From Mumia sp. ZJ1417 (GTDB lineage: Bacteria > Actinomycetota > Actinomycetes > Propionibacteriales > Nocardioidaceae): DNA of 64,000 nt. A model generated the notes under the pieces. It worked only from the letters and a program-made list of their open reading frames with translations. It was not told the DNA's origin and did not search any database. Below are positions 1-64,000 of the stretch, in pieces. The stretch covers positions 2,542,001 to 2,606,000 of the forward strand of contig NZ_CP059901.1 in assembly GCF_014127285.1 (NCBI RefSeq). The letters run 5' to 3'. A program made the translations under genes and the position numbers. Position 1 is the first letter of the stretch. The number at the start of each line of letters is the position of its first letter.

Positions 1-1
1 G

Positions 2-97
2 GGCGCGATGGGCCAGTTCCTCGTCGTTCCGCCAGGTCAGGGTTCCGACAGTGCCGAAGGCGACCCCGTCGCCCCGTCGACCACCCGCCGGCACTGA
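2..97 (+). CDS. 3' end of an unidentified gene (partial)
   Basis: An open frame enters from the left edge and ends at a TGA at 95-97. The 31 visible residues end in TTRRH and show no recognisable domain. The stop lies 13 nt before the convergent end of ribF, as expected for a real gene tail. Too little is visible to name it, and a chance open frame is possible in DNA this GC-rich. Confidence 0.35.
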   Translation, partial: GAMGQFLVVPPGQGSDSAEGDPVAPSTTRRH

Positions 98-110
98 CAG
101 AAAGGCACCC

Positions 111-1070
111 TCACCTCGAGGTGCCGAGGGCCTCTCGCACGTCGCGAACGTCTCGATGCATCCGGCCGATGAGCGACTCCACGTCGTCGAAGCGGATCTG
201 GCCGCGGACCCGTGAGACGAACGACACCGCGACGTCGACCCCGTAGAGCTCGAGATCGTCGCGGTCCAGCACGTACGACTCGACCCGACGCTGGTTGCCG
301 TCGAACGTCGGGTTGGTGCCGACGCTGATCGCCGCCGGCAGCACGTCACCGGTGTCGTAGCGGCGGAGCCACCCGGCGTACACGCCGTCGGCGGGCACGG
401 CGAAACCCACGGGCGGGAGGACGTTCGCGGTGGGGAAGCCCATCTGGCGCCCCCGCTTGTCACCCTCGATAACCGTGCCGCGGATGCTGTGGGGGCGTCG
501 CAGCACGCGCGCCGCCTCGGCGACGTCGCCCTCCGCGACCAGCGCGCGGACGTACGTCGAGGAGTAGACCGTCTCGCTGTCTCCGTCGAGCCCGACGCCT
601 TCGGCCACGAAGCCGTGAGCGACGCCGCTCTTGATGAGGGTGTCCACGTCGCCGGCCGCCTTGCGCCCGTACGTGAAGTTGGCGCCGATGACGACTCCCG
701 CCACCCGCAGCTGACCGATCAGGATGCGCTCGACGAACTCCTCAGGACTCCACGAGGCCATCTCGGTGCCGAAGCCCAGCACACGGACCTCGTCGGCGCC
801 CGCCTCCTGGAGCAGGGCGACGCGCTGCTCGACCGTCGTGAGCAGGTCGGGCGCACGGTCGGGCGCGAACACTGCCGTCGGGTGCGGGTCGAAGGTCACG
901 GCCACCACCTCCAGCGGGGTGCCCGGAGACAGCTCGGCCGCGCGCTCGCGGGCGCGCGCCAGCACGTGCCGGTGTCCGACGTGGACGCCGTCGAAAACTC
1001 CGACGCACACCACACTGGGCTCGGTGCGCGGTTGAGTACGCGCGCCCTCGATCGCTCGCCAGACGTTCAC
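111..1070 (-). CDS. ribF: Bifunctional riboflavin kinase / FAD synthetase
   Basis: RibF phosphorylates riboflavin to FMN and then adenylylates FMN to FAD in the cytoplasm. The 319-residue protein has the N-terminal nucleotidyltransferase signature GVFDGVHVGH at residues 24-33, FDPHPT near residue 60, and SSTYVR before the C-terminal flavokinase domain. That domain carries GRQMGFPTAN and GTNPTFDG, and the length is normal for the family. The GTG at 1070 is chosen because it precedes the conserved N-terminus; the open frame runs 109 codons further upstream but that part is arginine/glycine-rich and looks like antisense translation. In related actinobacteria ribF follows truB directly, whereas here a PLD enzyme and a kinase pseudogene lie between them. 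I saw no FMN riboswitch upstream. Confidence 0.95.
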   Translation of the reverse strand: MNVWRAIEGARTQPRTEPSVVCVGVFDGVHVGHRHVLARARERAAELSPGTPLEVVAVTFDPHPTAVFAPDRAPDLLTTVEQRVALLQEAGADEVRVLGFGTEMASWSPEEFVERILIGQLRVAGVVIGANFTYGRKAAGDVDTLIKSGVAHGFVAEGVGLDGDSETVYSSTYVRALVAEGDVAEAARVLRRPHSIRGTVIEGDKRGRQMGFPTANVLPPVGFAVPADGVYAGWLRRYDTGDVLPAAISVGTNPTFDGNQRRVESYVLDRDDLELYGVDVAVSFVSRVRGQIRFDDVESLIGRMHRDVRDVREALGTSR

Positions 1071-1120
1071 AGGGCAACTGTGCCACGGACGACCGACGGG
1101 CTCGCGCTCGTCCCCCCGAC

Positions 1121-1142
1121 AGGATGAGAGTTCTCTCATCCT
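1121..1142. promoter_or_regulatory. Tight palindrome, possible operator
   Basis: Two perfect 10-bp arms (AGGATGAGAG and its complement) are separated by only two T residues. The spacing is too short for an RNA hairpin and suits a dimeric DNA-binding protein. The site lies between the divergent ribF and the small exported peptide gene, about 30 nt before the latter's start. Operator function is inferred. Confidence 0.5.
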
Positions 1143-1151
1143 CGCTTCATG
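1134..1151 (+). promoter_or_regulatory. Direct repeats spaced 11 nt, possible OmpR-family site
   Basis: CTCATC at 1135-1140 and TTCATG at 1146-1151 lie in the same orientation one helical turn apart, overlapping the right arm of the palindrome. OmpR/PhoB-family regulators typically bind such repeats. No OmpR-type gene is nearby, so the link is speculative. Confidence 0.25.
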
Positions 1152-1172
1152 TTCTTGCGATGCCGAGCACGG

Positions 1173-1403
1173 ATGGTGAACGCCATGACGTTGTCGACCA
1201 AGATCGCCCTCGCACTCCTGGGTGTGCTGATCGCCGTCGTCGGAGGGACGGCGGCGATGGCCGCGATGAGCACCCCCAGCCCGTCGCCTGCGGACACCGA
1301 CCCGGTCCGGGTCACCCAAGGTCCAACCTCCCCCACGGCCCCGATGGCCACCGCAACGTCGGCCCCGTCGCCGACCGATGACGACGACGGCGAACACGAC
1401 TGA
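1173..1403 (+). CDS. Small exported or membrane-anchored peptide, Pro/Thr/Ser-rich, acidic tail
   Basis: This is a predicted 76-residue protein of unknown function. After a short polar start it has one hydrophobic segment (LALLGVLIAVVGGTAAMAAM), a signal peptide or membrane anchor. The rest is low in complexity, rich in Pro, Thr, Ser and Ala, and ends in DDDDGEHD. The ATG at 1173 or the ATG at 1185 could be the start. No domain is recognisable. The palindrome just upstream suggests regulated expression. The composition (a hydrophobic stretch with extracellular-type linker sequence) argues against a chance frame. Confidence 0.55.
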   Translation: MVNAMTLSTKIALALLGVLIAVVGGTAAMAAMSTPSPSPADTDPVRVTQGPTSPTAPMATATSAPSPTDDDDGEHD

Positions 1404-1436
1404 GCGCGACCACAGGCTTCTCCGTACGGCAGAGCA

Positions 1437-2170
1437 TCACCGGGGTGGTGGTCGCGCTGCGACCTCGCGCGGCTCCGGGCGGTCGTCCGGGCCCGGCGCC
1501 ATGCACGTCGACCGGCACGAAGTAGGGCATCGGCCGCGGCCGACTCACCAGCTGGCGATAGCGGACCTCGAGGGCGTCGTCGCGGTGCCCGATCTCGTAC
1601 GGCCCGTAGCCGCACGCGCCGAGGTAGAGCGTCGCGCCGAGGCCCCACACGTCGCTGGCGGGCGACGGCACACCGTACCCCTGCGGATCGGCCTGCTCGG
1701 GCGCGAGGTAGTCGTCGGTCCCGACGACGTAGCCGTGCGGGGGCGCCCATGATGACGCTGCTGGGCTTGACGTCGAGGTGCACCACGTCGCGTACGCGCA
1801 GGTAGTGCAGTGCCGACGCCAGCTCGAGCCCGAGCGGCAGCAGCTGCTGGACCGGCAGTGCGCCGTGCTTGCGTACGAGCGAGGAGAGGCGCGGGCCGTC
1901 GAGGTTCTCGAGGATCAGGTACGGCCGTGCCGCGGGCCGTCGCGCCGGACGCCGAACCGGCGCACGATCGCGGGATGGGCCAGATCGGCGAGCGTGTCGG
2001 CCTCGCGCTCCAGCCCGCGAAGGGTGGTGGGGTCATCGGTCTGGTCGGGCCGTACGACCTTGACGACCACCGGGGCGTGCAGGATCTCGTCGAACGCGAG
2101 GTAGGCCTCGTACGCATTGCCTCCGCCCAGCAGCTATCTGAGACGATGCCGACCCGCGGTGAGACCGCTA
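1437..2170 (-). pseudogene. Decayed Ser/Thr protein kinase (PknB-like)
   Basis: Kinase motifs are spread over several minus-strand frames. The glycine-loop region (LLGGGNAYEAY) follows an in-frame stop near 2130. The lysine strand VVVKVV follows, then a frame break near 1920. The next frame contains YLILENLDG and the catalytic-loop-like HLDVKPSSVIMG, and after a further break near 1750 come YLAPEQ and SDVWGLGATLYLGA. A last shift reaches DDRPEPREVAAR and a TGA at 1437-1439. The DFG magnesium-binding segment is absent, and the catalytic loop reads HLDVKPSS instead of the usual HxDxKPxN. No open frame covers a functional kinase, so this is a dead gene; sequencing error is unlikely because there are several independent lesions. 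Confidence 0.8.
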
Positions 2171-2219
2171 TGAGGCTGCCGTGAGAGCCCTCTTATGCCG
2201 CGTTCACCGGACCAGACGG

Positions 2220-3452
2220 TCAGAGAAGCGGGCGCAAGGGGACCAGGACGGCCTCGCTGAACCTCGCGCCCCACCGGCGGGTCGCCCACTCCTCGAGGGT
2301 GAGCTCGCGCGTGGCAGTGGAGTCGTTGGCGAAGACCTCGTCCATGAGGGCGGCGACTCCTTCGTCGACGATCTCGGCGTTGACCTCGTAGTTGCCGGTG
2401 AGGCTGAGCCGGTCGATGTTGGCCGTGCCGATGGTCGACCAGCGCCCGTCGATCGTCGCAGTCTTCGCGTGGACCATCGCCCCCTGGAAGAGCAGGATCC
2501 TGACCCCGCCCTTCAGCAGCTGCGTGTAGAAGCCGCGCGACAGCCAGTCGGCGAGCACGTGGTTCGAGACCTCCGGGACCAGCACGCGGACATCGACGCC
2601 ACGCTGCGCCGCGCGCAGGAGCGCGGCAAGGATGTCCCGGTCAGGGATGAAGTAGGCCTGCGTGATCGCAATCGAGCGGCTCGCCCGGTCGATCGCGTCG
2701 AGATACATGTTGCGGATGGGGAAGGACAGGTGGATCGGAGAGTTGCGGTGCGCCCGTACGCGAGGCTCCCACTGCACGGCGCCGGGGTCGGGCAGGTCGG
2801 ACGTCCCCCGGTCGCGGTGGAGGTTCCAGAAGTCGACGAACGCGTTGTTGAGCTCCCACGTCAGCGGCCCCTCAAGACGCAGGTGGGTGTCACGCCACTT
2901 CGTCGCGTAGTCGGAGCCGATGTTGTATCCGCCGACGAACCCCACCTTGCGGTCGACCACCAGGATCTTGCGGTGGTCACGGCCCGTCTTGCGCAGCCGC
3001 AGCACGAGGATCCACGGGTTGAAGAACGGGTAGCGCAGCACGTTCACCGAGGCCGGGAAGCGCTTGAACGAACGCTTCACCACGAAGTTCGCGAACGAGT
3101 CGAAGATGACGTGGACCTTGACACCGCGCTCAGCGGCCGCGATCACCGCCTGCTTGAACTCCTCACCGACCTCGTCGCCCTTCCAGATGTACGACTCGAG
3201 GAGGATCTCCTGACGGGCGCCTCGGATCTCGGCGAGCATCGCGTCAAACAGGTCACGTCCGTAGGTGAAGACCGTCAACGTCGACTCGCCGACCTTCTCC
3301 GAGATCGGCGGCAGCCGCGGGAACGTGACCGCGTCATCCTCCTTACGCCGCTTGCGGCGCGCGTCGACCGTCATCAGCACCGCGGCGACCAGGACGATCA
3401 GGACGAACCAGATCAGGACCACCCAAAGGACCACCGAGAGCAGCGTCGACAT
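2220..3452 (-). CDS. Phospholipase D family protein (cardiolipin synthase-like)
   Basis: This 410-residue membrane-associated phosphatidyltransferase or phospholipase probably acts on phosphatidylglycerol, as cardiolipin synthases do. One N-terminal membrane segment (residues 4-28) is followed by a basic stretch. The two catalytic HKD motifs are H160-x-K162-x4-D167 with GGYNIG after it, and H328-x-K330-x4-D335 with IGTANID after it. Both are intact. Bacterial Cls enzymes usually have two membrane segments and about 480 residues, so this shorter, single-anchor form may have another lipid or non-lipid substrate. It reads in the same direction as truB, whose stop is 34 nt upstream of its start. 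Confidence 0.85.
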   Translation of the reverse strand: MSTLLSVVLWVVLIWFVLIVLVAAVLMTVDARRKRRKEDDAVTFPRLPPISEKVGESTLTVFTYGRDLFDAMLAEIRGARQEILLESYIWKGDEVGEEFKQAVIAAAERGVKVHVIFDSFANFVVKRSFKRFPASVNVLRYPFFNPWILVLRLRKTGRDHRKILVVDRKVGFVGGYNIGSDYATKWRDTHLRLEGPLTWELNNAFVDFWNLHRDRGTSDLPDPGAVQWEPRVRAHRNSPIHLSFPIRNMYLDAIDRASRSIAITQAYFIPDRDILAALLRAAQRGVDVRVLVPEVSNHVLADWLSRGFYTQLLKGGVRILLFQGAMVHAKTATIDGRWSTIGTANIDRLSLTGNYEVNAEIVDEGVAALMDEVFANDSTATRELTLEEWATRRWGARFSEAVLVPLRPLL

Positions 3453-3486
3453 GGGGACAAGCGTAGGTGCTGGGACTGCCGCCGGC

Positions 3487-4377
3487 TCAGCCGACGAAGA
3501 CCGCGACCGGACGTGCGTCGGCGCCGCGCTGCTCGTAAAGCGCCAAGAACGCGCCGTCAGGTGCGAAAACCGCGACCGGGCCGTCCGCGCCGAGCGTGAA
3601 CTCCCGCAGCGGTCGCCCGAAGCGCACCTCCGCTGCCTCCTGCTCACCGAGGTCGACGCTCGGGAACGACGCGCGTGCCGCGTCGTCGAGGCCCAGCACC
3701 GTGAACTCCTCTGCGAGCTCGTCGAGCGTACGGGCGACATCGAGGGAGACCCCGCCGACCCGCGTACGACGCAGCCGCGTGAGGTGGCCCCCGACGCCGA
3801 GCGCAGCGCCGAGGTCGCGCGCGAGCGCCCGCACGTACGTCCCGCTCGAGCACGTCACGACGGCCTCGACGTCGACCGCGCCCTCGGGTGCAGGGCGCAG
3901 GCCGGCAAGCGCGAACTGCGAGACAGTGACCGGTCGCGCGGCGAGCTCGACCTTCTCCCCCGCTCGGACACGCGCGTATGCCCGCTTGCCGTCGACCTTG
4001 ATCGCCGACACCGACGACGGCACCTGGGCGATGTCGCCGGTCAGGGCGAGCGCCGCCTCACACACCTGCGCGAGGCTCAGCCCGGACGCGTCCACGCGTG
4101 TCACGAGCTCGCCGTCCGCGTCGTCGGTCGTCGTCGACTCGCCCAGCCGGATCGTGGCCTCGTAGTCCTTGTCGTGGCCGGCGAGGTGTCCGAGCAGGCG
4201 CGTCGCCCGGTTGACGCCGAGCACGAGCACCCCGGTCGCCATCGGATCGAGCGTCCCCGCGTGGCCGACCTTGCGGGTGCCGGCGAGCCGGCGGACCCGC
4301 CCGACGACGTCGTGCGACGTCCAGCCAGCAGGCTTATCGACGACGACCAGACCGCTCGGCGTCGCCTCGGTGCTCAC
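3487..4377 (-). CDS. truB: tRNA pseudouridine-55 synthase
   Basis: TruB converts U55 of the T loop of tRNAs to pseudouridine. The 296-residue protein has the family core [14 protein letters not shown] with the catalytic aspartate at residue 44, the N-terminal [15 protein letters not shown] and a C-terminal PUA-like region. Its ATG overlaps the rbfA stop by 4 nt, implying translational coupling. The order infB-rbfA-truB is widely conserved. Confidence 0.96.
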
Positions 4378-4832
4378 TCCCTGCCGTCGAGGTCGTCGGA
4401 CTCGTCGAGCTCGTCGGCGTCCTTGACCTTGTACGGGTCGGGGTCGCCGGCGTACTGCGCACGCGCGGCCTTCTCCGCGACCCTGGCGTCACGCTCGCGC
4501 GCACGGCCCAGAAGGTCCTCGATCTGGCGTGCGTTCTCCGGGACGGCGTCACGGACGAACTCCAGCGACGGCGTGTGGCGCATGCCGAGCTGCTTGCCGA
4601 CCTCGGATCGGATCAGCCCCTTGGCGCTCTCGAGCGCCACGGCGGTGCCCTCGAGCTCCTCCGCGTCACCCATCACGGTGTAGAACACGGTCGCGTGCTG
4701 GGTATCGCCCGTGACCCGAACGTCCGTCACCGTGACGAACCCCAGCCGGGGGTCCTTGATCCGGCGGTCGAGCATCTCGGCGACGACGACCTTGATCCGG
4801 TCGGCCACCTTGTTGACCCGCATGCTTCCCAC
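4374..4832 (-). CDS. rbfA: 30S ribosome-binding factor A
   Basis: RbfA assists late 30S subunit maturation by binding the 16S rRNA 5' region. The 152-residue protein has the family N-terminus [11 protein letters not shown], the conserved [15 protein letters not shown] and the KH-like fold region up to about residue 110. An acidic tail ([13 protein letters not shown]) follows, as is common in actinobacteria. A good ribosome binding site, AGGAG six nt before the GTG at 4832, favours that start, though an ATG nine nt downstream is possible. A strong hairpin separates it from infB. Confidence 0.95.
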
Positions 4833-4852
4833 GACTTACTCCTTCTTACGTG

Positions 4853-4888
4853 GAGACGGGGTGCCGCACGCGTGCGGCACCCCGTCTC
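4853..4888. terminator. Perfect 36-nt palindrome between infB and rbfA
   Basis: Two perfect 18-bp arms (left arm GAGACGGGGTGCCGCACG) meet with no spacer, giving a very GC-rich hairpin 22 nt after the infB stop and about 20 nt before the rbfA start. No T-tract follows. It may attenuate or process transcripts within the rimP-infB-rbfA-truB operon. Confidence 0.7.
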
Positions 4889-4910
4889 ACTCAGCGTTGA
4901 CCGTACGGTC

Positions 4911-7886
4911 TCAGCTCCGCGGAATCTCCCGCATCTCGAACGTCTCGACGATGTCGCCGATCTTGATGTCGTTGAATCCCTTGAGCGTCAGACCGCATTC
5001 GAAGCCCTCGCGGACCTCGGTGACGTCATCCCTCTCACGCCGCAGGCTCGCGAGGTCGAGGTTGTCCGCGACGACCGCGCCGTCACGCAGCAAACGCGCC
5101 TTGGAGTTCCGCTTGATCGACCCGGAGATGACCATGCAGCCTGCGATGTTGCCGATCTTGGAGGAGCGGAAGATCTCGCGGATCTCCGCACGGCCCAGCT
5201 GGGCCTCCTCGAACTCCGGCTTGAGCATGCCCTTGAGGGCAGCCTCGATCTCCTCGATCGCCTGGTAGATGACCGAGTAGTAGCGGATCTCGACACCCTC
5301 GCGGTCAGCGACCTCGGTGGCCTTGCCCTGCGGACGGACGTTGAAGCCGATGATGACGGCGTTCGACGCGGCAGCGAGCATGACGTTGGTCTCGGTGATC
5401 GCACCGACACCGCGGTCGATGACCCGCAGCGCGACGTCTTCGCCGACGTCGATCTTGCTGAGTGCGTCCTCGAGCGCCTCGACCGAACCTGAACCGTCAC
5501 CCTTGAGGATGAGGAGCAGCTCGTCGGTCTCGCCCTTCTCCATGTGCTGCATGAAGTCCTCGAGCGTCCGGCGGCCGGCACGCTGCGCGAGAGCGGCGTT
5601 GCGCTCGCGCGCCTCGCGCTTCTCGGCGATCTGCCGGGCCATCCGGTCGTCGGGGACGACCATGAAGTTGTCACCGGCGCCCGGCACGGCCGTGAGGCCG
5701 AGCACGAGGACGGGACGGGAGGGGTCAGCCTGGTCGACGTTGTCGCCGTGCTCGTCGAGCATGGCGCGCACGCGGCCGTGGGCAGGACCCGCGACCATCG
5801 AGTCGCCGACCTTGAGCGTGCCGCGCTGGACCAGCACCGTGGCGACCGGACCGCGTCCACGGTCGAGGTGTGCCTCGATCGCGATGCCCTCCGCCGCCTG
5901 GTGCGGGTTGGCCCGCAGGTCGAGCGAGGCGTCGGCGGTCAGCACGATGGACTCGAGGAGCCCGCCGATGTTGAGCTGCGACTTGGCCGAGACGTCGACG
6001 AACATCGTGTCGCCGCCGTACTCCTCGGGCACGAGTCCGTACTCGGTGAGCTGGCCGCGCACCTTGGTCGGGTCCGCGTCGGGCTTGTCGATCTTGTTGA
6101 CCGCGACCACGATCGGCACGTTGGCCGCCTTGGCGTGGTTGAGCGCCTCGACCGTCTGCGGCATCACGCCGTCGTCGGCCGCGACCACCAGCACCGCGAT
6201 GTCGGTCGCCTGGGCACCACGGGCTCGCATGGCGGTGAACGCCTCGTGACCCGGGGTGTCGATGAAGGTGATGCGACGCTCGGTGCCGTCGACGTCCGTC
6301 GCCACCTGGTAGGCACCGATGTGCTGGGTGATCCCACCGGCCTCCTTGTCGACCACGTTGGCCTGACGGATGGCGTCGAGCAGCTTGGTCTTGCCGTGGT
6401 CGACGTGACCCATGACGGTGACCACCGGCGGACGCGCGGCGAGGTCATCCTCGTCACCCTCGTCCGAGCCGAACTCGATCTGGAACGACTCGAGCAGCTC
6501 GCGGTCCTCGTCTTCGGGCGAGACGACCTGGACGTCGTAGTTGAGCTCGTCGCCGAGGATCTGCAGGACCTCGTCGTTGACCGACTGCGTCGCGGTCACC
6601 ATCTCGCCCAGCGCGAACAGCACCTGGACGAGCGAGGCCGCGTCGACGCCGATCTTCTCGGCGAAGTCGGTCAGCGACGCACCACGCGGCAGGCGGATGG
6701 CCTGACCGTCGCCCTTGCGGACGCGGACGCCACCGACGGCCGGTGCCTGCATCTGGTCGAACTCTTGACGCTTCGCGCGCTTGCTCTTGCGTCCGCGGCG
6801 AGCGGGACCGCCCGGGCGACCGAACGCGCCCTGCGTGCCACCGCGGCCACCGCGACCCGGACCGGGACGGCCACCGCCGCCAGCGAAACCACCGGGACGA
6901 GGACCGCCGCCACCGGCACCGGCACCTGCACCGCCACCGCCGGGACGGCCACCGCCGCCACCGGGACGACCGGCACCTGCCGGGGCGCCACCGCGACCAC
7001 GACCGCCACCACCGGGACCGCCGCGTGCGGGACCGATGGAGCTCTGCTTGGGCATCATCGCCGGGTTGGGGCGCGGCATGCCCGGACGGGGCGCGGGTGC
7101 GCCACCCTCACGAGAGGCAGGCGGACGCGGCGGCATGCCGGGACGAGGAGCGCCCTCGCGCTGGCCGTCGCGCGGAGCACCCTCACGGGTGCCGCCGTCA
7201 CGGGCGCCACCGTCGCGAGGGGCACCGTCGCCACCGCGACCCGGGCGCTGCATGCCTTGGGTCGACGAGAACGGGTTGTTGCCCGGGCGAGGGCCACCAC
7301 CGGGGCGACCGCCGCCGGTGCCGCCTGGACGCGGGCCGGGACGGCCCGCCCCACCCGGACGCGGACCCGACGCACCCGGACGCGGAGCGTCCGAGCGTGC
7401 GGCGGGCGTCTCGGGGCGAGGCGCGGGGCGTGGTGCCGGACGGGGTCCGGACGGCTTCGGCGCAGGCGCCTCCGTGGGCGGGGCCTGCGGTGCGGACTCC
7501 GCCACGGGTGCCTCCGGCGCTGCCGCCACCGGCTCCGGAGCGGGCTCCGGCTCGGGGACGGGCTCTGCCTTGGGGGGCGCCGGCTTCTTGCGGGGCCCGG
7601 GCATCGGCGCACCCGGGGTCGGGGTTGCCGTCGCTGTGCCCTCAGCGGGCGCGGCGTCAGCGGGCGCGGCAGACTGTGCAGCCCCCGCGGGCTTCCTCGA
7701 CGTCTTCTTCGCGCCCTGGGCGCGGAACTGGTCGCCGTACTTCTCGGTAAGCCGGCGGATGACCGGCGCCTCGATCGTGGACGACGCGGAACGTACGTAC
7801 TCGCCCATGTCGTTCAGCGCTGACAGCACGTCCTTGCTGGTGACGCCGAACTCCTTGGCGAGTTCGTGGACTCGGACCTTGGCCAC
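4911..7886 (-). CDS. infB: Translation initiation factor IF-2
   Basis: IF-2 is the GTPase that brings initiator fMet-tRNA to the 30S subunit and promotes 50S joining. The 991-residue protein starts with an IF2_N helical domain (residues 1-55). A disordered Pro/Gly/Arg/Ala-rich region follows (about 60-380), then a basic patch ([12 protein letters not shown]) and a second IF2_N-like domain (about 395-450). The G domain has G1 GHVDHGKT at about residue 492, DTPGHE, and NKIDKPD. The C-terminal domains complete the protein. The GTG start follows a GAGGAG ribosome binding site and lies in the nus operon. The long low-complexity region is typical of high-GC actinobacteria. Confidence 0.98.
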
Positions 7887-7896
7887 TGTTCTCCTC

Positions 7897-7921
7897 TTCA
7901 GGGGCGATCCGAGCCCCTGAA
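7897..7921. promoter_or_regulatory. Hairpin immediately before the infB ribosome binding site
   Basis: Nine-bp perfect arms (TTCAGGGGC and complement) with a 7-nt loop end directly next to the GAGGAG ribosome binding site of infB on the minus strand. It could shape infB translation or act as a weak terminator after ylxR; the sequence does not decide. Confidence 0.45.
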
Positions 7922-8001
7922 AGGGCGCAGACCGCTAGTTGATGTGCATGCTCATCGAACGGAAATCATCGACTGCTCATGAGCGTGTGCTCCACTTCTG
8001 T

Positions 8002-8364
8002 CTACGCACCGCCTGTTGACGGTGCCGGCTGCGTCTGCCTGGTCGATCCTCGTACGTAGGCGTCGAGCGGTCCGATGTCCAACGGCCCCTCCAGGCGGAG
8101 GGCCCGTGCGAACGCCTTGCGCTGCGTCGCTCGTTCGAGGCACGCGACGTCGAGGTGCAGGTGCGCCCCACGTCCCGGTGCTGCGCCGCGAAGATCAGGC
8201 GTGACGAAGGTAATCGCCTCGCCGTGGATCGCCACGACCCGAACCAGATCGGATTTGTCGCCTCGCTCCCGGCAGCCGATGCACGTACGAACGGGCCGTA
8301 CACGTACCGGAGCCTCCGGAGCCTCGTCGTGTGACGCGCCACCGGCTGGAGTCGAGTGATTCAC
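8002..8364 (-). CDS. ylxR: YlxR family RNA-binding protein (DUF448)
   Basis: YlxR/RnpM proteins are small RNA-binding proteins encoded between nusA and infB; a B. subtilis homolog modulates RNase P. The 120-residue protein carries the family signature RTCIGCRERGDKSDLVRVV and the later GRGAHLH and CLERATQRKAFARALR segments. The N-terminal 25 residues are less conserved, so an internal start is possible. Position after nusA supports the call. Confidence 0.9.
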   Translation of the reverse strand: MNHSTPAGGASHDEAPEAPVRVRPVRTCIGCRERGDKSDLVRVVAIHGEAITFVTPDLRGAAPGRGAHLHLDVACLERATQRKAFARALRLEGPLDIGPLDAYVRGSTRQTQPAPSTGGA

Positions 8365-8445
8365 CGTCTGTCAGTCTAGCGGGTCGCTCCTGGCGCTGTC
8401 GCCCACCCTGCTCGACATCCGTCGCAGCAGGGCGGACGACACCTC

Positions 8446-9444
8446 TCAGCGCCTCGCCGAGTCCTGCACGACCTCGGTGTCAGGCCGGATGTCGATGCGC
8501 CAGCCGGTCAGACGCGCGGCGAGGCGGGCGTTCTGCCCCTCCTTGCCGATCGCCAGCGACAGCTGGAAGTCGGGCACGATCACCCGGGCCGCCTTGGCGT
8601 CCGGGTCCACGACCGTGACCGAGCTCACCTGCGCCGGCGAGAGCGCGTGCGCGATGTACTCGGTTGGCTCCTCGGAGAAGTCGACGATGTCGATCTTCTC
8701 TCCGTGCAGCTCGGACATCACGTTGCGGACCCGCTGGCCCATCGGACCGATCGAGGCACCCTTCGCGTTCACGCCCGGCGCGGTCGAGCGTACGGCGATC
8801 TTGGTCCGGTGACCGGCCTCCCGGGCGATCCCGGCGATCTCGACAGTGCCGTCCTCGATCTCGGGGACCTCGAGGGCGAACAGCTTCTTGACGAGGTTGG
8901 GATGGGTGCGCGAGACCTGGACCTGCGGACCACGCGGTCCACGGCGCACGCTGGTCACCAGCGCCTTGATCCGCTCGCCGTGCTCGTACGACTCCCCCGG
9001 CACGCGCTCGGCGACCGGCAGCAGCGCCTCGACACGACCCAGATCGACGAGGACGTCACCGGGCTCGCGGCCCTGCTGGATCACGCCGGACACGATGTCG
9101 CCCTCGCGTGCGGCGAACTCCCCGAAGCGCTGCTCGTCCTCGGCGTCGCGCAGCCGCTGCAGGATGATCTGCTTGGCAGTCGTCGCCGCGATCCGTCCGA
9201 AGTCGTCGGGGGTGTCTTCGAACTCCTCGGTGAGGGTGAAGCCGTCCTCGGTCTCCACCCGGTCGCGCGCCCAGACCACCACGTGGCCGGACCGGCGGTC
9301 GAGCTCGACCCGCGCATTGCTGCGGGCACCCGGCGTGCGGTGGTACGCGACCAGGAGCGCCTGCTCGATCGCCGTCACGACGACGCCGAGAGGCAGGTCC
9401 TTCTCGTGCTCCAGAGCGCGCAGCACCGCCATGTCGATGTCCAT
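8446..9444 (-). CDS. nusA: Transcription termination/antitermination factor NusA
   Basis: NusA binds RNA polymerase and nascent RNA and modulates pausing, termination and antitermination. The 332-residue protein has the N-terminal RNAP-binding domain ([16 protein letters not shown]), an S1 domain (about 105-180) and two KH domains. KH1 covers [18 protein letters not shown] and KH2 covers [18 protein letters not shown]. It ends soon after KH2, as actinobacterial NusA does. The ATG at 9444 shares one nt with the rimP stop. Confidence 0.97.
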
Positions 9445-9902
9445 CAGACGTCCTTCCGCTTCAGCTCGGGCTCGATCTTTGCCTTCTTCACGTCCTCGTA
9501 CGCCACGTCCCGCTCCCCAGTCTCGGTGCGGATCACAGCACCCGCATCGTCGGCGGAGAGGATGCGGCCCTCGAACACGTCGCCCTCTGCAGGCGTCACC
9601 TTGACCCAACGGTCGACGTTGCGCGACCAGTGGCGAGGGAGGGTCAGCGGGCGGCTCGTGCCACGCGTGGAGACCTCCAGCGTGTATGGAGCCGAGCCCA
9701 GGTCGTTGGTGTCGTCGAGGGCCGTCGAGACGGCCCGGGTGACCTTGGCGATGTCGTCGAGGTTCAGGGCGTTCTCTGCGTCGACGACGACGCGCAGGAC
9801 TCGCCCTCCAGTGAGCTCGACGGCGTCGAGGTCCATGCCGTGCGAGGTCACGACCTCGTCCAGCGCCTGCCGGAGGGTGTCGGGGACCGGTGTCGTTGCC
9901 AT
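9444..9902 (-). CDS. rimP: Ribosome maturation factor RimP
   Basis: RimP assists 30S subunit assembly. The 152-residue protein has the family pattern [15 protein letters not shown]...RVLRVVVD near the N-terminus, the strand [14 protein letters not shown], and a C-terminal SH3-like domain ending [11 protein letters not shown]. The ATG at 9902 is preceded by an AACGGAGG ribosome binding site. It is the first gene of the operon that runs through truB. Confidence 0.93.
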
Positions 9903-9971
9903 GGCACGCCTCCGTTTTCTGTTGTGCCGCGCGTACGTCGTACGCACGGGGTCGCTTCCGAGCCAGGGACA

Positions 9972-9977
9972 AGTCTA
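9972..9977 (-). promoter_or_regulatory. Candidate -10 element for the rimP-nusA-infB operon
   Basis: TAGACT on the minus strand, about 70 nt before the rimP start, matches a good actinobacterial -10. No convincing -35 is seen at 17 nt. The gap to the divergent lipoprotein gene at 10059 contains nothing else evident. Confidence 0.45.
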
Positions 9978-10058
9978 GGGCGTCGCCGAGAACGTCACGC
10001 GGCGGCCGACCCGGGTCGCGCAGGACCGGGTTCACGGCGCCTCCGATAGCGTGAGGGC

Positions 10059-10613
10059 GTGACCATTCTCGGTGCGGCGCCCCGCCACGGGGTCGGCCGC
10101 CGAACGCTCTTGCTCGGCTCCGGCGCGGTGGCGCTGTCGGCCGTCGCAGGGTGCTCGTGGCTCGACCGTACGCCCGCGGATCCTGCCGCTGAGGTCCACC
10201 CGGACCGCGAGCGCCTGGTCTCCGCGCGCGACGAACAGGAAGCCCTCCTCGCCGCGGTCCGCGCGACCGCGGCGGCCCACGCAGGGCTCGCCGGGTCGCT
10301 CGCGGCGTTGGTCGCACGCAGCGAGGAGCGCCTCGCTGCACTCGACGAGGCCCTCGGCGACGACGCCTCCCCCGCGACCGACACCCCGGCGTCCCCGGGC
10401 ACCACCGCACCGGAACCCACCTCACCCGCTGTCCCGCCCCGTCCGGCGGCCGCGATGAGCGCGCTGATCACCCAGACCCGCACCGCCGAGGTTGCCCGCA
10501 GCGGCGACTGCGGCACGGCGATCGACGGCGGGGTCGCGCGCCTCCTCGGCGCGCTGGCGGCCGGGTATGCCCAGGACGTGGTGGTCCTTCGCCGTCAGCG
10601 AGGCGCTGCGTGA
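10059..10613 (+). CDS. Lipoprotein with Tat-like signal peptide
   Basis: This 184-residue protein has a twin-arginine-containing signal ([12 protein letters not shown]) and a lipobox SAVAGC, with the lipidated cysteine at residue 32. It is therefore predicted to be anchored to the outer face of the membrane. The mature part is helical and alanine-rich, broken by a Pro/Thr linker near residues 105-130. Its GTGA overlap with the next gene, a DUF4439 ferritin-like protein, suggests they work together. The mature domain is not recognised; its helices could resemble a partial ferritin-like fold. Confidence 0.75.
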
Positions 10614-11056
10614 GGCGCGACGGCGACCATGGCGCCGACGTCGAGACCGATCCGACGGATGCCTGGCAGAACGCCCTCGCCGGCGAGCACGCCGCGGTCT
10701 ACGCGTACGGGCTGATCGCGGGTCGGCTCGCGGAGGGCTCTGCCGTGCAGCGCCAGGCCGCGTCCGCGTTCGCCCTGCACCGCAAGCGCCGCGACGACGT
10801 GATGGCGCGCCTGGTCCGCGACGGTCAGACGCCCGTGGAGGCACAGCCCGCGTACGAGACCGGCGCGGTCGACAACGCGGCGGGCGCCCGGCGCGTCGCG
10901 CAGGCGGTCGAGGCCGGGCTGTGCCGCAGTTGGCTCGTGGTGGTCGGGGTGACGACGGGCGCGGCACGCACCTACGCGGCCACCGCGCTCACGGAGTCGG
11001 CCACGACGCTGCTCGCGTGGGGCGGGCAGCCCAGCGCGCTCCCCGGCGTCTCCTGA
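10610..11056 (+). CDS. Ferritin-like domain protein (DUF4439)
   Basis: The 148-residue protein begins WQNALAGEHAAVYAYGLIAGRL, the start of the DUF4439 ferritin-like four-helix domain. HRKRRDDV follows in the second helix, and later helices are rich in alanine. Glutamate and histidine residues sit where metal-binding ferritin-like proteins carry ligands, but metal binding cannot be concluded. There is no signal peptide, unlike the overlapping upstream lipoprotein. The function of DUF4439 proteins is not established. Confidence 0.75.
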   Translation: MRRDGDHGADVETDPTDAWQNALAGEHAAVYAYGLIAGRLAEGSAVQRQAASAFALHRKRRDDVMARLVRDGQTPVEAQPAYETGAVDNAAGARRVAQAVEAGLCRSWLVVVGVTTGAARTYAATALTESATTLLAWGGQPSALPGVS

Positions 11057-11108
11057 GCCGGGCGAAACCGACGAGACGTCCGCGGACCGGTGTGCGAAGG
11101 TGCGGTCC

Positions 11109-12254
11109 ATGACCTTCCCGACAGCGGCCTTCCCTGACGGCGTCCCCGTGCTGCGGGACGGCGACGTGGAGCTGCGCGCCCACCGCGAGGACGACCTCGA
11201 CGCCCTCGTCGAGCAGTGCCTCGACCCGCAGAGCGTGGCGTGGACGATGATCCCCCGCGGGTACGACGCGGCGATGGGCCTCGAGTTCCTGACGACGACC
11301 GTCCCGCAGGGATGGCGTACGGGGTCCGAGCGGGCGTTCGCGGTCGTGGCCACCCACCCCGACGGGCGCCGGCGCTACGCAGGCACCGTCTCGTTGCGCG
11401 ACCTCGGGTCCGGCAGGGCTGACGTCGGCTTCGTCGCCCACCCCGCCGTACGTGGCCTCGGCGTGATGACCCAGGCGCTCGACCTGCTCCTCGACTACGC
11501 GTTCGACACGCTCGCGACCCAGACGGTCATCTGGTGGGCGGTACGCGGCAACTGGGGGTCGCGCAAGCTCGCGTGGCGCTGCGGGTTCACCTTCGGCGGC
11601 ACGGTGCACCGCTGGCTCGCGGAGCACGGCGGCTACCAGGACGCCTGGGTGGCGACGCTGCACCGCGACGACGAGCGGGCACCGCTCGGCCACTGGTGGT
11701 CGCTGCCGACGCTGGAGGGTGAGGACGTGGTCGTACGACCGCTGCGCGCGGACGACGACGCACGGATCGTCGAAGGCGGCAACGACCCGGCCGTCCAGCG
11801 CTGGATGCCGACGTTCCCCACCCCGTACCGACTCGAGGACGCCGCGGCGTTCCGCGCGCTGGTGACCGACGCGGCGGCGACCGGTTCGTCCTTCTCGTGG
11901 GCGGTCGCCGACCCGCGGACCGACCGACTGCTCGGAGCGGTGGGCATCCCGCGCCGTACCGACACGAGCGTCGAGATCGGCTACTGGCTGCACCCGGACG
12001 CCCGAGGGCACGGGTATGCGCAGGCGGCGACCGAGACCCTCGTCGCGCACGCGTTCACGCCGCGCGACATGGGCGGGATGGGAGCGCTTCGGGCGTACGT
12101 GCGCGTCGACGAGCTCAACCGCGACTCGCTCGCGGTGGCGAGAGCATGCGGGTTCGAGATGTCGGGGACCGAACGGGCCGGTCAGGTGCGGCGCAACGGC
12201 ACGTTCGCCGACATGCTCGTGCTCGAGCGCATCAATCCCCTGATCGCCTTCTGA
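11109..12254 (+). CDS. Tandem GNAT N-acetyltransferase (RimJ/RimL-like, two domains)
   Basis: This 381-residue protein contains two RimJ/RimL-type GNAT domains. The first (about 10-185) has VGFVAHPAVRGLGVMTQAL as its acetyl-CoA loop and NWGSRKLAWRCGF. The second (about 200-380) has IGYWLHPDARGHGYAQAA and LNRDSLAVARACGF. Both retain the R/Q-x-x-G-x-G/A pyrophosphate loop. Such proteins acetylate N-terminal or other amines, but the substrate is unknown. The ATG at 11109 is preferred, though a GTG lies nine nt upstream. Convergent with proS across a strong terminator. Confidence 0.85.
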   Translation: MTFPTAAFPDGVPVLRDGDVELRAHREDDLDALVEQCLDPQSVAWTMIPRGYDAAMGLEFLTTTVPQGWRTGSERAFAVVATHPDGRRRYAGTVSLRDLGSGRADVGFVAHPAVRGLGVMTQALDLLLDYAFDTLATQTVIWWAVRGNWGSRKLAWRCGFTFGGTVHRWLAEHGGYQDAWVATLHRDDERAPLGHWWSLPTLEGEDVVVRPLRADDDARIVEGGNDPAVQRWMPTFPTPYRLEDAAAFRALVTDAAATGSSFSWAVADPRTDRLLGAVGIPRRTDTSVEIGYWLHPDARGHGYAQAATETLVAHAFTPRDMGGMGALRAYVRVDELNRDSLAVARACGFEMSGTERAGQVRRNGTFADMLVLERINPLIAF

Positions 12255-12271
12255 GGCAAGGGCGCAGGAGC

Positions 12272-12310
12272 GCGGTCCATCAGTGCCAGGATGTGGCACC
12301 GATGGACCGC
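12272..12310. terminator. Bidirectional terminator between the GNAT gene and proS
   Basis: A stem of 10 perfect bp (GCGGTCCATC), one mismatch and 6 further bp closes a 5-nt loop (GGATG). It lies 17 nt after the + strand stop and 19 nt from the proS stop, so it can serve both convergent genes. Confidence 0.75.
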
Positions 12311-12329
12311 ACAGTGCCCACGACAGGCG

Positions 12330-14078
12330 TCAGCGCGAGGCGAGCTGCTCGACGACGAGGTCCAGCGGGACGTTCTCGCGGACGCCGGTCTTGCGGTCCT
12401 TGACCTCGACGACACCCTCGGCGAGCCCACGGCCGACCACGACGATCGTCGGGACACCGATGAGCTCGGCATCCTTGAACTTCACGCCGGGCGAGACCTT
12501 GGGACGGTCGTCGTACAGCACCTCGACCCCAGCGGCCTCAAGCTCCCCGGCAAGACGCGCCGCGGTGTCGAAGACCTCGGTGTCCTTGCCGGTGGCGACG
12601 ACGTGCACGTCGTACGGGGCGACCTCGGCGGGCCACACGATGCCGGACTCGTCGTGGCTGTTCTCGATGATGGCCGCGACCGCGCGCGAGACGCCGATGC
12701 CGTACGAGCCCATGGTGACCGTGACGAGCTTGCCGTTCTCGTCGAGCACCTTCAGCCCAAGCGCGTCGGCATACTTGCGGCCGAGCTGGAAGATGTGGCC
12801 CATCTCGATGCCGCGCGCGAGCTCGAGCGGACCCGAGCCGTCCGGAGCGGGATCGCCGGGGCGGACCTCGGCGGCCTCGATCGTGCCGTCGGGCGTGAAG
12901 TCTCGTCCACACACGAGGTCGAAGACGTGCTTGCCGGGCTCGTCGGCGCCGGTCAGCCACGCCGTGCCGCGCGCGACGCGAGGGTCGACGAGATAGCGGA
13001 TGCCGGAGTCGGACTCCTCCCCGAGCGTCTGCGGGCCGATGTAGCCGCGGACCAGTGCGGGCTGCTTGGCGAAGTCGCCGTCCTCGAACGCGTCGATCTC
13101 ACCCGGGGCGACCTGGGCCTCGAGCCGCTTGAGGTCGACCTCGCGGTCGCCGGGGAGCCCGACGACGAGGACCTCGCGGGAACCGTCGGGCTGGCGGACC
13201 CAGAGGACGACGTTCTTGAGGGTGTCGGCCGCGGTCCAAGGACGGTCGTCGCGCGGGAAGCGCGCGTTCGCCAGCGCCACCAGGGTCTCGATCGTGGGCG
13301 TGTCCGGGGTGTCCTCGACGTGGGCCGCGGGGAGCGACGCGATCTGCTCGTCGCTCAGCGGCTCCGGCGCAACGGTGGTCACCGCCTCGACGTTCGCCGC
13401 GTATCCCCCCGGCGAGCGGACGTAGGTGTCCTCGCCGTTGACGGCGGTCGCGAGGAACTCCTCGCTCGCCGAGCCGCCCATCGCTCCGGAGACGGCCTGG
13501 ACGATGACGTAGTCGAGACCGAGCCGGTCGAAGATCCGGATGTAGGCCTCGCGGTGCTCTTCGTACGCACGCTTGAGGCCGTCGTCGTCGACGTCGAAGG
13601 AGTAGGAGTCCTTCATGATGAACTCGCGCCCGCGCAGCAGGCCCGCGCGGGGTCGCGCCTCGTCGCGGTACTTCGTCTGGATCTGGTAGAGCGCGAGCGG
13701 CAGGTCCTTGTAGGACGAGTAGAGGTCCTTCACGAGGAGCGTGAACATCTCCTCATGGGTGGGGCCGAGCAGCATGTCGACGTCGCGCCGGTCCTTGAGG
13801 CGGAACAGGTTCGGTCCGTACTCCTGCCAGCGCCCCGTCGCCTCGTACGGCTCCCTGGGGAGCAGCGCGGGGAACGACACCTCCTGGGCGCCGATGCGGT
13901 TCATCTCCTCGCGGACGATCCCCTCGACCTTGCGCAGCACCCGCAGACCGAGCGGGAGCCACGAATAGATGCCGGGAGCCGCGCGACGCACGTACCCCGC
14001 TCGAACCAGGAGACGGTGCGACGGGACCTCCGCGTCCGCCGGGTCCTCGCGAAGGGTACGGAGGAAGAGACGAGACAT
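12330..14078 (-). CDS. proS: Prolyl-tRNA synthetase (bacterial type)
   Basis: ProS charges tRNA-Pro with proline in the cytoplasm. The 582-residue protein has the class II N-terminal [20 protein letters not shown] and LLGPTHEE. Motif 2 is [20 protein letters not shown]. An inserted YbaK-type editing domain spans about residues 230-390, followed by motif 3 ([13 protein letters not shown]) and the C-terminal anticodon-binding domain. The ATG at 14078 matches the family start. No T-box or other leader structure was recognised. Confidence 0.97.
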
Positions 14079-14153
14079 GCGGGTGACCACGGGCGTACTC
14101 CTGGTTCGGGGTGGGTGTGCGGTGCCCAGCCTAGCGACCGGGCACGAGACGGA

Positions 14154-14717
14154 TCAGCCGCGGCGGACCCACGCGGACAACCCGTGGCGGGCGTCGGGGA
14201 AGGTGTCGGACCCGCCCAACACGGCCGCCGAGGCGGGCGCCGGGCCGCGTGTCAGCTCGTCCTCGCGCTCCACGACTTCGGCCCGGACGCGGACCGCCGT
14301 GTTGGAGCCGCCGAGGCAACGGTGCGGGATGCGGACCGTGATCGACCGCCTTCCGAAAGCGACCTGGTCCCCCCTGCACCGGACCACGGCGCCGACATCG
14401 CGGCGTACGAGGGAGGCGCGGTGCCACCGGCCGTCGAAGCGGGCCCTGGTCACCGCGAACATCGGGCGGTGCCGGGGCTTGACGGTGACCGAGACCAGGC
14501 CGAGCTGTGAGTTCTTCAGGCCTGGCACCGACAGCCGGACGACGACCGCGTGCTTCTTGTTGGCGACCTTCACCTTCGTGATGTCGAGGGCAGAGGTCGC
14601 GTCACCACGTGTGTCGGAGAAGCCGCGCGTCTTGGCTGCCGCCGGTGAGGCGGCTGCACCGACGACGAGCGCCGATGCAGCCATCCCGACCGCGAGCACA
14701 CGCATCCCGCGGCTCAC
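14154..14717 (-). CDS. Exported paralog 1 of a four-gene family, unknown function
   Basis: The 187-residue protein has a signal peptide with a likely cleavage after AAA or KT near residue 30. The mature start GFSDTRGDATSALDITKVKV is shared with its neighbours and resembles the opening of secreted beta-sandwich domains. A conserved cysteine pair (C-x19-C, ending IPHRCLGG) probably forms a disulfide. It is the most diverged copy: its end is AWVRRG, not the W-V-x-Y-R of the others. Its ATG overlaps the stop of paralog 2 by 4 nt. No enzymatic motif is visible. Confidence 0.8.
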   Translation of the reverse strand: MSRGMRVLAVGMAASALVVGAAASPAAAKTRGFSDTRGDATSALDITKVKVANKKHAVVVRLSVPGLKNSQLGLVSVTVKPRHRPMFAVTRARFDGRWHRASLVRRDVGAVVRCRGDQVAFGRRSITVRIPHRCLGGSNTAVRVRAEVVEREDELTRGPAPASAAVLGGSDTFPDARHGLSAWVRRG

Positions 14718-15280
14718 CGGTAGCGGACCCAGGGCGGCTGCTTGGGCGAAACGAGCGACGGGTAGCCGTCGGCATAGGTGTCGGGCCCGGGCTGGGGCGA
14801 GCTGACACCGTCGTTCTGGCGTGAGACCAGCGAGACACTGACGCGCACGGGCTTGCGGTTGCGGTCGAGGCAGCGCTGCGGGATGCGCACGGTGATCGCG
14901 CGCGCACCGAAACGGATGCGGTCACCGCGGCACCGTACGGTCGACTCGTCCTGGAAGCTGATGAGGGCCAACGACGACCATGGGCCGTCGGGATAGCGCG
15001 CCTTGCTGGAGATGAACAGCGGGCGAGCGCGGGCCTTCGTCACGATCGTGACGGTGACTGCCTCCAGCTCGGACTTCTTGAGCTCGGGGACGGTGATGCG
15101 GACGACAAGAGCGCGCTTCTTGTTGGCGACCTTGATCTTGGTCATATCGACCGCGGCCGTCGCGTCGCCCCGCGCGTCCTTGAAGGAGCGTGTCTTCGCC
15201 ACCGCCGGTGAGGCGGCCGCGCCGACGACGAGCGTCGACACCGCCGCACCGACCGCGAGCGTACGGAGAGTGCGCCTCAT
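14714..15280 (-). CDS. Exported paralog 2 of a four-gene family, unknown function
   Basis: This is a 188-residue exported protein with an Ala-rich signal peptide cleaved near SPAVA/KT. The mature protein starts TRSFKDARGDATAAVDMTK. It keeps the C-x19-C pair (CRG to QRC), the VRIPQRCL motif and the terminal WVRYR. It is coupled by 4-nt overlaps to the genes on both sides. The frame stays open far upstream, but the ATG at 15280 starts a clear signal peptide matching its paralogs. Confidence 0.8.
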   Translation of the reverse strand: MRRTLRTLAVGAAVSTLVVGAAASPAVAKTRSFKDARGDATAAVDMTKIKVANKKRALVVRITVPELKKSELEAVTVTIVTKARARPLFISSKARYPDGPWSSLALISFQDESTVRCRGDRIRFGARAITVRIPQRCLDRNRKPVRVSVSLVSRQNDGVSSPQPGPDTYADGYPSLVSPKQPPWVRYR

Positions 15281-15852
15281 CGGTAGCGCACCCAGGGCGA
15301 CATGCGCTCGGAGGTCAGGCTCGGGTAGACGTCGATCTGCGCCTCCGGACCCTCCTCGGGCTCCTCCTCGAGGAGGATCTCGTCGTCGCGCCCGAAGACG
15401 GCGGCAACGACCTTCACGGCCTTCATGTTGGCGCCCAGGCAGCGCTGCGGGAGGCGGACGGTGATCGACTTCTTGTTGAAGCGGACACGATCGCCCTTGC
15501 ACGCGACGGCGAGCTCCTCGGAGTCCTCGTCCATGAGCATGAGCGGCATCCAGCCGGCACCCTCCATGCGCATCTTCGTCGACACGAACTCGGGGCGGCC
15601 CTTGGCCTTGGTGCGGACGCCGACCATGACGCCGCCCACCTTCGACTTGCGAAGCCCCGGCACCGACAGGCGCACGACGACGGCGCTCTTCTTGTTGGTG
15701 ACCTTCACCTTGGTGATGTCGAGGGCAGAGGTCGCGTCGTCCTTCTTGTCGGTGAAGCTGCGGGTCTTCGCAGCGGCGGGCGAGGCGGTCGCGGTGACGA
15801 CGAGGGCTGCGGCGGCGCCGGCGGCAGCGAGGGCCCGGAGGGTACGGATCAT
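15277..15852 (-). CDS. Exported paralog 3 of a four-gene family, unknown function
   Basis: The 191-residue exported protein has a signal peptide (ALAAAGAAAALVVTATASPAAA) ending before KTRSFTDKKDDATSALDI. C-x19-C (CKG to QRC) and the C-terminal PWVRYR are conserved. It adds an acidic insertion (EEEPEEGPE) before the C-terminus. It is the first gene of a three-gene overlapping set (paralogs 3, 2, 1). A 124-nt gap separates it from paralog 4. Confidence 0.8.
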   Translation of the reverse strand: MIRTLRALAAAGAAAALVVTATASPAAAKTRSFTDKKDDATSALDITKVKVTNKKSAVVVRLSVPGLRKSKVGGVMVGVRTKAKGRPEFVSTKMRMEGAGWMPLMLMDEDSEELAVACKGDRVRFNKKSITVRLPQRCLGANMKAVKVVAAVFGRDDEILLEEEPEEGPEAQIDVYPSLTSERMSPWVRYR

Positions 15853-15976
15853 GGGGTGCTCCTGCGTTGATGGTGGCCGCAGCGTAGCCCGCCACAGGGT
15901 CAGGCAGAACGGCTGTCTGCTCGCTGTGACGCGATCGAGATCTCGGGTGAGTAGGCCCCGTACGAGGCCGTCACTG

Positions 15977-16552
15977 TCAGCGGTAGGCGACCCAGCGCGT
16001 CATCTTCGTGCCGCGGACCTTCGGCACCCCGTCGATCGGCAGCGTCGGACCCGGGGACGGGTCGAGCAGCACCTCGTCGGGGACGTCGCCGCGAAGGTAG
16101 GCGCGGGTGAACACCGCGACCTGCACGCGCACGGCGGAGCGGTTGGCGTCGAGGCACCGTTGAGGGATCGAGACGACGACGCGACGCGGCTTGACCTGCA
16201 TCCGCAAGCCCTTGCAGCTCCGCCGCTCGTCGTCGAGACGCTGCCACGTCGTGTCCCAGCCGGAGCCACGCCGCACCTTGGACGCTGCGTACTCGGGGCG
16301 CCCCGCGACCTTGCGGCCCACGAAGACCGTGAACCCGCCCAACCGCCGACGCTCGAGCCGCGGGATGCGCAGCGCGACCGTGACCCGGTGCTCGGCGTTG
16401 CGCACGCGAAGGGACGAGATGTCGAGGGCGCTGAGCGCGTCGCCGCGGGCGTCGGGCACGTCGCGTACTGCCGCCTGCGCGGGTGCGGCGACGAGGCCGA
16501 GCGTGAGCAGGACGGCGATCGCGAGCGTCACCGCCGTACGTCCGGCGCGCAT
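15977..16552 (-). CDS. Exported paralog 4 of a four-gene family, unknown function
   Basis: The 191-residue exported protein has a signal peptide cleaved near APAQA/AV. Its mature start VRDVPDARGDALSALDIS follows the family pattern, as do C-x19-C (CKG to QRC), IPQRCLDANR and the terminal RWVAYR. It is more diverged than paralogs 1-3 from one another. Its ATG shares one nt with the stop of the upstream DUF4081-GNAT gene, so the two are probably co-translated. Confidence 0.8.
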   Translation of the reverse strand: MRAGRTAVTLAIAVLLTLGLVAAPAQAAVRDVPDARGDALSALDISSLRVRNAEHRVTVALRIPRLERRRLGGFTVFVGRKVAGRPEYAASKVRRGSGWDTTWQRLDDERRSCKGLRMQVKPRRVVVSIPQRCLDANRSAVRVQVAVFTRAYLRGDVPDEVLLDPSPGPTLPIDGVPKVRGTKMTRWVAYR

Positions 16553-17394
16553 CAGAACAGCACCGACGCGAAGGTCGTGGTCTGGACGAAGCCGACGCGC
16601 TCGTACACCCGCCGTGCGGGGATGTTGTAGTCGTTCACGTACAACGACACGACCGGCGCGACCTCACGCTGCGCGCGCTCGACGACAGCGGCCATCCCTG
16701 CCGTACCGAGCCCCTTGCCGCGGTGCTCGGGCGACACGTACACCCCTTGGACCTGGCAGCCGCGTGCGGTCGCCGACCCCACCTCGGCCTTGAAGAGCAC
16801 CTCGCCGTCCTCGATGATCGCGTACGCCCAGCCGCGGCTGACCAGCTGCGTGACGCGCGCGCGGTAGCTGTTGCGTCCGGGCAGCTCGGGGCTCTCGCCG
16901 ACCTCCTCGGTGAACATCGCGACGCTCGCCGGATAAAGGAGGTCGATCTCGTCGATGAGCACCGGGCGCAGCCGCGGGTCAGGCGTCACCGCCGGTGGCC
17001 CGGCGATCTCCAGGAACGGCTGATCGAGCCGCAGGGAGCGCGCCGGCCCCCACTCGGGTGCGAGGTGGTCCCACAGCCGGACGACGGCGTCACGGGGACC
17101 GACGATCGACGACGACAGTCGGCCGTGGCTCTCGGCTCGGTAGGCGAACGCGTCGACCGCGCGGCCGGTCGCCTCCACCGGGACGAGGTTGGCGCCGACG
17201 TGGCAGGCGGAGACGAGCGTGCCGTCCTCGAAATAGCCCCAGACCTCACCGCCCAGCCAACGCGCCTGGAGACGTGTCGTCGTCGCGCGGTGGTCGACGA
17301 ACAGGTTGACTATCGGGTCACGGTCGATGAGCGTCTGCAGGAGCGGGAGATCGTCCTCGTACAGCACGCGAACACCCGTCGTGGTGCTCAGCAT
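16552..17394 (-). CDS. GNAT N-acetyltransferase with DUF4081 N-terminal domain
   Basis: The 280-residue protein has an N-terminal DUF4081 region (about 1-130) and a C-terminal GNAT domain with the acetyl-CoA loop VYVSPEHRGKGLGTAGM and YNIPARRVYERVGF. Related actinobacterial genes neighbour ispG, as here across the DinB gene. The substrate is not known. The ATG at 17394 (MLSTTTGVRV) is chosen because the extension upstream is poor coding sequence. Overlap with exported paralog 4 is 1 nt. Confidence 0.85.
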   Translation of the reverse strand: MLSTTTGVRVLYEDDLPLLQTLIDRDPIVNLFVDHRATTTRLQARWLGGEVWGYFEDGTLVSACHVGANLVPVEATGRAVDAFAYRAESHGRLSSSIVGPRDAVVRLWDHLAPEWGPARSLRLDQPFLEIAGPPAVTPDPRLRPVLIDEIDLLYPASVAMFTEEVGESPELPGRNSYRARVTQLVSRGWAYAIIEDGEVLFKAEVGSATARGCQVQGVYVSPEHRGKGLGTAGMAAVVERAQREVAPVVSLYVNDYNIPARRVYERVGFVQTTTFASVLF

Positions 17395-17480
17395 GCGTCC
17401 TCCTCCCGCCGGTCCGTGTGGTGAGCCTATCCGGCTACCCACGCACGGGCCATGGTCCGCGGACGACGTACGGTCTGGAG

Positions 17481-17993
17481 ATGCCTGACACACCGCTCGG
17501 CGAGCCTCCGCAGGCCCTGCGTGACCCCCTCCGGCTCCTGGAAGGGCAGCTCGACCATCTGCGCGACGCCGTCCTGCTCACGCTCGACGCGATGAGCGAC
17601 GACGAGCGGCGGCGTACGCGAGTCCCGTCGGGGTGGGCGCCGATCGGGCTGCTCACCCACCTCACGCACGTCGAACGCCGCTGGCTGGAGTGGGGGTTCC
17701 TCGCCGAGCAGGTCGCCGACCCGTGGGGCGACGCCACGCCGGAGGGCGGATGGTCGGTAGCAGACGACACGTCGTACGAGGAGCTGCGTCGCCGCTTCGT
17801 CGCACGGACCGCCCGATCCCGTGAGATCACGTCGGATGCCTCGTTGGAAGACGTCGCGCAGCTCGGTGGACGGTTCTCGGAGGACCCTCCGAACCTTGCA
17901 TGGATCCTGCTGCACCTGGTCCAGGAGTATGCGCGCCACGCCGGGCACCTCGACATTGTCGCCGAGCTCGCCGGGGCGGGCACCGAAGCCTAG
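17481..17993 (+). CDS. DinB/DUF664 family protein
   Basis: This 170-residue four-helix-bundle protein belongs to the DinB-like DUF664 family, whose members often bind metal through three histidines and some of which are thiol transferases. Candidate ligands are His in [18 protein letters not shown] and His in [15 protein letters not shown]. The reaction is unknown. Its TAG stop lies inside the palindrome CTAG, shared with the convergent ispG stop, so the two coding regions overlap by 4 nt. Confidence 0.85.
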
Positions 17994-19138
17994 GAGACGG
18001 CGACCTCGGGCGACGCACCCTCGACCGGCTCCATCTCCTCGGCGATCCGCATCGCCTCTTCGATGAGCGTCTCGACGATCTTCGACTCCGGCACGGTCTT
18101 GATGACCTCGCCCTTGACGAAGATCTGGCCCTTGCCGTTGCCGGAGGCGACCCCGAGGTCGGCCTCGCGCGCCTCGCCCGGACCGTTGACGACGCAGCCC
18201 ATGACGGCGACGCGCAGCGGCACCTCCATGCCCTCGAGGCCGGCGGTGACCTCCTCGGCCAGCGTGTAGACGTCCACCTGGGCGCGGCCGCACGACGGGC
18301 ACGACACGATCTCGAGCTTGCGGGGACGCAGGTTGAGCGCCTGGAGGATCTGGATGCCGACCTTGACCTCCTCGACCGGCGGCGCCGACAGCGAGACGCG
18401 GATCGTGTCACCGATCCCTTGGCTCAGCAGCGCACCGAACGCGGTCGCGGACTTGATCGTGCCCTGGAACGCCGGCCCCGCCTCGGTGACGCCGAGGTGC
18501 AGCGGCCAGTCGCCCTTCTCGGCGAGCAGCTCGTACGCCCGCACCATCACGACCGGGTCGTTGTGCTTCACCGAGATCTTGAAGTCGTGGAAGTCGTGCT
18601 CCTCGAACAGCGACGCCTCCCACACGGCCGACTCGACGAGCGCCTCCGGGGTCGGCTTGCCGTACTTCTCCAGCAGCCGCTTGTCGAGCGAGCCCGCGTT
18701 GACGCCGATCCGGATCGACGTGCCGTGGTCCTTCGCGGCCTGCGCGATCTGCTTGACCTGGTCGTCGAACTTGCGGATGTTGCCCGGGTTGACGCGCACC
18801 GCGGCGCAGCCGGCCTCGATCGCGGAGAAGACGTACTTCGGCTGGAAGTGGATGTCGGCGATCACGGGGATCTGCGACTTGCGCGCGATGTCGGGCAGCG
18901 CCTCGGCGTCGTCCTGGCTCGGGCACGCCACACGCACGATGTCGCAGCCGGCAGCGGTGAGCTCGGCGATCTGCTGGAGGGTCGCGTTGACGTCGACCGT
19001 CGGCGTCGTCGTCATGGACTGCACCGAGATCGGGGCGTCTCCGCCGACCTCGACCTTGCCGACCTTGATCTTTCGGCTGGGTCGGCGGGGCCGGAGCACC
19101 GGCGGCGGGGCGGCCGGCATTCCCAGGTTGACGTCCAT
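17990..19138 (-). CDS. ispG: (E)-4-hydroxy-3-methylbut-2-enyl-diphosphate synthase
   Basis: IspG is the iron-sulfur enzyme that converts methylerythritol cyclodiphosphate to HMBPP in the MEP isoprenoid pathway. The 382-residue protein has an N-terminal TIM-barrel with [14 protein letters not shown] and [10 protein letters not shown]. The 4Fe-4S cysteines are in [13 protein letters not shown] and [12 protein letters not shown]. It reads in the same direction as rseP and dxr; dxr makes an earlier intermediate of the same pathway. Confidence 0.97.
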
Positions 19139-19200
19139 GCGGTTCCAGGTCTCCTCGGTACGGATCGAACGGTGCGGATCGAGATCAGGTGGTGCGACGG

Positions 19201-20502
19201 TCAGGTCAGGCGTACGGGGTTCACGATGTCGACGTAGACCAGGATGATGCCCATCACCAGGAGGACGGCACCCATGGCGTACGCGACGGGGAGCATCTTG
19301 GCGACGTCGACCGGCCCCGGGATCGGCTTGCGCCGCAGCCTCGCGATCGCGTTGCGCAGCCCCTCCCACAGCGCCCCGGCGATGTGGCCGCCGTCGAGCG
19401 GGAGGAGCGGGATCAGGTTGAAGATGCCGATGAAGAGGTTGATGCTCGCCAGCAGCAGGGCGACGAAGTGGACGCGGTCGGTCCACGTGGTGCCTTCGGC
19501 CGACGTCACCTCGCCGGCCACACGGCTCGCACCGACCGGGCTCATCGGCGTGTCGTCCGCGCGCTCGGCGCCGAACGCGGCCTTGGTGACCTCGACCATC
19601 TTCTCGGGCAGCGACCCGATCGCCTTGACGGTGTTGACCGTCATGTCGCCCATCGTGGTGACGACATAGCCGAGGCCTTCGCGCTCGTACGTCGGCGTCG
19701 GCGAAACGCCCAGGAAGCCGACGTCCTCGACCTTGTCGGGATCGTCCAGCGACGTCCGTGCCTGGACGGACGTGTTGACGGTGACCGTACGGTCGGTGCC
19801 GTCGCGCGCGAACCCGATGGTCGCCGGTGCATTGCCGTTGGCCCGGATCGCGCGCGAGAGCTGGTCCCAGCTCGTGACCGGAGTGCCGTTGAAGGACGTG
19901 ATCTCGTCGCCGACCTCGAGACCGGCCTGCTTCGCTGGCGCGACCGGGTCGGAGGTGGTGCAGGTGCGTCCGGCCTCGCTCGACGGGATCGCACAGTCCG
20001 ACACCGCCGACACGGTGGTGTTGACGGTGCTCGCGCCGATCGTCATGAAGACGGCGGCGAACAGCACGAACGCGATGACGAGGTTGACGGCCGGGCCGCC
20101 GACCATCACGATCGCCTTCTTCCACCACGGCAGGCGGTAGAACAGGCGCGGCTCGTCCTCCGGCGTCACGTGCTCGTACTCCGCCGAGCGGGCGTCGGAG
20201 ATGAGTTGGGTGAACATCCCGGTGTTGGACTGGCGGACCTGCCCGGGGCCGTCGCCAGGGTGCGGCGGGAGCATGCCGACGATCTTCACGAAGCCGCCGA
20301 GCGGGATCGCCTTCACGCCGTACTCGGTCTCGCCCTTGCGGGTGGACCAGACCGTGCGGCCGAAGCCGACGAAGTACTGGGTGACCTTGGCGCCGAACTT
20401 CTTGGCCGGGAGCATGTGCCCGACCTCGTGGAGCGCGATCGAGACCGCGAGGCCGATGACCACGGCGACGACACCAAGGGTATAGAGCAGCACCTCCGTC
20501 AT
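19201..20502 (-). CDS. rseP: Site-2 zinc metalloprotease (RseP/RasP, M50)
   Basis: This 433-residue membrane protease cleaves transmembrane segments such as anti-sigma factors. The first membrane helix holds the zinc motif HEVGH (H25, E26, H29), and the third ligand region [11 protein letters not shown] is near residue 375. One PDZ domain covers about residues 170-250 ([16 protein letters not shown]). Four membrane helices are visible. Placed between dxr and ispG, as in many actinobacteria (compare Rip1). The ATG at 20502 overlaps the dxr stop by 4 nt. Confidence 0.95.
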
Positions 20503-21761
20503 CGGCGCTCCTTTGCGGCACTCTGGTGGCCCGCGATCAGCTCGTGGGCCCTCGTACGGGCAGTCGTGTCGGCCGCCAGGACGTCGTCGACGGTCAGCGG
20601 CTCCTCTTCCGAGAGTACGCGCGCGGCGGTGAGGTGTTCGTCGAGAACGGCGCCGACGGTGTCCACGATCCCGAGGAACGGCAGCTCTCCGGCGAGGAAC
20701 GAGGCGACGCACACCTCGTTGGCGGCGTTGTAGACCGCAGGGGCGGTGCCTCCGGCGGTCCCGGCACGACGGGCGAGGCGTACGGCGGGGAACGCGTCGT
20801 CGTCCAGCGGGGCGAAGTCCCACTGCGAGGCCTTCGTCCAGTCACAGCCCGGGCCGGCGTCCGGGACACGGTCGGGCCAGCCCATGCCGAGGGCGATCGG
20901 GATCAGCATCGACGGCGGCGACGCCTGCGCGATCGTGGAGCCGTCGACGAACTCGACCATCGAGTGGATCATCTGCTGCGGGTGGACGACGACGTCGACG
21001 CGCTCCATCGGCACGTCGAACAGAAGGTGTGCCTCGATCACCTCGAGGCCCTTGTTGACCAGGGTCGCGGAGTTGATCGTGATGACCGGCCCCATCGCGA
21101 AGTTGGGGTGCGCGAGCGCCTGCTCGGGGGTGACGTCGGTGAGCTCGTCGCGGGTACGGCCACGGAACGGGCCGCCACTCGCAGTGAGGACCAGGCGACG
21201 CACCTCGTCTGCCGTGCCGCTGCGCAGCGCCTGGGCGATCGCCGAGTGCTCAGAGTCGACGGGCACGATCTGACCGGGCCGCGCGAGGGCGGTGACGACC
21301 GGACCTCCGATGATCAGCGACTCTTTGTTGGCCAGCGCGAGCGTCGTGCCTGCCTCGAGCGCGGCGATGGTCGGGCCGAGGCCCACGGCGCCGGTGATCC
21401 CGTTGAGCACCACATCGCACGGCGTCGCGGCGAGCTCGGTGGCGGCGAGAGGGCCGGCGAGGATGCGCGGGAGCCGGTACTGCCCCTCGGCGTAGCCGCG
21501 GCGCTGCGCCTCGGCGTACAGCGCGAGCTGGACGTCCTGGGCGGCGGTGGCCTGCGCGACGGCGACGATCTCGACCTCGTGGGCGATCGCCTGCTGGGCG
21601 AGAAGGACCGGGTCGCTGCCGCCCGCGGCGATGCCGATGACGCGGAACCGGTCCGGGTTCGCGGTGACCAGCTCGAGCGCCTGGGTCCCGATCGAGCCGG
21701 TGGATCCGAGGACGACGACGTCGCGGCGTCGTGCTGTGGACACGCTTCGGCTCTGCACCAT
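20499..21761 (-). CDS. dxr: 1-deoxy-D-xylulose 5-phosphate reductoisomerase
   Basis: Dxr converts DXP to MEP with NADPH, the committed step of the MEP pathway. The 420-residue protein has the NADPH loop [17 protein letters not shown]. Metal and substrate residues lie in [11 protein letters not shown] and [11 protein letters not shown], with [25 protein letters not shown] after it. The ATG at 21761 is used; a GTG at 21743 is an alternative. The overlapping start of rseP suggests co-translation. Confidence 0.96.
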
Positions 21762-21787
21762 GGAGACAGTCTTCCAGGTGCCCCTCC

Positions 21788-21859
21788 CGTCCCCGATTCG
21801 GGCGGTTCTCCACCGAACACCGGTCGGAGTTCGGTGGAGAAGTGCCCGAATCGGGGACG
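21788..21859. repeat. 72-nt hairpin element, copy A
   Basis: Two 31-nt arms match at 29 of 31 positions and flank a 10-nt loop. The left arm begins CGTCCCCGATTCGGGC. A second copy with the same length, arm order and loop size lies at 38492-38563. Both sit about 10 nt beyond the stop of a minus-strand gene, here the ABC permease, and before the next gene. It may act as a terminator, or as a repeat that settled at gene ends. Confidence 0.8.
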
Positions 21860-21870
21860 AGGCACGCGCG

Positions 21871-22671
21871 CTACTTGATCTCGCTGCGCAGCACCCGGAA
21901 CCAGCCGAGGACGAACGGGACGACGAGCCAGATGAGGCCGGAGACACCGAGGTGCGCCCACTCCTCACCGCTGGGCCCGCCGGCCTGGAACAGCGGTGTC
22001 TGTGCAGCCGAGAAGTCGATCCACGGCCACACGTCGCCGAACCAGCCGATGAACGCGACCGCAATCCCGAAGATCGTCGGCAGCACGAACGCCCACGCGA
22101 AGTACACGACGATCGCCGCCGGGGAGCTCAGGAGCAGCATGCCGAACGTGATCCCCATGAGCAGCGCGAGTGCCTGCCCGGCGTAGAAGCCGACGAACTG
22201 GCTGGCGTCGATGCTCCAGCTCGTCTCCCCGGAGCCGAGGACGGCCATCAGCAGCGTGCCGATCGTGGCGGCGACGAGGGCGGCGACGACGGCGAACAGT
22301 GCCGTGAGCAGACCCGTGACGACCTTCGCGGCCAGCACCCGGCCGCGGTTCGGCTCGAGGGTGAAGGTGACCAGCGCGGTGCGCTGTGACCACTCGCTGG
22401 TCACCGACAGGACGCCCAGGACCGGCAGCAGCACACCCATCGGGATGTTCATCCCGGCGAGGAAGTCAGTGAAACCGAGATTCACGTCCTCGGCGAGGCC
22501 GACCCACAGCATGATGATCATGACCAGGAGGCTGATCGCGGCGATCGTGCCGAGGAGCCACTTGCCCGCCCGGGTGTCGGCGAGCTTGCGCAGCTCCACC
22601 CGCACCAGCCGGACGAACGGGACGCGGGGACGGGTGAGGTCGATGCCGACCTCGGGAGCGAGCGCGGTCAT
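21871..22671 (-). CDS. ABC-2 type transporter permease
   Basis: The 266-residue membrane protein has about six hydrophobic segments and the typical ABC-2 layout: a cytosolic start ([17 protein letters not shown]), TM1, then a long loop with [19 protein letters not shown]. It partners the ATPase whose stop overlaps its start by 4 nt. The exported substrate is unknown; lipids, peptides and antibiotics are typical. The divergent two-component genes suggest expression may respond to cell-envelope signals. A 72-nt hairpin follows the stop. Confidence 0.85.
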
Positions 22672-23615
22672 GCCTGGCCTCCTTGGGGGACGTTCGGGCC
22701 GAAGCCGGGGGCGGGAGCCGGCGCGAGCGCGTCGCGCTGGTTGCCGGCGGTGAGCTGCAAGAACAGGTCCTCGAGCCCGGCGCGGTCTCCCGGCCGCAAC
22801 TCGATCAGGGCGACACCCGCAGCAGCGACGGCTTTGCCGACGTCGGCGGGGTCGGCGTCCGTGACGAACCCGTCCGAGGTCGCGGGCGTGACGTGGATGC
22901 CCGCGACCGAGAGCGCGCGAGCCAGCGCATCCGGCTCCAGCGCGCGTACGAAGGTGCCCGCGCCGGCGAGTAGCTCCTCCTTGCGACCCTGGGCGACGAT
23001 CTGGCCGTTGCCGATCACGATGATCTCGTCGGCGATGACCTCGATCTCGTGGAGCAGGTGCGACGACAGCAGGACCGTGCCACCACGGTCGGCGTAGTGG
23101 CGCAGCAGCTGGCGCATCCAGTGGATGCCTGCGGGGTCGAGGCCGTTGGCGGGCTCGTCGAGGACGAGGACCTGCGGGTCCGCGAGCAGCGACTGGGCGA
23201 TGCCGAGACGCTGGCGCATGCCGAGCGAGTAGTTGCCGACCCGGCGCTTGGCCTCCTTGGCGGAGAGGCCCACGAGCTCGAGCATCTCGTCGACGCGGTT
23301 CTTGGGCAGGCCCATCGTGTGCGAGGCGATCGTGAGGACCTCGCGGCCCGTCCGGCCGTTGTGCTGTGCCGAGGCGTCGAGGAGGACGCCGATCTGCGCA
23401 CCGGGGTTGGGGATGTCGGTGTAGCGGTGGCCGCCGATCGTCGCGGAGCCCGACGTCGGGTGAGTCAGGCCGGTGAGCATCCGCAGGGTCGTCGACTTGC
23501 CGGCACCGTTCGGGCCGAGGAAGCCGGTCACCGTGCCCGGGCGGCACCCGAAGGTGATGTTGTCGACGGCGAGGTGGTCGCCGTACCTCTTCGAGAGGTT
23601 CTGGACTTCGATCAT
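22668..23615 (-). CDS. ABC transporter ATP-binding protein
   Basis: This 315-residue ATPase drives the adjacent permease. It has Walker A GFLGPNGAGKST, the signature YSLGMRQRLGIAQSLL, Walker B VLVLDEPANGLDP and the H-loop LLSSHLLHE. The C-terminal 100 residues form the extension found in DrrA/BcrA-type exporters. The ATG at 23615 (MIEVQNLSKRYG) fits the family. It is divergent from the histidine kinase gene. Confidence 0.92.
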   Translation of the reverse strand: MIEVQNLSKRYGDHLAVDNITFGCRPGTVTGFLGPNGAGKSTTLRMLTGLTHPTSGSATIGGHRYTDIPNPGAQIGVLLDASAQHNGRTGREVLTIASHTMGLPKNRVDEMLELVGLSAKEAKRRVGNYSLGMRQRLGIAQSLLADPQVLVLDEPANGLDPAGIHWMRQLLRHYADRGGTVLLSSHLLHEIEVIADEIIVIGNGQIVAQGRKEELLAGAGTFVRALEPDALARALSVAGIHVTPATSDGFVTDADPADVGKAVAAAGVALIELRPGDRAGLEDLFLQLTAGNQRDALAPAPAPGFGPNVPQGGQA

Positions 23616-23742
23616 GCCTCCAGCATCCCCCGCACGAGGGGTCACGGACATCGGCCCATGGGATCGGGACAGATAGCCGAAAGTAGGGGTTCGGCCGAGG
23701 ATCGGCGACCTTCGGCCGGTACGGGGACGTGAAGGGCTCGCC

Positions 23743-23756
23743 TAGGCTGGTGAGCG
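23743..23756 (+). promoter_or_regulatory. -10 element and leaderless start of the histidine kinase gene
   Basis: TAGGCT at 23743-23748 is followed after 7 nt by the GTG at 23756, the spacing expected when transcription starts at the codon. No good -35 is visible. The same TAGGCT-to-GTG arrangement precedes the first lepB gene. Confidence 0.45.
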
Positions 23757-24913
23757 TGGACGAGGTCGACCCCGCGGCGTACCAGCCGCCGCTGCGCTGG
23801 TGGAGCCAGGCGTGGCGCCTCGGTCTCGCCTCCGCAGTCGGTGCGATCGTCTGGATCCCGGTCGCTGAGTGGCAGGCCGATCACGCACCGTGGTGGTTCT
23901 GGCTCGACCTGCTCGGCGGCGTGATCGCCCTGGCGGCAGTGACGCAGCGCCGCCGGTACCCCGTCGGGGTCGCCGTGCTCACCACGGTCATCGCGATGGG
24001 GTCGATGTCGGCCGCCGGCTCCGCGCTGCTCGCCGCTACGTCGCTCGCGACCCGTCGCCGCCTCCGCGAGATCGTGCCCGTCGGCGCCCTCGTACTGGTC
24101 CAGACGGTCGTCGTCGTCTTCATCGATCCCTCGATCAGGGACGAGCGGGGATTCGTCCTGGCGATGGGCGTCATGCTCGTCGCGATCGTCTTCGCCATCG
24201 GCATGTACGTCGGTTCGCGGCGCGAGCTCCTCTACACGTTGCGTGAGCGCGCCCGCGTCGCCGAGGCCGAGCAGTCCAGCCGCGTCGCACAGGCCCAGAT
24301 CGCCGAGCGTGCCCGGATCGCCCGCGAGATGCATGACGTCCTGGCCCACCGGATCTCCATGGTCGCGATGCACGCCGGAGCGCTCGCGTACCGGACCGAC
24401 CTTCCGCCGGAGGAGGTCCGCGCGTCGTCGGAGGTCATCCGCGACCACGCGCACCTCGCCCTGACCGACCTGCGCGAGGTGCTCGGCATCCTCCGCGCCG
24501 GCGAGGACGACGGCGATCGACCACAGCCGTCGTGGGCCGACCTGCCCGATCTCGTCTGCGGCGCGCAGTCGGCGGGCATGCGGGTGCGCCTCGACGACGA
24601 GGTCACGACGCTCGGTCCGCCCGAGCGGCTCGGCCGTACGGCTTACCGGGTCGTCCAGGAGGCACTCACCAACGCCCACAAGCACGCGCCCGACACCTCC
24701 GTCACGGCGACGCTGCGGGGTGCGCCCGAGGACGGCGTCGTCGTCGAGGTCCGCAACCCGCTGCGCGTCGGGTCGGTGCACGAGCGGCTGCCCACGTCGG
24801 GGCTCGGGCTGGTCGGCCTCGCCGAGCGCGCCGACCTTGTCGGCGGGACCCTCACCCATCGGATCACCGGCGACGAGTTCGTCCTGACGCTGGCGCTACC
24901 GTGGCCGGCATGA
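23750..24913 (+). CDS. Sensor histidine kinase (NarL/DesK class)
   Basis: The roughly 387-residue sensor has four or five N-terminal membrane segments (about 25-165) with short loops and no large external domain. A HisKA_3 dimerisation helix follows with the phospho-acceptor in AREMHDVLAHRIS. The HATPase domain has TNAHKHAP and SGLGLVGLAERADLV. GTG codons at 23750 and 23756 are both plausible starts. It pairs with the overlapping response regulator and is divergent from the ABC-2 exporter, a common arrangement for envelope-stress or antibiotic-sensing systems. Confidence 0.9.
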   Translation: MSVDEVDPAAYQPPLRWWSQAWRLGLASAVGAIVWIPVAEWQADHAPWWFWLDLLGGVIALAAVTQRRRYPVGVAVLTTVIAMGSMSAAGSALLAATSLATRRRLREIVPVGALVLVQTVVVVFIDPSIRDERGFVLAMGVMLVAIVFAIGMYVGSRRELLYTLRERARVAEAEQSSRVAQAQIAERARIAREMHDVLAHRISMVAMHAGALAYRTDLPPEEVRASSEVIRDHAHLALTDLREVLGILRAGEDDGDRPQPSWADLPDLVCGAQSAGMRVRLDDEVTTLGPPERLGRTAYRVVQEALTNAHKHAPDTSVTATLRGAPEDGVVVEVRNPLRVGSVHERLPTSGLGLVGLAERADLVGGTLTHRITGDEFVLTLALPWPA

Positions 24914-25554
24914 TCCGTGTGGCCCTGGTCGACGACGACGCCCTCGTACGCGCCGGGCTGCGGCTGATCCTCGGTGGCGCCGCCGACCTGGAGGTCGTGA
25001 CGGAGGCGGGTGACGGCGCGGCCGCGCTCCAGGCGCTGCGCGAGCATCCGGCCGACGTCGTCCTGATGGACATCCGCATGCCGCGGATGGACGGGCTCAC
25101 GGCGACCGCCGAGCTGCAGCGCGCCGCTGATCCCCCGTACGTGATCGTGCTGACGACGTTCGACGCGGACGACTACGTGCTGCGCGCACTGCGGCACGGC
25201 GCGAGCGGGTTCCTCCTCAAGGACACGCCGCCGGAGGTGCTCGTCGACGCGGTGCGCAAGGTCGCTGCGGGCGAGCCGATGCTCTCGCCGAGTGTCACCG
25301 AGCAGCTGATCCGCCGCGTACGCGACCTCGGTGACGGGGACGGCGATGCGCAGGCGCGGTTGGAGATCCTGAGCGAGCGCGAGCGTGAGGTCGCCGTCGC
25401 CGTCGGCCGCGGGATGTCCAACGCGCAGATCGCGACCGACCTCTACATGAGCCTTGCGACTGTCAAGGCCCACGTCTCGCGGATCCTCACCAAGCTCGAC
25501 GCCGCAAACCGGGTGCAGGTCGCGATCGCCGTCCACGACGCCGGCCTGGTCTGA
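24910..25554 (+). CDS. NarL/FixJ-family response regulator
   Basis: The 214-residue regulator has an N-terminal receiver domain with acidic pocket DDD near residue 8, the phospho-acceptor aspartate in VVLMDIRMPRMDG, and the conserved Thr (VLTTFD) and Lys (FLLKDTPPE). The C-terminal LuxR helix-turn-helix is LSEREREVAVAVGRGMSNAQ through VKAHVSRILTKL. Its ATG overlaps the kinase stop by 4 nt. It probably controls the divergent ABC exporter, by inference from gene order. Confidence 0.93.
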   Translation: MIRVALVDDDALVRAGLRLILGGAADLEVVTEAGDGAAALQALREHPADVVLMDIRMPRMDGLTATAELQRAADPPYVIVLTTFDADDYVLRALRHGASGFLLKDTPPEVLVDAVRKVAAGEPMLSPSVTEQLIRRVRDLGDGDGDAQARLEILSEREREVAVAVGRGMSNAQIATDLYMSLATVKAHVSRILTKLDAANRVQVAIAVHDAGLV

Positions 25555-25572
25555 GGACCCCCGCTGGTCCTG

Positions 25573-25660
25573 TCACTTTCCGTGGGGCCCACCGAAGACG
25601 CAGTGCCCCACCGGAAGTTTCCGGTGGGGCGCTCACTTTCCGTGGGGCCCAACGGAAAGT
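25573..25660. repeat. 60-nt-period repeat with two perfect hairpins between convergent genes
   Basis: A 19-nt sequence beginning TCACTTTCCGTGGGG occurs at 25573 and again exactly 60 nt later at 25633. Between the copies, 25605-25630 is a perfect 12-bp inverted repeat with a 2-nt centre. The second copy forms its own hairpin at 25635-25660 (9-bp arms, 8-nt loop). The block fills the gap between the response regulator and the convergent aldehyde dehydrogenase, so it can terminate both. Confidence 0.7.
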
Positions 25661-25680
25661 AAGGGCGGGCGTACGGAGGC

Positions 25681-27123
25681 TCAGGCTTCGATGTTGCTCA
25701 TCACGTGCTTCACGCGCGTGTAGTCCTCGAGCCCGTACATCGAGAGGTCCTTGCCGTAGCCGGAGTGCTTGAACCCGCCGTGCGGCATCTCCGCGACGAG
25801 CGGGATGTGGGTGTTGATCCACACGCAGCCGAAGTCGAGCCGCTTGGCCATCCGCATGGCGCGACCGTGGTCCTTCGTCCAGACCGACGACGCGAGGCCG
25901 TACTGGACGCCGTTGGCCCAGCGCACCGCCTCGTCCTCGTCGGAGAACTGCTGCACCGTGATGACCGGACCAAAGATCTCGTTCTGGATCGCGTCGTCGT
26001 CCTGCCGGAGGTCCGCCAGCACCGTCGGCTCGAAGTAGTAGCCCTGCGCCAGGTCGCCGCCGGATCGCGATCCGCCTGCCGCGACCTTCGCGTGTCCGGG
26101 GAGACGATCGACGAACCCGGAGACGCGCTCGAGCTGCGGGGCGCTGTTCAGCGCACCGTACAGCGCGTCCTCGTCGTCGGGGAGTCCGGTCTTGAGCCCC
26201 TTGGCCTGCTCGGCGATCGCGTCGACGAAGTCGCCGTACACCCGAGGCGAGGCAAGCACGCGGGTCGCCGCTGTGCAGTCCTGGCCGGCGTTGAAGTAGC
26301 CGGCCTCGGCGATCGCCGCCGCAGCCGCCTCGATGTCGGCGTCGTCGAACACCACGACCGGCGCCTTGCCGCCGAGCTCGAGATGGACGCGCTTGACGTC
26401 CTCGGACGCCGATCGCGCCACCTCCATGCCCGCCCGCACCGAGCCGGTGATCGCGACCATCGCCGGCGTCGGGTGCGCGACGAGCGCCCGGCCGGTGTCG
26501 CGGTCACCGCACACGACGTTGAGCACGCCCGGCGGGAGGATGTCGGCCGCGATCTCGGCGAGCAGGGCCGTCGAGGCGGGGGTCGTGTCGCTCGGCTTGA
26601 GCACGATCGTGTTGCCGGCCGCCAGCGCGGGCGCGATCTTCCAGATGCCCATGAGCAGCGGATAGTTCCACGGCGTGACCTGGGCGACGACCCCGATCGG
26701 CTCGCGTCGGATCATCGACGTGTGGCCGGCCATGTACTCGCCGGCCGCGCGCCCCTCGAGCACGCGCGCCGCCCCTGCGAAGAAGGTCAACGCGTCGTCG
26801 ACCATCGGCATCTCCTCGCTGACGGTCAGTCCGCGCGGCTTGCCGGTGTTCTTCACCTCCACGTCGACGATCTCGTCGAGGCGGTCGTGGATCGCCTGGT
26901 TGAGCTTGATCAGCGCCGCCTGACGCTCGCGTGGGGTCGTGTCGCGCCAGCCGTTGTCGAAGGCGCCCTGAGCCGCCCTCATCGCCGCGTCGACGTCGGC
27001 CTCGCGCGACATCGGCGCGGAGGCGTACGCCTGTCCGGTCGAAGGGTCGATGACGTCGTACGTGGCGCCGTCGAGCGCCGCCACCTTGTCGCCGTTGACG
27101 AAGTTCGTGAGGGTCTCGGTCAT
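25681..27123 (-). CDS. Aldehyde dehydrogenase, probably gamma-aminobutyraldehyde dehydrogenase
   Basis: The 480-residue NAD(P)-dependent dehydrogenase oxidises an aldehyde to an acid. Its catalytic cysteine is in [12 protein letters not shown], the general-base glutamate in HLELGGKAP and the cofactor loop in ITGSVRAG. In context, next to an aminotransferase and potABCD genes, the substrate is probably 4-aminobutanal from putrescine, giving GABA. That assignment is inference. The ATG at 27123 is chosen from the family N-terminus ([12 protein letters not shown]). It is divergent from the aminotransferase. Confidence 0.88.
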
Positions 27124-27187
27124 AACCTCAATCTGGCACAGGCAACGGCCGCTGACAATGGATTGAATGGTCAAGCAGGCCCGTGCC

Positions 27188-27198
27188 TACGGATTTCG
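27188..27198. promoter_or_regulatory. 11-nt site shared with the asnC-potD gap
   Basis: TACGGATTTCG lies in the gap between the divergent aldehyde dehydrogenase and aminotransferase genes, about 33 nt before the aminotransferase -35. The same 11 nt occur in reverse orientation at 32986-32996, between potD and asnC. Here TACG and CGTA also form a short inverted repeat. This is a candidate operator for the Lrp/AsnC protein of the cluster. Confidence 0.4.
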
Positions 27199-27230
27199 TA
27201 TCTGTAGCAGCCTCTCGCAACCGAAAACCT

Positions 27231-27265
27231 TTGCCTGCGGCCGCTTCGTGGGCGATACTCGTTCC
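27231..27265 (+). promoter_or_regulatory. Promoter of the aminotransferase gene, leaderless
   Basis: TTGCCT at 27231-27236 and GATACT at 27254-27259 are 17 nt apart, a good vegetative promoter. The ATG at 27266 lies 6 nt after the -10 element, where transcription is expected to begin, and no ribosome binding site precedes it. Leaderless translation follows. Confidence 0.75.
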
Positions 27266-28642
27266 ATGAGCGAACAGTGGGACGACGCACGTCTTCAGCG
27301 CGCCGCCAAGGACCACCTCTGGATGCACTTCACGCGGCACAGCACGTACGAGAGCTCGGACGTGCCCGTGATCGCCAAGGGGGAGGGCGCATATCTCTTC
27401 GACACCGCAGGCAAGCGCTACCTGGACGGGCTCGCGGGCCTGTTCGTCGTCCAGGTGGGGCACGGCCGTGAGGAGCTCGCCGAGGCTGCTGCCAAGCAGG
27501 CCCGCGAGCTGGCGTTCATGCCGCTGTGGTCGTACGCGCACCCGCCGGCCGTGCAGCTCGCCGAGCGCGTCGCCTCGTACGCACCCGGCGACCTCAACCG
27601 TGTCTTCTTCACGACCGGCGGCGGCGAGGCGGTCGAGTCTGCGTGGAAGCTCGCCAAGCAGTACTTCAAGCTCACTGGCAAGCCCACCAAGCACAAGGTG
27701 ATCAGCCGCAACATCGCCTACCACGGCACCCCGCAGGGCGCGCTGTCGATCACCGGCATCCCGGACATGAAGGCGCCGTTCGAGCCGCTCGTGCCGAGCA
27801 CGTTCCGCGTCCCCAACACGAACATCTACCGCGCGACCGAGCACGGTGACGATCCCGAGGCGTTCGGCCGCTGGGCCGCTGACCGGATCGCCGAGGCGAT
27901 CGAGTTCGAGGGCCCCGACACCGTCGCTGCGGTGTTCCTGGAGCCCGTCCAGAACGCGGGCGGCTGCTTCCCTCCCCCGCCGGGATACTTCCAGCGAGTC
28001 CGTGAGATCTGCGACGAGTACGACGTCCTGCTGGTCTCCGACGAGGTCATCTGCGCGTTCGGGCGTCTCGGCGAGATGTTCGGCGCGGTGCGCTACGGCT
28101 ACCAGCCCGACATCATCACGTGCGCCAAGGGCCTGACGTCGGGCTACTCGCCGCTCGGCGCGATGATCGCGTCGGACCGCCTGATGGAGCCGTTCCTGAA
28201 GGGCCACGAGTCGTTCCTGCACGGCTATACCTTCGGCGGGCACCCGGTCTCGACGGCCGTCGCCATGGCAAACCTCGACATCTTCGAGCGCGAGGGCATC
28301 AACGAGAACGTCCGCGCCAACGAGGACGGGTTCCGCTCCACGCTCGAGAAGCTGCTCGACCTCGACATCGTCGGTGACGTCCGCGGCGACGGCTACTTCT
28401 ACGGGATCGAGCTGGTCAAGGACAAGGCCACCAAGGAGACGTTCAACGAGGACGAGTCCGAGCGGCTGCTGCGCGGGTTCCTGTCCAAGGCGTTGTACGA
28501 CGCGGGCCTCTACTGCCGTGCCGACGACCGTGGCGACCCGGTCGTGCAGCTCGCTCCCCCGCTGATCTGCGACCAGGAGCACTTCGACGAGATGGAGCGG
28601 ATCTTGCGCTCGGTCATCACCGAGGGCCAGAACCTGCTCTGA
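27266..28642 (+). CDS. Class III aminotransferase, probably putrescine-type
   Basis: The 458-residue PLP enzyme has FFTTGGGEAVESAWKLAKQY, the aspartate in LLVSDEVICAFGRLGEMFG and the PLP lysine in TCAKGLTSGYSPLGAM. It transfers the amino group of an omega-amine to a keto acid. With the divergent aminobutyraldehyde dehydrogenase and the nearby polyamine uptake genes it probably turns putrescine into 4-aminobutanal. Other omega-amino acids such as beta-alanine remain possible. The ATG at 27266 is supported by the promoter that ends just before it. Confidence 0.88.
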   Translation: MSEQWDDARLQRAAKDHLWMHFTRHSTYESSDVPVIAKGEGAYLFDTAGKRYLDGLAGLFVVQVGHGREELAEAAAKQARELAFMPLWSYAHPPAVQLAERVASYAPGDLNRVFFTTGGGEAVESAWKLAKQYFKLTGKPTKHKVISRNIAYHGTPQGALSITGIPDMKAPFEPLVPSTFRVPNTNIYRATEHGDDPEAFGRWAADRIAEAIEFEGPDTVAAVFLEPVQNAGGCFPPPPGYFQRVREICDEYDVLLVSDEVICAFGRLGEMFGAVRYGYQPDIITCAKGLTSGYSPLGAMIASDRLMEPFLKGHESFLHGYTFGGHPVSTAVAMANLDIFEREGINENVRANEDGFRSTLEKLLDLDIVGDVRGDGYFYGIELVKDKATKETFNEDESERLLRGFLSKALYDAGLYCRADDRGDPVVQLAPPLICDQEHFDEMERILRSVITEGQNLL

Positions 28643-28645
28643 CCC

Positions 28646-28700
28646 GTACGCCGCGAAGGCCGCCGTCCCCGTACCCCCGGGGCGGCGGCCTTCGTCGTAC
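28646..28700. terminator. Strong bidirectional terminator after the aminotransferase gene
   Basis: A 12-bp GC-rich stem (CGAAGGCCGCCG at 28654-28665 paired with 28683-28694) is extended inside by a C/G run and outside by GTACG/CGTAC. The structure follows the aminotransferase stop by 3 nt. The rest of the roughly 200-nt gap to potC (28701-28841) holds no feature I can support. Confidence 0.75.
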
Positions 28701-28841
28701 GTCCTCCGGCGGGCCCGCGCGGCCGTTCCACCACGGCACCCGCTGGGGTACCCGAGCGAAGCGACACCGACCCGACCGTGCACGCTCGGGTCAGTGCACC
28801 CCCACACGGGTGCCCCAACCAACCGCGCGCGTCGTACGACG

Positions 28842-29660
28842 CTAGGCCGCGGCCTTCGCCTGGCGGCGGCGGCTCAACTCGTTGGCAAGGACGATCGCGA
28901 CCGCGATCACGAACATCGCCGTGCCGATGACGTTGACCTGCATCGGGATGCCCCGTTGCGCGACGCCCCACACGTACATCGGGAAGGTCACGGTCTGGCC
29001 TGCGTTGAGGTTCGTGATGATGAAGTCGTCGAACGACAGCGAGAAGCTCAGCAGCGCAGCGCCGAGGATGCCGGGGAACACCAGCGGGAACGTGACCCGC
29101 CAGAACGTCTGGCTCTCCGTGGCGTACAGGTCCATCGCCGCCTGCTCGAGGTTGTCGTCGAGTCCCGAGAGCCGCGCGCGCACCGTGATGATGACGAACG
29201 ACAGGCAGAACGTGACGTGCGCGATGAAGATCGTCCAGAATCCGAGCTGGCCTCCGAACCCCGCCGACACGAACAATGCCAGCATCGACGAGCCGAGGAC
29301 GATCTCGGGGGCCGCCATCGGCAGGATGATCAGCGTGTTGAGCGGGCCGCGTCCGGCGAACTGGTGACGCACCAGCGCGAACGCCGCGAGCGTCCCCAGG
29401 ATCGTCGCGACCAGCGTCGCCAGCAGGCCGATCTCGATGCTGCGGGCGACGGACGAGCACATGCCCGCCGGCTCACACGGGTTGAGCCAGTTGTGCAGCG
29501 TGAACCCGTCGAACTTGTAGACGTTGCGCGACGACGGGTCGTTGAAGCTCATCAGCGCGACGATCGCGATCGGCACGAACATGTAGATCAGCACCAGGAC
29601 ACCGAGGGCGAGGACCAGGTGGTCGCCGATCCACCGACCGAGCTTGTGGAGCGGGCTCAT
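28842..29660 (-). CDS. potC: Spermidine/putrescine ABC transporter permease PotC
   Basis: The 272-residue permease has six hydrophobic segments and the EAA-loop sequence EQAAMDLYATESQTFWRVTFPLVFPGI, which contacts the ATPase. N-terminal features (FVPIAIVALMSFNDP) are typical of PotC. Its ATG overlaps the potB stop by 4 nt. An unusual cysteine-containing external loop (NPCEPAGMCSS) may form a disulfide. Confidence 0.9.
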   Translation of the reverse strand: MSPLHKLGRWIGDHLVLALGVLVLIYMFVPIAIVALMSFNDPSSRNVYKFDGFTLHNWLNPCEPAGMCSSVARSIEIGLLATLVATILGTLAAFALVRHQFAGRGPLNTLIILPMAAPEIVLGSSMLALFVSAGFGGQLGFWTIFIAHVTFCLSFVIITVRARLSGLDDNLEQAAMDLYATESQTFWRVTFPLVFPGILGAALLSFSLSFDDFIITNLNAGQTVTFPMYVWGVAQRGIPMQVNVIGTAMFVIAVAIVLANELSRRRQAKAAA

Positions 29661-30517
29661 ACGAGGTCCTCCGTCCCTACGCGCCGGATGGAGAACACGA
29701 CGCCGATCGTGATGATGATCATCAGCGTCATCGACAGCGCCCCCGCCGCGGCGTAGTCGCCTTGGTTGGTGAACAGGTTCTGGATGACGTTGCCGATCAT
29801 GCGCTGGTTGGGGCTGCCGAGGAGCTCGGAGTTGATGTAGTCGCCGGCCGCCGGGATGAACGTCAGCAGCGTCCCCGCGATCACGCCGGGCATCGAGAGC
29901 GGGAGCGTCACCTTGAAGAACGCCCGCCGCGGCGACGCGTACAGATCCCCGGCCGCCTCGATCAGCCGGTGGTCGACCTTGTCGAGGCTCGCGAACAGCG
30001 GCAGCACCATGAACGGCAGGAAGTTGTACGTCAGACCCGCGACCACCGCGAACGGCGTCGCGAGCAGGCGCCCTTCGTCACCGAGGATGCCGAGGAACTG
30101 CAGCGAGTTCACGATCCAGCCGTCGTCGGCGAGGATCAGCTTCCACGACAGCGTGCGGATCAGGAAGCTGGTGAAGAACGGCGCGATCACCAGCACGAGC
30201 ATGAGGTTCTTCCAGCGCCCGGCCTTGAACGCGATCGCGTACGCCAGCACGTAGCCGAGGATCAGGCACGCGATCGTCGCGAGCGCCGCGTACCAGAACG
30301 ACCGCAGCAGAGGCTGCCAGTACGCCTGGATCACGTCGACGTAGTTCGCGAAGTGCCACGTCATGTCGTACCCGGTCAGACTCGAGCCCTGCGGGTCGTA
30401 GAGGCTCATCGCGATCAGCGAGTAGAACGGCACCAGGAAGAACAGCCCCAGCCACAGCGCACCCGGCAGCATCAGCCAGTAGCCGGTGAGGCGCCCCCTG
30501 CCCCGGGTCTGGGCCAT
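29657..30517 (-). CDS. potB: Spermidine/putrescine ABC transporter permease PotB
   Basis: The 286-residue permease has about six membrane segments and the EAA loop EAAGDLYASPRRAFFKVTLPLS. The periplasmic-side segment AAGDYINSELLGSPNQRMIGNV is characteristic of PotB. The ATG at 30517 shares one nt with the end of potA. With PotC it forms the polyamine channel. Confidence 0.92.
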   Translation of the reverse strand: MAQTRGRGRLTGYWLMLPGALWLGLFFLVPFYSLIAMSLYDPQGSSLTGYDMTWHFANYVDVIQAYWQPLLRSFWYAALATIACLILGYVLAYAIAFKAGRWKNLMLVLVIAPFFTSFLIRTLSWKLILADDGWIVNSLQFLGILGDEGRLLATPFAVVAGLTYNFLPFMVLPLFASLDKVDHRLIEAAGDLYASPRRAFFKVTLPLSMPGVIAGTLLTFIPAAGDYINSELLGSPNQRMIGNVIQNLFTNQGDYAAAGALSMTLMIIITIGVVFSIRRVGTEDLV

Positions 30518-31683
30518 CAGTCGTCCCCGTCCTCGACGCCGGCGCTCGCGTCCTGGCTCGCGTCGAGGAGGAACGCGTACTCGGGTCGCCACGACAGGTC
30601 GACCGGGGTGCCGACCGAGAAGATCGGTCGCCGCCCGGTGTTCTGCTCGAACACCATGAGCTCCTGCCCCCACGGCATCCGTACGAGGTACTGGGTGCTG
30701 ACTCCGACGAAGCTCACGTCGGAGACCACACCGCCCTCGAAGCGGTTGCCCGGGGCGTCGATCTCGCCACCGATTCCGGCGATCATGACCTTCTCCGGCC
30801 GGATGCCGACCCAGCCGCGAGTGCCGTCAGCGTGGCAGCGAGGGCTCGGGATCGAGACCGTGGTGCCTTGGACCGACACCTTCACGACGTCGTCGTCCGG
30901 ACCGAGGATCTCCCCCGCGAGCAGGTTGGACTGGCCGAGGAAGTTCGCGACGAACGTGGTCTCCGGGTTGTCGTACAGGGCCTCCGGAGCCCCCATCTGC
31001 TCGATCGCGCCGCCGTTCATCACCGCGACCGTGTCGGCCATGGTCATGGCCTCCTCCTGGTCGTGCGTGACGTGGACGAAGGTCAGCCCGACCTCGGTCT
31101 GGATGCGCTTGAGCTCGATCTGCATGCCGCGCCGCAGCTTGAGGTCGAGCGCACCGAGCGGCTCGTCGAGCAGCAGCACCTCGGGGCTGTTGATCAGAGC
31201 ACGGGCGAGCGCGACGCGCTGCTGCTGCCCGCCGGACAACTGGAACGGCTTCTTGTTGCCCTGGCCGCCGAGCTCGACGAGGTCGAGCATCTCGGCGACC
31301 TTCGCCTTGGTGTCCTTCACGCCCCGGCGCTTGAGGCCGAACGCGACGTTCTCGGCCACGTCGAGGTGCGGGAAGAGCGCATAGCTCTGGAAGACCGTGT
31401 TGACGGGCCGCTTGTAGGGCTTGTCGTACGTGATCTCACGGTCGCCCAGCGCGATCGTGCCCGAGGTTGGCACGTCGAGACCTGCGACCATCCGCAACGT
31501 CGTGGTCTTGCCGCAGCCGGACGGGCCGAGCAGTGCGAAGAACGAGCCCTCGGGGACGACCAGGTCGAGCGACTTGACCGCCGTGAACGCACCGTACGAC
31601 TTGGTGACCGCCGTGAGGCGAAGGTCGCGACCGGAGGTCGAGCCCTCACGCGTGGTCGTGTCGTCGTCAGCCACCAGTGACAT
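30517..31683 (-). CDS. potA: Spermidine/putrescine ABC transporter ATPase PotA
   Basis: The 388-residue ATPase has Walker A LLGPSGCGKTTTLRM, signature LSGGQQQRVALARAL, Walker B VLLLDEPLGALD and H-loop HVTHDQEEAM. A C-terminal TOBE-type domain (WVGIRPEKVM onwards) follows. The ATG at 31683 overlaps the potD end by 17 nt; an ATG 24 nt upstream is also open. Confidence 0.93.
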   Translation of the reverse strand: MSLVADDDTTTREGSTSGRDLRLTAVTKSYGAFTAVKSLDLVVPEGSFFALLGPSGCGKTTTLRMVAGLDVPTSGTIALGDREITYDKPYKRPVNTVFQSYALFPHLDVAENVAFGLKRRGVKDTKAKVAEMLDLVELGGQGNKKPFQLSGGQQQRVALARALINSPEVLLLDEPLGALDLKLRRGMQIELKRIQTEVGLTFVHVTHDQEEAMTMADTVAVMNGGAIEQMGAPEALYDNPETTFVANFLGQSNLLAGEILGPDDDVVKVSVQGTTVSIPSPRCHADGTRGWVGIRPEKVMIAGIGGEIDAPGNRFEGGVVSDVSFVGVSTQYLVRMPWGQELMVFEQNTGRRPIFSVGTPVDLSWRPEYAFLLDASQDASAGVEDGDD

Positions 31684-32815
31684 CGGCAAAGTCTCCTTCG
31701 TACTCACGCATCTGGAACTCCTCCAGGGCCATGAACGAGTGGGTCATGGCGAGGGTCTCGTCGTCGGGGAAGATCAGCGGATTGGCGGCGAGCTCGGGAT
31801 CGATCTTCTCCATCTCGGCCTGCGCGCCCTGGACGGGGCAGATGTAGTTGACGTACGCGGCGAGCTTGGCCGCGACGTCGGGCCGGTAGTAGAAGTCGAC
31901 CCACTTCTCGGCGTTCTCTTGGTGCGCTGCCTGGTTGGGGATGAGCATGTTGTCGGCCCAGATCATGAGCCCTTCCTCGGGGACCACGAACTCGATGTTG
32001 GGGTCGCCGGCCGCCAGCACGTCGCCGGACCACGCTTCGCACGCGACGATGTTGCCGGCGGCGAGGTCCTGGACGTACTCGTTGCCGGTGAACGCCCGGA
32101 TCTGACCACCATCGGCCGCACGCCTCAGGTCCTCAAGCGCGACGCCCCACTCGTCGTCGGTGAAGTCGGCGGGGTCGGCGCCGTTCTTCAGCAGCATGAA
32201 GCCCATCGTGTCGGGCATCTCGGTGAGCATCGTGACGCGGCCCTTGAGGTCAGGGCGGGTCAGGAGCTCGGCGTACGAGCGGACCTCGCCGACCTTGGAC
32301 TTGTTGTACGCGATCCCCGTCAGGCCGGCCTGCCACGGAGCCGAGTAGCCACGATCGGGGTCCCAGGAGAGGTTGCGCAGGGACGAGATGAGGTTCGCAT
32401 GGAGGTTCGGGACGCGCTCGGGGGCGAGCGGCTGGATCCAGCCCATCTGGATCGTCCGCGCGGCCGCCCAGTCGGTGAGCATGAACATGTCACGGTTCAC
32501 CGGCTCGCACGCACCGAGCTGGTTGACGATCTTGGCGAAGAACTCGTTGTTGTCGTTGACGTCGGCGGTGTAGCTGACGGTGATGCCCGTCTCCTGCTGG
32601 AACTGCTCGATCGTTGTGACGTAGCCGTCCTCGGGCTGGTCGATGTACTCCGGCCAGTTCGACACGATCAGGCGCCCGTCGCTGCTGCGGTCGGGAGCCG
32701 CGCAGTCCGCGGGGACCTGGCGGCGGTCGGGCGTGCCGAAGAGTGGGAGCACGGCTGCACTCCCGGCCAGGAACGCCGCAGCCCCCGCGCCCCGGAGCAC
32801 CGTCCGGCGGCTCAT
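31667..32815 (-). CDS. potD: Polyamine-binding protein PotD with Tat signal
   Basis: The 382-residue solute-binding protein starts MSRRTVLRGAGAAAFLAGS, a twin-arginine signal, so it is exported folded. The mature part has the PotD-like ISNWPEYID variant VSNWPEYIDQPED, then NDNNEFFAKI, ACEAWSGDVLAA and NAEKWVDFYYRPDVAAKLA. No lipobox cysteine is evident. The ATG at 32815 fits the signal; a GTG 12 nt upstream is alternative. First gene of the pot operon, divergent from asnC. Confidence 0.92.
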   Translation of the reverse strand: MSRRTVLRGAGAAAFLAGSAAVLPLFGTPDRRQVPADCAAPDRSSDGRLIVSNWPEYIDQPEDGYVTTIEQFQQETGITVSYTADVNDNNEFFAKIVNQLGACEPVNRDMFMLTDWAAARTIQMGWIQPLAPERVPNLHANLISSLRNLSWDPDRGYSAPWQAGLTGIAYNKSKVGEVRSYAELLTRPDLKGRVTMLTEMPDTMGFMLLKNGADPADFTDDEWGVALEDLRRAADGGQIRAFTGNEYVQDLAAGNIVACEAWSGDVLAAGDPNIEFVVPEEGLMIWADNMLIPNQAAHQENAEKWVDFYYRPDVAAKLAAYVNYICPVQGAQAEMEKIDPELAANPLIFPDDETLAMTHSFMALEEFQMREYEGDFADVTGG

Positions 32816-32985
32816 CTGTCTCACCACTCGCGCGACCTCACTCCCTGTCGGGCGCCTGTCGAAGACGCCGCCTGCCGTTCGGCCTGGCCGGAATCGTCAC
32901 ATGTATCGGCACCCTCAGACAAGTGATTCCGCAATTTGTTTACCCTCCCGCAACGAATTCACCTGATCCACTGGGACAGAATGAC

Positions 32986-32996
32986 CGAAATCCGTA
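32986..32996. promoter_or_regulatory. 11-nt site shared with the aminotransferase promoter region
   Basis: CGAAATCCGTA is the exact reverse complement of the site at 27188-27198. It lies between the divergent potD and asnC genes, next to an AT-rich stretch (about 32918-32960) holding two CCGCAA sequences. Such AT-rich patches are usual Lrp-family targets. Binding is inferred. Confidence 0.4.
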
Positions 32997-33049
32997 TCGG
33001 ATGTGCGGGTCGCGGCGCCATGAGCCGACCACTCGGGCAGGATGAGCCC

Positions 33050-33523
33050 ATGACGGAGCGCAAGGCGGGCAACGGGGCGATCCTCGACGACGTGTCCAAA
33101 CGCATCATCGCCGAGCTGCAGGTCGACGGACGGCGCTCGTACGCGGCGATCGGCAAGGCGGTGGGCCTCTCGGAGGCGGCCGTGCGGCAGCGGGTCCAGA
33201 AGCTCACCGATGCCGGGATCATCCAGATCGTCGCGGTCACCGACCCCTTGGAGCTCGGATTCGCGCGACAGGCGATGGTCGGGATCTGCGTGGACGGGGA
33301 CGTCTTCGCGGTGACCGACTCCCTCGCCGCCATCCCCGAGCTCGACTACCTCGTCATCACGACCGGACGGTTCGACGTGCTCGCCGAGATCGTCTGCGAG
33401 AGCGACGACGACCTGCTCGACGTCATCACGAGCAAGATCCGCGCGATCCCGGCGGTCACGAACACCGAGACCTTCGTCTATCTCCGACTCCGCAAGCAGA
33501 CGTACGCCTGGGGCGTGCAGTAG
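33050..33523 (+). CDS. Lrp/AsnC family transcriptional regulator
   Basis: The 157-residue regulator has an N-terminal helix-turn-helix (DDVSKRIIAELQVDGRRSYA, then GLSEAAVRQRVQKL) and a C-terminal RAM ligand domain (ITTGRFDVLAEIVC, ending VYLRLRKQTYAWGVQ). Ligands of this family are amino acids or amines. Being divergent from potD and sharing a site with the aminotransferase promoter, it probably controls polyamine uptake and breakdown. The ATG at 33050 matches family length; upstream ATGs add poor sequence. Confidence 0.9.
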   Translation: MTERKAGNGAILDDVSKRIIAELQVDGRRSYAAIGKAVGLSEAAVRQRVQKLTDAGIIQIVAVTDPLELGFARQAMVGICVDGDVFAVTDSLAAIPELDYLVITTGRFDVLAEIVCESDDDLLDVITSKIRAIPAVTNTETFVYLRLRKQTYAWGVQ

Positions 33524-33575
33524 CCCACACCGATTCCGGTGGTCGAGAAGGGCGAGGAAGAGCCCGTATCGTGAC

Positions 33576-34061
33576 CTACCCCTGCGCGATCGCGGCCGCC
33601 TGCTGTCGCATCACACGCGTCGTCTCGCGGACCCACCGGTCGATCACACCGAGCTCCTCGTCGGCGAACTGCGCAGTGACGCCCGCCATCGCGCGCTGCA
33701 ACCCCTCGAAGGCGCGGCGCACCTCGGGCGGTGCAGACGCGCGGGCCTCGATGACCTGGCGCCGCCGGTCGACCGGGTCACGCGTGCGCCGGACGAGTCC
33801 GGCCTCTTCGAGCCGGTCGACCAGACCCGTAACCGCCCCTGCCGTCAGCGCGGTGCGCTGCGCGAGCTCACCGGCCGCCATCGGGCCCTCGCGGCGGATG
33901 ATCCCGAGCGCCTTGTGGTCGGCGGCGGACAGACCCATGAGCGAGCCGATCGCCTCGTGGAACAGCACGACGGCGTCGCTGAACTCCATGCCGAGCCTCG
34001 CGCCATACGCCTCGACGTCCTCGGTGTCGCGGTGCCGCGCGTGGGTACTCATGTGCTCCAT
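33576..34061 (-). CDS. MarR family transcriptional regulator
   Basis: The 161-residue regulator has a winged-helix domain: SAADHKALGIIRREGPMAAG, then RTALTAGAVTGLVDRLEEAGLV as recognition helix, and the wing RTRDPVDRRRQVIEA. Flanking helices mediate dimerisation. Starts at 34064, 34061 or 34052 are all possible. It is divergent from a small membrane protein whose promoter it may repress. Confidence 0.88.
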   Translation of the reverse strand: MEHMSTHARHRDTEDVEAYGARLGMEFSDAVVLFHEAIGSLMGLSAADHKALGIIRREGPMAAGELAQRTALTAGAVTGLVDRLEEAGLVRRTRDPVDRRRQVIEARASAPPEVRRAFEGLQRAMAGVTAQFADEELGVIDRWVRETTRVMRQQAAAIAQG

Positions 34062-34086
34062 CATGCCGCTCACCACCAGACCTTCC

Positions 34087-34121
34087 TTGCCCCATTTACT
34101 TCGACATGCTAAACCTTTTAT
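34087..34121 (+). promoter_or_regulatory. Promoter and possible MarR operator of the membrane protein gene
   Basis: TTGCCC at 34087-34092 and TAAACC at 34110-34115 are 17 nt apart, and the ATG at 34122 lies 6 nt after the -10, predicting a leaderless mRNA. The spacer (34095-34113) is AT-rich and bracketed by TTTA and TAAA, so a MarR dimer bound there would cover the promoter. Operator function is inferred. Confidence 0.5.
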
Positions 34122-34640
34122 ATGACTAAAGCATTCGGGATTGCGCGGTCCCTGCTCGCTGCCGCGTGGGGCTTCTTCGTCCACCACTACCCCGTCGTCC
34201 TGGCGTTCGGCGCCCTCGCATCGGCGCAGCGCTTCGTTGCCGTCGGCGACATCGACTTCCCTCTCGCGGAGAGCTGGGTCGGCGAGACCTTCACGATGCT
34301 CGTCCGCATCGCCTTCGTGGTCTGGGTGGTCCGCCGCGTCCTCCGCGATCGGCCAGCACCCGCCGTCGGGTCGCACGTCACCGGCACGGTGGTCGCGAGC
34401 ACGGTCTACCTGATGGCGCTCTCACTGGTGTCCAAGATCGGTCTCGACGCGATCGGCTCCCAGCTCGTCTCCGAGGAGCACCAGTCGACCTACTTCTCGT
34501 GGGAGCTCGCGATCAAGAACGTCACGGTCATCCCGTTCGTCCTGGTCTGGGTCGTCGTGCTGGTCACCGCCGTCCGCGATCGACGACCGGACGAAGCCGT
34601 CCTCAGTGCGTCGGCAGAGCGAGCCCGCGACCAGACATGA
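34122..34640 (+). CDS. Small membrane protein, unknown function
   Basis: The 172-residue protein has about four hydrophobic segments (near residues 8-30, 60-75, 90-110 and 135-155), with charged ends. No family is recognised. It is divergent from a marR gene, a common setting for transporters or detoxifying membrane proteins. Its 3' end overlaps the convergent acyl-CoA synthetase-like gene by 38 nt. Confidence 0.7.
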   Translation: MTKAFGIARSLLAAAWGFFVHHYPVVLAFGALASAQRFVAVGDIDFPLAESWVGETFTMLVRIAFVVWVVRRVLRDRPAPAVGSHVTGTVVASTVYLMALSLVSKIGLDAIGSQLVSEEHQSTYFSWELAIKNVTVIPFVLVWVVVLVTAVRDRRPDEAVLSASAERARDQT

Positions 34641-35316
34641 GCCCGGCCAGGACGGCGATCACGGTGGTCTCGTCCCACACCGGACCCACCTGCGCGGGCT
34701 CCTCGTACGTGACGGCGAGGCTCGGGTGCTCGTGCACCAGCGACACACCGTCCGTCGTCACGGCCAGCGCGGTCCCACCGGCGACCGGCACGACCGGCGC
34801 AGGATCGGTCGCCCCTGCCTTCAGTGCCGGCTCCCACGCGACGTCGCGGGTCTCGACCAGCGGCCACTCCCCCGGTCGCACCACCACCACCGCGCGGGGG
34901 CGCGCAGCGTCGAGCGCGGCGACCGCGTCCGCGACCTCGGACATCTTCGCGCCGTCGGCCACCACGAGAGCCGGGTCGCTCCGCTCGATGAGAGGCGCGG
35001 GCCGCTCACCGAGCCACGCCGTCGCACCGACCCGGCCGGCGGCCAGCAGGGCGACGACCGACTCGCGCGACGGCTCGCAGGTCAGCGCGACCGCGTCCCG
35101 CTCACGGACGCCCAGGGCACGCATCAGCCCGCCCATCGAGGCGACCTGCTCTAGCAGCACCACGTACGAGGTCGTCCCGTTCGCCGAGCGCAGCGCCGGC
35201 GCGTCGGCAAACCCGGCGACGACCAGACGGTCGAGCGCGTCGTAGACGACGTTCAGCCGACCCGTCGACGGATCGGCGGGGTCCTTGGGCGGGGAGAACC
35301 AGCGTGGTCCACTCAT
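34603..35316 (-). CDS. Truncated acyl-CoA synthetase-like protein (N-terminal part only)
   Basis: The 237-residue protein resembles only the first part of AMP-forming acyl-CoA synthetases. GRLNVVYDALDRLV matches the acetyl/propionyl-CoA synthetase N-terminus, and the ALRALGV-type helix and VVALLAAGRVGATAW follow. The phosphate-binding TSGTTG loop and the whole C-terminal domain are missing, so it cannot adenylate a substrate in the known way. Overlaps of 4 nt with the DCC gene show it is kept in an operon. The actinobacterial AMP-binding-like TIGR03089 group is a possible relative. Function unknown. Confidence 0.55.
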   Translation of the reverse strand: MSGPRWFSPPKDPADPSTGRLNVVYDALDRLVVAGFADAPALRSANGTTSYVVLLEQVASMGGLMRALGVRERDAVALTCEPSRESVVALLAAGRVGATAWLGERPAPLIERSDPALVVADGAKMSEVADAVAALDAARPRAVVVVRPGEWPLVETRDVAWEPALKAGATDPAPVVPVAGGTALAVTTDGVSLVHEHPSLAVTYEEPAQVGPVWDETTVIAVLAGLMSGRGLALPTH

Positions 35317-35723
35317 GAGGCTGTCTTTCCGCCAGGACCGTGCCCCGGCTCACGTGCGGTCGAAGGCAGGGCGCACTGTGGCGTGCCGCCCGGAAGCTTG
35401 TCGCGGTGCGCAGCGATCCACCGGTAGACCGGCCACGCCACGCCCCGTACGGGCGCGCACGCGAGGACCCGACCGGCGACTCGCCAGGGCGCTCCCGCGG
35501 TACGGAGGTACGCGGCGATCGCCTCGGGGCCTGCCGCCCGCGCGCTGTCGTCGATCCACTGGACCGCCGTATCGACGTCCGCGACGTTGACGTGCAGCGC
35601 CTCGAGGTCAGTGAGCTGCCACGCCAGCACCTCGGCCCGCGCCGGCGCCCAGCGCTGCAGCCAGCGTGCGCAGCTCGAGCAGAACGCGCAGTCGCCGTCG
35701 TACAGCAGGACAGCCGTCATCAT
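35313..35723 (-). CDS. DCC family thiol-disulfide oxidoreductase
   Basis: The 136-residue protein has the family signature LLYDGDCAFCSSCARWL near the N-terminus, a thioredoxin-like DxxCxxC motif (DCAFCSSC). The C-terminal segment GVAWPVYRWIAAHRDKL matches the usual end of the family. The reaction is not established. It overlaps both neighbours by 4 nt. Confidence 0.88.
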   Translation of the reverse strand: MMTAVLLYDGDCAFCSSCARWLQRWAPARAEVLAWQLTDLEALHVNVADVDTAVQWIDDSARAAGPEAIAAYLRTAGAPWRVAGRVLACAPVRGVAWPVYRWIAAHRDKLPGGTPQCALPSTAREPGHGPGGKTAS

Positions 35724-36448
35724 CGCCCTCGGAAGACGGGCGGACGCTTCTCCGTCCGCGCCAGCGCGGCCTCGCGAACGTCCTCGCTCCCCCAACACGC
35801 CTCCCAGCCCTTGCGGATGCGCGCGTCGGCATCGGCGTTGCCGGGAGCGGCGTTGAGGACGAGCTTGTTGTACGCCAGCGTCAGCGGCGCGAAGGTCGCG
35901 ATCTCCTGCGCCCACGCGGTCGCCGACTCGAGGTCTCCGAGCCGGTCCGCGAGCCCACGAGCGTACGCGGTGTCGGCGTCGAGGAGGTCTGCACCGAGCA
36001 TCAGTGCCTTGGCCGTGCCCGCTCCGGCGACCGCGGCGAGCGTCCGGATGGTCCAGGTGTCGACCGCCATGCCGTTGCGGGCGGTCGGGACTCCGAACTT
36101 CGCGGTGGGCGCAGCGACCCGGAGGTCACAGGCGAGCGCCAGCTGCGTGCCGGCGCCGATCGCGGGACCGTTCACCGCGGCCACAACCGGGATCTCGACC
36201 TCGGTCAGCGCCGTGAGCATCCCGTACAGCGCCTCGAGGAACGCGTCTCCGTACACGCCGGTCAGGTCTGCGCCCGCGCAGAAACTGCTGCCCTGCCCGG
36301 TCACGACGACCGCGCGCGTGCCATCGCCGTCGGCAGCCAGCACCGCCTCGCGGACCTCGACGCAGGTGTCGAGATCAAGGGCGTTGCGGCGCTCCGGGCG
36401 GCGCAGCTCGATCTGCGTGACGTCACCCGTACGGGTCACCTCGATCAC
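35720..36448 (-). CDS. Enoyl-CoA hydratase/isomerase family protein
   Basis: The 242-residue crotonase-fold protein has the oxyanion loops SSFCAGADL and NGPAIGAGTQLALACDLRVA. The position usually holding the first catalytic glutamate (AxGGGxE) is occupied by T-Q-L, and the second by NGMAVD. It may thus use another chemistry than classic hydration. It is slightly short for the family (about 255-260 residues). It overlaps DCC and HAD genes by 4 nt each. Confidence 0.85.
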   Translation of the reverse strand: MIEVTRTGDVTQIELRRPERRNALDLDTCVEVREAVLAADGDGTRAVVVTGQGSSFCAGADLTGVYGDAFLEALYGMLTALTEVEIPVVAAVNGPAIGAGTQLALACDLRVAAPTAKFGVPTARNGMAVDTWTIRTLAAVAGAGTAKALMLGADLLDADTAYARGLADRLGDLESATAWAQEIATFAPLTLAYNKLVLNAAPGNADADARIRKGWEACWGSEDVREAALARTEKRPPVFRGR

Positions 36449-37317
36449 GGTCGCTCCTCGTGGTCGTCGGGGACGCTCGCGCGCACGGCGGCGCGTCCCC
36501 GGTCGCGGCTGATGCGGTCCAGGATGGCAGCCACCCCGTCCTCGTCGTTCGTCGCCACCACCTCATGGACGCTGGCGAGCACGTCGCGGTGCGCGTTGGC
36601 GACCGCGAACGCGCGCCCTGCCCACCGCAGCATCGGGAGGTCGTTGGGCATGTCGCCGACCGCCCACACGGTCTCGCGGGCGTAGCCGTGCTCAGCGCTC
36701 CACGACGCGAGCCCGGACGCCTTGGTGACACCGCGCGCGGTGATCTCGGCCAGGCCGATGGCCCCGGAGAACCCCAGCTCGGCGCGTCCCGCGAGGACCT
36801 CATCCACGCGGCGGTGGAAGTCGTCGGGATCGCTGCCCTCGAGCTTGGCGAGGAGCTTGCCGGCCGGACGCGAGGCGATCTGGGCCCAGTCGTCGAGGCT
36901 GTCGTCCGCAGGCGCCTCGCGGACGTACGCGAACCGATCCTCACGACGCATGCCGTCAGCGCGCTCGACCGCGAAGGCGATGCCGGGGATCGCGGACCGC
37001 AGCAGGTCACCGAGCTCGTGCAGCACGTCGGGGGACATCGTGCCCATCTCGGTGACCGTACGACTCGCGACGTGATAGACGAACGCACCGTTCGCGCTGA
37101 GCGCCACTCCCCCGGTCGCGTCGCCGACGGCGCTGGCCAGGTCGTCGAGCCACCGGGGCGGACGGGCGGTCACGAACACCGTCGGGACGCCGGCCTCCTC
37201 CGCCGCGGCGATGGCCTCGCGGGTGCGTGCGGAGAGCGTGCCGTCCGAGCGCAGCAGCGTGCCGTCGAGGTCGGTCGCGAGCAGCGCCGCCCTTGGTGAG
37301 CCCGTACGGTCAGGCAT
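36445..37317 (-). CDS. HAD superfamily (Cof-type) phosphatase
   Basis: The 290-residue protein has motif [12 protein letters not shown] with the nucleophile and acid aspartates, motif II FVTARP, the lysine in GVTKASGL, and motif [16 protein letters not shown]2-type cap lies between (about 85-200). Cof-type enzymes remove phosphate from sugar phosphates, nucleotides or cofactors such as FMN and PLP. The ATG at 37317 (MPDRTG) overlaps the rlmN end by 8 nt. Confidence 0.9.
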
Positions 37318-38440
37318 CGGCGGCCGCGAGCTGGCCGCAGGCGCCGTCGATCTCCTGCCCACGCGTGTCTCGTACGGTCGTCGGGATGCCCTTCGCCTCG
37401 AGCCGGCGGACGAACTCGCGCTCGTCCTCCGGTCGCGACGCGGTCCAGATCGAGCCGGGCGTCGGGTTGAGCGGGATGAGGTTCACGTGGACCCAGCCCC
37501 AGTCGCCGTAGGACCGCAGGAGGTCGCCGAGCATGTCCGCGCGCCATGCCTGATCGTTGATGTCCTTGATCAGGGCGTACTCGATGGACACCCGACGCTT
37601 GGTCGTCCGGGCGTACTCCCACGCCGCCTCGACCGCCTCGGCGACCTTGAAGCGGGTGTTGATCGGCACGAGGTCGTCGCGCAGCTCGTCGTCGGGCGCG
37701 TGCAGCGAGAGCGCGAGCGTCACCGGGATGCCCTCCGTCGTGAGCTGCTTGATCCGCGGGACGAGACCGACGGTGCTGACAGTGATGTTGCGCGCCGACA
37801 TCCCCAGGCCGGACGGGCCGTCGTCGACCATCCGGCGGACGGCGCCGATGACGGCCTTGTAGTTGGCCATCGGCTCACCCATGCCCATGAACACGACGTT
37901 GGAGAGCCGCCCGGGACCGCCGGGGACCTCGCCGCGCGCCATCGCCCGAGCACCGTCGACGACCTGCTCGATGATCTCGCCGGTGGACATGTTGCGCTGC
38001 AGGCCGCCCTGGCCCGTGGCGCAGAACGGGCACGCCATGCCGCAGCCGGCCTGGCTCGACACGCAGATCGTCGCGCGGTCGGGATAGCGCATGAGCACCG
38101 ACTCAACGAGCGCGCCGTCGAACAGGCGCCAGAGCGTCTTGCGCGTCGTGCCCCGGTCGGCCTCGAGCGTGCGTACGGGGTTGATCAGCGTCGGGAGCAT
38201 GCCCTCGACGAGCTGGTCACGGATCCCGGCGGGGAGATCGGTCATCTCCGACGGATCGGAGACCAGCCGGGTGAAGTAGTGGGTCGACAGCTGCTTGGCG
38301 CGGTATCCGGGGAGCCCGAGGGCCTCGACCGCCTCCTTGCGGGCATCGAGGTCGAGGTCGGCGAGGTGCCGCGGCGGCTTGCCCCGCCCCTTGGGCTGCT
38401 CGAAGACGAGTGGGAGCGGGTTCGGATTCACGTCAGACAT
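37310..38440 (-). CDS. rlmN: Dual-specificity 23S rRNA/tRNA adenine C2-methyltransferase
   Basis: RlmN is a radical SAM enzyme that methylates C2 of A2503 in 23S rRNA and A37 of some tRNAs. The 376-residue protein has the 4Fe-4S motif CGMACPFC preceded by SSQAGC, the [11 protein letters not shown] strand, SLHAPDD, and a C-terminal catalytic cysteine in IDGACGQLA. Length and layout are normal. It ends at the HAD gene with an 8-nt overlap. Confidence 0.97.
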
Positions 38441-38491
38441 GTCGACCCCAGTGTCCCATCACGCACCAACCCCGCGCACAGTCGTCCGCCT

Positions 38492-38563
38492 CGTCCGCGA
38501 TTCGGGCGGTTCCCCACCGAATCCCGGCACGAGTTGCGTGGAGAACTGCCCGAATCGGGGACG
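38492..38563. repeat. 72-nt hairpin element, copy B
   Basis: Arms of 31 nt match at about 25 of 31 positions around a 10-nt loop, the same geometry as the copy at 21788-21859, and the left arm begins CGTCCGCGATTCGGGC. It starts about 10 nt after the cdsA stop and lies before rlmN. Its arms are more diverged than those of copy A. Confidence 0.75.
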
Positions 38564-38572
38564 GGCAGGAGG

Positions 38573-39415
38573 TCAGCTGACAGGGACGAGGAAGTGCAGC
38601 ACCAGCCAGCAGACGGGCGCGACCGCAAGCAGCGAGTCGAGGCGGTCCATGAGGCCACCGTGGCCGGGGAGCAGGTCGCTCATGTCCTTGATGCCGACGT
38701 CGCGCTTGATCATCGACTCCGACAGGTCGCCGAGCGTCGCCATCGCCACCGCGACCACCCCGAGGATCACACCGACCCACCAGCGACCGTCGAGCGCGAA
38801 CGTCACGCAGAGCACGCCGGCGAGGACACACCCGACGACCGAGCCTCCGAAGCCCTCCCAGGACTTCTTGGGGCTGATCGTCGGAGCCATCGGATGCTTG
38901 CCGAGCTTGTAGCCCGCGGCATAGCCGAAGATGTCCGAGGCGATCGTCACCACGATGAACGTGACGATGCGCCAGGCCCCGTCGTCCTCCGCGGACATGA
39001 GCACGACGAAGGACCCCAGCACCGGGACGTACCCGAAGACGAAGACCGCGGCGGACACGTCCCTGACGAAGCCGTCGGCGCCGCCCGGCATCCGGTAGAC
39101 GAAGATGCCGAGGACGGTCAGGGCCGTACCGATCGCGATCGCCTCGGTGCCGCCGACGTACGAGGCTGCGAGCGTCGCGAGCCCGCCAGCCATCAGCGGT
39201 GGCAGCGGGATCGCGATGCCCGCCTTGCCGAGCGCGCCCGTCAGCTCCCAGATCGCCACCGCGGCCGCAACCAGGACGACGACCACGAACAGGGCTTTGA
39301 CGAAGAAGAGCGACAGGACCACGGCGGCGGCAAGGCCGACGCCGACGCCGATCGCCGCAGGCAGGTTGCGCCCGCCACGCTGCCGAGGCGCTGCGGGGAC
39401 GTCAGGTGCGCTCAT
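38573..39415 (-). CDS. cdsA: Phosphatidate cytidylyltransferase
   Basis: CdsA makes CDP-diacylglycerol, the precursor of phosphatidylglycerol, phosphatidylinositol and cardiolipin. The 280-residue membrane protein has about eight hydrophobic segments and the signature SDIFGYAAGYKLGKHPMAP, then SPKKSWEGFGGSVVGC and LGDLSESMIKRDVGIKDMS with DLLPGHGGLMDRLDS. The ATG shares one nt with the frr stop. The PLD-type enzyme at 2220 could use lipids made from its product. Confidence 0.96.
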   Translation of the reverse strand: MSAPDVPAAPRQRGGRNLPAAIGVGVGLAAAVVLSLFFVKALFVVVVLVAAAVAIWELTGALGKAGIAIPLPPLMAGGLATLAASYVGGTEAIAIGTALTVLGIFVYRMPGGADGFVRDVSAAVFVFGYVPVLGSFVVLMSAEDDGAWRIVTFIVVTIASDIFGYAAGYKLGKHPMAPTISPKKSWEGFGGSVVGCVLAGVLCVTFALDGRWWVGVILGVVAVAMATLGDLSESMIKRDVGIKDMSDLLPGHGGLMDRLDSLLAVAPVCWLVLHFLVPVS

Positions 39416-39972
39416 CAGACTTCGAGCAGCTCCTGCTCCTTGTTCTTGACGAGCTCGTCGATGTGGTCGACGTGCTTCTTGGTGAGCCCGTCGAGACGCT
39501 TCTCACCGCCGGTCACGTCGTCCTTGCTGATCTCGCCGTCCTTCTCGGACTTGTCCATCGCCTGCTTCGCGGCGCGGCGGATGTTGCGGACGGCCACACG
39601 GCCCTCCTCCGCCTTGGACTTGGCGAGCTTGATGTACTCCTTGCGGCGCTCCTCGGTCAGCTGCGGCAGCACCAGCCGCAGGACCTTGCCGTCATCGGTC
39701 GGGTTGACGCCGAGGTCGGAGTCGCGGATCGACTTCTCGATCGCCGACTTCGCGCCCAGGTCGTACGGGCTGATGATGACGACGCGCGGCTCGGGGATCT
39801 GGAACCCGGCGAGCTGCTGGATGGGCGTCGGCGTGCCGTAGTAGTCGGCCGTGATCTTCGCGAACATCGCGGGATGCGCGCGTCCGGTGCGGATCGCGGC
39901 GAACTCCTCGCGCGCGTGCTCGACAGCCTTGTCCATCTTGGTGTCGGCGTCGCGCAGGATCTCGTCAATCAC
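39415..39972 (-). CDS. frr: Ribosome recycling factor
   Basis: RRF splits terminated ribosomes together with EF-G. The 185-residue protein has the family pattern HAREEFAAIRTGRAHPAMF, YYGTPTPIQQLA, and the C-terminal helix ending KHVDHIDELVKNKEQELLEV. Length is normal. It belongs to the conserved rpsB-tsf-pyrH-frr-cdsA order. Confidence 0.98.
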   Translation of the reverse strand: MIDEILRDADTKMDKAVEHAREEFAAIRTGRAHPAMFAKITADYYGTPTPIQQLAGFQIPEPRVVIISPYDLGAKSAIEKSIRDSDLGVNPTDDGKVLRLVLPQLTEERRKEYIKLAKSKAEEGRVAVRNIRRAAKQAMDKSEKDGEISKDDVTGGEKRLDGLTKKHVDHIDELVKNKEQELLEV

Positions 39973-40005
39973 TGGCCTGCTCCTTCGTCTGAGGTCTCTG
40001 GTCGG

Positions 40006-40767
40006 TCAGTCTGCGTAGACCAGCGTGCCGATCTTCTCACCTCTCAGGACCGCGGAGATGTTGCCCTCTCCCTCGATCCCGAAGACACGCATCGGCAGCT
40101 TGTTCTCCATCAGCAGCGCGAACGCCGTCGCGTCGGCGACCCGCAGACCACGCTGCAGAGCCTCGGCGTACGAGATGGAGTCGATCTTGGTAGCGCTCGA
40201 GTCCTGGTGCGGGTCGGCGGTGTAGACGCCGTCGACTCCGTTCTTGCCCATCAGGACCTCGTCGGCCCTCACCTCGAGCGCGCGCTGCGCCGAGACGGTG
40301 TCGGTCGAGAAGTACGGCATGCCCGCACCCGCACCGAAGATGACGACGCGGCCCTTCTCGAGGTGACGGATGGCCCGCCGCGGGATGTAGGGCTCGGCGA
40401 CCTGTCCCATCGTGATCGCGGTCTGGACGCGGGTGTCGATGCCCTGCTTCTCGAGGAAGTCCTGGAGCGCGAGGCAGTTCATGACAATGCCGAGCATCCC
40501 CATGTAGTCGGCTCGCGCGCGGTCCATCCCCCGCTGCTGGAGCTCGGCCCCGCGGAAGAAGTTGCCGCCACCCATCACGATCGCGATCTCGATGCCGGCG
40601 GCGACGCCCTCGGCGACCTGGCGCGCGATCGTGTTGACGACGTCGGGGTCGACCCCGACGCTCCCTCCACCGAACGACTCGCCGGAGAGCTTCAGGAGCA
40701 CTCGACGAGGTCGGTCCTCCGCAGACACGGAGGCCAGCGGGTCGACTGTCTCTAGTTGGTCCACCAC
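40006..40767 (-). CDS. pyrH: Uridylate kinase
   Basis: PyrH phosphorylates UMP to UDP. The 253-residue amino acid kinase-fold protein has [13 protein letters not shown], the glycine loop [11 protein letters not shown], and [18 protein letters not shown] near the C-terminus. An N-terminal extension of about 20 residues ([15 protein letters not shown]) precedes the core. Start codons at 40767 and 40764 are both GTG. Confidence 0.96.
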
Positions 40768-40814
40768 ACCGGCCTCCGTCTCGTACGTCGTCAGAACATC
40801 TCGCCGATCAGGCG

Positions 40815-41639
40815 TCAGGCGCCGATCTCGATGTGCGCGAAGCGCGTCACCGTGAGGCCGGCCTCGTCGAGGACCTGCTTGACGGACTTCTTCTGCTCGG
40901 TGACCGAGGGCTGGTCGAGCAGGACGAAGTCCTTGTAGAACGCGTTGACCTTGCCGTCGACGATCTTGGAGATCGCCTGCTCGGGCTTGCCCTCCTCGCG
41001 GGCGGCCGCCTCGGCGATCTCGCGCTCCTTGGCGATGACGTCCGCGGGGACCTCGTCGCGGGACAGGTAGCGCGGACGCATCGCCGCGACCTGCATGGCC
41101 ACGCTGCGCGCGACCTCCTCCTCGCCGTCGCCCTCGAACTCGATGAGGACGCCGACGGCGGGCGGCAGATCGCTCGCACGGCGGTGCAGGTAAGTCGCGA
41201 TCTTGCCGGTGCCCCCGAGGACGGCCACGCGGCCGAGCTCGAGCTTCTCACCGATGATCGCGGCCAGGGCCGAGATCTTCTTGGCGACCGTGACGCCGTC
41301 GCCGGCGTCGGTGGCGGCGAACGCCGCGGCGTCAGCCGGCTTGGTCGCGTCCGCGAGCACCGCGAGCTCCTCGGCGAGCGCGACGAACTGCTCGTTCTTG
41401 GCGACGAAGTCGGTCTCGGCGTTGAGCTCGACGATCGCGTTGCCCGACGCGGCGACCAGACCGGCCGTCGCCTCGCGCTCAGCGCCGCGCTTCTCGGCCT
41501 TGGCCTGGCCGTGGACGCGCAGGAACTCGACTGCCTTGTCGTAGTCGCCGTCGGCCTCGGTGAGCGCCTTCTTGGCGTCCATCATTCCCGCGCCGGTCGC
41601 GTCGCGGAGCTTCTTCACCTCTGCTGCGGTGATTGCCAT
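40815..41639 (-). CDS. tsf: Translation elongation factor Ts
   Basis: EF-Ts is the nucleotide exchange factor for EF-Tu. The 274-residue protein has an N-terminal UBA-like domain ([19 protein letters not shown]), the signature [13 protein letters not shown], and two dimerisation-type core domains with [18 protein letters not shown]. It follows rpsB after 97 nt that contain GC-rich inverted repeats. Confidence 0.98.
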
Positions 41640-41715
41640 CTGTGTCTCTTCTCGTCTGAGTGTCCGTGGCCGGCAGACCGGCCGTTGTTGCGGGCCGGAC
41701 AAGCCGGCCGAGGTG

Positions 41716-41736
41716 TCGTCCCGAGCTGCGGGACGA
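41716..41736. terminator. Hairpin directly after the rpsB stop
   Basis: Eight perfect bp (TCGTCCCG and complement) around the loop AGCTG touch the rpsB stop codon on the 3' side. Two further GGCCGG-rich inverted repeats lie between it and tsf. They may set the rpsB:tsf transcript ratio or stop 3' decay. Confidence 0.5.
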
Positions 41737-42651
41737 TCAGGCGTCGGCGGGCTTGCCCTCTGCGAGGTTCTCCTCGGCCACCGCGGTCTCCTCTGCGACC
41801 TCGGCCGGGGTGTCGTCGGCGCTGGCCGACTCCTGGACCTCGGCCTCGGCGGCCTCGGTGGTCACGGGGTCGGTGCCCTCGGCGAGCTCGCGCTCCCACT
41901 CGGCAAGCGGCTCGCCGGCGGCGACAGCCTCGGTGGCCTCAGCAGCGTCCTCACGACCGGCGCCGCGCGCGATCAGGCCCTCGCCGACGGCGTCGGCGAC
42001 GACGCGCGTGAGCAAGGTGACCGAGCGGATCGCGTCGTCGTTGCCCGGGATCGGGTAGTCGACGTCGTCGGGGTCGCAGTTGGTGTCGAGGATCGCGACG
42101 ACCGGGATGCCCAGCTTCTTGGCCTCGTCGACCGCCAGGTGCTCCTTCTTGGTGTCGATGATCCACAGCGCCGACGGCGTACGGCCCATGTCGCGGATGC
42201 CGCCCAGGGTGCGGTCGAGCTTGTCGTGCTCGCGCTTGAGCTGGAGGAGCTCCTTCTTGGTGCGGTCGGAGCCGGCGACGTCGTCGAAGTCGACCTCGTC
42301 GAGCTCCTTGAGGCGCTTGATCCGCTCGTGGACCGTCTGGAAGTTGGTGAGCATGCCGCCCAGCCAGCGGTGGTTCACGTACGGCATGCCGACGCGCGTG
42401 GCCTGCTCGGTGATGGCCTCCTGCGCCTGGCGCTTGGTGCCGACGAACAGGATCGTCCCGCCACGCGCGACCGTGGTCTTGACGAAGTCGTACGCGCGGT
42501 CGATGTAGGCCAGCGACTGCTGCAGGTCGATGATGTAGATGCCATTGCGCTCCGTGAGGATGAAGCGCTTCATCTTGGGGTTCCAGCGGCGGGTCTGGTG
42601 TCCGAAGTGGACACCGCTCTCGAGCAGCTGGCGCATGGACACGACGGCCAT
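41737..42651 (-). CDS. rpsB: 30S ribosomal protein S2
   Basis: The 304-residue S2 has the family start [20 protein letters not shown], then [12 protein letters not shown], the [10 protein letters not shown] segment and [22 protein letters not shown]. The core ends near residue 230; the remaining 70 residues are an acidic Ala/Glu tail common in actinobacteria. It is first gene of the rpsB-tsf-pyrH-frr-cdsA-rlmN set. Confidence 0.98.
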
Positions 42652-42852
42652 GACGTTCCTCTTTCTTTATTGGGCGCACGGGTGCACCCGATCCTGGTTG
42701 ACGTGCCGGCGGCGCCGACACCCTGGCGCCTTTGCGCGGACCACCTCGCCGTACGGAGAGGACCAGGACCACGCATCCCAGCAGGGCTGGGCAGAAGGCG
42801 CGCGAAGTCACCCGTCGCGTCGCAAGACGGTCGAGGTGCGCGGTCCAGTCTA
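42652..42852 (-). promoter_or_regulatory. rpsB promoter and long leader
   Basis: TAGACT on the minus strand at 42847-42852 is a good -10 element, and no clear -35 was found. Transcription from it would give a leader of about 190 nt before the rpsB ATG. The leader contains several short GC-rich inverted repeats. An AAAGAGGAA ribosome binding site sits at its end. Autoregulation by S2 is known elsewhere, but no known motif was recognised here. Confidence 0.5.
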
Positions 42853-42905
42853 GGCCACCGCCCCCACCGGACGAAACCCGCCCACCAGCCCGTCGCTGTG
42901 CGCCG

Positions 42906-43427
42906 TCAGCGCCGGTAGGCGAAGACCTGACTCACCCACACGACACCGCGGCTGTCACGCCGCACACCGACCCCAATCCGGCGGTAGCGCGGCTCGAGGA
43001 TGTTGGCGCGGTGTCCCGGCGAGTCCATCCACGCGTCCACCACGTGGCGCGGCCACCGGTAGCCGTACGCGATGTTCTCGCCGACCTTCCACCCGCCGCA
43101 CCTGCGAAGGACCGGCTTCAGGTTCTGGTGGACCAGTCGCCCACTGGCCGCGATCCGGTTGGCCGCGCGCTGGGCGTACCGGTCGAGACATCGTGACCGC
43201 GACAGAGCACGACGGTCGTACGCCCGTCTCTCCCGGTTGGTGTGCCTGACGACCCGCCGCTCGTAGACCCGCGGTCCGGGCGGTGTCGACGCCTTCGACG
43301 GCAGCGCCGCGCTGGCCTCGGTGACTGCCGTTGCCGCCGTCGGTGTGGCTCCCGCGGCGCCCGTGACGGCGCCCGGCCCCACGACCATGGCAGCGGAGAA
43401 CAGCATGGCGGCACTCAAGACTCGCAT
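42906..43427 (-). CDS. Secreted CAP/SCP-domain protein
   Basis: The 173-residue protein has a signal peptide (MRVLSAAMLFSAAMVVGPGA) and a Thr/Ala-rich linker to about residue 50. A CAP domain follows: TNRERRAYDRRAL, CLDRYAQRAANRIAASGRLVHQ, ENIAYGY, VVDAWMDSPGHRANIL and VWVSQVFAY. The CAP His and Glu positions (LVHQ, GENIA) are present, and two cysteines probably pair. CAP proteins of bacteria have no settled activity. Confidence 0.88.
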   Translation of the reverse strand: MRVLSAAMLFSAAMVVGPGAVTGAAGATPTAATAVTEASAALPSKASTPPGPRVYERRVVRHTNRERRAYDRRALSRSRCLDRYAQRAANRIAASGRLVHQNLKPVLRRCGGWKVGENIAYGYRWPRHVVDAWMDSPGHRANILEPRYRRIGVGVRRDSRGVVWVSQVFAYRR

Positions 43428-43549
43428 GGGATCTCCCACTCCCCCGCAGCCGCGCCCCAGGTTTTCCCCAGATCGTCGGCTGTCGTGTTCATCCCCAGTT
43501 CGGTGTCTTTGACCCACGCTAGTCACGATCGATGGGATTGCATTTCGGG

Positions 43550-44482
43550 ATGAGTTCTCGCCTTGTCCCCGCGCTCATGAGGCGCGCCCGGCTTCTCGTC
43601 GCGCTGGTGATCCTCGTCATGCCGTCCGCCCTCCCCCACGACACCGACCCCACCTGGTCGTGGCCGCTCGACCCGCGACCAGAGGTCGTGAGGGCGTACG
43701 AGGCTCCCCCTCACGCCTACGCCGCAGGTCATCGGGGCATCGACCTTGCCGGAAAGGCCGGAGCACCGGTGCGCTCGGTCGACGACGGGGTGGTTGCCTT
43801 CGCTGGCGCCGTTGCCGGAGTCGAGGCCGTGAGCGTCGACCACGACGGCGTCCGGTCGACCTACCTGCCTGTCGCCGCCTCGGTGAGACAAGGGTCACCC
43901 GTTGTACGGGGCCAGGTGCTGGGCTCCCTCCTCATCGCCGGGGGCCACTGCTTCCCGGCCGTGTGCCTGCACCTCGGGCGTCGGCACGGCGCGCCGTACG
44001 CCGACCCCGAGGAGCTGCTGGCGGGGACCGCACGCATCCGCCTGGTGCCACCGAGCGGACCGCCTCCAGTCCCGCCACCGGTCGCCACCGCCGCACCGGG
44101 CGCCTCGCTCGCCGCGCCCGTGGAGGCCCCGGTCAGCTCGCCGTACGGGATGCGCGTCCATCCCGTCACTGGGCTTCTCAAGCTCCACGACGGGACCGAC
44201 TTCGCAGCCCCCTGCGGCACTCCCGTGCGCGCGTCGGCCGACGGCCGGGTCGTGGCCGTCACGTACGACCCCGCGTACGGGCAGCGGGTCGTGGTCGACC
44301 ACGGCGGTGGTCTGGCGACGAGCTACAACCACCTCGAGAAGGCGTCGGTGCGCAGCGGCGCGACCGTACGGGCGGGGGCGTCGCTCGGTGCTGTCGGGAG
44401 CACCGGGATGTCGACCGGGTGCCACCTGCACTTCATGGTCGTCGTCGCAGGGGCGCCGGTCGATCCGATGCTCTTCCTGTGA
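43550..44482 (+). CDS. Exported protein with two M23 (LytM) endopeptidase domains
   Basis: The 310-residue protein has a signal peptide ending near ALPHD, and two M23 domains joined by a Pro-rich linker. Domain 1 (about 35-160) has GHRGIDLAG but CLHLG where HxH is usual, so one catalytic histidine is replaced by cysteine. Domain 2 (about 195-310) keeps GMRVHPVTGLLKLHDGTDFAAP, YNHLEKASV and CHLHFMV. Domain 2 should cleave peptidoglycan cross-bridges, while domain 1 may be inactive or altered. Start at the ATG 43550; an ATG 18 nt upstream is possible. Confidence 0.88.
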   Translation: MSSRLVPALMRRARLLVALVILVMPSALPHDTDPTWSWPLDPRPEVVRAYEAPPHAYAAGHRGIDLAGKAGAPVRSVDDGVVAFAGAVAGVEAVSVDHDGVRSTYLPVAASVRQGSPVVRGQVLGSLLIAGGHCFPAVCLHLGRRHGAPYADPEELLAGTARIRLVPPSGPPPVPPPVATAAPGASLAAPVEAPVSSPYGMRVHPVTGLLKLHDGTDFAAPCGTPVRASADGRVVAVTYDPAYGQRVVVDHGGGLATSYNHLEKASVRSGATVRAGASLGAVGSTGMSTGCHLHFMVVVAGAPVDPMLFL

Positions 44483-44511
44483 TCGCCGGCCTCCGTCCCT
44501 CCCCCGGACGC

Positions 44512-44547
44512 GACGGAGCCCGCCGGATCGATCCGGCGGGCTTCGTC
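44512..44547. terminator. Terminator between the M23 gene and icd
   Basis: Two 18-nt arms pair at 17 positions plus one G-T pair, with no loop spacer. The core is GCCCGCCGGATC and its complement. It lies between convergent stops (44482 and 44561). Its right flank CTTCGTCGTACG also follows the terminator at 28646-28700. Confidence 0.8.
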
Positions 44548-44560
44548 GTACGGGAGGACC

Positions 44561-46849
<2,289 letters not shown>

Positions 46850-46982
46850 CAGGGATGCGTCCGTCACCGGAAGGGACTCGTCGCATGCTCGCGGTCCACC
46901 TGTAGGAAGGTGCTCCGTCCATGAAGCCTACTTGCTTCCCGACGAGCGCCCGGACGCGGGCAGGCGCCGGTCGTGCCCACGG

Positions 46983-47960
46983 TCAGGCGCGGGGATGCGC
47001 CTGCGCGTAGGCCTGACGCAGCCGCTCGGAGCTGACGTGGGTGTAGAGCTGCGTGGTGGCGAGCGAGGCGTGGCCGAGGAGCTCCTGCACGCTACGGAGA
47101 TCGGCGCCGCCCTCCAGGAGGTGCGTCGCCGCGGTGTGCCGGAGGCCGTGGGGTCCGAGGTCGGGCGCACCCTCGACGTCCTCGATGCGTGCGTGGACCA
47201 TGCGACGCACCGTGCGCGGGTCGACACGCGCGCCCCGTTGGCCGAGGAACAGGGCCGGCCCGCTCCCGTCGACGACGAGTGCCCCGCGCGCCGCGAGCCA
47301 GCGGTCGAGCGCACGCGATGCGGGGCGCCCGAACGGCACACTCCGCTCCTTGTCACCTTTGCCGACCACCCGGACGACCCCGCGCGCGTGGTCGACGTCG
47401 TCCACATCGAGCCCGCACAGCTCACCCACGCGGATCCCCGTGGCGTAGAGAAGCTCCAGAACCGCGACGTCTCGTACGCCGACGACGTCCCCGTCGGCAC
47501 GGGCGGTCGCGGCGTCGAGCAGGGCACGGACCTCGTCCTGGCGCAGGACCGCGGGGAGCTCGCGGTGACGGCGCGGGTTGGCGAGCAGGGCCCCCGGGTC
47601 GTCGTCGGCACGACCGGTGCGGGCCAGCCAGGCGGTGAAGCGGCGGACGGCGGCCGCCCTCCTCGACAGGGTGCTGCGTGACCGGCCCCTCACCTGCTGG
47701 GCGGCAAGGAAGCTGCGCAGCGCGCGAAGATGAAGCCCAGCGGGGTCGGCGATGCCCATGGCCTCGGCATGAGCGGACAGCTGGGCGAGGTCACCCGCGT
47801 ACGCCCTGACGGTGTGCTCGCTGAGGCCACGCTCAGCTCGCAGGTGGCGTTCGTACGCCTCGAGTGCGTCATGCCAGGCGGGACTCCGGTCGGTCGCGGT
47901 CACCCTGCGAGTCTCGACCTCGGGGGCCGCCTCGTCCAAGTCGGCACGCCGCACTGTCAC
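46983..47960 (-). CDS. xerC: Tyrosine recombinase XerC
   Basis: XerC, with XerD, resolves chromosome dimers at dif. The 325-residue protein has an N-terminal SAM-like core-binding domain (AYERHLRAERGLSEHTVRAY) and the catalytic domain. Its residues are Arg in ATGIRVGELCGL, Lys in VVGKGDKERSV, H-x-x-R in HGLRHTAATHLL, and His and Tyr in LGHASLATTQLYTHV. All are intact. The GTG at 47960 overlaps the dprA stop by 4 nt; a GTG at 47903 would give the common length of 306. It is a chromosomal recombinase, not a phage integrase, judging by its conserved neighbours. Confidence 0.93.
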   Translation of the reverse strand: MTVRRADLDEAAPEVETRRVTATDRSPAWHDALEAYERHLRAERGLSEHTVRAYAGDLAQLSAHAEAMGIADPAGLHLRALRSFLAAQQVRGRSRSTLSRRAAAVRRFTAWLARTGRADDDPGALLANPRRHRELPAVLRQDEVRALLDAATARADGDVVGVRDVAVLELLYATGIRVGELCGLDVDDVDHARGVVRVVGKGDKERSVPFGRPASRALDRWLAARGALVVDGSGPALFLGQRGARVDPRTVRRMVHARIEDVEGAPDLGPHGLRHTAATHLLEGGADLRSVQELLGHASLATTQLYTHVSSERLRQAYAQAHPRA

Positions 47961-49159
47961 CGCCCTCCCTCCGTGGGCGGGGCAGGCTCGAGGTCGGCCC
48001 GGCGGGCGAGGGACCATCCGTCGTCCACCTGCCGGACGAATCCTTGGCTCTCCAAGCGGCCCAAAGAGCTGGCGACAAGCTCCAGCGGTGCCCCGACCCG
48101 CCAGGCCAGCACGTCCACCGTGGTCGTTCCGCGACCCGGCAGCGCCTCGAGCACCTCGCGCGCGACGGAGGGCAGCACGTCCCATGCGGTCTGGGGTGCA
48201 GGGGGCGGAGTGGCGTCGCGGCGACCCAGGGCGTCGAGGTCCTCCAGCGCCTCGGCACCGTTGGAGACCAACGTCGCTCGCCCCGTACGGAGGGCGTGGT
48301 GGACGCCGACCGAGGCCTGGCTCGTGACCGGGCCGGGCACGGCGAGCGCGATGCGCCCCAGTTCGTTGGTCCAGCCGAGGGTATTGAGGGCGCCGCTGCG
48401 CCGCGCTGCCTCCACGACCACCGTGCCCTGAGCGAGCGCCGCGATCACCCGGTTGCGGGTGAGGAAGCGGCCCTTCGTCGGCGTCGAGCCCGGCGGGTGC
48501 TCACTGACCACCGCACCCGCCTCGGCGATCCGTCGCAGGAGCCCGGCATGCGCCCTTGGGTAGTCGACGTCAGCACCGCATGCGAGAACGGCGACAGTCG
48601 GGCCGTCGACGGACAGCGCACCGCGGTGCGCCGCAGCATCGATCCCGTATGCCGCCCCGCTGACGACTGTCGTCCCGGCGTCGACGAGGTCGGCCGCAAG
48701 GTCGCCCGCGACGTCACATCCGTACGTGGTCGCGTCGCGTGCCCCGACCACCGCGGCGGCCTGCTCCGCCAGCCCGTCGAGCCGCCCTGCACCTCGAACC
48801 CAGAGACCGAGCGGACGGCCACCGACGCCGGCGAGGCCGTCGATCTGATCGAGGTCGTCCAGCTGAGCAGGCCACTCCGCATCACCGGGGCACACCCACC
48901 GGATGCCCCTCCCGCGGGCGGAGGTGAGGATGCCGCCGATCCTCCCCTCGAGACCGACGGCACGCGACCGCCACGACTCAGGGAGATCGTCCGCTCCTGC
49001 GACGACCGCGGACAGCAGGTCGTTCGTGGAGCGCTCGGAGAGCTGTGCCGCGATCCGCGGATCGCCCGGCTCGGCGATCAGGCTCATCGCCAGCCGTGCC
49101 CGGCGCTCGGCCCGACGGGCGCGTGCGGCGGGCCGTGTCGTCGCTGCCTGGTCGCTCAC
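47957..49159 (-). CDS. dprA: DNA-processing protein DprA
   Basis: DprA loads RecA on incoming single-stranded DNA during transformation. The 400-residue protein has a helical N-terminus, the Rossmann-fold core with VVGARDATTYG, SGAAYGIDAAAHRGAL, VAVLACGADVDYPRAH and GRFLTRNRVIAAL, and a C-terminal winged-helix (DVLAWRVGAPLELVASSLGRLE). The GTG start overlaps the comM stop by 4 nt. Present in many bacteria not known to be competent. Confidence 0.94.
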   Translation of the reverse strand: MSDQAATTRPAARARRAERRARLAMSLIAEPGDPRIAAQLSERSTNDLLSAVVAGADDLPESWRSRAVGLEGRIGGILTSARGRGIRWVCPGDAEWPAQLDDLDQIDGLAGVGGRPLGLWVRGAGRLDGLAEQAAAVVGARDATTYGCDVAGDLAADLVDAGTTVVSGAAYGIDAAAHRGALSVDGPTVAVLACGADVDYPRAHAGLLRRIAEAGAVVSEHPPGSTPTKGRFLTRNRVIAALAQGTVVVEAARRSGALNTLGWTNELGRIALAVPGPVTSQASVGVHHALRTGRATLVSNGAEALEDLDALGRRDATPPPAPQTAWDVLPSVAREVLEALPGRGTTTVDVLAWRVGAPLELVASSLGRLESQGFVRQVDDGWSLARRADLEPAPPTEGGR

Positions 49160-50724
49160 GCGACCACCCGCTCCCACAGACTCCCCGGCAACGAGGCGCC
49201 CTGACGCAGCGCCATCGCCGTCGCGAGGTCATCGGGGTCCGGGGTGTCTCTCCGGCGAAGGTCGGCGACCGTCCATGCGACGCGCAGCAGCCGGTCTGCG
49301 GTGCGCGCGTTGATCGCCCCGGAGCGGGTCGGACGGTCGACCTCCGCGAGGACGTTGGCCGGCGTCGACATCTCGCGCCGCAGGACCGCACCAGGAACCT
49401 CTCCGTTGGTATGCCACGGCGTGGACGCGAGGCGGAGTCGCTGACGGTCTCTCGCCTCTGCGACCCGTGCTGCCACGACGTGGGTCGGTGTCCGCTCGGT
49501 GTCAGGGGTGCCCTGATGCTGGGCAGAGACCGGGCCGACGACGGGATGGAGGTCGATCCGGTCGCGGATCGGTGCCGAGAGCCGCTCGGCGTAGCGCCGC
49601 TTGACGAGGGGCAGACAGGTGCAGAGGTCGGCCCTCCCGGCCTTCTGTCCGCACGGGCACGGGTTGGAGGCCAGGACGAGCAGGAAGCGGGCGGGGAACT
49701 CGGCAGTCTGTGCGGCACGCGACACCGTCACGCGACCGCTCTCGAGCGGCTGGCGGAGCGCCTCGATGACGTCGCGGCGGAACTCCGGCGCCTCGTCGAG
49801 AAAGAGCACGCCGTTGTGGGCGAGGCTCATCGCCCCCGGCCGCACGACGCGGCTGCCTCCACCGACCAGCGCCTGGGCGGAGGCAGTGTGGTGGGGGTCG
49901 ATGAACGGGGGGCGTTCGAGCAGCGGCGCCTCGGGCGAGAGGAGCCCCGCCACCGAATAGACCGCGCTGGTCTCGAGCGACTCCTGCCGGCCCAGGTCCG
50001 GGAGCAGGCCGGGGAGACGCTGGGCGAGCATCGTCTTGCCCACGCCAGGCGGACCCGTGAGGAGGACGTGATGCAGGCCCGCCGCAGCGATCAGCATCGC
50101 GGTCCGCGCATCGTCCTGCCCGACGACGTCGGTGAGGTCAAGGCCGTCGAGCCGACCACCGCCCGCCGTCGGCTCCGCGAGCGGATCAACCGGCGGATCG
50201 TCCGGAGGCTCGTCTCCTCGAAGCAGCGCGACCGCATGCCGCAGCGAACGGACACCGAGCACGTGTGCCCCCTCGACGATCGCCGCCTCACCCGCGTTGG
50301 GCTCTGGGACGATCACCCGCTCGCACCCCGCGGCCACCGCCGCCACCGTCGCGGGGAGCACGCCGGCGACCGCACGCAACCGGCCGTCGAGCCGCAGCTC
50401 ACCGAGGACGGCGGCGCTCGCGAGCCGCTCGTGCGGAACCACCTGCTGGCTCGCCAGCACCGCGAGCGCGATGCCGAGGTCGAAGTGCGCGCCGGACTTC
50501 GGCAGGCCCGCGGGCGAGAGGTTGATCGTCACCTTCTGGTCCGGCCACGAGTGCCGGCTGTTCACCACCGCCGCACGACACCGGTCACGGGCCTCCGCGA
50601 GCGAGGCGTCGGGCAGACCCACGAGCGTCGTCCGGGGAAGCCCCGCACTCACGTCCACCTCGATCTCGACCACCCGTCCACGCATGCCCTCGAGAGAGAC
50701 CGACCGCGTCCGTCCGAGCGCCAT
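49156..50724 (-). CDS. comM: YifB/ComM family Mg-chelatase-like AAA+ ATPase
   Basis: ComM-type helicases promote branch migration in natural transformation. The 522-residue protein has an N-terminal Lon-like domain (VEIEVDVSAGLPRTTLVGLP), Walker A LLTGPPGVGKTML, Walker B GVLFLDEAPEF, a zinc-like cysteine set (NPCPCGQKAGRADLCTC) and the C-terminal domain (GAINARTADRLLRVAWTVADL). Coupled by overlap to yraN and dprA. Confidence 0.94.
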   Translation of the reverse strand: MALGRTRSVSLEGMRGRVVEIEVDVSAGLPRTTLVGLPDASLAEARDRCRAAVVNSRHSWPDQKVTINLSPAGLPKSGAHFDLGIALAVLASQQVVPHERLASAAVLGELRLDGRLRAVAGVLPATVAAVAAGCERVIVPEPNAGEAAIVEGAHVLGVRSLRHAVALLRGDEPPDDPPVDPLAEPTAGGGRLDGLDLTDVVGQDDARTAMLIAAAGLHHVLLTGPPGVGKTMLAQRLPGLLPDLGRQESLETSAVYSVAGLLSPEAPLLERPPFIDPHHTASAQALVGGGSRVVRPGAMSLAHNGVLFLDEAPEFRRDVIEALRQPLESGRVTVSRAAQTAEFPARFLLVLASNPCPCGQKAGRADLCTCLPLVKRRYAERLSAPIRDRIDLHPVVGPVSAQHQGTPDTERTPTHVVAARVAEARDRQRLRLASTPWHTNGEVPGAVLRREMSTPANVLAEVDRPTRSGAINARTADRLLRVAWTVADLRRRDTPDPDDLATAMALRQGASLPGSLWERVVA

Positions 50725-51092
50725 CACGACACCCCCGCCACGTAGGTGACCTCCGCGGCGCCACGCGTCGGCACGAGGACGCCGACCACGTCGATCCGGA
50801 CCAGCACCGCACTCACGTCGTGCTCGGCCAGGTAGAGCCCGGCGAGCCGACGCAGCCGCGCCGCCTTCTGCGGGGTCACTGCCTCCAACGGCGTCCCGTA
50901 CGCGGTGCTCCGCCGGGTCTTGACCTCGCAGAACACCACCGTGTCGGCATCGCGGGCCACGATGTCGATCTCGCCCCACCGGCACCGCCAGTTGCGGGCG
51001 AGCACCTCCATCCCCTGCGCCTGCAAGAACTCCACGGCGACGTTCTCCCCGTGGACCCCGACGGCCTGCCGCTGCTCGTAGGTCGACGCCAT
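50724..51092 (-). CDS. yraN: UPF0102 family protein YraN (nuclease-fold)
   Basis: The 122-residue protein has the UPF0102 features GENVAVEFLQAQGMEVLARNWR, GEIDIVARDADTVVFCEVKTR (PD-(D/E)xK-like E, D and E-x-K) and PLEAVTPQKAARLRRLA. The fold resembles Holliday-junction resolvases, but activity is unproven. It shares one nt with comM. The ATG at 51092 is chosen; a start 9 nt upstream is open. Confidence 0.92.
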   Translation of the reverse strand: MASTYEQRQAVGVHGENVAVEFLQAQGMEVLARNWRCRWGEIDIVARDADTVVFCEVKTRRSTAYGTPLEAVTPQKAARLRRLAGLYLAEHDVSAVLVRIDVVGVLVPTRGAAEVTYVAGVS

Positions 51093-51185
51093 CTCCACCA
51101 CCTCCGGCGAGAGTGTGGGTCGCCCGGAACGGCGCGGGCTGCATGGCGGACGCGGATGTGGATCAGCCCCGGTTGTGCACGAGCC

Positions 51186-51283
51186 GTCGTTCGATCACGC
51201 CTTCGGCGGCTCGCTGCGCCGTCGTTCGCTCACGCCTTCGGCGGCTCGCTGCGCCGTCGTTCGCTCACGCCTTCGGCGGCTCG
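51186..51283. repeat. 35-nt tandem repeat, 2.8 copies, at the 3' end of the DUF2469 gene
   Basis: Units begin GTCGTTCG at 51186, 51221 and 51256, and differ at about one position. The third unit contains the last codons and stop of the DUF2469 gene (TCACGCCTTCGGCGGCTC on the plus strand), so units 1 and 2 are downstream duplicates of that gene tail. The remainder of the 170-nt gap to yraN shows nothing further. Regular spacing is too tight and copies too few for a CRISPR array. Confidence 0.85.
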
Positions 51284-51573
51284 AAGTCACTCGTCGCCAG
51301 CTCTTCGACGTTCACGTCTTTGAAGGTGAGGACCTTGACGTTCTTCGCGAAGCGGGCAGGACGATAGATGTCCCACACCCAGGCGTCCGTCATCGTGACC
51401 TCGAAGTAGGCGTCGCCCGTCTCCGAGCGCACCTTCACGTCGACGGCGTTGCACAGGTAGAAGCGCCGGTCCGTCTCCACGACGAAGGTGAAGATGCCGA
51501 CGACGTCGCGGTACTCGCGGTAGAGCGCGAGCTCCATCTCCGCCTCGTACCGCTCCAGTTCCTCCGCGCTCAT
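51265..51573 (-). CDS. DUF2469 family protein
   Basis: This 102-residue actinobacteria-specific protein begins MSAEELERYEAEMELALYRE, then YRDVVGIFTFVVETDRRFYL and FEVTMTDAWVWDIYRPARF, the family blocks. It is acidic and probably cytoplasmic. Function is unknown. It lies after rnhB in most actinobacteria. Its last codons lie in the 35-nt repeat. Confidence 0.93.
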   Translation of the reverse strand: MSAEELERYEAEMELALYREYRDVVGIFTFVVETDRRFYLCNAVDVKVRSETGDAYFEVTMTDAWVWDIYRPARFAKNVKVLTFKDVNVEELATSDFEPPKA

Positions 51574-52262
51574 CGCACTCCCTCGCTCGGTGCCACCTCA
51601 GCGTAACGACCGCGCGCCGCCGCCGCGCGCACGTTCTGGTAGCGCAGACGGTGCACGGGCGACGGGCCGTACGCGGCCAGACGCTCCTCGTGCAAGGTCG
51701 TCACATAACCCTTGTGGATCGCGAACTCGTACTCGGGATACTCCGTGTGGAGGTCGCACATCATGCGGTCTCGCGTCACCTTGGCGACGACCGAGGCAGC
51801 GGCGATCGAGGCAGAGACCCGGTCGCCCTTCCACACTGCGAGCGCGGGGACACCGAGCCCGTCGACCCCGAACCCGTCGCTCAGGACGTAGTCCGGCTTC
51901 GTGGCCAGACGCGCGAGCGCCCGCCGCAGGGCAGTGATGTTGACGTGGTGCATGCCCAGAGCGTCGCACTCGGCGGGGCTCATCACGACCACCGACCACG
52001 CCACGGCGCGGCGGACGACCTCGGCGTAGCAGGCCTCACGTCGCGCCGGCGTCAGCAGCTTGGAGTCGGCCAGCCCGGGGACCTCGCCGCGCCGCCCGTC
52101 GGGCAGGATCACCGCTGCCGCCACCAGCGGGCCGGCACACGCCCCGCGCCCGGCCTCGTCGACTCCGGCGATCGCGTCAAAACCGGCCCGTCGCAGGGCG
52201 CGCTCATAGCCGTACAGTCCCGCGTCCTTGCGGATCGTTGCCCCGCGTGCCACCCGCGTCAT
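51570..52262 (-). CDS. rnhB: Ribonuclease HII
   Basis: RNase HII cuts RNA in RNA-DNA hybrids and at single ribonucleotides in DNA. The 230-residue protein has the catalytic DEAGRGACAGP (Asp, Glu), the SKLLTPARRE block, a further Asp in VLSDGF, and the Asp in TRDRMM. The ATG at 52262 is chosen. It overlaps DUF2469 by 4 nt and follows lepB closely. Confidence 0.96.
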   Translation of the reverse strand: MTRVARGATIRKDAGLYGYERALRRAGFDAIAGVDEAGRGACAGPLVAAAVILPDGRRGEVPGLADSKLLTPARREACYAEVVRRAVAWSVVVMSPAECDALGMHHVNITALRRALARLATKPDYVLSDGFGVDGLGVPALAVWKGDRVSASIAAASVVAKVTRDRMMCDLHTEYPEYEFAIHKGYVTTLHEERLAAYGPSPVHRLRYQNVRAAAARGRYAEVAPSEGVR

Positions 52263-52273
52263 CGCGACCCGCC

Positions 52274-52987
52274 TCAGTCGGGATCGGGGACGTCCGCAAA
52301 GGGTTCGTGGTCCGAGCCCGCCGTACCGGCCCGCTTCAACGGCCACACCACGACCCAAGCCTTGCCGAGCACCGCGTCCGTACGGACGAAGCCGCCGCCC
52401 GGCCCGCCCTGGTGAGCGCGCGAGTCGGTCGAGTTGCCACGGTTGTCGCCCATCAGCCACAGCCGCCCCTCGGGGACCACCACGTCGAAGCGTGCGTCGG
52501 CGGTGGCAGCGGGGTCGGGCACGTACGGCTCGTCGATCGAGACGCCGTTGATCTGGAGCCGCCCGTCGGCGTCGCAGCACACCACACGGTCGCCGCCGAC
52601 GCCGATGACGCGCTTCACGAGGTGACCGCCGGTCGGGAACAGGCCGAAGACCGACAGCACCTGCTGGACGGGGCCGACCTCCTCCTCGTACCCGACGCCG
52701 AGCCAGTCGCCCGGATCGTCGAACACGACGACGTCACCACGCTGCGGCTCGCCCGCCCAGTACGACACCTTCTGGACGAGGATCCGGTCGTCGACCTGGA
52801 GGGTGTCCTCCATCGACCCGGACGGGATCCAGAACGCCTGCACGAGGAACGTCTTGACGATCAGCGCAAGCACCAGCGCGACCACGACCAGCAGGATTGT
52901 CTCCTGCCAGAGGGGTAGGGGTTTGCGCTTCGCCTTGCCGGAACGGCCTGTGGCCGACGTCTCGGCGGTCTCTTCGTGCGATGTCAC
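52274..52987 (-). CDS. lepB: Signal peptidase I (second of two)
   Basis: Signal peptidase I cuts signal peptides of exported proteins outside the membrane. The 237-residue protein has a polar start, one membrane anchor (about 30-50), the catalytic Ser in IPSGSMEDTL, the Lys in LVKRVIGVGGDRV, and GDNRGNSTDSRAH. TAGGCT at 52994-52999 followed after 6 nt by the GTG at 52987 suggests a leaderless transcript and fixes the start; an in-frame GTG 6 nt upstream is the alternative. Its paralog lies 52 nt upstream. Confidence 0.93.
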   Translation of the reverse strand: MTSHEETAETSATGRSGKAKRKPLPLWQETILLVVVALVLALIVKTFLVQAFWIPSGSMEDTLQVDDRILVQKVSYWAGEPQRGDVVVFDDPGDWLGVGYEEEVGPVQQVLSVFGLFPTGGHLVKRVIGVGGDRVVCCDADGRLQINGVSIDEPYVPDPAATADARFDVVVPEGRLWLMGDNRGNSTDSRAHQGGPGGGFVRTDAVLGKAWVVVWPLKRAGTAGSDHEPFADVPDPD

Positions 52988-53039
52988 GTCCACAGCCTAG
53001 CGCCGCGCTCCACGCGCACTGCGGCGCGTCGACCTGGCG

Positions 53040-53825
53040 TCAGTCGAGCGAGGCGAACGCCCCGGGGTCGTGCAGAACAGCACGGTCCTTCCACGGCCAG
53101 ACCACGAACGCGACCTTGCCGACCACCCTGTCGTCCGGAACGTAGCCGCCGCCCGGAGAGTCCATGTGAGCCCGCGAGTCGGCGGAGTTGCCGCGGTTGT
53201 CCCCCATCACCCAGAGGTAGCCGTCGGGGACGGTGACGTCGAAGGGGAGACGCGCCGTCGCAGAGGCGTCCTTGACGTACGGCTCCTCGATCGCGACCCC
53301 GTTGACCTCGATGCGACCGCCGGTGTCGCAGCACTTCACCGTGTCGCCGCCGACACCGATGACGCGCTTCACCAGATGGCCGCCGGACGGATACAGCCCT
53401 GCCGTCGACAGCAGCTTCTGGGCGGCGTTCGTCGGGTCGTCGAACCCACCCGACCCGAGCCACCCGCCCGGGTCCTCGAAGACGACGACCTCGCCGCGGT
53501 GCGGGTCACGTCCCCAGTAGGACACCTTCTGGACCACGATCCGGTCCTGCGCACCGTCCGGGTTGCCGGTGAGGGTCGGCTCCATCGACTCCGACGGGAC
53601 ATAGAACGTCTGGAGGAACAGCGACTTGACGACGAGCGAGAGCAGCAGCGCCACCACAAGCAGCGCGACGACCTCGAGCCAGAGCGGGACGGCACGGTCG
53701 CCCCAGCGACCCACCACCGTCCGTACACGCGGACGCACCGGGCTGCCCGTCGTACGGGCTGCCCGGTGCGTCCCCGGTGCTACGTCGTCGGGCCGATCCG
53801 CAGATCGGCCAGCGCGCTCATCCAC
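53040..53825 (-). CDS. lepB: Signal peptidase I (first of two)
   Basis: The protein of up to 261 residues has an anchor (WLEVVALLVVALLLSLVVKSLF), catalytic Ser in VPSESMEPTL, Lys in LVKRVIGVGGDTV, and GDNRGNSADSRAH. The GTG at 53825 has a GGGGGG ribosome binding site. However, the first 38 codons look poorly coding and hold two strong hairpins, so GTGs at 53738 or 53717 are realistic alternatives. The two LepB copies share the C-terminal half and have diverged in the N-terminus. Confidence 0.9.
   Translation of the reverse strand: MDERAGRSADRPDDVAPGTHRAARTTGSPVRPRVRTVVGRWGDRAVPLWLEVVALLVVALLLSLVVKSLFLQTFYVPSESMEPTLTGNPDGAQDRIVVQKVSYWGRDPHRGEVVVFEDPGGWLGSGGFDDPTNAAQKLLSTAGLYPSGGHLVKRVIGVGGDTVKCCDTGGRIEVNGVAIEEPYVKDASATARLPFDVTVPDGYLWVMGDNRGNSADSRAHMDSPGGGYVPDDRVVGKVAFVVWPWKDRAVLHDPGAFASLD
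53731..53810. terminator. Two strong hairpins after rplS
   Basis: Segment 53731-53773 has 13 perfect bp (GGACGCACCGGGC), a mismatch, 6 more bp and a 3-nt loop. Segment 53791-53810 has 8 perfect bp (GGCCGATC) and a 4-nt loop. They lie 34-114 nt beyond the rplS stop but inside the longest lepB reading frame. They may terminate or attenuate rplS transcripts. Confidence 0.6.
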
Positions 53826-53844
53826 AGTCGCCCCCCGGCACTGC

Positions 53845-54195
53845 TCAGGACTCGCGCTTCTCCTTGATCTTGGCGGCCTTGCCGCGGAGGTTGCGCAGGT
53901 AGTAGAGCTTCGCGCGACGGACATCGCCGCGGGTCGCGACCTCGATCTTCTCGATGATCGGCGTGTGGAGCGGGAAGGTCCGCTCGACACCCACGCCGAA
54001 GCTCACCTTGCGAACGGTGAACGTACGGCCGACGCCGGAGCCCTGGATGCGGATGGCAACACCCTGGAACACCTGGACGCGCGAGCGGTTGCCCTCGATC
54101 ACCTTCACGTGGACCTTGACGGTGTCGCCTGCGCGGAACTCCGGGACGTCGTCGCGGAGCGACTGGCTCGCGACGGCATCGACTACGTTGGTCAT
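53845..54195 (-). CDS. rplS: 50S ribosomal protein L19
   Basis: The 116-residue L19 contacts 23S rRNA at the 30S-50S interface. It has [43 protein letters not shown]-type strands, [16 protein letters not shown] and [30 protein letters not shown] ribosome binding site precedes the ATG at 54195, and an out-of-frame ATG lies 5 nt upstream. A structured leader precedes it. Confidence 0.98.
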
Positions 54196-54342
54196 CTCAT
54201 CTCTTCCTCGTCAGTGCCACAGGTCACCCACGACATGTGCGGTGTGCGAATGCTAGGACGGTGCTGCGAGCCGTCGCATCGCGACGGTCTGGCGGCTCGA
54301 CACCCCTGTGGCAGCAGAGCCCAGCACCGACTCACCAGTCTG
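54196..54342 (-). promoter_or_regulatory. rplS promoter and structured leader, possible pseudoknot
   Basis: CAGACT on the minus strand (54337-54342) is a likely -10, giving a 135-nt leader. Stem 1 pairs 54322-54329 with 54259-54266 (8 bp, CGGTGCTG). It encloses a long hairpin at 54267-54299. A 9-nt piece in the stem-1 loop (54305-54313, TGCCACAGG) is fully complementary to 54215-54223, next to the ribosome binding site. Together they would form a pseudoknot, a shape used for ribosomal-protein autoregulation. No known L19 leader motif was matched. Confidence 0.5.
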
Positions 54343-54389
54343 CCACACCCACCCTCGCGGCCGTTAATCGCCGTCGGCCTGGCGCAGGA

Positions 54390-54455
54390 GGGGTCCAGCA
54401 CCGCGTCTCGCGGCATCACCCCCGTTGATGTCGACGACCCGCCGTGCTGGACCCC
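54390..54455. other. 66-nt branched inverted repeat in the rplS-luxR gap
   Basis: Perfect 12-bp arms (GGGGTCCAGCAC and complement) enclose two small hairpins: CCGCG-TCT-CGCGG at 54401-54413, and CATCA/TGATG with a 7-nt loop at 54414-54430. The result is a three-way junction if transcribed. It lies in the 430-nt gap between divergent rplS and the LuxR-type gene, outside both predicted transcripts. The rest of the gap (54456-54588) shows no other feature. Confidence 0.5.
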
Positions 54456-54588
54456 GCTGCGAGCGTAGGACAAACAAAGGTTGCGACGAAATACGTAAGG
54501 GTACGTAGGCGAGGGCGGTCGCCCGCGGCAGGTCTCCGTCCGGCGTCTCATTCACATGCTCGGTCACGGTGCCCCAAAACGGCTTCGT

Positions 54589-54612
54589 TACGCTCACGCC
54601 ATGAGCACGTGA
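54589..54612 (+). promoter_or_regulatory. -10 element and three-codon leaderless upstream ORF
   Basis: TACGCT at 54589-54594 is followed after 6 nt by ATG AGC ACG TGA at 54601-54612. If transcription starts at the ATG, the mRNA opens with a three-codon leaderless ORF just before the ribosome binding site (AAGGGGGAA) of the LuxR-type gene. Translational coupling is possible but unproven. Confidence 0.35.
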
Positions 54613-54626
54613 AGGGGGAACACATC

Positions 54627-55445
54627 GTGCCGGAGTCCACACGCTGGATCAAGGTCGCTTCGTCGGTCCTCCTCGAGGACGACCCGACGGCGGCGCGCCT
54701 CTGCCTCACCGACCACCTGCTGAGCGAGTTCGACGCTCGCGCAGGTGCTCGTGTGACGTACGACCAACGGTCGAGGACGCTGTCGCTCCACGGATTTCCG
54801 CAGGACGTCGGGTTCGACGCCCGCCGCTGGCCGTACGGGGTCCGGACGCTTGAGCAGACCCATCCGCTGCTCAAGCACTACCTCCGTACGGGGTCGCTCG
54901 AACCGCGCATGCTCCTCGGTCCCGGACAGACCTCCCGCATGCTCCCCGCGCCGCTCGTCAGCCTCCTGCGCTCGCTCGACCTCGGGGTCCACCAGATGGC
55001 CATCCCGATCCGCAACGAGCCGGGCGCACTGATCGAGGGGTACGTGCTGGTCCGCGACGAGCCGTTCCCGCACTGGGCGCTGCCGCGCGTGAGGGCCCTC
55101 CATGCATTCGTACGGGGTCTTGAGGTGCACCTGCGGCTTCTCACGGCCACCACGGCGATGACAGCACGAACGGCCGAGGACGAGGCCGGGCTGACGCCGC
55201 GGGAGCGCACCATCCTCGCGATGGTGGCCGAGAGCCGCAAGGCGGAGTCGATCGGGCGCAGCCTCGGCATCTCCGCACGGACGGTGCACAAGCACCTCGA
55301 GAACGTCTACCGCAAGCTCGGGGTCAGCGACCGTGTCGCTGCCGTGACCTCCGCGCACCGCCGCGGCCTGGTGCTGCCGCACGGCGAGGCCTCGAGCGAC
55401 AGGAGCCGGCTCGATCCGGCGGACGATCTCCCCGCGCCACGCTGA
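54627..55445 (+). CDS. LuxR-type transcriptional regulator with unrecognised N-terminal domain
   Basis: The 272-residue protein has a C-terminal LuxR helix-turn-helix (LTPRERTILAMVAESRKAES, RSLGISARTVHKHLENVYRK, LGVSDRVAAVTSA). The N-terminal 185 residues are of a mixed alpha/beta pattern and may bind a ligand, like GAF or PAS domains, but match no family I can name. No receiver domain is present, so it is not a typical response regulator. GTG start 54627 has a strong ribosome binding site. It interrupts the otherwise minus-strand rpsP-to-xerC region. Confidence 0.85.
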   Translation: MPESTRWIKVASSVLLEDDPTAARLCLTDHLLSEFDARAGARVTYDQRSRTLSLHGFPQDVGFDARRWPYGVRTLEQTHPLLKHYLRTGSLEPRMLLGPGQTSRMLPAPLVSLLRSLDLGVHQMAIPIRNEPGALIEGYVLVRDEPFPHWALPRVRALHAFVRGLEVHLRLLTATTAMTARTAEDEAGLTPRERTILAMVAESRKAESIGRSLGISARTVHKHLENVYRKLGVSDRVAAVTSAHRRGLVLPHGEASSDRSRLDPADDLPAPR

Positions 55446-55450
55446 GGCGC

Positions 55451-56173
55451 TCAGGCGTCGGTGTCGGGCGCGAGCAGGTCGGGGCGACGCACGGCAGTGC
55501 GCAAGAGCGCCTGCTCCTTGCGCCACGCGGCGATCCGCCCGTGGTCTCCGGACAGGAGGATCTCGGGCACCTCGTGGTCACGCCAGCGCGCCGGCTTCGT
55601 GTAGACCGGGTACTCGAGGAGCCCGTCCGAGCCGTGCGACTCCTCGGTGAGCGACTCGGGGTTGCCCATGAACCCCGGCAGCAGGCGGATGACGGCCTCG
55701 ATCATCGCGAGCGCGGCCACCTCTCCCCCGTTGAGCACGAAGTCGCCGAGCGAGACCTCCTCGACGCGCATCCGCTCAGAAGCCCAGTCGATGACCCGTT
55801 GGTCGATCCCCTCGTAGCGCCCGCACGCGAAGGCGAGCCACGGCTCCTGAGCCAGGCGCCCCGCGTCGGCCTGCTTGAACGGAGCGCCGGACGGGCTGGG
55901 CACGAGCAGCACGGGACCGTCGACACCGACGGAGTCGCGCCCGGCGGCGAGCACCGCGTCGAGCGCCTCGCCCCAAGGCTCGGGGCGCATCACCATACCG
56001 GCGCCACCGCCGTACGGGGTGTCGTCGACGGTGCGGTGCCGGTCGTGGGTGTGGTCACGCAAGTCGCGGACGTGCAGGTCGAGGAGCCCGCGCTGTCGCG
56101 CCTTGCCCGGGAGCGACAGGTCGAGCGGCGCGAGGTAGTCGGGGAAGATCGTGAGGACGTCGATGCGCATCAT
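55451..56173 (-). CDS. trmD: tRNA (guanine-37-N1)-methyltransferase
   Basis: TrmD methylates G37 next to the anticodon with SAM, preventing frameshifts. The 240-residue SPOUT protein has [41 protein letters not shown], and the knot region [20 protein letters not shown]. The ATG at 56173 shares one nt with the rimM stop. It is convergent with the LuxR-type gene, 5 nt apart. Confidence 0.97.
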
Positions 56174-56709
56174 CAAGGTCCGGCGTCCTCGGACAGCTCG
56201 GGATCGAGCAGTCCCTCGACCGGCGCGACGTGGATCACGCCGGCCGCGAGGTCGACGCTCGTGACGAGTGCCGCGACGAACGGGACGAGCACCTCGACAC
56301 CGTCGGAGCGCTCAACGGCGAGCATGTCCTGAGCCGGGAGGTGCAGGACGTCGCGGACGACGCCGCGGTCGGCTCCCCCGCTCTGCACGCGGAGGTCGAC
56401 CAGCTGGTGGTCGTAGAACTCCTCCGGGTCCTCCGGGCGCTCGGTCACGTCGACGTCGACGACGACCTGCGCGCCGCGGAGCTTCTCTGCGGCCGTACGG
56501 TCGAGGAGCTCGTCGAAGGTGACGAGGAGACGACCCTGGTGCGGGCGGATGGCGCGAATGCGCATCGTACGGGCGGCGTCCGCCTTCGGACGCACCACGA
56601 CCGACGAGCCCGGGGCGAATCGCCTCTCGGGCTCGTCGGTCGTCAGGTCGATGCTGACCTCACCGCGGATGCCGTGCGCACGGCCGATGCGGCCGACGAC
56701 GATCTCCAC
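56173..56709 (-). CDS. rimM: 16S rRNA processing protein RimM
   Basis: RimM binds S19 and helps mature the 30S head. The 178-residue protein has the start [17 protein letters not shown], the RimM N-domain, and a PRC-barrel-like C-domain ([10 protein letters not shown] to [15 protein letters not shown] with GLLDPE). Start is a GTG at 56709. Confidence 0.95.
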
Positions 56710-56713
56710 GACG

Positions 56714-56956
56714 TCAGCGACGCCGGTCGACGTCGACGAAGTCGATCCGGGCGCCGCCCTTGCCGGCGATGGCGCCGGCGATGGTCCGGATCGCGGTGGC
56801 CGTACGGCCGTGGCGTCCGATCACCTTGCCGAGGTCCTCGGGGTGCACCCGGACCTCGAACAGCAGACCGCGTCGCAGCTGCTTGGGTGTGACGTCCACG
56901 TCGTCCGGGTGGTCGACGATGCCGCCGACCAGGTGCTCGATGACTTCGGCGACCAT
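56714..56956 (-). CDS. khpA: KH-domain RNA-binding protein (KhpA)
   Basis: The 80-residue protein is a single KH domain with the GxxG loop in DLGKVIGRHGRTATAIR. KhpA-type proteins bind RNA and affect cell-division and elongation genes in Gram-positive bacteria. Position between rpsP and rimM is conserved. An upstream in-frame GTG at 56959 is possible. Confidence 0.94.
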   Translation of the reverse strand: MVAEVIEHLVGGIVDHPDDVDVTPKQLRRGLLFEVRVHPEDLGKVIGRHGRTATAIRTIAGAIAGKGGARIDFVDVDRRR

Positions 56957-56964
56957 CACAGGAC

Positions 56965-57408
56965 TCAGGCCTCCGAGGGCGCTGCCTCGGCAGGCTCGGC
57001 CGCATCGTCGGCCTTGGCGGCCTTCTTGGCCGGAGCCTTCTTGGTGACGGCCTCGGTGGCGGGCGCGTTGTGCACGGCCTTGAGCGCCTCGTTGAAGAGC
57101 TCGGCCTTGTCACGCTTGGGCTCGGCGACCTTGACGGTCGACTCGGCCTGCTCGCCCTTCGACCGCTGGAGGTCGCCGGTCAGCTTGAGGAGCGCGGCGA
57201 CCGCCTCGCTCGGCTGCGCGCCGACCGAGAGCCAGTGCTGAGCACGCTCGGAGTCGATCTTGATGATCGACGGGTCGGCCTTGGGGTTGTACGTACCGAT
57301 CTCCTCGATCACACGACCGTCGCGCTTGGTGCGCGAGTCGGCGACGACGACACGGTAGAACGGGGTGCGGATCTTGCCCATCCGCTTCAGGCGAATCTTG
57401 ACGGCCAC
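56965..57408 (-). CDS. rpsP: 30S ribosomal protein S16
   Basis: S16 binds 16S rRNA early in assembly. The 147-residue protein starts [20 protein letters not shown] and has the TYNPKADPS block. A C-terminal Ala/Lys/Glu extension from about residue 85 ([18 protein letters not shown]) is typical of actinobacteria. First gene of rpsP-khpA-rimM-trmD. Confidence 0.97.
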
Positions 57409-57591
57409 GGGTGTGGTGTCTCCTCAATGAACGTGGTGTGGTGATCCAGCGGGCACCGTGTGGGGAACGGGCCGCCTGACCGCGGATCCGGACGCGACCG
57501 AATGAGAGGGTTCGTTCGCGAGACGGAATCGACTCACTATTGTGCCAGAACGCTGGTCGACGCTCCAACTCCGTACGGCAGACTGCTCTTT

Positions 57592-58035
57592 ATGAGCACG
57601 CTCTTCTCGAAGATTATCGCCGGTGAGATCCCGGGCAGGTTCGTGTGGGCCGACGACGAGGTGGTCGCATTCTTGAGCATCGGGCCGATCCGGCCCGGCC
57701 ACACGCTCGTCGTCCCGCGCGACGAGGTCGACCACTGGATCGACGCCGACGACGCGCTGCTCTCGCGCCTGACGGCCGTTGCGAAGCGGATCGGCGCCGC
57801 CCAGCAGGCCGAGTGGGAGAGCCCGCGGGTCGGCACGATGATCGCCGGGTTCGAGGTCCCGCACCTGCACGTGCACGTGTGGCCCGTGTGGGGGCTGGAC
57901 GACTTCAGCTTCGCCGCCGTAGACCCGGACCCGTCGCCCGAGTCGCTGGAGGAGGCGGCCGAGCGGCTCCGCAACCGGCTCGTCGCCCTCGGCCACGGTG
58001 ACCACGTGCCGGACGACGTCTCCTCCGCCGGCTGA
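57592..58035 (+). CDS. HIT family protein
   Basis: The 147-residue protein has the histidine triad HLHVHVWP and the N-terminal SKIIAGEIPGRFVW and GHTLVVPR. HIT proteins hydrolyse nucleoside phosphoramidates or AMP-lysine adducts. CAGACT at 57579-57584 lies 7 nt before the ATG, so the mRNA may be leaderless. The C-terminal tail after the triad is longer than in minimal HIT proteins. Confidence 0.93.
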   Translation: MSTLFSKIIAGEIPGRFVWADDEVVAFLSIGPIRPGHTLVVPRDEVDHWIDADDALLSRLTAVAKRIGAAQQAEWESPRVGTMIAGFEVPHLHVHVWPVWGLDDFSFAAVDPDPSPESLEEAAERLRNRLVALGHGDHVPDDVSSAG

Positions 58036-58052
58036 CGCAGCGCCTCGCCCAC

Positions 58053-59969
58053 CTAGATCTCCGCGCCGGCGAACTGCGCCTGGTAGAGCCGCGCGTAGGC
58101 ACCGTCGGCCGCGATCAGCTCGTCGTGGGTGCCTTGCTCGACGATCCGCCCTTGCTCCATGACGACGATGCGGCTCGCGTCGCGGATCGTCGACAGACGG
58201 TGCGCGATGACGAAGCTCGTACGCCCGGAGCGCAGCTGCTCCATGGCCTGCTGCACCAGCGCCTCGGTGCGGGTGTCGACCGAGCTCGTGGCCTCGTCCA
58301 GCACGAGGATCGACGGGTCCGCGAGGAACGCGCGCGCGATCGTGAGCAGCTGGCGCTGCCCGGCGCTGAGGTTGCCGCCATCGTCGTCGATCACGGTGTC
58401 GTAGCCGTCGGGCAGCGTACGGACGAAGTGGTCGACGTACGCCGCCTGCGCCGCCGCCACGATCCTCTCCTCCGACGCGCCGTCGGCTCCGTACGCGATG
58501 TTCTCGCGGATCGTGCCATGGAACACCCACGCGTCCTGCAGCACGACGCCGAAGTTGTCGCGCAGCACGTCGCGGTCCATCGCCCGGACGTCGACGCCGT
58601 CGAGGGTGATGCGCCCGCCGTCGACGTCGTAGAAGCGCAGCGCGAGGTTCGTCAGCGTCGTCTTGCCCGCACCCGTCGGACCGACGATCGCCACGGTCTG
58701 CCCAGGCTCGGCGACGAGGTCCAGGTGCTCGATCAGCGGCGTCTCGGGGTCGTACGAGAACGACACGTCCTCGAACGCGACCCGCCCGCGGACGATCGTG
58801 GGAGCGAGGGCGTCCGGCGGGTCGGGGACCTCCTCGGCCTCGTCGAGCAGGTCGAAGACCCGCTCCGCGGAGGCGACCCCGGACTGGAGGAGGTTGATCA
58901 TCGACGCGACCTGGGTCAGCGGCTGGGTGAACTGGCGGGAGTACTGGATGAAGGCCTGCACGTCACCGACGCTGATCGAGCCCGATCCGACCCGTACGGC
59001 ACCGATGACGGCGACCGCCACGTAGTTGATGTTCGAGACGAACATCATCACCGGCTGGATGATCCCGGAGACGAACTGCGCCCGGAAGCCCGCGTCGTAC
59101 ACCCGCTCGTTGGCGGCCGCGAACTCCGCACGTGCCTGCTCCTGGCGCCCGAAGACCTTGACGACCTCGTGCCCGGTGAAGTTCTCTTCGATGTGGCCGT
59201 TGAGCTGGCCGGTCGCCGCCCACTGGGCGACGAACTGCGGTTGCGAGCGCTTCGCGACCGCTCCTGTCACGACGACCGCGATCGGGATCGTCACCAGCGC
59301 GATCAAGGTGAGCAGCGGTGAGATCGTCACCATCATCACCAGGACGCCGATCACGGTCAGGAGCGAGACGAGGAGCTGGCTGATCGTCTGCTGGAGCGAC
59401 TGCGCGATGTTGTCCAGGTCGTTGGTGACCCTCGAGAGGATCTCGCCTCGGGAGCGCGAGTCGAAGTAGGACAGCGGGAGCCGGCCGATCTTGTCCTCGA
59501 CCTCGCCCCGCATGCCGGCGACGGTCCGCTGGACGAGCCGGGTCGTCATCACGCCCTGGACGTACATGAACAGCGACGAGAGGACATAGATCACGAGCAC
59601 CGCGACGAGCACCGACCCGAGCGCGTCGAAGTCGATGCCCTGACCGGGCTGCAGGTCCATCGCCTGGACCATGTCGGCGACCCGGTCGTCCCCCTGGGCA
59701 CGGAGCCCGGCGACGACCTCCTCCTTGGACGCGCCCTCAGGCAGACCGCTGGCGATGTAGCCGTCGAAGACGATGTCGGTGGCGTGTCCGAGGATCCGCG
59801 GACCGATCACGCTCAGCGCGACGCCGATGACACCGAGGACGAGGATCGCCGCCGTGCTCACCCGGTCGCGCAGCAGCGTCCGCATCAGCCGCTTCGCGGA
59901 GGTGCCGAAGGACTTCGCCCGCTGCGGGGCCTGCATGCCGAGGGCCGGGCCCGGGCCACGCGCGCTCAT
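58053..59969 (-). CDS. ABC exporter half, canonical ATPase site
   Basis: The 638-residue fusion has six membrane segments (about 45-385) and a nucleotide-binding domain. Its motifs are Walker A VGPTGAGKTTLTNL, signature LSAGQRQLLTIARAF and Walker B ILVLDEATSSVD with the catalytic Glu. The external loop of TM1-2 is long (about 75-130). It forms a heterodimer with the upstream gene, which overlaps by 4 nt. Substrate unknown; relatives are multidrug or lipid exporters. Confidence 0.93.
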   Translation of the reverse strand: MSARGPGPALGMQAPQRAKSFGTSAKRLMRTLLRDRVSTAAILVLGVIGVALSVIGPRILGHATDIVFDGYIASGLPEGASKEEVVAGLRAQGDDRVADMVQAMDLQPGQGIDFDALGSVLVAVLVIYVLSSLFMYVQGVMTTRLVQRTVAGMRGEVEDKIGRLPLSYFDSRSRGEILSRVTNDLDNIAQSLQQTISQLLVSLLTVIGVLVMMVTISPLLTLIALVTIPIAVVVTGAVAKRSQPQFVAQWAATGQLNGHIEENFTGHEVVKVFGRQEQARAEFAAANERVYDAGFRAQFVSGIIQPVMMFVSNINYVAVAVIGAVRVGSGSISVGDVQAFIQYSRQFTQPLTQVASMINLLQSGVASAERVFDLLDEAEEVPDPPDALAPTIVRGRVAFEDVSFSYDPETPLIEHLDLVAEPGQTVAIVGPTGAGKTTLTNLALRFYDVDGGRITLDGVDVRAMDRDVLRDNFGVVLQDAWVFHGTIRENIAYGADGASEERIVAAAQAAYVDHFVRTLPDGYDTVIDDDGGNLSAGQRQLLTIARAFLADPSILVLDEATSSVDTRTEALVQQAMEQLRSGRTSFVIAHRLSTIRDASRIVVMEQGRIVEQGTHDELIAADGAYARLYQAQFAGAEI

Positions 59970-61699
59970 GCCGCCTCCTGCTCGGTCAGCTGGGACAGGA
60001 CGATCTCGCGGTACGTCTCGCACGAGTCCATCAGCGCGGAGTGGGTGCCGGTTCCGACGACCCGCCCCTCGTCCAGGACCACGATCCGGTCGGCGTCGCG
60101 GATGGTGCTCACGCGCTGCGCGACGACGATCACGGCCGCGTCGGCGGTGACCGTACGGAGCGCGCGTCTCAGCGCCGCGTCCGTCGCGAAGTCGAGGGCC
60201 GAGAACGAGTCGTCGAAGAGATAGACGAGCGGGCGGCTCACGATCGCTCGCGCGATGGCCAGACGCTGGCGTTGTCCGCCGGACACGTTGGTGCCTCCCT
60301 GGGCGATCGGTGCGTCGAGCCCCTCCGGCATCGCCTCGACGAAGTCGCGGGCCTGCGCGATCTCGAGGGCCTCCCAGAGCTGCTCGTCGGTGGCGTGAGG
60401 GTCACCCATGCGAAGGTTGGTCGCGACGGTGCCGGTGAAGAGGAACGCCTTCTGCGGGATCAGGCCCATCGCGCCCCACACCTGCGGGAGGCTGCGGTCA
60501 CGGACGTCGACCCCGTCGAGGAGCACCTGACCCCCCGTGGCATCGAAGAGCCGGGGTATGAGGTTGAGCAGCGTCGTCTTGCCGCTGCCCGTCGACCCGA
60601 TGATCGCCGTCGTCTCCCCCGGCTGAGCCGTCAGGTCGACCTCGCAGAGCACCGGCTCCTCGGCCTCGGGATAGCTGAAGCTCACACCGACGAGGTCAAC
60701 GCGTCCCCGGCTCACAGGTGCGGTGTCGGCCCCGGGCGCGCTGAGCACGCTCGGCTCGGTGTCCAGCACCTCGTGGATACGGTCGGCCGAGACCTCCGCG
60801 CGCGGCAGCATCACGAACATGAAGGTCGCCATCATCACCGACATCAGGATCTGGATGAGGTAGGTCAGGTACGCCGTCAACGTGCCGACCTCGAGCGTGC
60901 CGTCGGCCACCCGGTGCCCGCCGAACCACAGGACGGCCACGCTGGAGGCGTTCATGACGAGCATGACGGTCGGGAACATCAGCGACATCCACTGCCCGGC
61001 CTTGATCGCGACGTCGCGGTACTCGTGGTTGGCGGCCTCGAAGCGGTTGCGCTCGTACTGGCCCTTCACGAACGCCCGGATCACCTGGATGCCCATGATC
61101 TGCTCGCGCAGCACTCGGTTGATGACGTCGATCTTGTCCTGCATCTGGCGGAAGTACGGGCGCATCCGGGAGATGATGAAGCCGACGGACAGGACCAGCA
61201 CCGGGATCACGACGGCGATCAGCCACGACAGCCCGACGTCCTGGCGCAGGGCCATCACGATGCCTCCGACACACATGATCGGCGCCGCCACCAGCAGCAC
61301 GAACACCATGAAGGCGATCATCTGGATCTGCTGGACGTCGTTGGTGCTGCGCGTGATCAGCGTCGGCGCGCCGAACCGCGCGACCTCCTGCGAGGCGAAC
61401 GTCTCGACCTTGGTGAAGACCGCCGCGCGCAGGTCGCGCCCGAAGGCCATCGCCGTACGGGCGCCGTAGTAGACGGCGATGATCGTGCACACCATCTGCA
61501 CGACCGTGACCAGCAGCATCACGCCGCCGATCCGGAGGATGTAGCCGGTGTCACCGTTGACGATGCCCTCGTCGATGATGTCGGCGTTGAGTCCGGGGAG
61601 GTAGAGGTTGGCGAGCGTCGCGACGAGCTGGAAGACCATCACCAGCGCGATCGGGAGGCGGTACGGACGCAGATAGGTCCGTGCGAGGGTCCACAGCAC
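59966..61699 (-). CDS. ABC exporter half, degenerate ATPase site
   Basis: The 577-residue fusion has six membrane segments followed by an ATPase with Walker A IIGSTGSGKTTLLNL, signature VSGGQRQRLAIARAI and Walker B VYLFDDSFSALD. In that last motif the catalytic Glu is Asp, the known mark of the non-canonical site in heterodimeric exporters. It is first gene of the pair. No regulator is adjacent. Confidence 0.93.
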   Translation of the reverse strand: MLWTLARTYLRPYRLPIALVMVFQLVATLANLYLPGLNADIIDEGIVNGDTGYILRIGGVMLLVTVVQMVCTIIAVYYGARTAMAFGRDLRAAVFTKVETFASQEVARFGAPTLITRSTNDVQQIQMIAFMVFVLLVAAPIMCVGGIVMALRQDVGLSWLIAVVIPVLVLSVGFIISRMRPYFRQMQDKIDVINRVLREQIMGIQVIRAFVKGQYERNRFEAANHEYRDVAIKAGQWMSLMFPTVMLVMNASSVAVLWFGGHRVADGTLEVGTLTAYLTYLIQILMSVMMATFMFVMLPRAEVSADRIHEVLDTEPSVLSAPGADTAPVSRGRVDLVGVSFSYPEAEEPVLCEVDLTAQPGETTAIIGSTGSGKTTLLNLIPRLFDATGGQVLLDGVDVRDRSLPQVWGAMGLIPQKAFLFTGTVATNLRMGDPHATDEQLWEALEIAQARDFVEAMPEGLDAPIAQGGTNVSGGQRQRLAIARAIVSRPLVYLFDDSFSALDFATDAALRRALRTVTADAAVIVVAQRVSTIRDADRIVVLDEGRVVGTGTHSALMDSCETYREIVLSQLTEQEAA

Positions 61700-61787
61700 G
61701 CGATGACGTTACCCCCGGCGTGGTTGCCCTTCACACCGAATTGATGGACTGTCCGCTCCCGGCGAACACGGGGCCGCTGCGGCGGTG

Positions 61788-63182
61788 TCAGATCACCAGG
61801 TGCATGAGCAGCACGAAGATCAGCCCGGAGACCGACAGCACCGTCTCCATCAACGACCACGACTTGATGGTCTGGCCGACCGACATGCCGAAGTACTCCT
61901 TGATGAGCCAGAATCCCGCGTCGTTGACGTGGGAGAAGAACACCGATCCCGCTCCGATCGCGAGCACCAGCAGTGACACCTCACCCTGCGGCATCCCCTC
62001 GGCCAGGGGCACCATGATCCCCGCCGCGGTGATCGTCGCGACCGTCGCGGATCCGGTTGCCAGGCGGATCAGGACCGCGACGAGCCACGCCACCAGGACC
62101 ACCGAGACGCCGGAGTCGGTCACGAAGTCGGCGATGACCTCGCCGATGCCGGTGTCGATCAGCACCTGCTTGAACCCGCCGCCCGCACCGACGATGAGGA
62201 TGATCCCGGCGATCGGCGGGAGCGACGTGCCGATGCTCGTGCTGAGGTCCTCCCGGTCCATGCCCGACCCGACCCCGAGGGTGAAGATCGCGACGATCAC
62301 CGCGATCAGCAGCGCGATGAGCGGCTCACCGACGAAGTCCATGAAGGCGTACGGCACCCCCTCCTCGTCGAGCACGAGGTCGGCCACGGCCTTGGCCATC
62401 ATGAGGACGACGGGCAGGAGCACTGTCGCGAGCGTGATCCCGAACGACGGCCGCCGTCCCTCGGTGTCGCGTGTCGCCTCGAACGCCGCCGAGTCGGCGT
62501 GGACGTCCACCCACTGCGAGGCGAACCGGGTGAAAAGCGGGCCCGCGACGATGATCGTCGGGATCGCGACGAGGATTCCGAGTCCGAGGGTGATGCCGAC
62601 GTCGGCGTTCAGGACGTCGATCGCCGCGAGCGGCCCCGGGTGCGGAGGGACGAAGCCGTGCATCGCCGAGAGGCCGGCGAGGGTGGGTAGGCCGACCGCG
62701 ATCAGGGAGAGCCCGGAGCGCTTCGCCACCAGGTAGATCACCGGCATCAGCAGCACGAGGCCGATCTCGAAGAACATGGGGAGACCGATGAGCGCGCCGA
62801 TCGCCGCCATCGCCCACGGGAGCATCCGGGTGCTGGAGCGCCCGACGATGGTGTCGACGATCTGGTCGGCTCCTCCGGAGTCGGCGAGGAGCTTGCCAAA
62901 CATCGCACCGAGCGCGATGAGCACGCCGACACCGGCCACCGTCGCGCCGACACCGGCGGTGAAGCTCTCGAGCGTGTCCTTCATCGGCATGGTGGCGACG
63001 GCGCCGACGGTGAGGGAGCCAAGCGTCAGGGCGAGGAACGGGTGGACCTTCAGCCAGACGATGAGGACGACGATGAGCGCGATGCCGATCAGCGCCGCCG
63101 TCACGAGCTGGGCGGTTCCGGCGGCAGGCGTGATCGCCTCCTGCGTACCGAGGAGCCCGAAGAGCCCGCCCGGGCCGCTCAT
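61788..63182 (-). CDS. gntP: Gluconate permease, GntP family
   Basis: The 464-residue carrier has about twelve hydrophobic segments and conserved loops MHGFVPPHPGPLAAIDVLNAD and FFSHVNDAGFWLIKEYFGM, both typical of GntP. It imports gluconate by proton symport. It overlaps gntK by 4 nt, supporting gluconate rather than another hydroxy acid. Confidence 0.93.
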   Translation of the reverse strand: MSGPGGLFGLLGTQEAITPAAGTAQLVTAALIGIALIVVLIVWLKVHPFLALTLGSLTVGAVATMPMKDTLESFTAGVGATVAGVGVLIALGAMFGKLLADSGGADQIVDTIVGRSSTRMLPWAMAAIGALIGLPMFFEIGLVLLMPVIYLVAKRSGLSLIAVGLPTLAGLSAMHGFVPPHPGPLAAIDVLNADVGITLGLGILVAIPTIIVAGPLFTRFASQWVDVHADSAAFEATRDTEGRRPSFGITLATVLLPVVLMMAKAVADLVLDEEGVPYAFMDFVGEPLIALLIAVIVAIFTLGVGSGMDREDLSTSIGTSLPPIAGIILIVGAGGGFKQVLIDTGIGEVIADFVTDSGVSVVLVAWLVAVLIRLATGSATVATITAAGIMVPLAEGMPQGEVSLLVLAIGAGSVFFSHVNDAGFWLIKEYFGMSVGQTIKSWSLMETVLSVSGLIFVLLMHLVI

Positions 63183-63709
63183 CGCGACCCCTCCTGCTCG
63201 TCCACGAGCTCGGTCCGCGCGAGGAACTCGTCGACGATCTCGGCAGGGGTGGGTGTGATGTCGAGGAGCTCGCCGTTCTCGTCCGGCTCGAGCTGCTCGA
63301 GGGTGTCTTCCTGGGACTGCAGCAGCGACACCGGCATGAAGTGGTCACGGTGCTCCATGCGCTGCCGGATGAGGTCGTGGTCACCGGCGAGATGGAGGAA
63401 GACGATCCGCGGCGCGGCGGCGACGAGTACGTCACGATAGACGCGCCGCAGCGCCGAGCAGCTCACCACTCCCCCGGACTCGTCGTGGGCTGCGAGCCAC
63501 TCGCCGATCGCCGCCAGCCACGGCCAGCGGTCTTCGTCGGTCAGGGGCTTCCCCGCGGACATCTTCGCGATGTTCGCCTCGGAGTGGAAGGCGTCCCCGT
63601 CCTCGTACGGAACGTCGAACCGTTCGGCCAGCTCGTGCCCGATCTCCGACTTGCCGACACCGGAGATCCCCATCACCACCGCGAGCGGCGGCAAGGTCGT
63701 TCGACTCAT
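63179..63709 (-). CDS. gntK: Gluconokinase
   Basis: GntK phosphorylates gluconate to 6-phosphogluconate, feeding the pentose phosphate pathway. The 176-residue protein has Walker A VMGISGVGKSEIG, the substrate segment EDGDAFHSEANIAKMSAGKP and SCSALRRVYRDVL. The C-terminus after SLLQSQEDTLEQLEPDE is normal. Start at the ATG 63709. Confidence 0.95.
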   Translation of the reverse strand: MSRTTLPPLAVVMGISGVGKSEIGHELAERFDVPYEDGDAFHSEANIAKMSAGKPLTDEDRWPWLAAIGEWLAAHDESGGVVSCSALRRVYRDVLVAAAPRIVFLHLAGDHDLIRQRMEHRDHFMPVSLLQSQEDTLEQLEPDENGELLDITPTPAEIVDEFLARTELVDEQEGSR

Positions 63710-63781
63710 CGGCCCACCTCCTGCGGCGAGCCTGGCACGGCCTGGGCGCACGCGCTGCCCGAACGTGCGGGTGTCGGAAGG

Positions 63782-64000
63782 TCAGCGCGCCAGAGCGATG
63801 ACGCTCCGCGCGCGGCGTACGACGGCTTCGTCGACCATCCGCCCGTCCGGCCCGACGACGACGCCGCGGCCCTCGGCGACGGCCTGGTCGAAGAGCGCGA
63901 CGAGCGCGCGCGCCTGGCCGAGCGACTCCTCGGACGGGGTGAAGACGTCGTTGGCCACGCCGACCTGCGCAGGGTGGATGCAGGCACGCCCGACGTAGCC
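63782..64000 (-). CDS. CitE/HpcH-type CoA ester lyase (3' part)
   Basis: Only the C-terminal 72 residues are in the window. They read GRACIHPAQVGVANDVFTPS, then QARALVALFDQA and a VVGPDGRMVDEAVVRRARSV end, which match citrate lyase beta-like proteins such as malyl-CoA or citramalyl-CoA lyases. The start and the substrate-binding part lie outside. Same direction as gntK, 72 nt away. Confidence 0.85.
   Translation of the reverse strand, partial: GYVGRACIHPAQVGVANDVFTPSEESLGQARALVALFDQAVAEGRGVVVGPDGRMVDEAVVRRARSVIALAR

Follow-up and report, generated by a model that had tools for sequence, protein, structure and literature searches.

A candidate kissing-loop RNA leader upstream of rplS in Mumia and other members of its class

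Leaders of ribosomal protein (r-protein) genes are usually feedback sites. Many r-proteins are known to exert feedback on the mRNA that encodes them (PMC8470358, PMC10931766). For phyla such as Actinobacteria, a 2021 paper finds almost nothing available on how r-proteins are regulated (PMC8470358), and a 2024 review states that no information exists on the regulation of the trmD operon of Escherichia coli, which holds rplS (PMC10931766).

One of the closest described systems is the L19_leader of Firmicutes (RF00556), which is likewise situated before rplS and is a proposed L19 feedback site; its model comprises 42 positions and has been compared with the leader described here by model match only. 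Further L19_leader examples have been reported in Flavobacteria (PMC7247131). In the main text of that survey by Eckert and Weinberg, “L19” appears once, for Firmicutes and Flavobacteria, and the available portion of its table lists no L19 motif; the L31 and L17 leader candidates of the same authors are predicted actinobacterial r-protein leaders, however, of other genes (PMC7247131). The main texts of two other surveys leave rplS and L19 unmentioned (PMC11109978, PMC2864571).

In Caulobacter, an RNA structure just upstream of rplS affects translation, resembling in this respect the leader proposed here (PMC8144410). A single base change in its conserved hairpin took a reporter from ~11,359 to 2,343 units, while the restoring double change gave ~9,606 units; L19 feedback is raised by the authors as a speculation (PMC8144410). 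The Caulobacter element is, however, a single hairpin within the 3′ coding end of trmD, raises translation and has 12 nt in common with 23S rRNA (PMC8144410), whereas the present leader, a predicted kissing pair, is separate and lacks significant 23S likeness. A comparable actinobacterial system is the mycobacterial rpsO leader, whose regulation by S15 involves a pseudoknot ahead of the start site (PMC8470358, PMC10931766). There, too, a long-range loop pairing precedes the start and serves translational repression, but the protein is a different one (S15), the sequence is different and the described structure is a pseudoknot; a possible kissing-loop form in M. tuberculosis is suggested by the authors (PMC8470358).

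Here, we are describing the region before rplS in Mumia sp. ZJ1417, contained in a 64,000-nt stretch of contig NZ_CP059901.1 (“the window”). In Rfam 15, no family reaches its gathering score in the window; a search of 54000–54700 up to E = 10 returns only mir-B6 (twice), snoZ169 and MIR8622, all far under gathering, and 16 loci of other lineages searched up to E = 1 yield two sub-gathering matches, neither of them on the leader. Scanned across the whole genome at E ≤ 0.001, RF00556 gives no match, with B. subtilis among the 14 controls being matched, and it gives none in 54000–54700 up to E = 10. An earlier note on this DNA had recognised no described actinobacterial L19 motif, and the literature and Rfam searches agree in finding none; likewise, no report of a kissing-loop rplS leader was found in the literature searched, with most subscription papers lying outside that search.

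Layout of the rplS leader

The features of the region, all on the minus strand, are as follows (window coordinates).

53845–54195 (−): rplS, ribosomal protein bL19 (116 aa), open reading frame; the gene following the leader
54203–54209 (−): Shine-Dalgarno (SD) region GAGGAAG, from the sequence; GAGGA core from 54209
54208–54233 (−): hairpin P3 with loop ACCUGUGG (54224–54217), from comparison over leaders and pair probabilities
54217–54223 (−): 3′ kissing strand CCUGUGG in the P3 loop, from pairing over 120 leaders
54259–54266 (−): 3′ strand CAGCACCG of basal helix P0, perfect partner of 54322–54329; genus level
54271–54287 (−): hairpin P2, CCGUCGC/GCGACGG; genus level, by eye
54294–54321 (−): hairpin P1 with loop UGCCACAGGG (54313–54304), from comparison over leaders
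54305–54311 (−): 5′ kissing strand CCACAGG in the P1 loop, from pairing over 120 leaders and two-sided changes over 75
54322–54329 (−): 5′ strand CGGUGCUG of basal helix P0 (= CGGTGCTG of the 8-bp helix below); genus level
54337–54345 (−): extended −10-like element TGGCAGACT; 104 of 120 leaders have such a word ahead of the P1 loop
54366–54370 (−): CGATT word, 25 nt before the TGG of the −10-like word, from recurrence across leaders

The earlier note had proposed three complementary sets in this leader, and all of them are present in the minus-strand sequence: an 8-bp helix (CGGTGCTG, 54329–54322, with CAGCACCG, 54266–54259), a 9-bp helix (TGCCACAGG, 54313–54305, with CCTGTGGCA, 54223–54215) and, as the outer part of a nested hairpin, a 7-bp helix (CGAGCCG, 54299–54293, with CGGCTCG, 54273–54267). 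The two 9-bp strands fall into the loops of P1 (54321–54294) and P3 (54233–54208), the latter hairpin being absent from that note. Thus, a long-range pairing beside the ribosome binding site of rplS holds up, being conserved and covarying, while the pseudoknot as drawn gives way to a loop-to-loop relation. The closeness of the 9-bp partner to the SD region also holds; the gap, given as 4 nt, is 5 nt when counted to the GAGGA core (54209).

In the window, the P3 stem consists of eight pairs with one G-G mismatch, and its lowest pairs take in G54209 and A54208, with which the SD region begins. The P1 stem is formed by GGCUC/GAGCC with an extension of C-G, G-U and U-G. A kissing duplex would pair seven of the eight P3-loop bases and seven of the ten P1-loop bases. 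We conclude from comparative sequence analysis that the leader is predicted to consist of two hairpins with kissing loops beside the ribosome landing site, the P1 and P3 stems and the loop pairing presumably being present all at once.

Taken singly, the window sequence is weak evidence for this architecture, since its helices are only slightly unusual against shuffled leaders and the folding energy is ordinary. When the 140-nt leader was shuffled 1000 times with its dinucleotide content preserved, 5.9% of the shuffles had a helix of at least 9 bp, 2.9% had two helices of at least 8 bp and 5.6% had three helices of at least 7 bp; the folding energy of the window leader (z = 0.09 against shuffles) is uninformative from a single sequence. 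The minimum-energy fold (−56.3 kcal/mol) is without P1, and enforcing P1 and P3 gives −52.9 kcal/mol at best (kissing pairs excluded from both), and the set P0+P1+P2+P3 without the kissing pairs has −41.3 kcal/mol; the kissing duplex by itself contributes −11.0 kcal/mol. In the window ensemble, P2 (pair probability 0.97–1.00) and P3 (0.81–0.87) are likelier than P0 (0.22–0.33), and the five-pair stem of P1 has a probability of 0.32, its three-pair extension one of 0.00–0.01.

Conservation, covariation and spread

The rplS gene has a single match in its own genome and matches in 283 of 296 genomes of the phylum. For comparison, 226 rplS upstream regions were assembled (six from the genus, own genome included, 80 from named genomes, 105 from a sample of the class and 35 from other classes). 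Two words recur before rplS, namely CTGCCACAGGGG, 82–162 nt upstream of the start, and GACCTGTGGC, 24–38 nt upstream. Leaders were selected by matching each word separately, with up to three and up to two mismatches, so that pairing played no part in the selection. By this rule, 123 of the 226 rows were retained, 120 of them distinct (five rows coming from the genus, 62 from named genomes and 53 from the class sample, with none from other classes) and three duplicating another row; the 103 rows dropped either failed the rule or, in the case of L011, had fewer than 200 bases upstream. None of the 35 loci from other classes of the phylum satisfied the rule; L210, from another class, has a looser motif match, but located elsewhere. 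For the covariation counts, 75 leaders out of these 120 were aligned with MAFFT (A1); cells in these counts stand for sequences, which differ from independent events, lineages being judged by eye.

The loop pairing is the most constant element. All seven central bases are paired in 114 of the 120 leaders when G-U is allowed, the remaining six retaining six of seven pairs, and in 105 of the 120 all seven pairs are Watson-Crick. The two strands lie 51 to 134 nt apart. Most kissing pairs are identical in nearly all rows, and when one strand varies, its partner usually follows. Counted along CCACAGG, the third pair changes from A-U to G-C (L080, L108, L178), the fourth from C-G to U-A (L170), the fifth from A-U to G-C (L078, L100, L134, L142) or to C-G (L103, L177, L179), the sixth from G-C to A-U (L088) and the seventh from G-C to A-U (L106, L178). 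G-U replaces A-U or C-G in L014, L015, L046, L081, L096, L088, L107, L108 and L145. Two departures from pairing occur, namely U-U at the third position in five of the 120 leaders (L103, L169, L176, L177, L179) and C-A at the fifth position in L113. The leaders with the U-U carry both A-U and C-G fifth pairs, as if the mismatch had been retained.

In A1, the kissing helix is 99.0% paired, with two-sided changes at five of its seven pairs; P3 is 85.8% paired, and P1 72.4%, with two-sided changes at five of six pairs; such changes occur in all three helices, as expected of a kissing-loop structure. The whole structure is 86.4% paired, compared to 76.6 ± 0.6% in shuffled alignments, has two-sided changes in 16 of 20 pairs (10.7 ± 1.1 in shuffles) and a covariation score of 0.326 (shuffled, 0.157 ± 0.009); none of 500 shuffles matches any of these scores, and slid partners give 36–51% paired. 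Hence, the 5′ leader of an r-protein gene contains a conserved, covarying predicted RNA structure. The earlier note had named the lack of covariation among relatives as a refutation of its helices; for the 9-bp helix, covariation is found, and by sequence comparison this pairing is far beyond chance once relatives are considered.

The two hairpins stand out separately as well. Over the 120 leaders, with seven pairs each, 725 of 840 P3 stem cells are paired, compared to 611 ± 8 after shuffling (0 of 2000 shuffles as high), the stem sequence varying while its pairing is kept, as illustrated by Streptomyces beigongshangae (L058) with GCCGATG-ACCTGTGG-CATCGGC. Slid registers of P3 pair 24–62% of cells; shifting the partners by +3 likewise yields more pairs than in the corresponding shuffles (408 vs. 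391, with 1 of 300 as high), but reaches only 49%, far under the true register. An SD-like word begins 6 nt past CCTGTGGC in 89 of the 120 leaders. For P1, the register with a 10-nt loop pairs 397 of 600 cells (shuffled, 310 ± 9; 0 of 500 as high), and within the genus GGCTC/GAGCC is replaced by GACTC/GAGTC. A P1 with a 7-nt loop (CCCC/GGGG), of which the first pairs can nearly always form, was rejected, with 351 of 600 pairs past the closing one compared to 365 in shuffles, i.e., no excess, as were the other five registers (at best 246 vs. 233, a value reached by 31 of 500 shuffles).

A covariance model (R1) covering P1 and P3 was used to scan 158 genomes of the class. It gives 87 matches, the best 77 of which (E ≤ 4.4e-4) all sit immediately ahead of rplS and on its strand, constituting a consistent link of the strong matches to one r-protein gene, while the 10 weakest (E > 0.001) do not adjoin rplS. 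Since 39 of the 77 strong matches stem from genomes that also supplied training rows, at most 38 are independent, and fewer if named training loci also occur in the sample, with L060 and L105 (G375) apparently being one contig. The strong matches are spread over 21 of the 39 sampled families (counted by hand from sample labels); the other 18 are without a strong match, indicating that the element is dispensable or replaced there. Outside the class, R1 has a single weak match (E 0.006) in 270 genomes, on a contig different from that of the rplS gene. Both genome scans were run with stricter filters (21 and 11 scored candidates per genome), by which weak cases may escape, and R1 fails to recover its own training row L108. 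Named carriers include Nocardioides, an Aeromicrobium metagenome-assembled genome, Kribbella, Streptomyces, Kitasatospora and Jiangella as well as Knoellia, Pedococcus, Flexivirga and Ornithinicoccus; the loci of Blastococcus, Geodermatophilus, Klenkia, Modestobacter and Trujillonella failed the motif rule, as did those of Pseudonocardia, Goodfellowiella and Lentzea.

Promoter and upstream region

Judging by the position of TGGCAGACT, transcription would start near 54330. The CGATT word stands at its spacing from the −10-like word in 53 of 104 leaders, and GGATT does so in 11; the distance between CGATT and TGG in this promoter-like pair (54337–54370) exceeds the usual sigma-70 spacing. The −10-like word is also present at loci without the leader (e.g., L031, L076, L084). 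A scan of 54150–54620 for the sigma-70 consensus finds no promoter, and the same interval contains no terminator-like site, an intrinsic terminator being what a transcription attenuator would require. Competition of the promoter word TGTGGCA (54347–54341) for the P1 loop was considered and rejected as not general, the word lying upstream of the expected start and being unkept in the Streptomyces loci.

Further upstream, an inverted repeat GGGGTCCAGCAC/GTGCTGGACCCC (54390–54455, −) lies just past a second −10-like word, TACGCT (54467–54462). A repeat of 8–14 bp is found near this place in all six genus genomes with differing sequences (e.g., GCCCAGGACCGC/GCGGTCCTGGGC in L006 and GGGGCCGG/CCGGCCCC in L005), and, given this retention, a distal rplS transcript may start with a hairpin. 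The gene neighbourhood, with products named by eye, comprises a TrmD-like ORF (55451–56176, −), between which and rplS lies a LuxR-type regulator ORF (54444–55445, +; start probably further in), and, downstream of rplS, two tandem signal peptidase I-like ORFs (52274–52993 and 53040–53990, −), the second of which overlaps rplS as listed and probably has a later start.

Proposed function and competing explanations

The proposed mechanism would proceed as follows. The rplS mRNA would start near 54330 and carry a structured leader of ~135 nt, in which the hairpins with the P1 loop UGCCACAGGG and the P3 loop ACCUGUGG would form, P3 abutting the start of the SD region (overlapping it in the window). 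CCACAGG and CCUGUGG, seven bases per loop, would then join in an intramolecular kissing complex, which free bL19, when in excess over 23S rRNA, would bind and stabilise. The stabilised complex would place a rigid fold across the site where the 30S subunit lands and, by this, reduce rplS translation. Translation-initiation control is likelier than transcription attenuation given the lack of a terminator-like site in the leader, and attenuation was discarded for the same reason; P3 also keeps an almost constant distance (the 6 nt given above) to the 30S landing site. An L19-stabilised kissing leader lowering rplS initiation is, with moderate confidence, the best explanation of the sequence data; in this, we infer the ligand from gene identity alone, and the effect would be a lowered translation. 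The wider statement that a new family of kissing leaders controls bL19 across much of the class, with a 7-bp tertiary contact at the 5′ edge of the SD sequence, recognised or stabilised by L19, rather than direct SD masking as the switch, is evenly balanced in our estimation. Counting against the L19-stabilised leader are the 18 of 39 families without a strong match, the minimum-energy fold without P1 and the low ensemble probabilities of P1, the U-U and C-A mismatches in six of the 120 leaders, the excess of pairs in the +3 slide of P3, the lack of significant 23S likeness and the Caulobacter hairpin, which aids rplS translation instead of blocking it (PMC8144410).

Mimicry of an rRNA site, which is frequent yet optional in r-protein leaders, was not found in the sequence comparison. 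The candidate GGGTGACCTGTGG matches GGATGACCTGTGG of the own 23S rRNA in 12 of 13 positions, but this score is reached by 179 of 200 shuffled leaders, and the leader strand shifts by compensation in some lineages, breaking the likeness. The longest word common to the 23S locus and the leader has 10 nt, and the local score is 11, compared to a shuffled mean of 11.9. As a side observation, TGACCTGTGG, a part of the P3 hairpin, recurs at 1415–1424 and 2352–2361 of L227 (86 nt before the 23S match and at about 23S position 852), which is not significant.

Among the alternatives, the one that fares best is a real but constitutive kissing-loop RNA, which would keep the SD region free or provide a 30S standby site and would not involve L19 feedback. 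It is suggested by the Caulobacter hairpin, which raises translation from just upstream of rplS (PMC8144410). Furthermore, P3 ends beside the SD region and leaves most of it free, and the comparison with 23S rRNA yielded no mimicry. However, near-invariant, compensating loops over many families exceed what an open SD region would appear to need, and r-protein leaders are generally feedback sites, which together make this explanation rather unlikely.

Less probable still is that the leader senses another input, be it a different r-protein, an assembly factor, magnesium or a small molecule. Kissing loops are often magnesium-dependent, which would fit such a role, but the position of all 77 strong class-sample matches before rplS points to L19 as the specific ligand.

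The fold drawn in the earlier note, i.e., a pseudoknot combining the 8-bp helix, the 9-bp helix and a nested hairpin at 54267–54299, or two exclusive folds, is very unlikely, although all three helices are present and the 8-bp helix is kept in the genus. The latter is unchanged in five of the six genus sequences, and the sixth, L005, can make seven pairs with changed bases (by eye); this helix is supported within the genus only, as basal helix P0. The nested hairpin does not survive as drawn, as the outer helix CGAGCCG/CGGCTCG is not retained in full in the other five genus members (by eye), whereas at the place of P2 a shorter inner hairpin of five to seven pairs can be drawn in all six sequences with changed sequence (by eye). 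Beyond the genus, it is the loop pairing with P1 and P3 that is conserved, and the note's fold without its 9-bp pairs (8 bp, 7 bp and four inner pairs) reaches −26.1 kcal/mol, compared to the above −41.3 kcal/mol of P0+P1+P2+P3, the kissing pairs being left out there as well.

Hardly credible, finally, is a DNA inverted repeat TGTGGCA/TGCCACA read by a transcription factor or RNA polymerase with incidental RNA pairing: many Nocardioidaceae promoters do also carry TGTGGCA in their −10 region, but the strand spacing is variable (see above), both strands are inside covarying hairpin loops, and the promoter word of Streptomyces, TGGAAGAAT, is non-complementary.

Regulation of the kissing-loop leader by L19 is plausible from these sequence comparisons, and the leader probably lets the cell tune the amount of L19. 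It would add an L19 operator that is, by model match, unrelated to the one of Firmicutes. Its most conserved part is the loop-loop contact. It is a concrete and widely conserved candidate with a defined 7-bp contact open to breaking and restoring, and its presence in Streptomyces renders it testable in ordinary laboratory strains.
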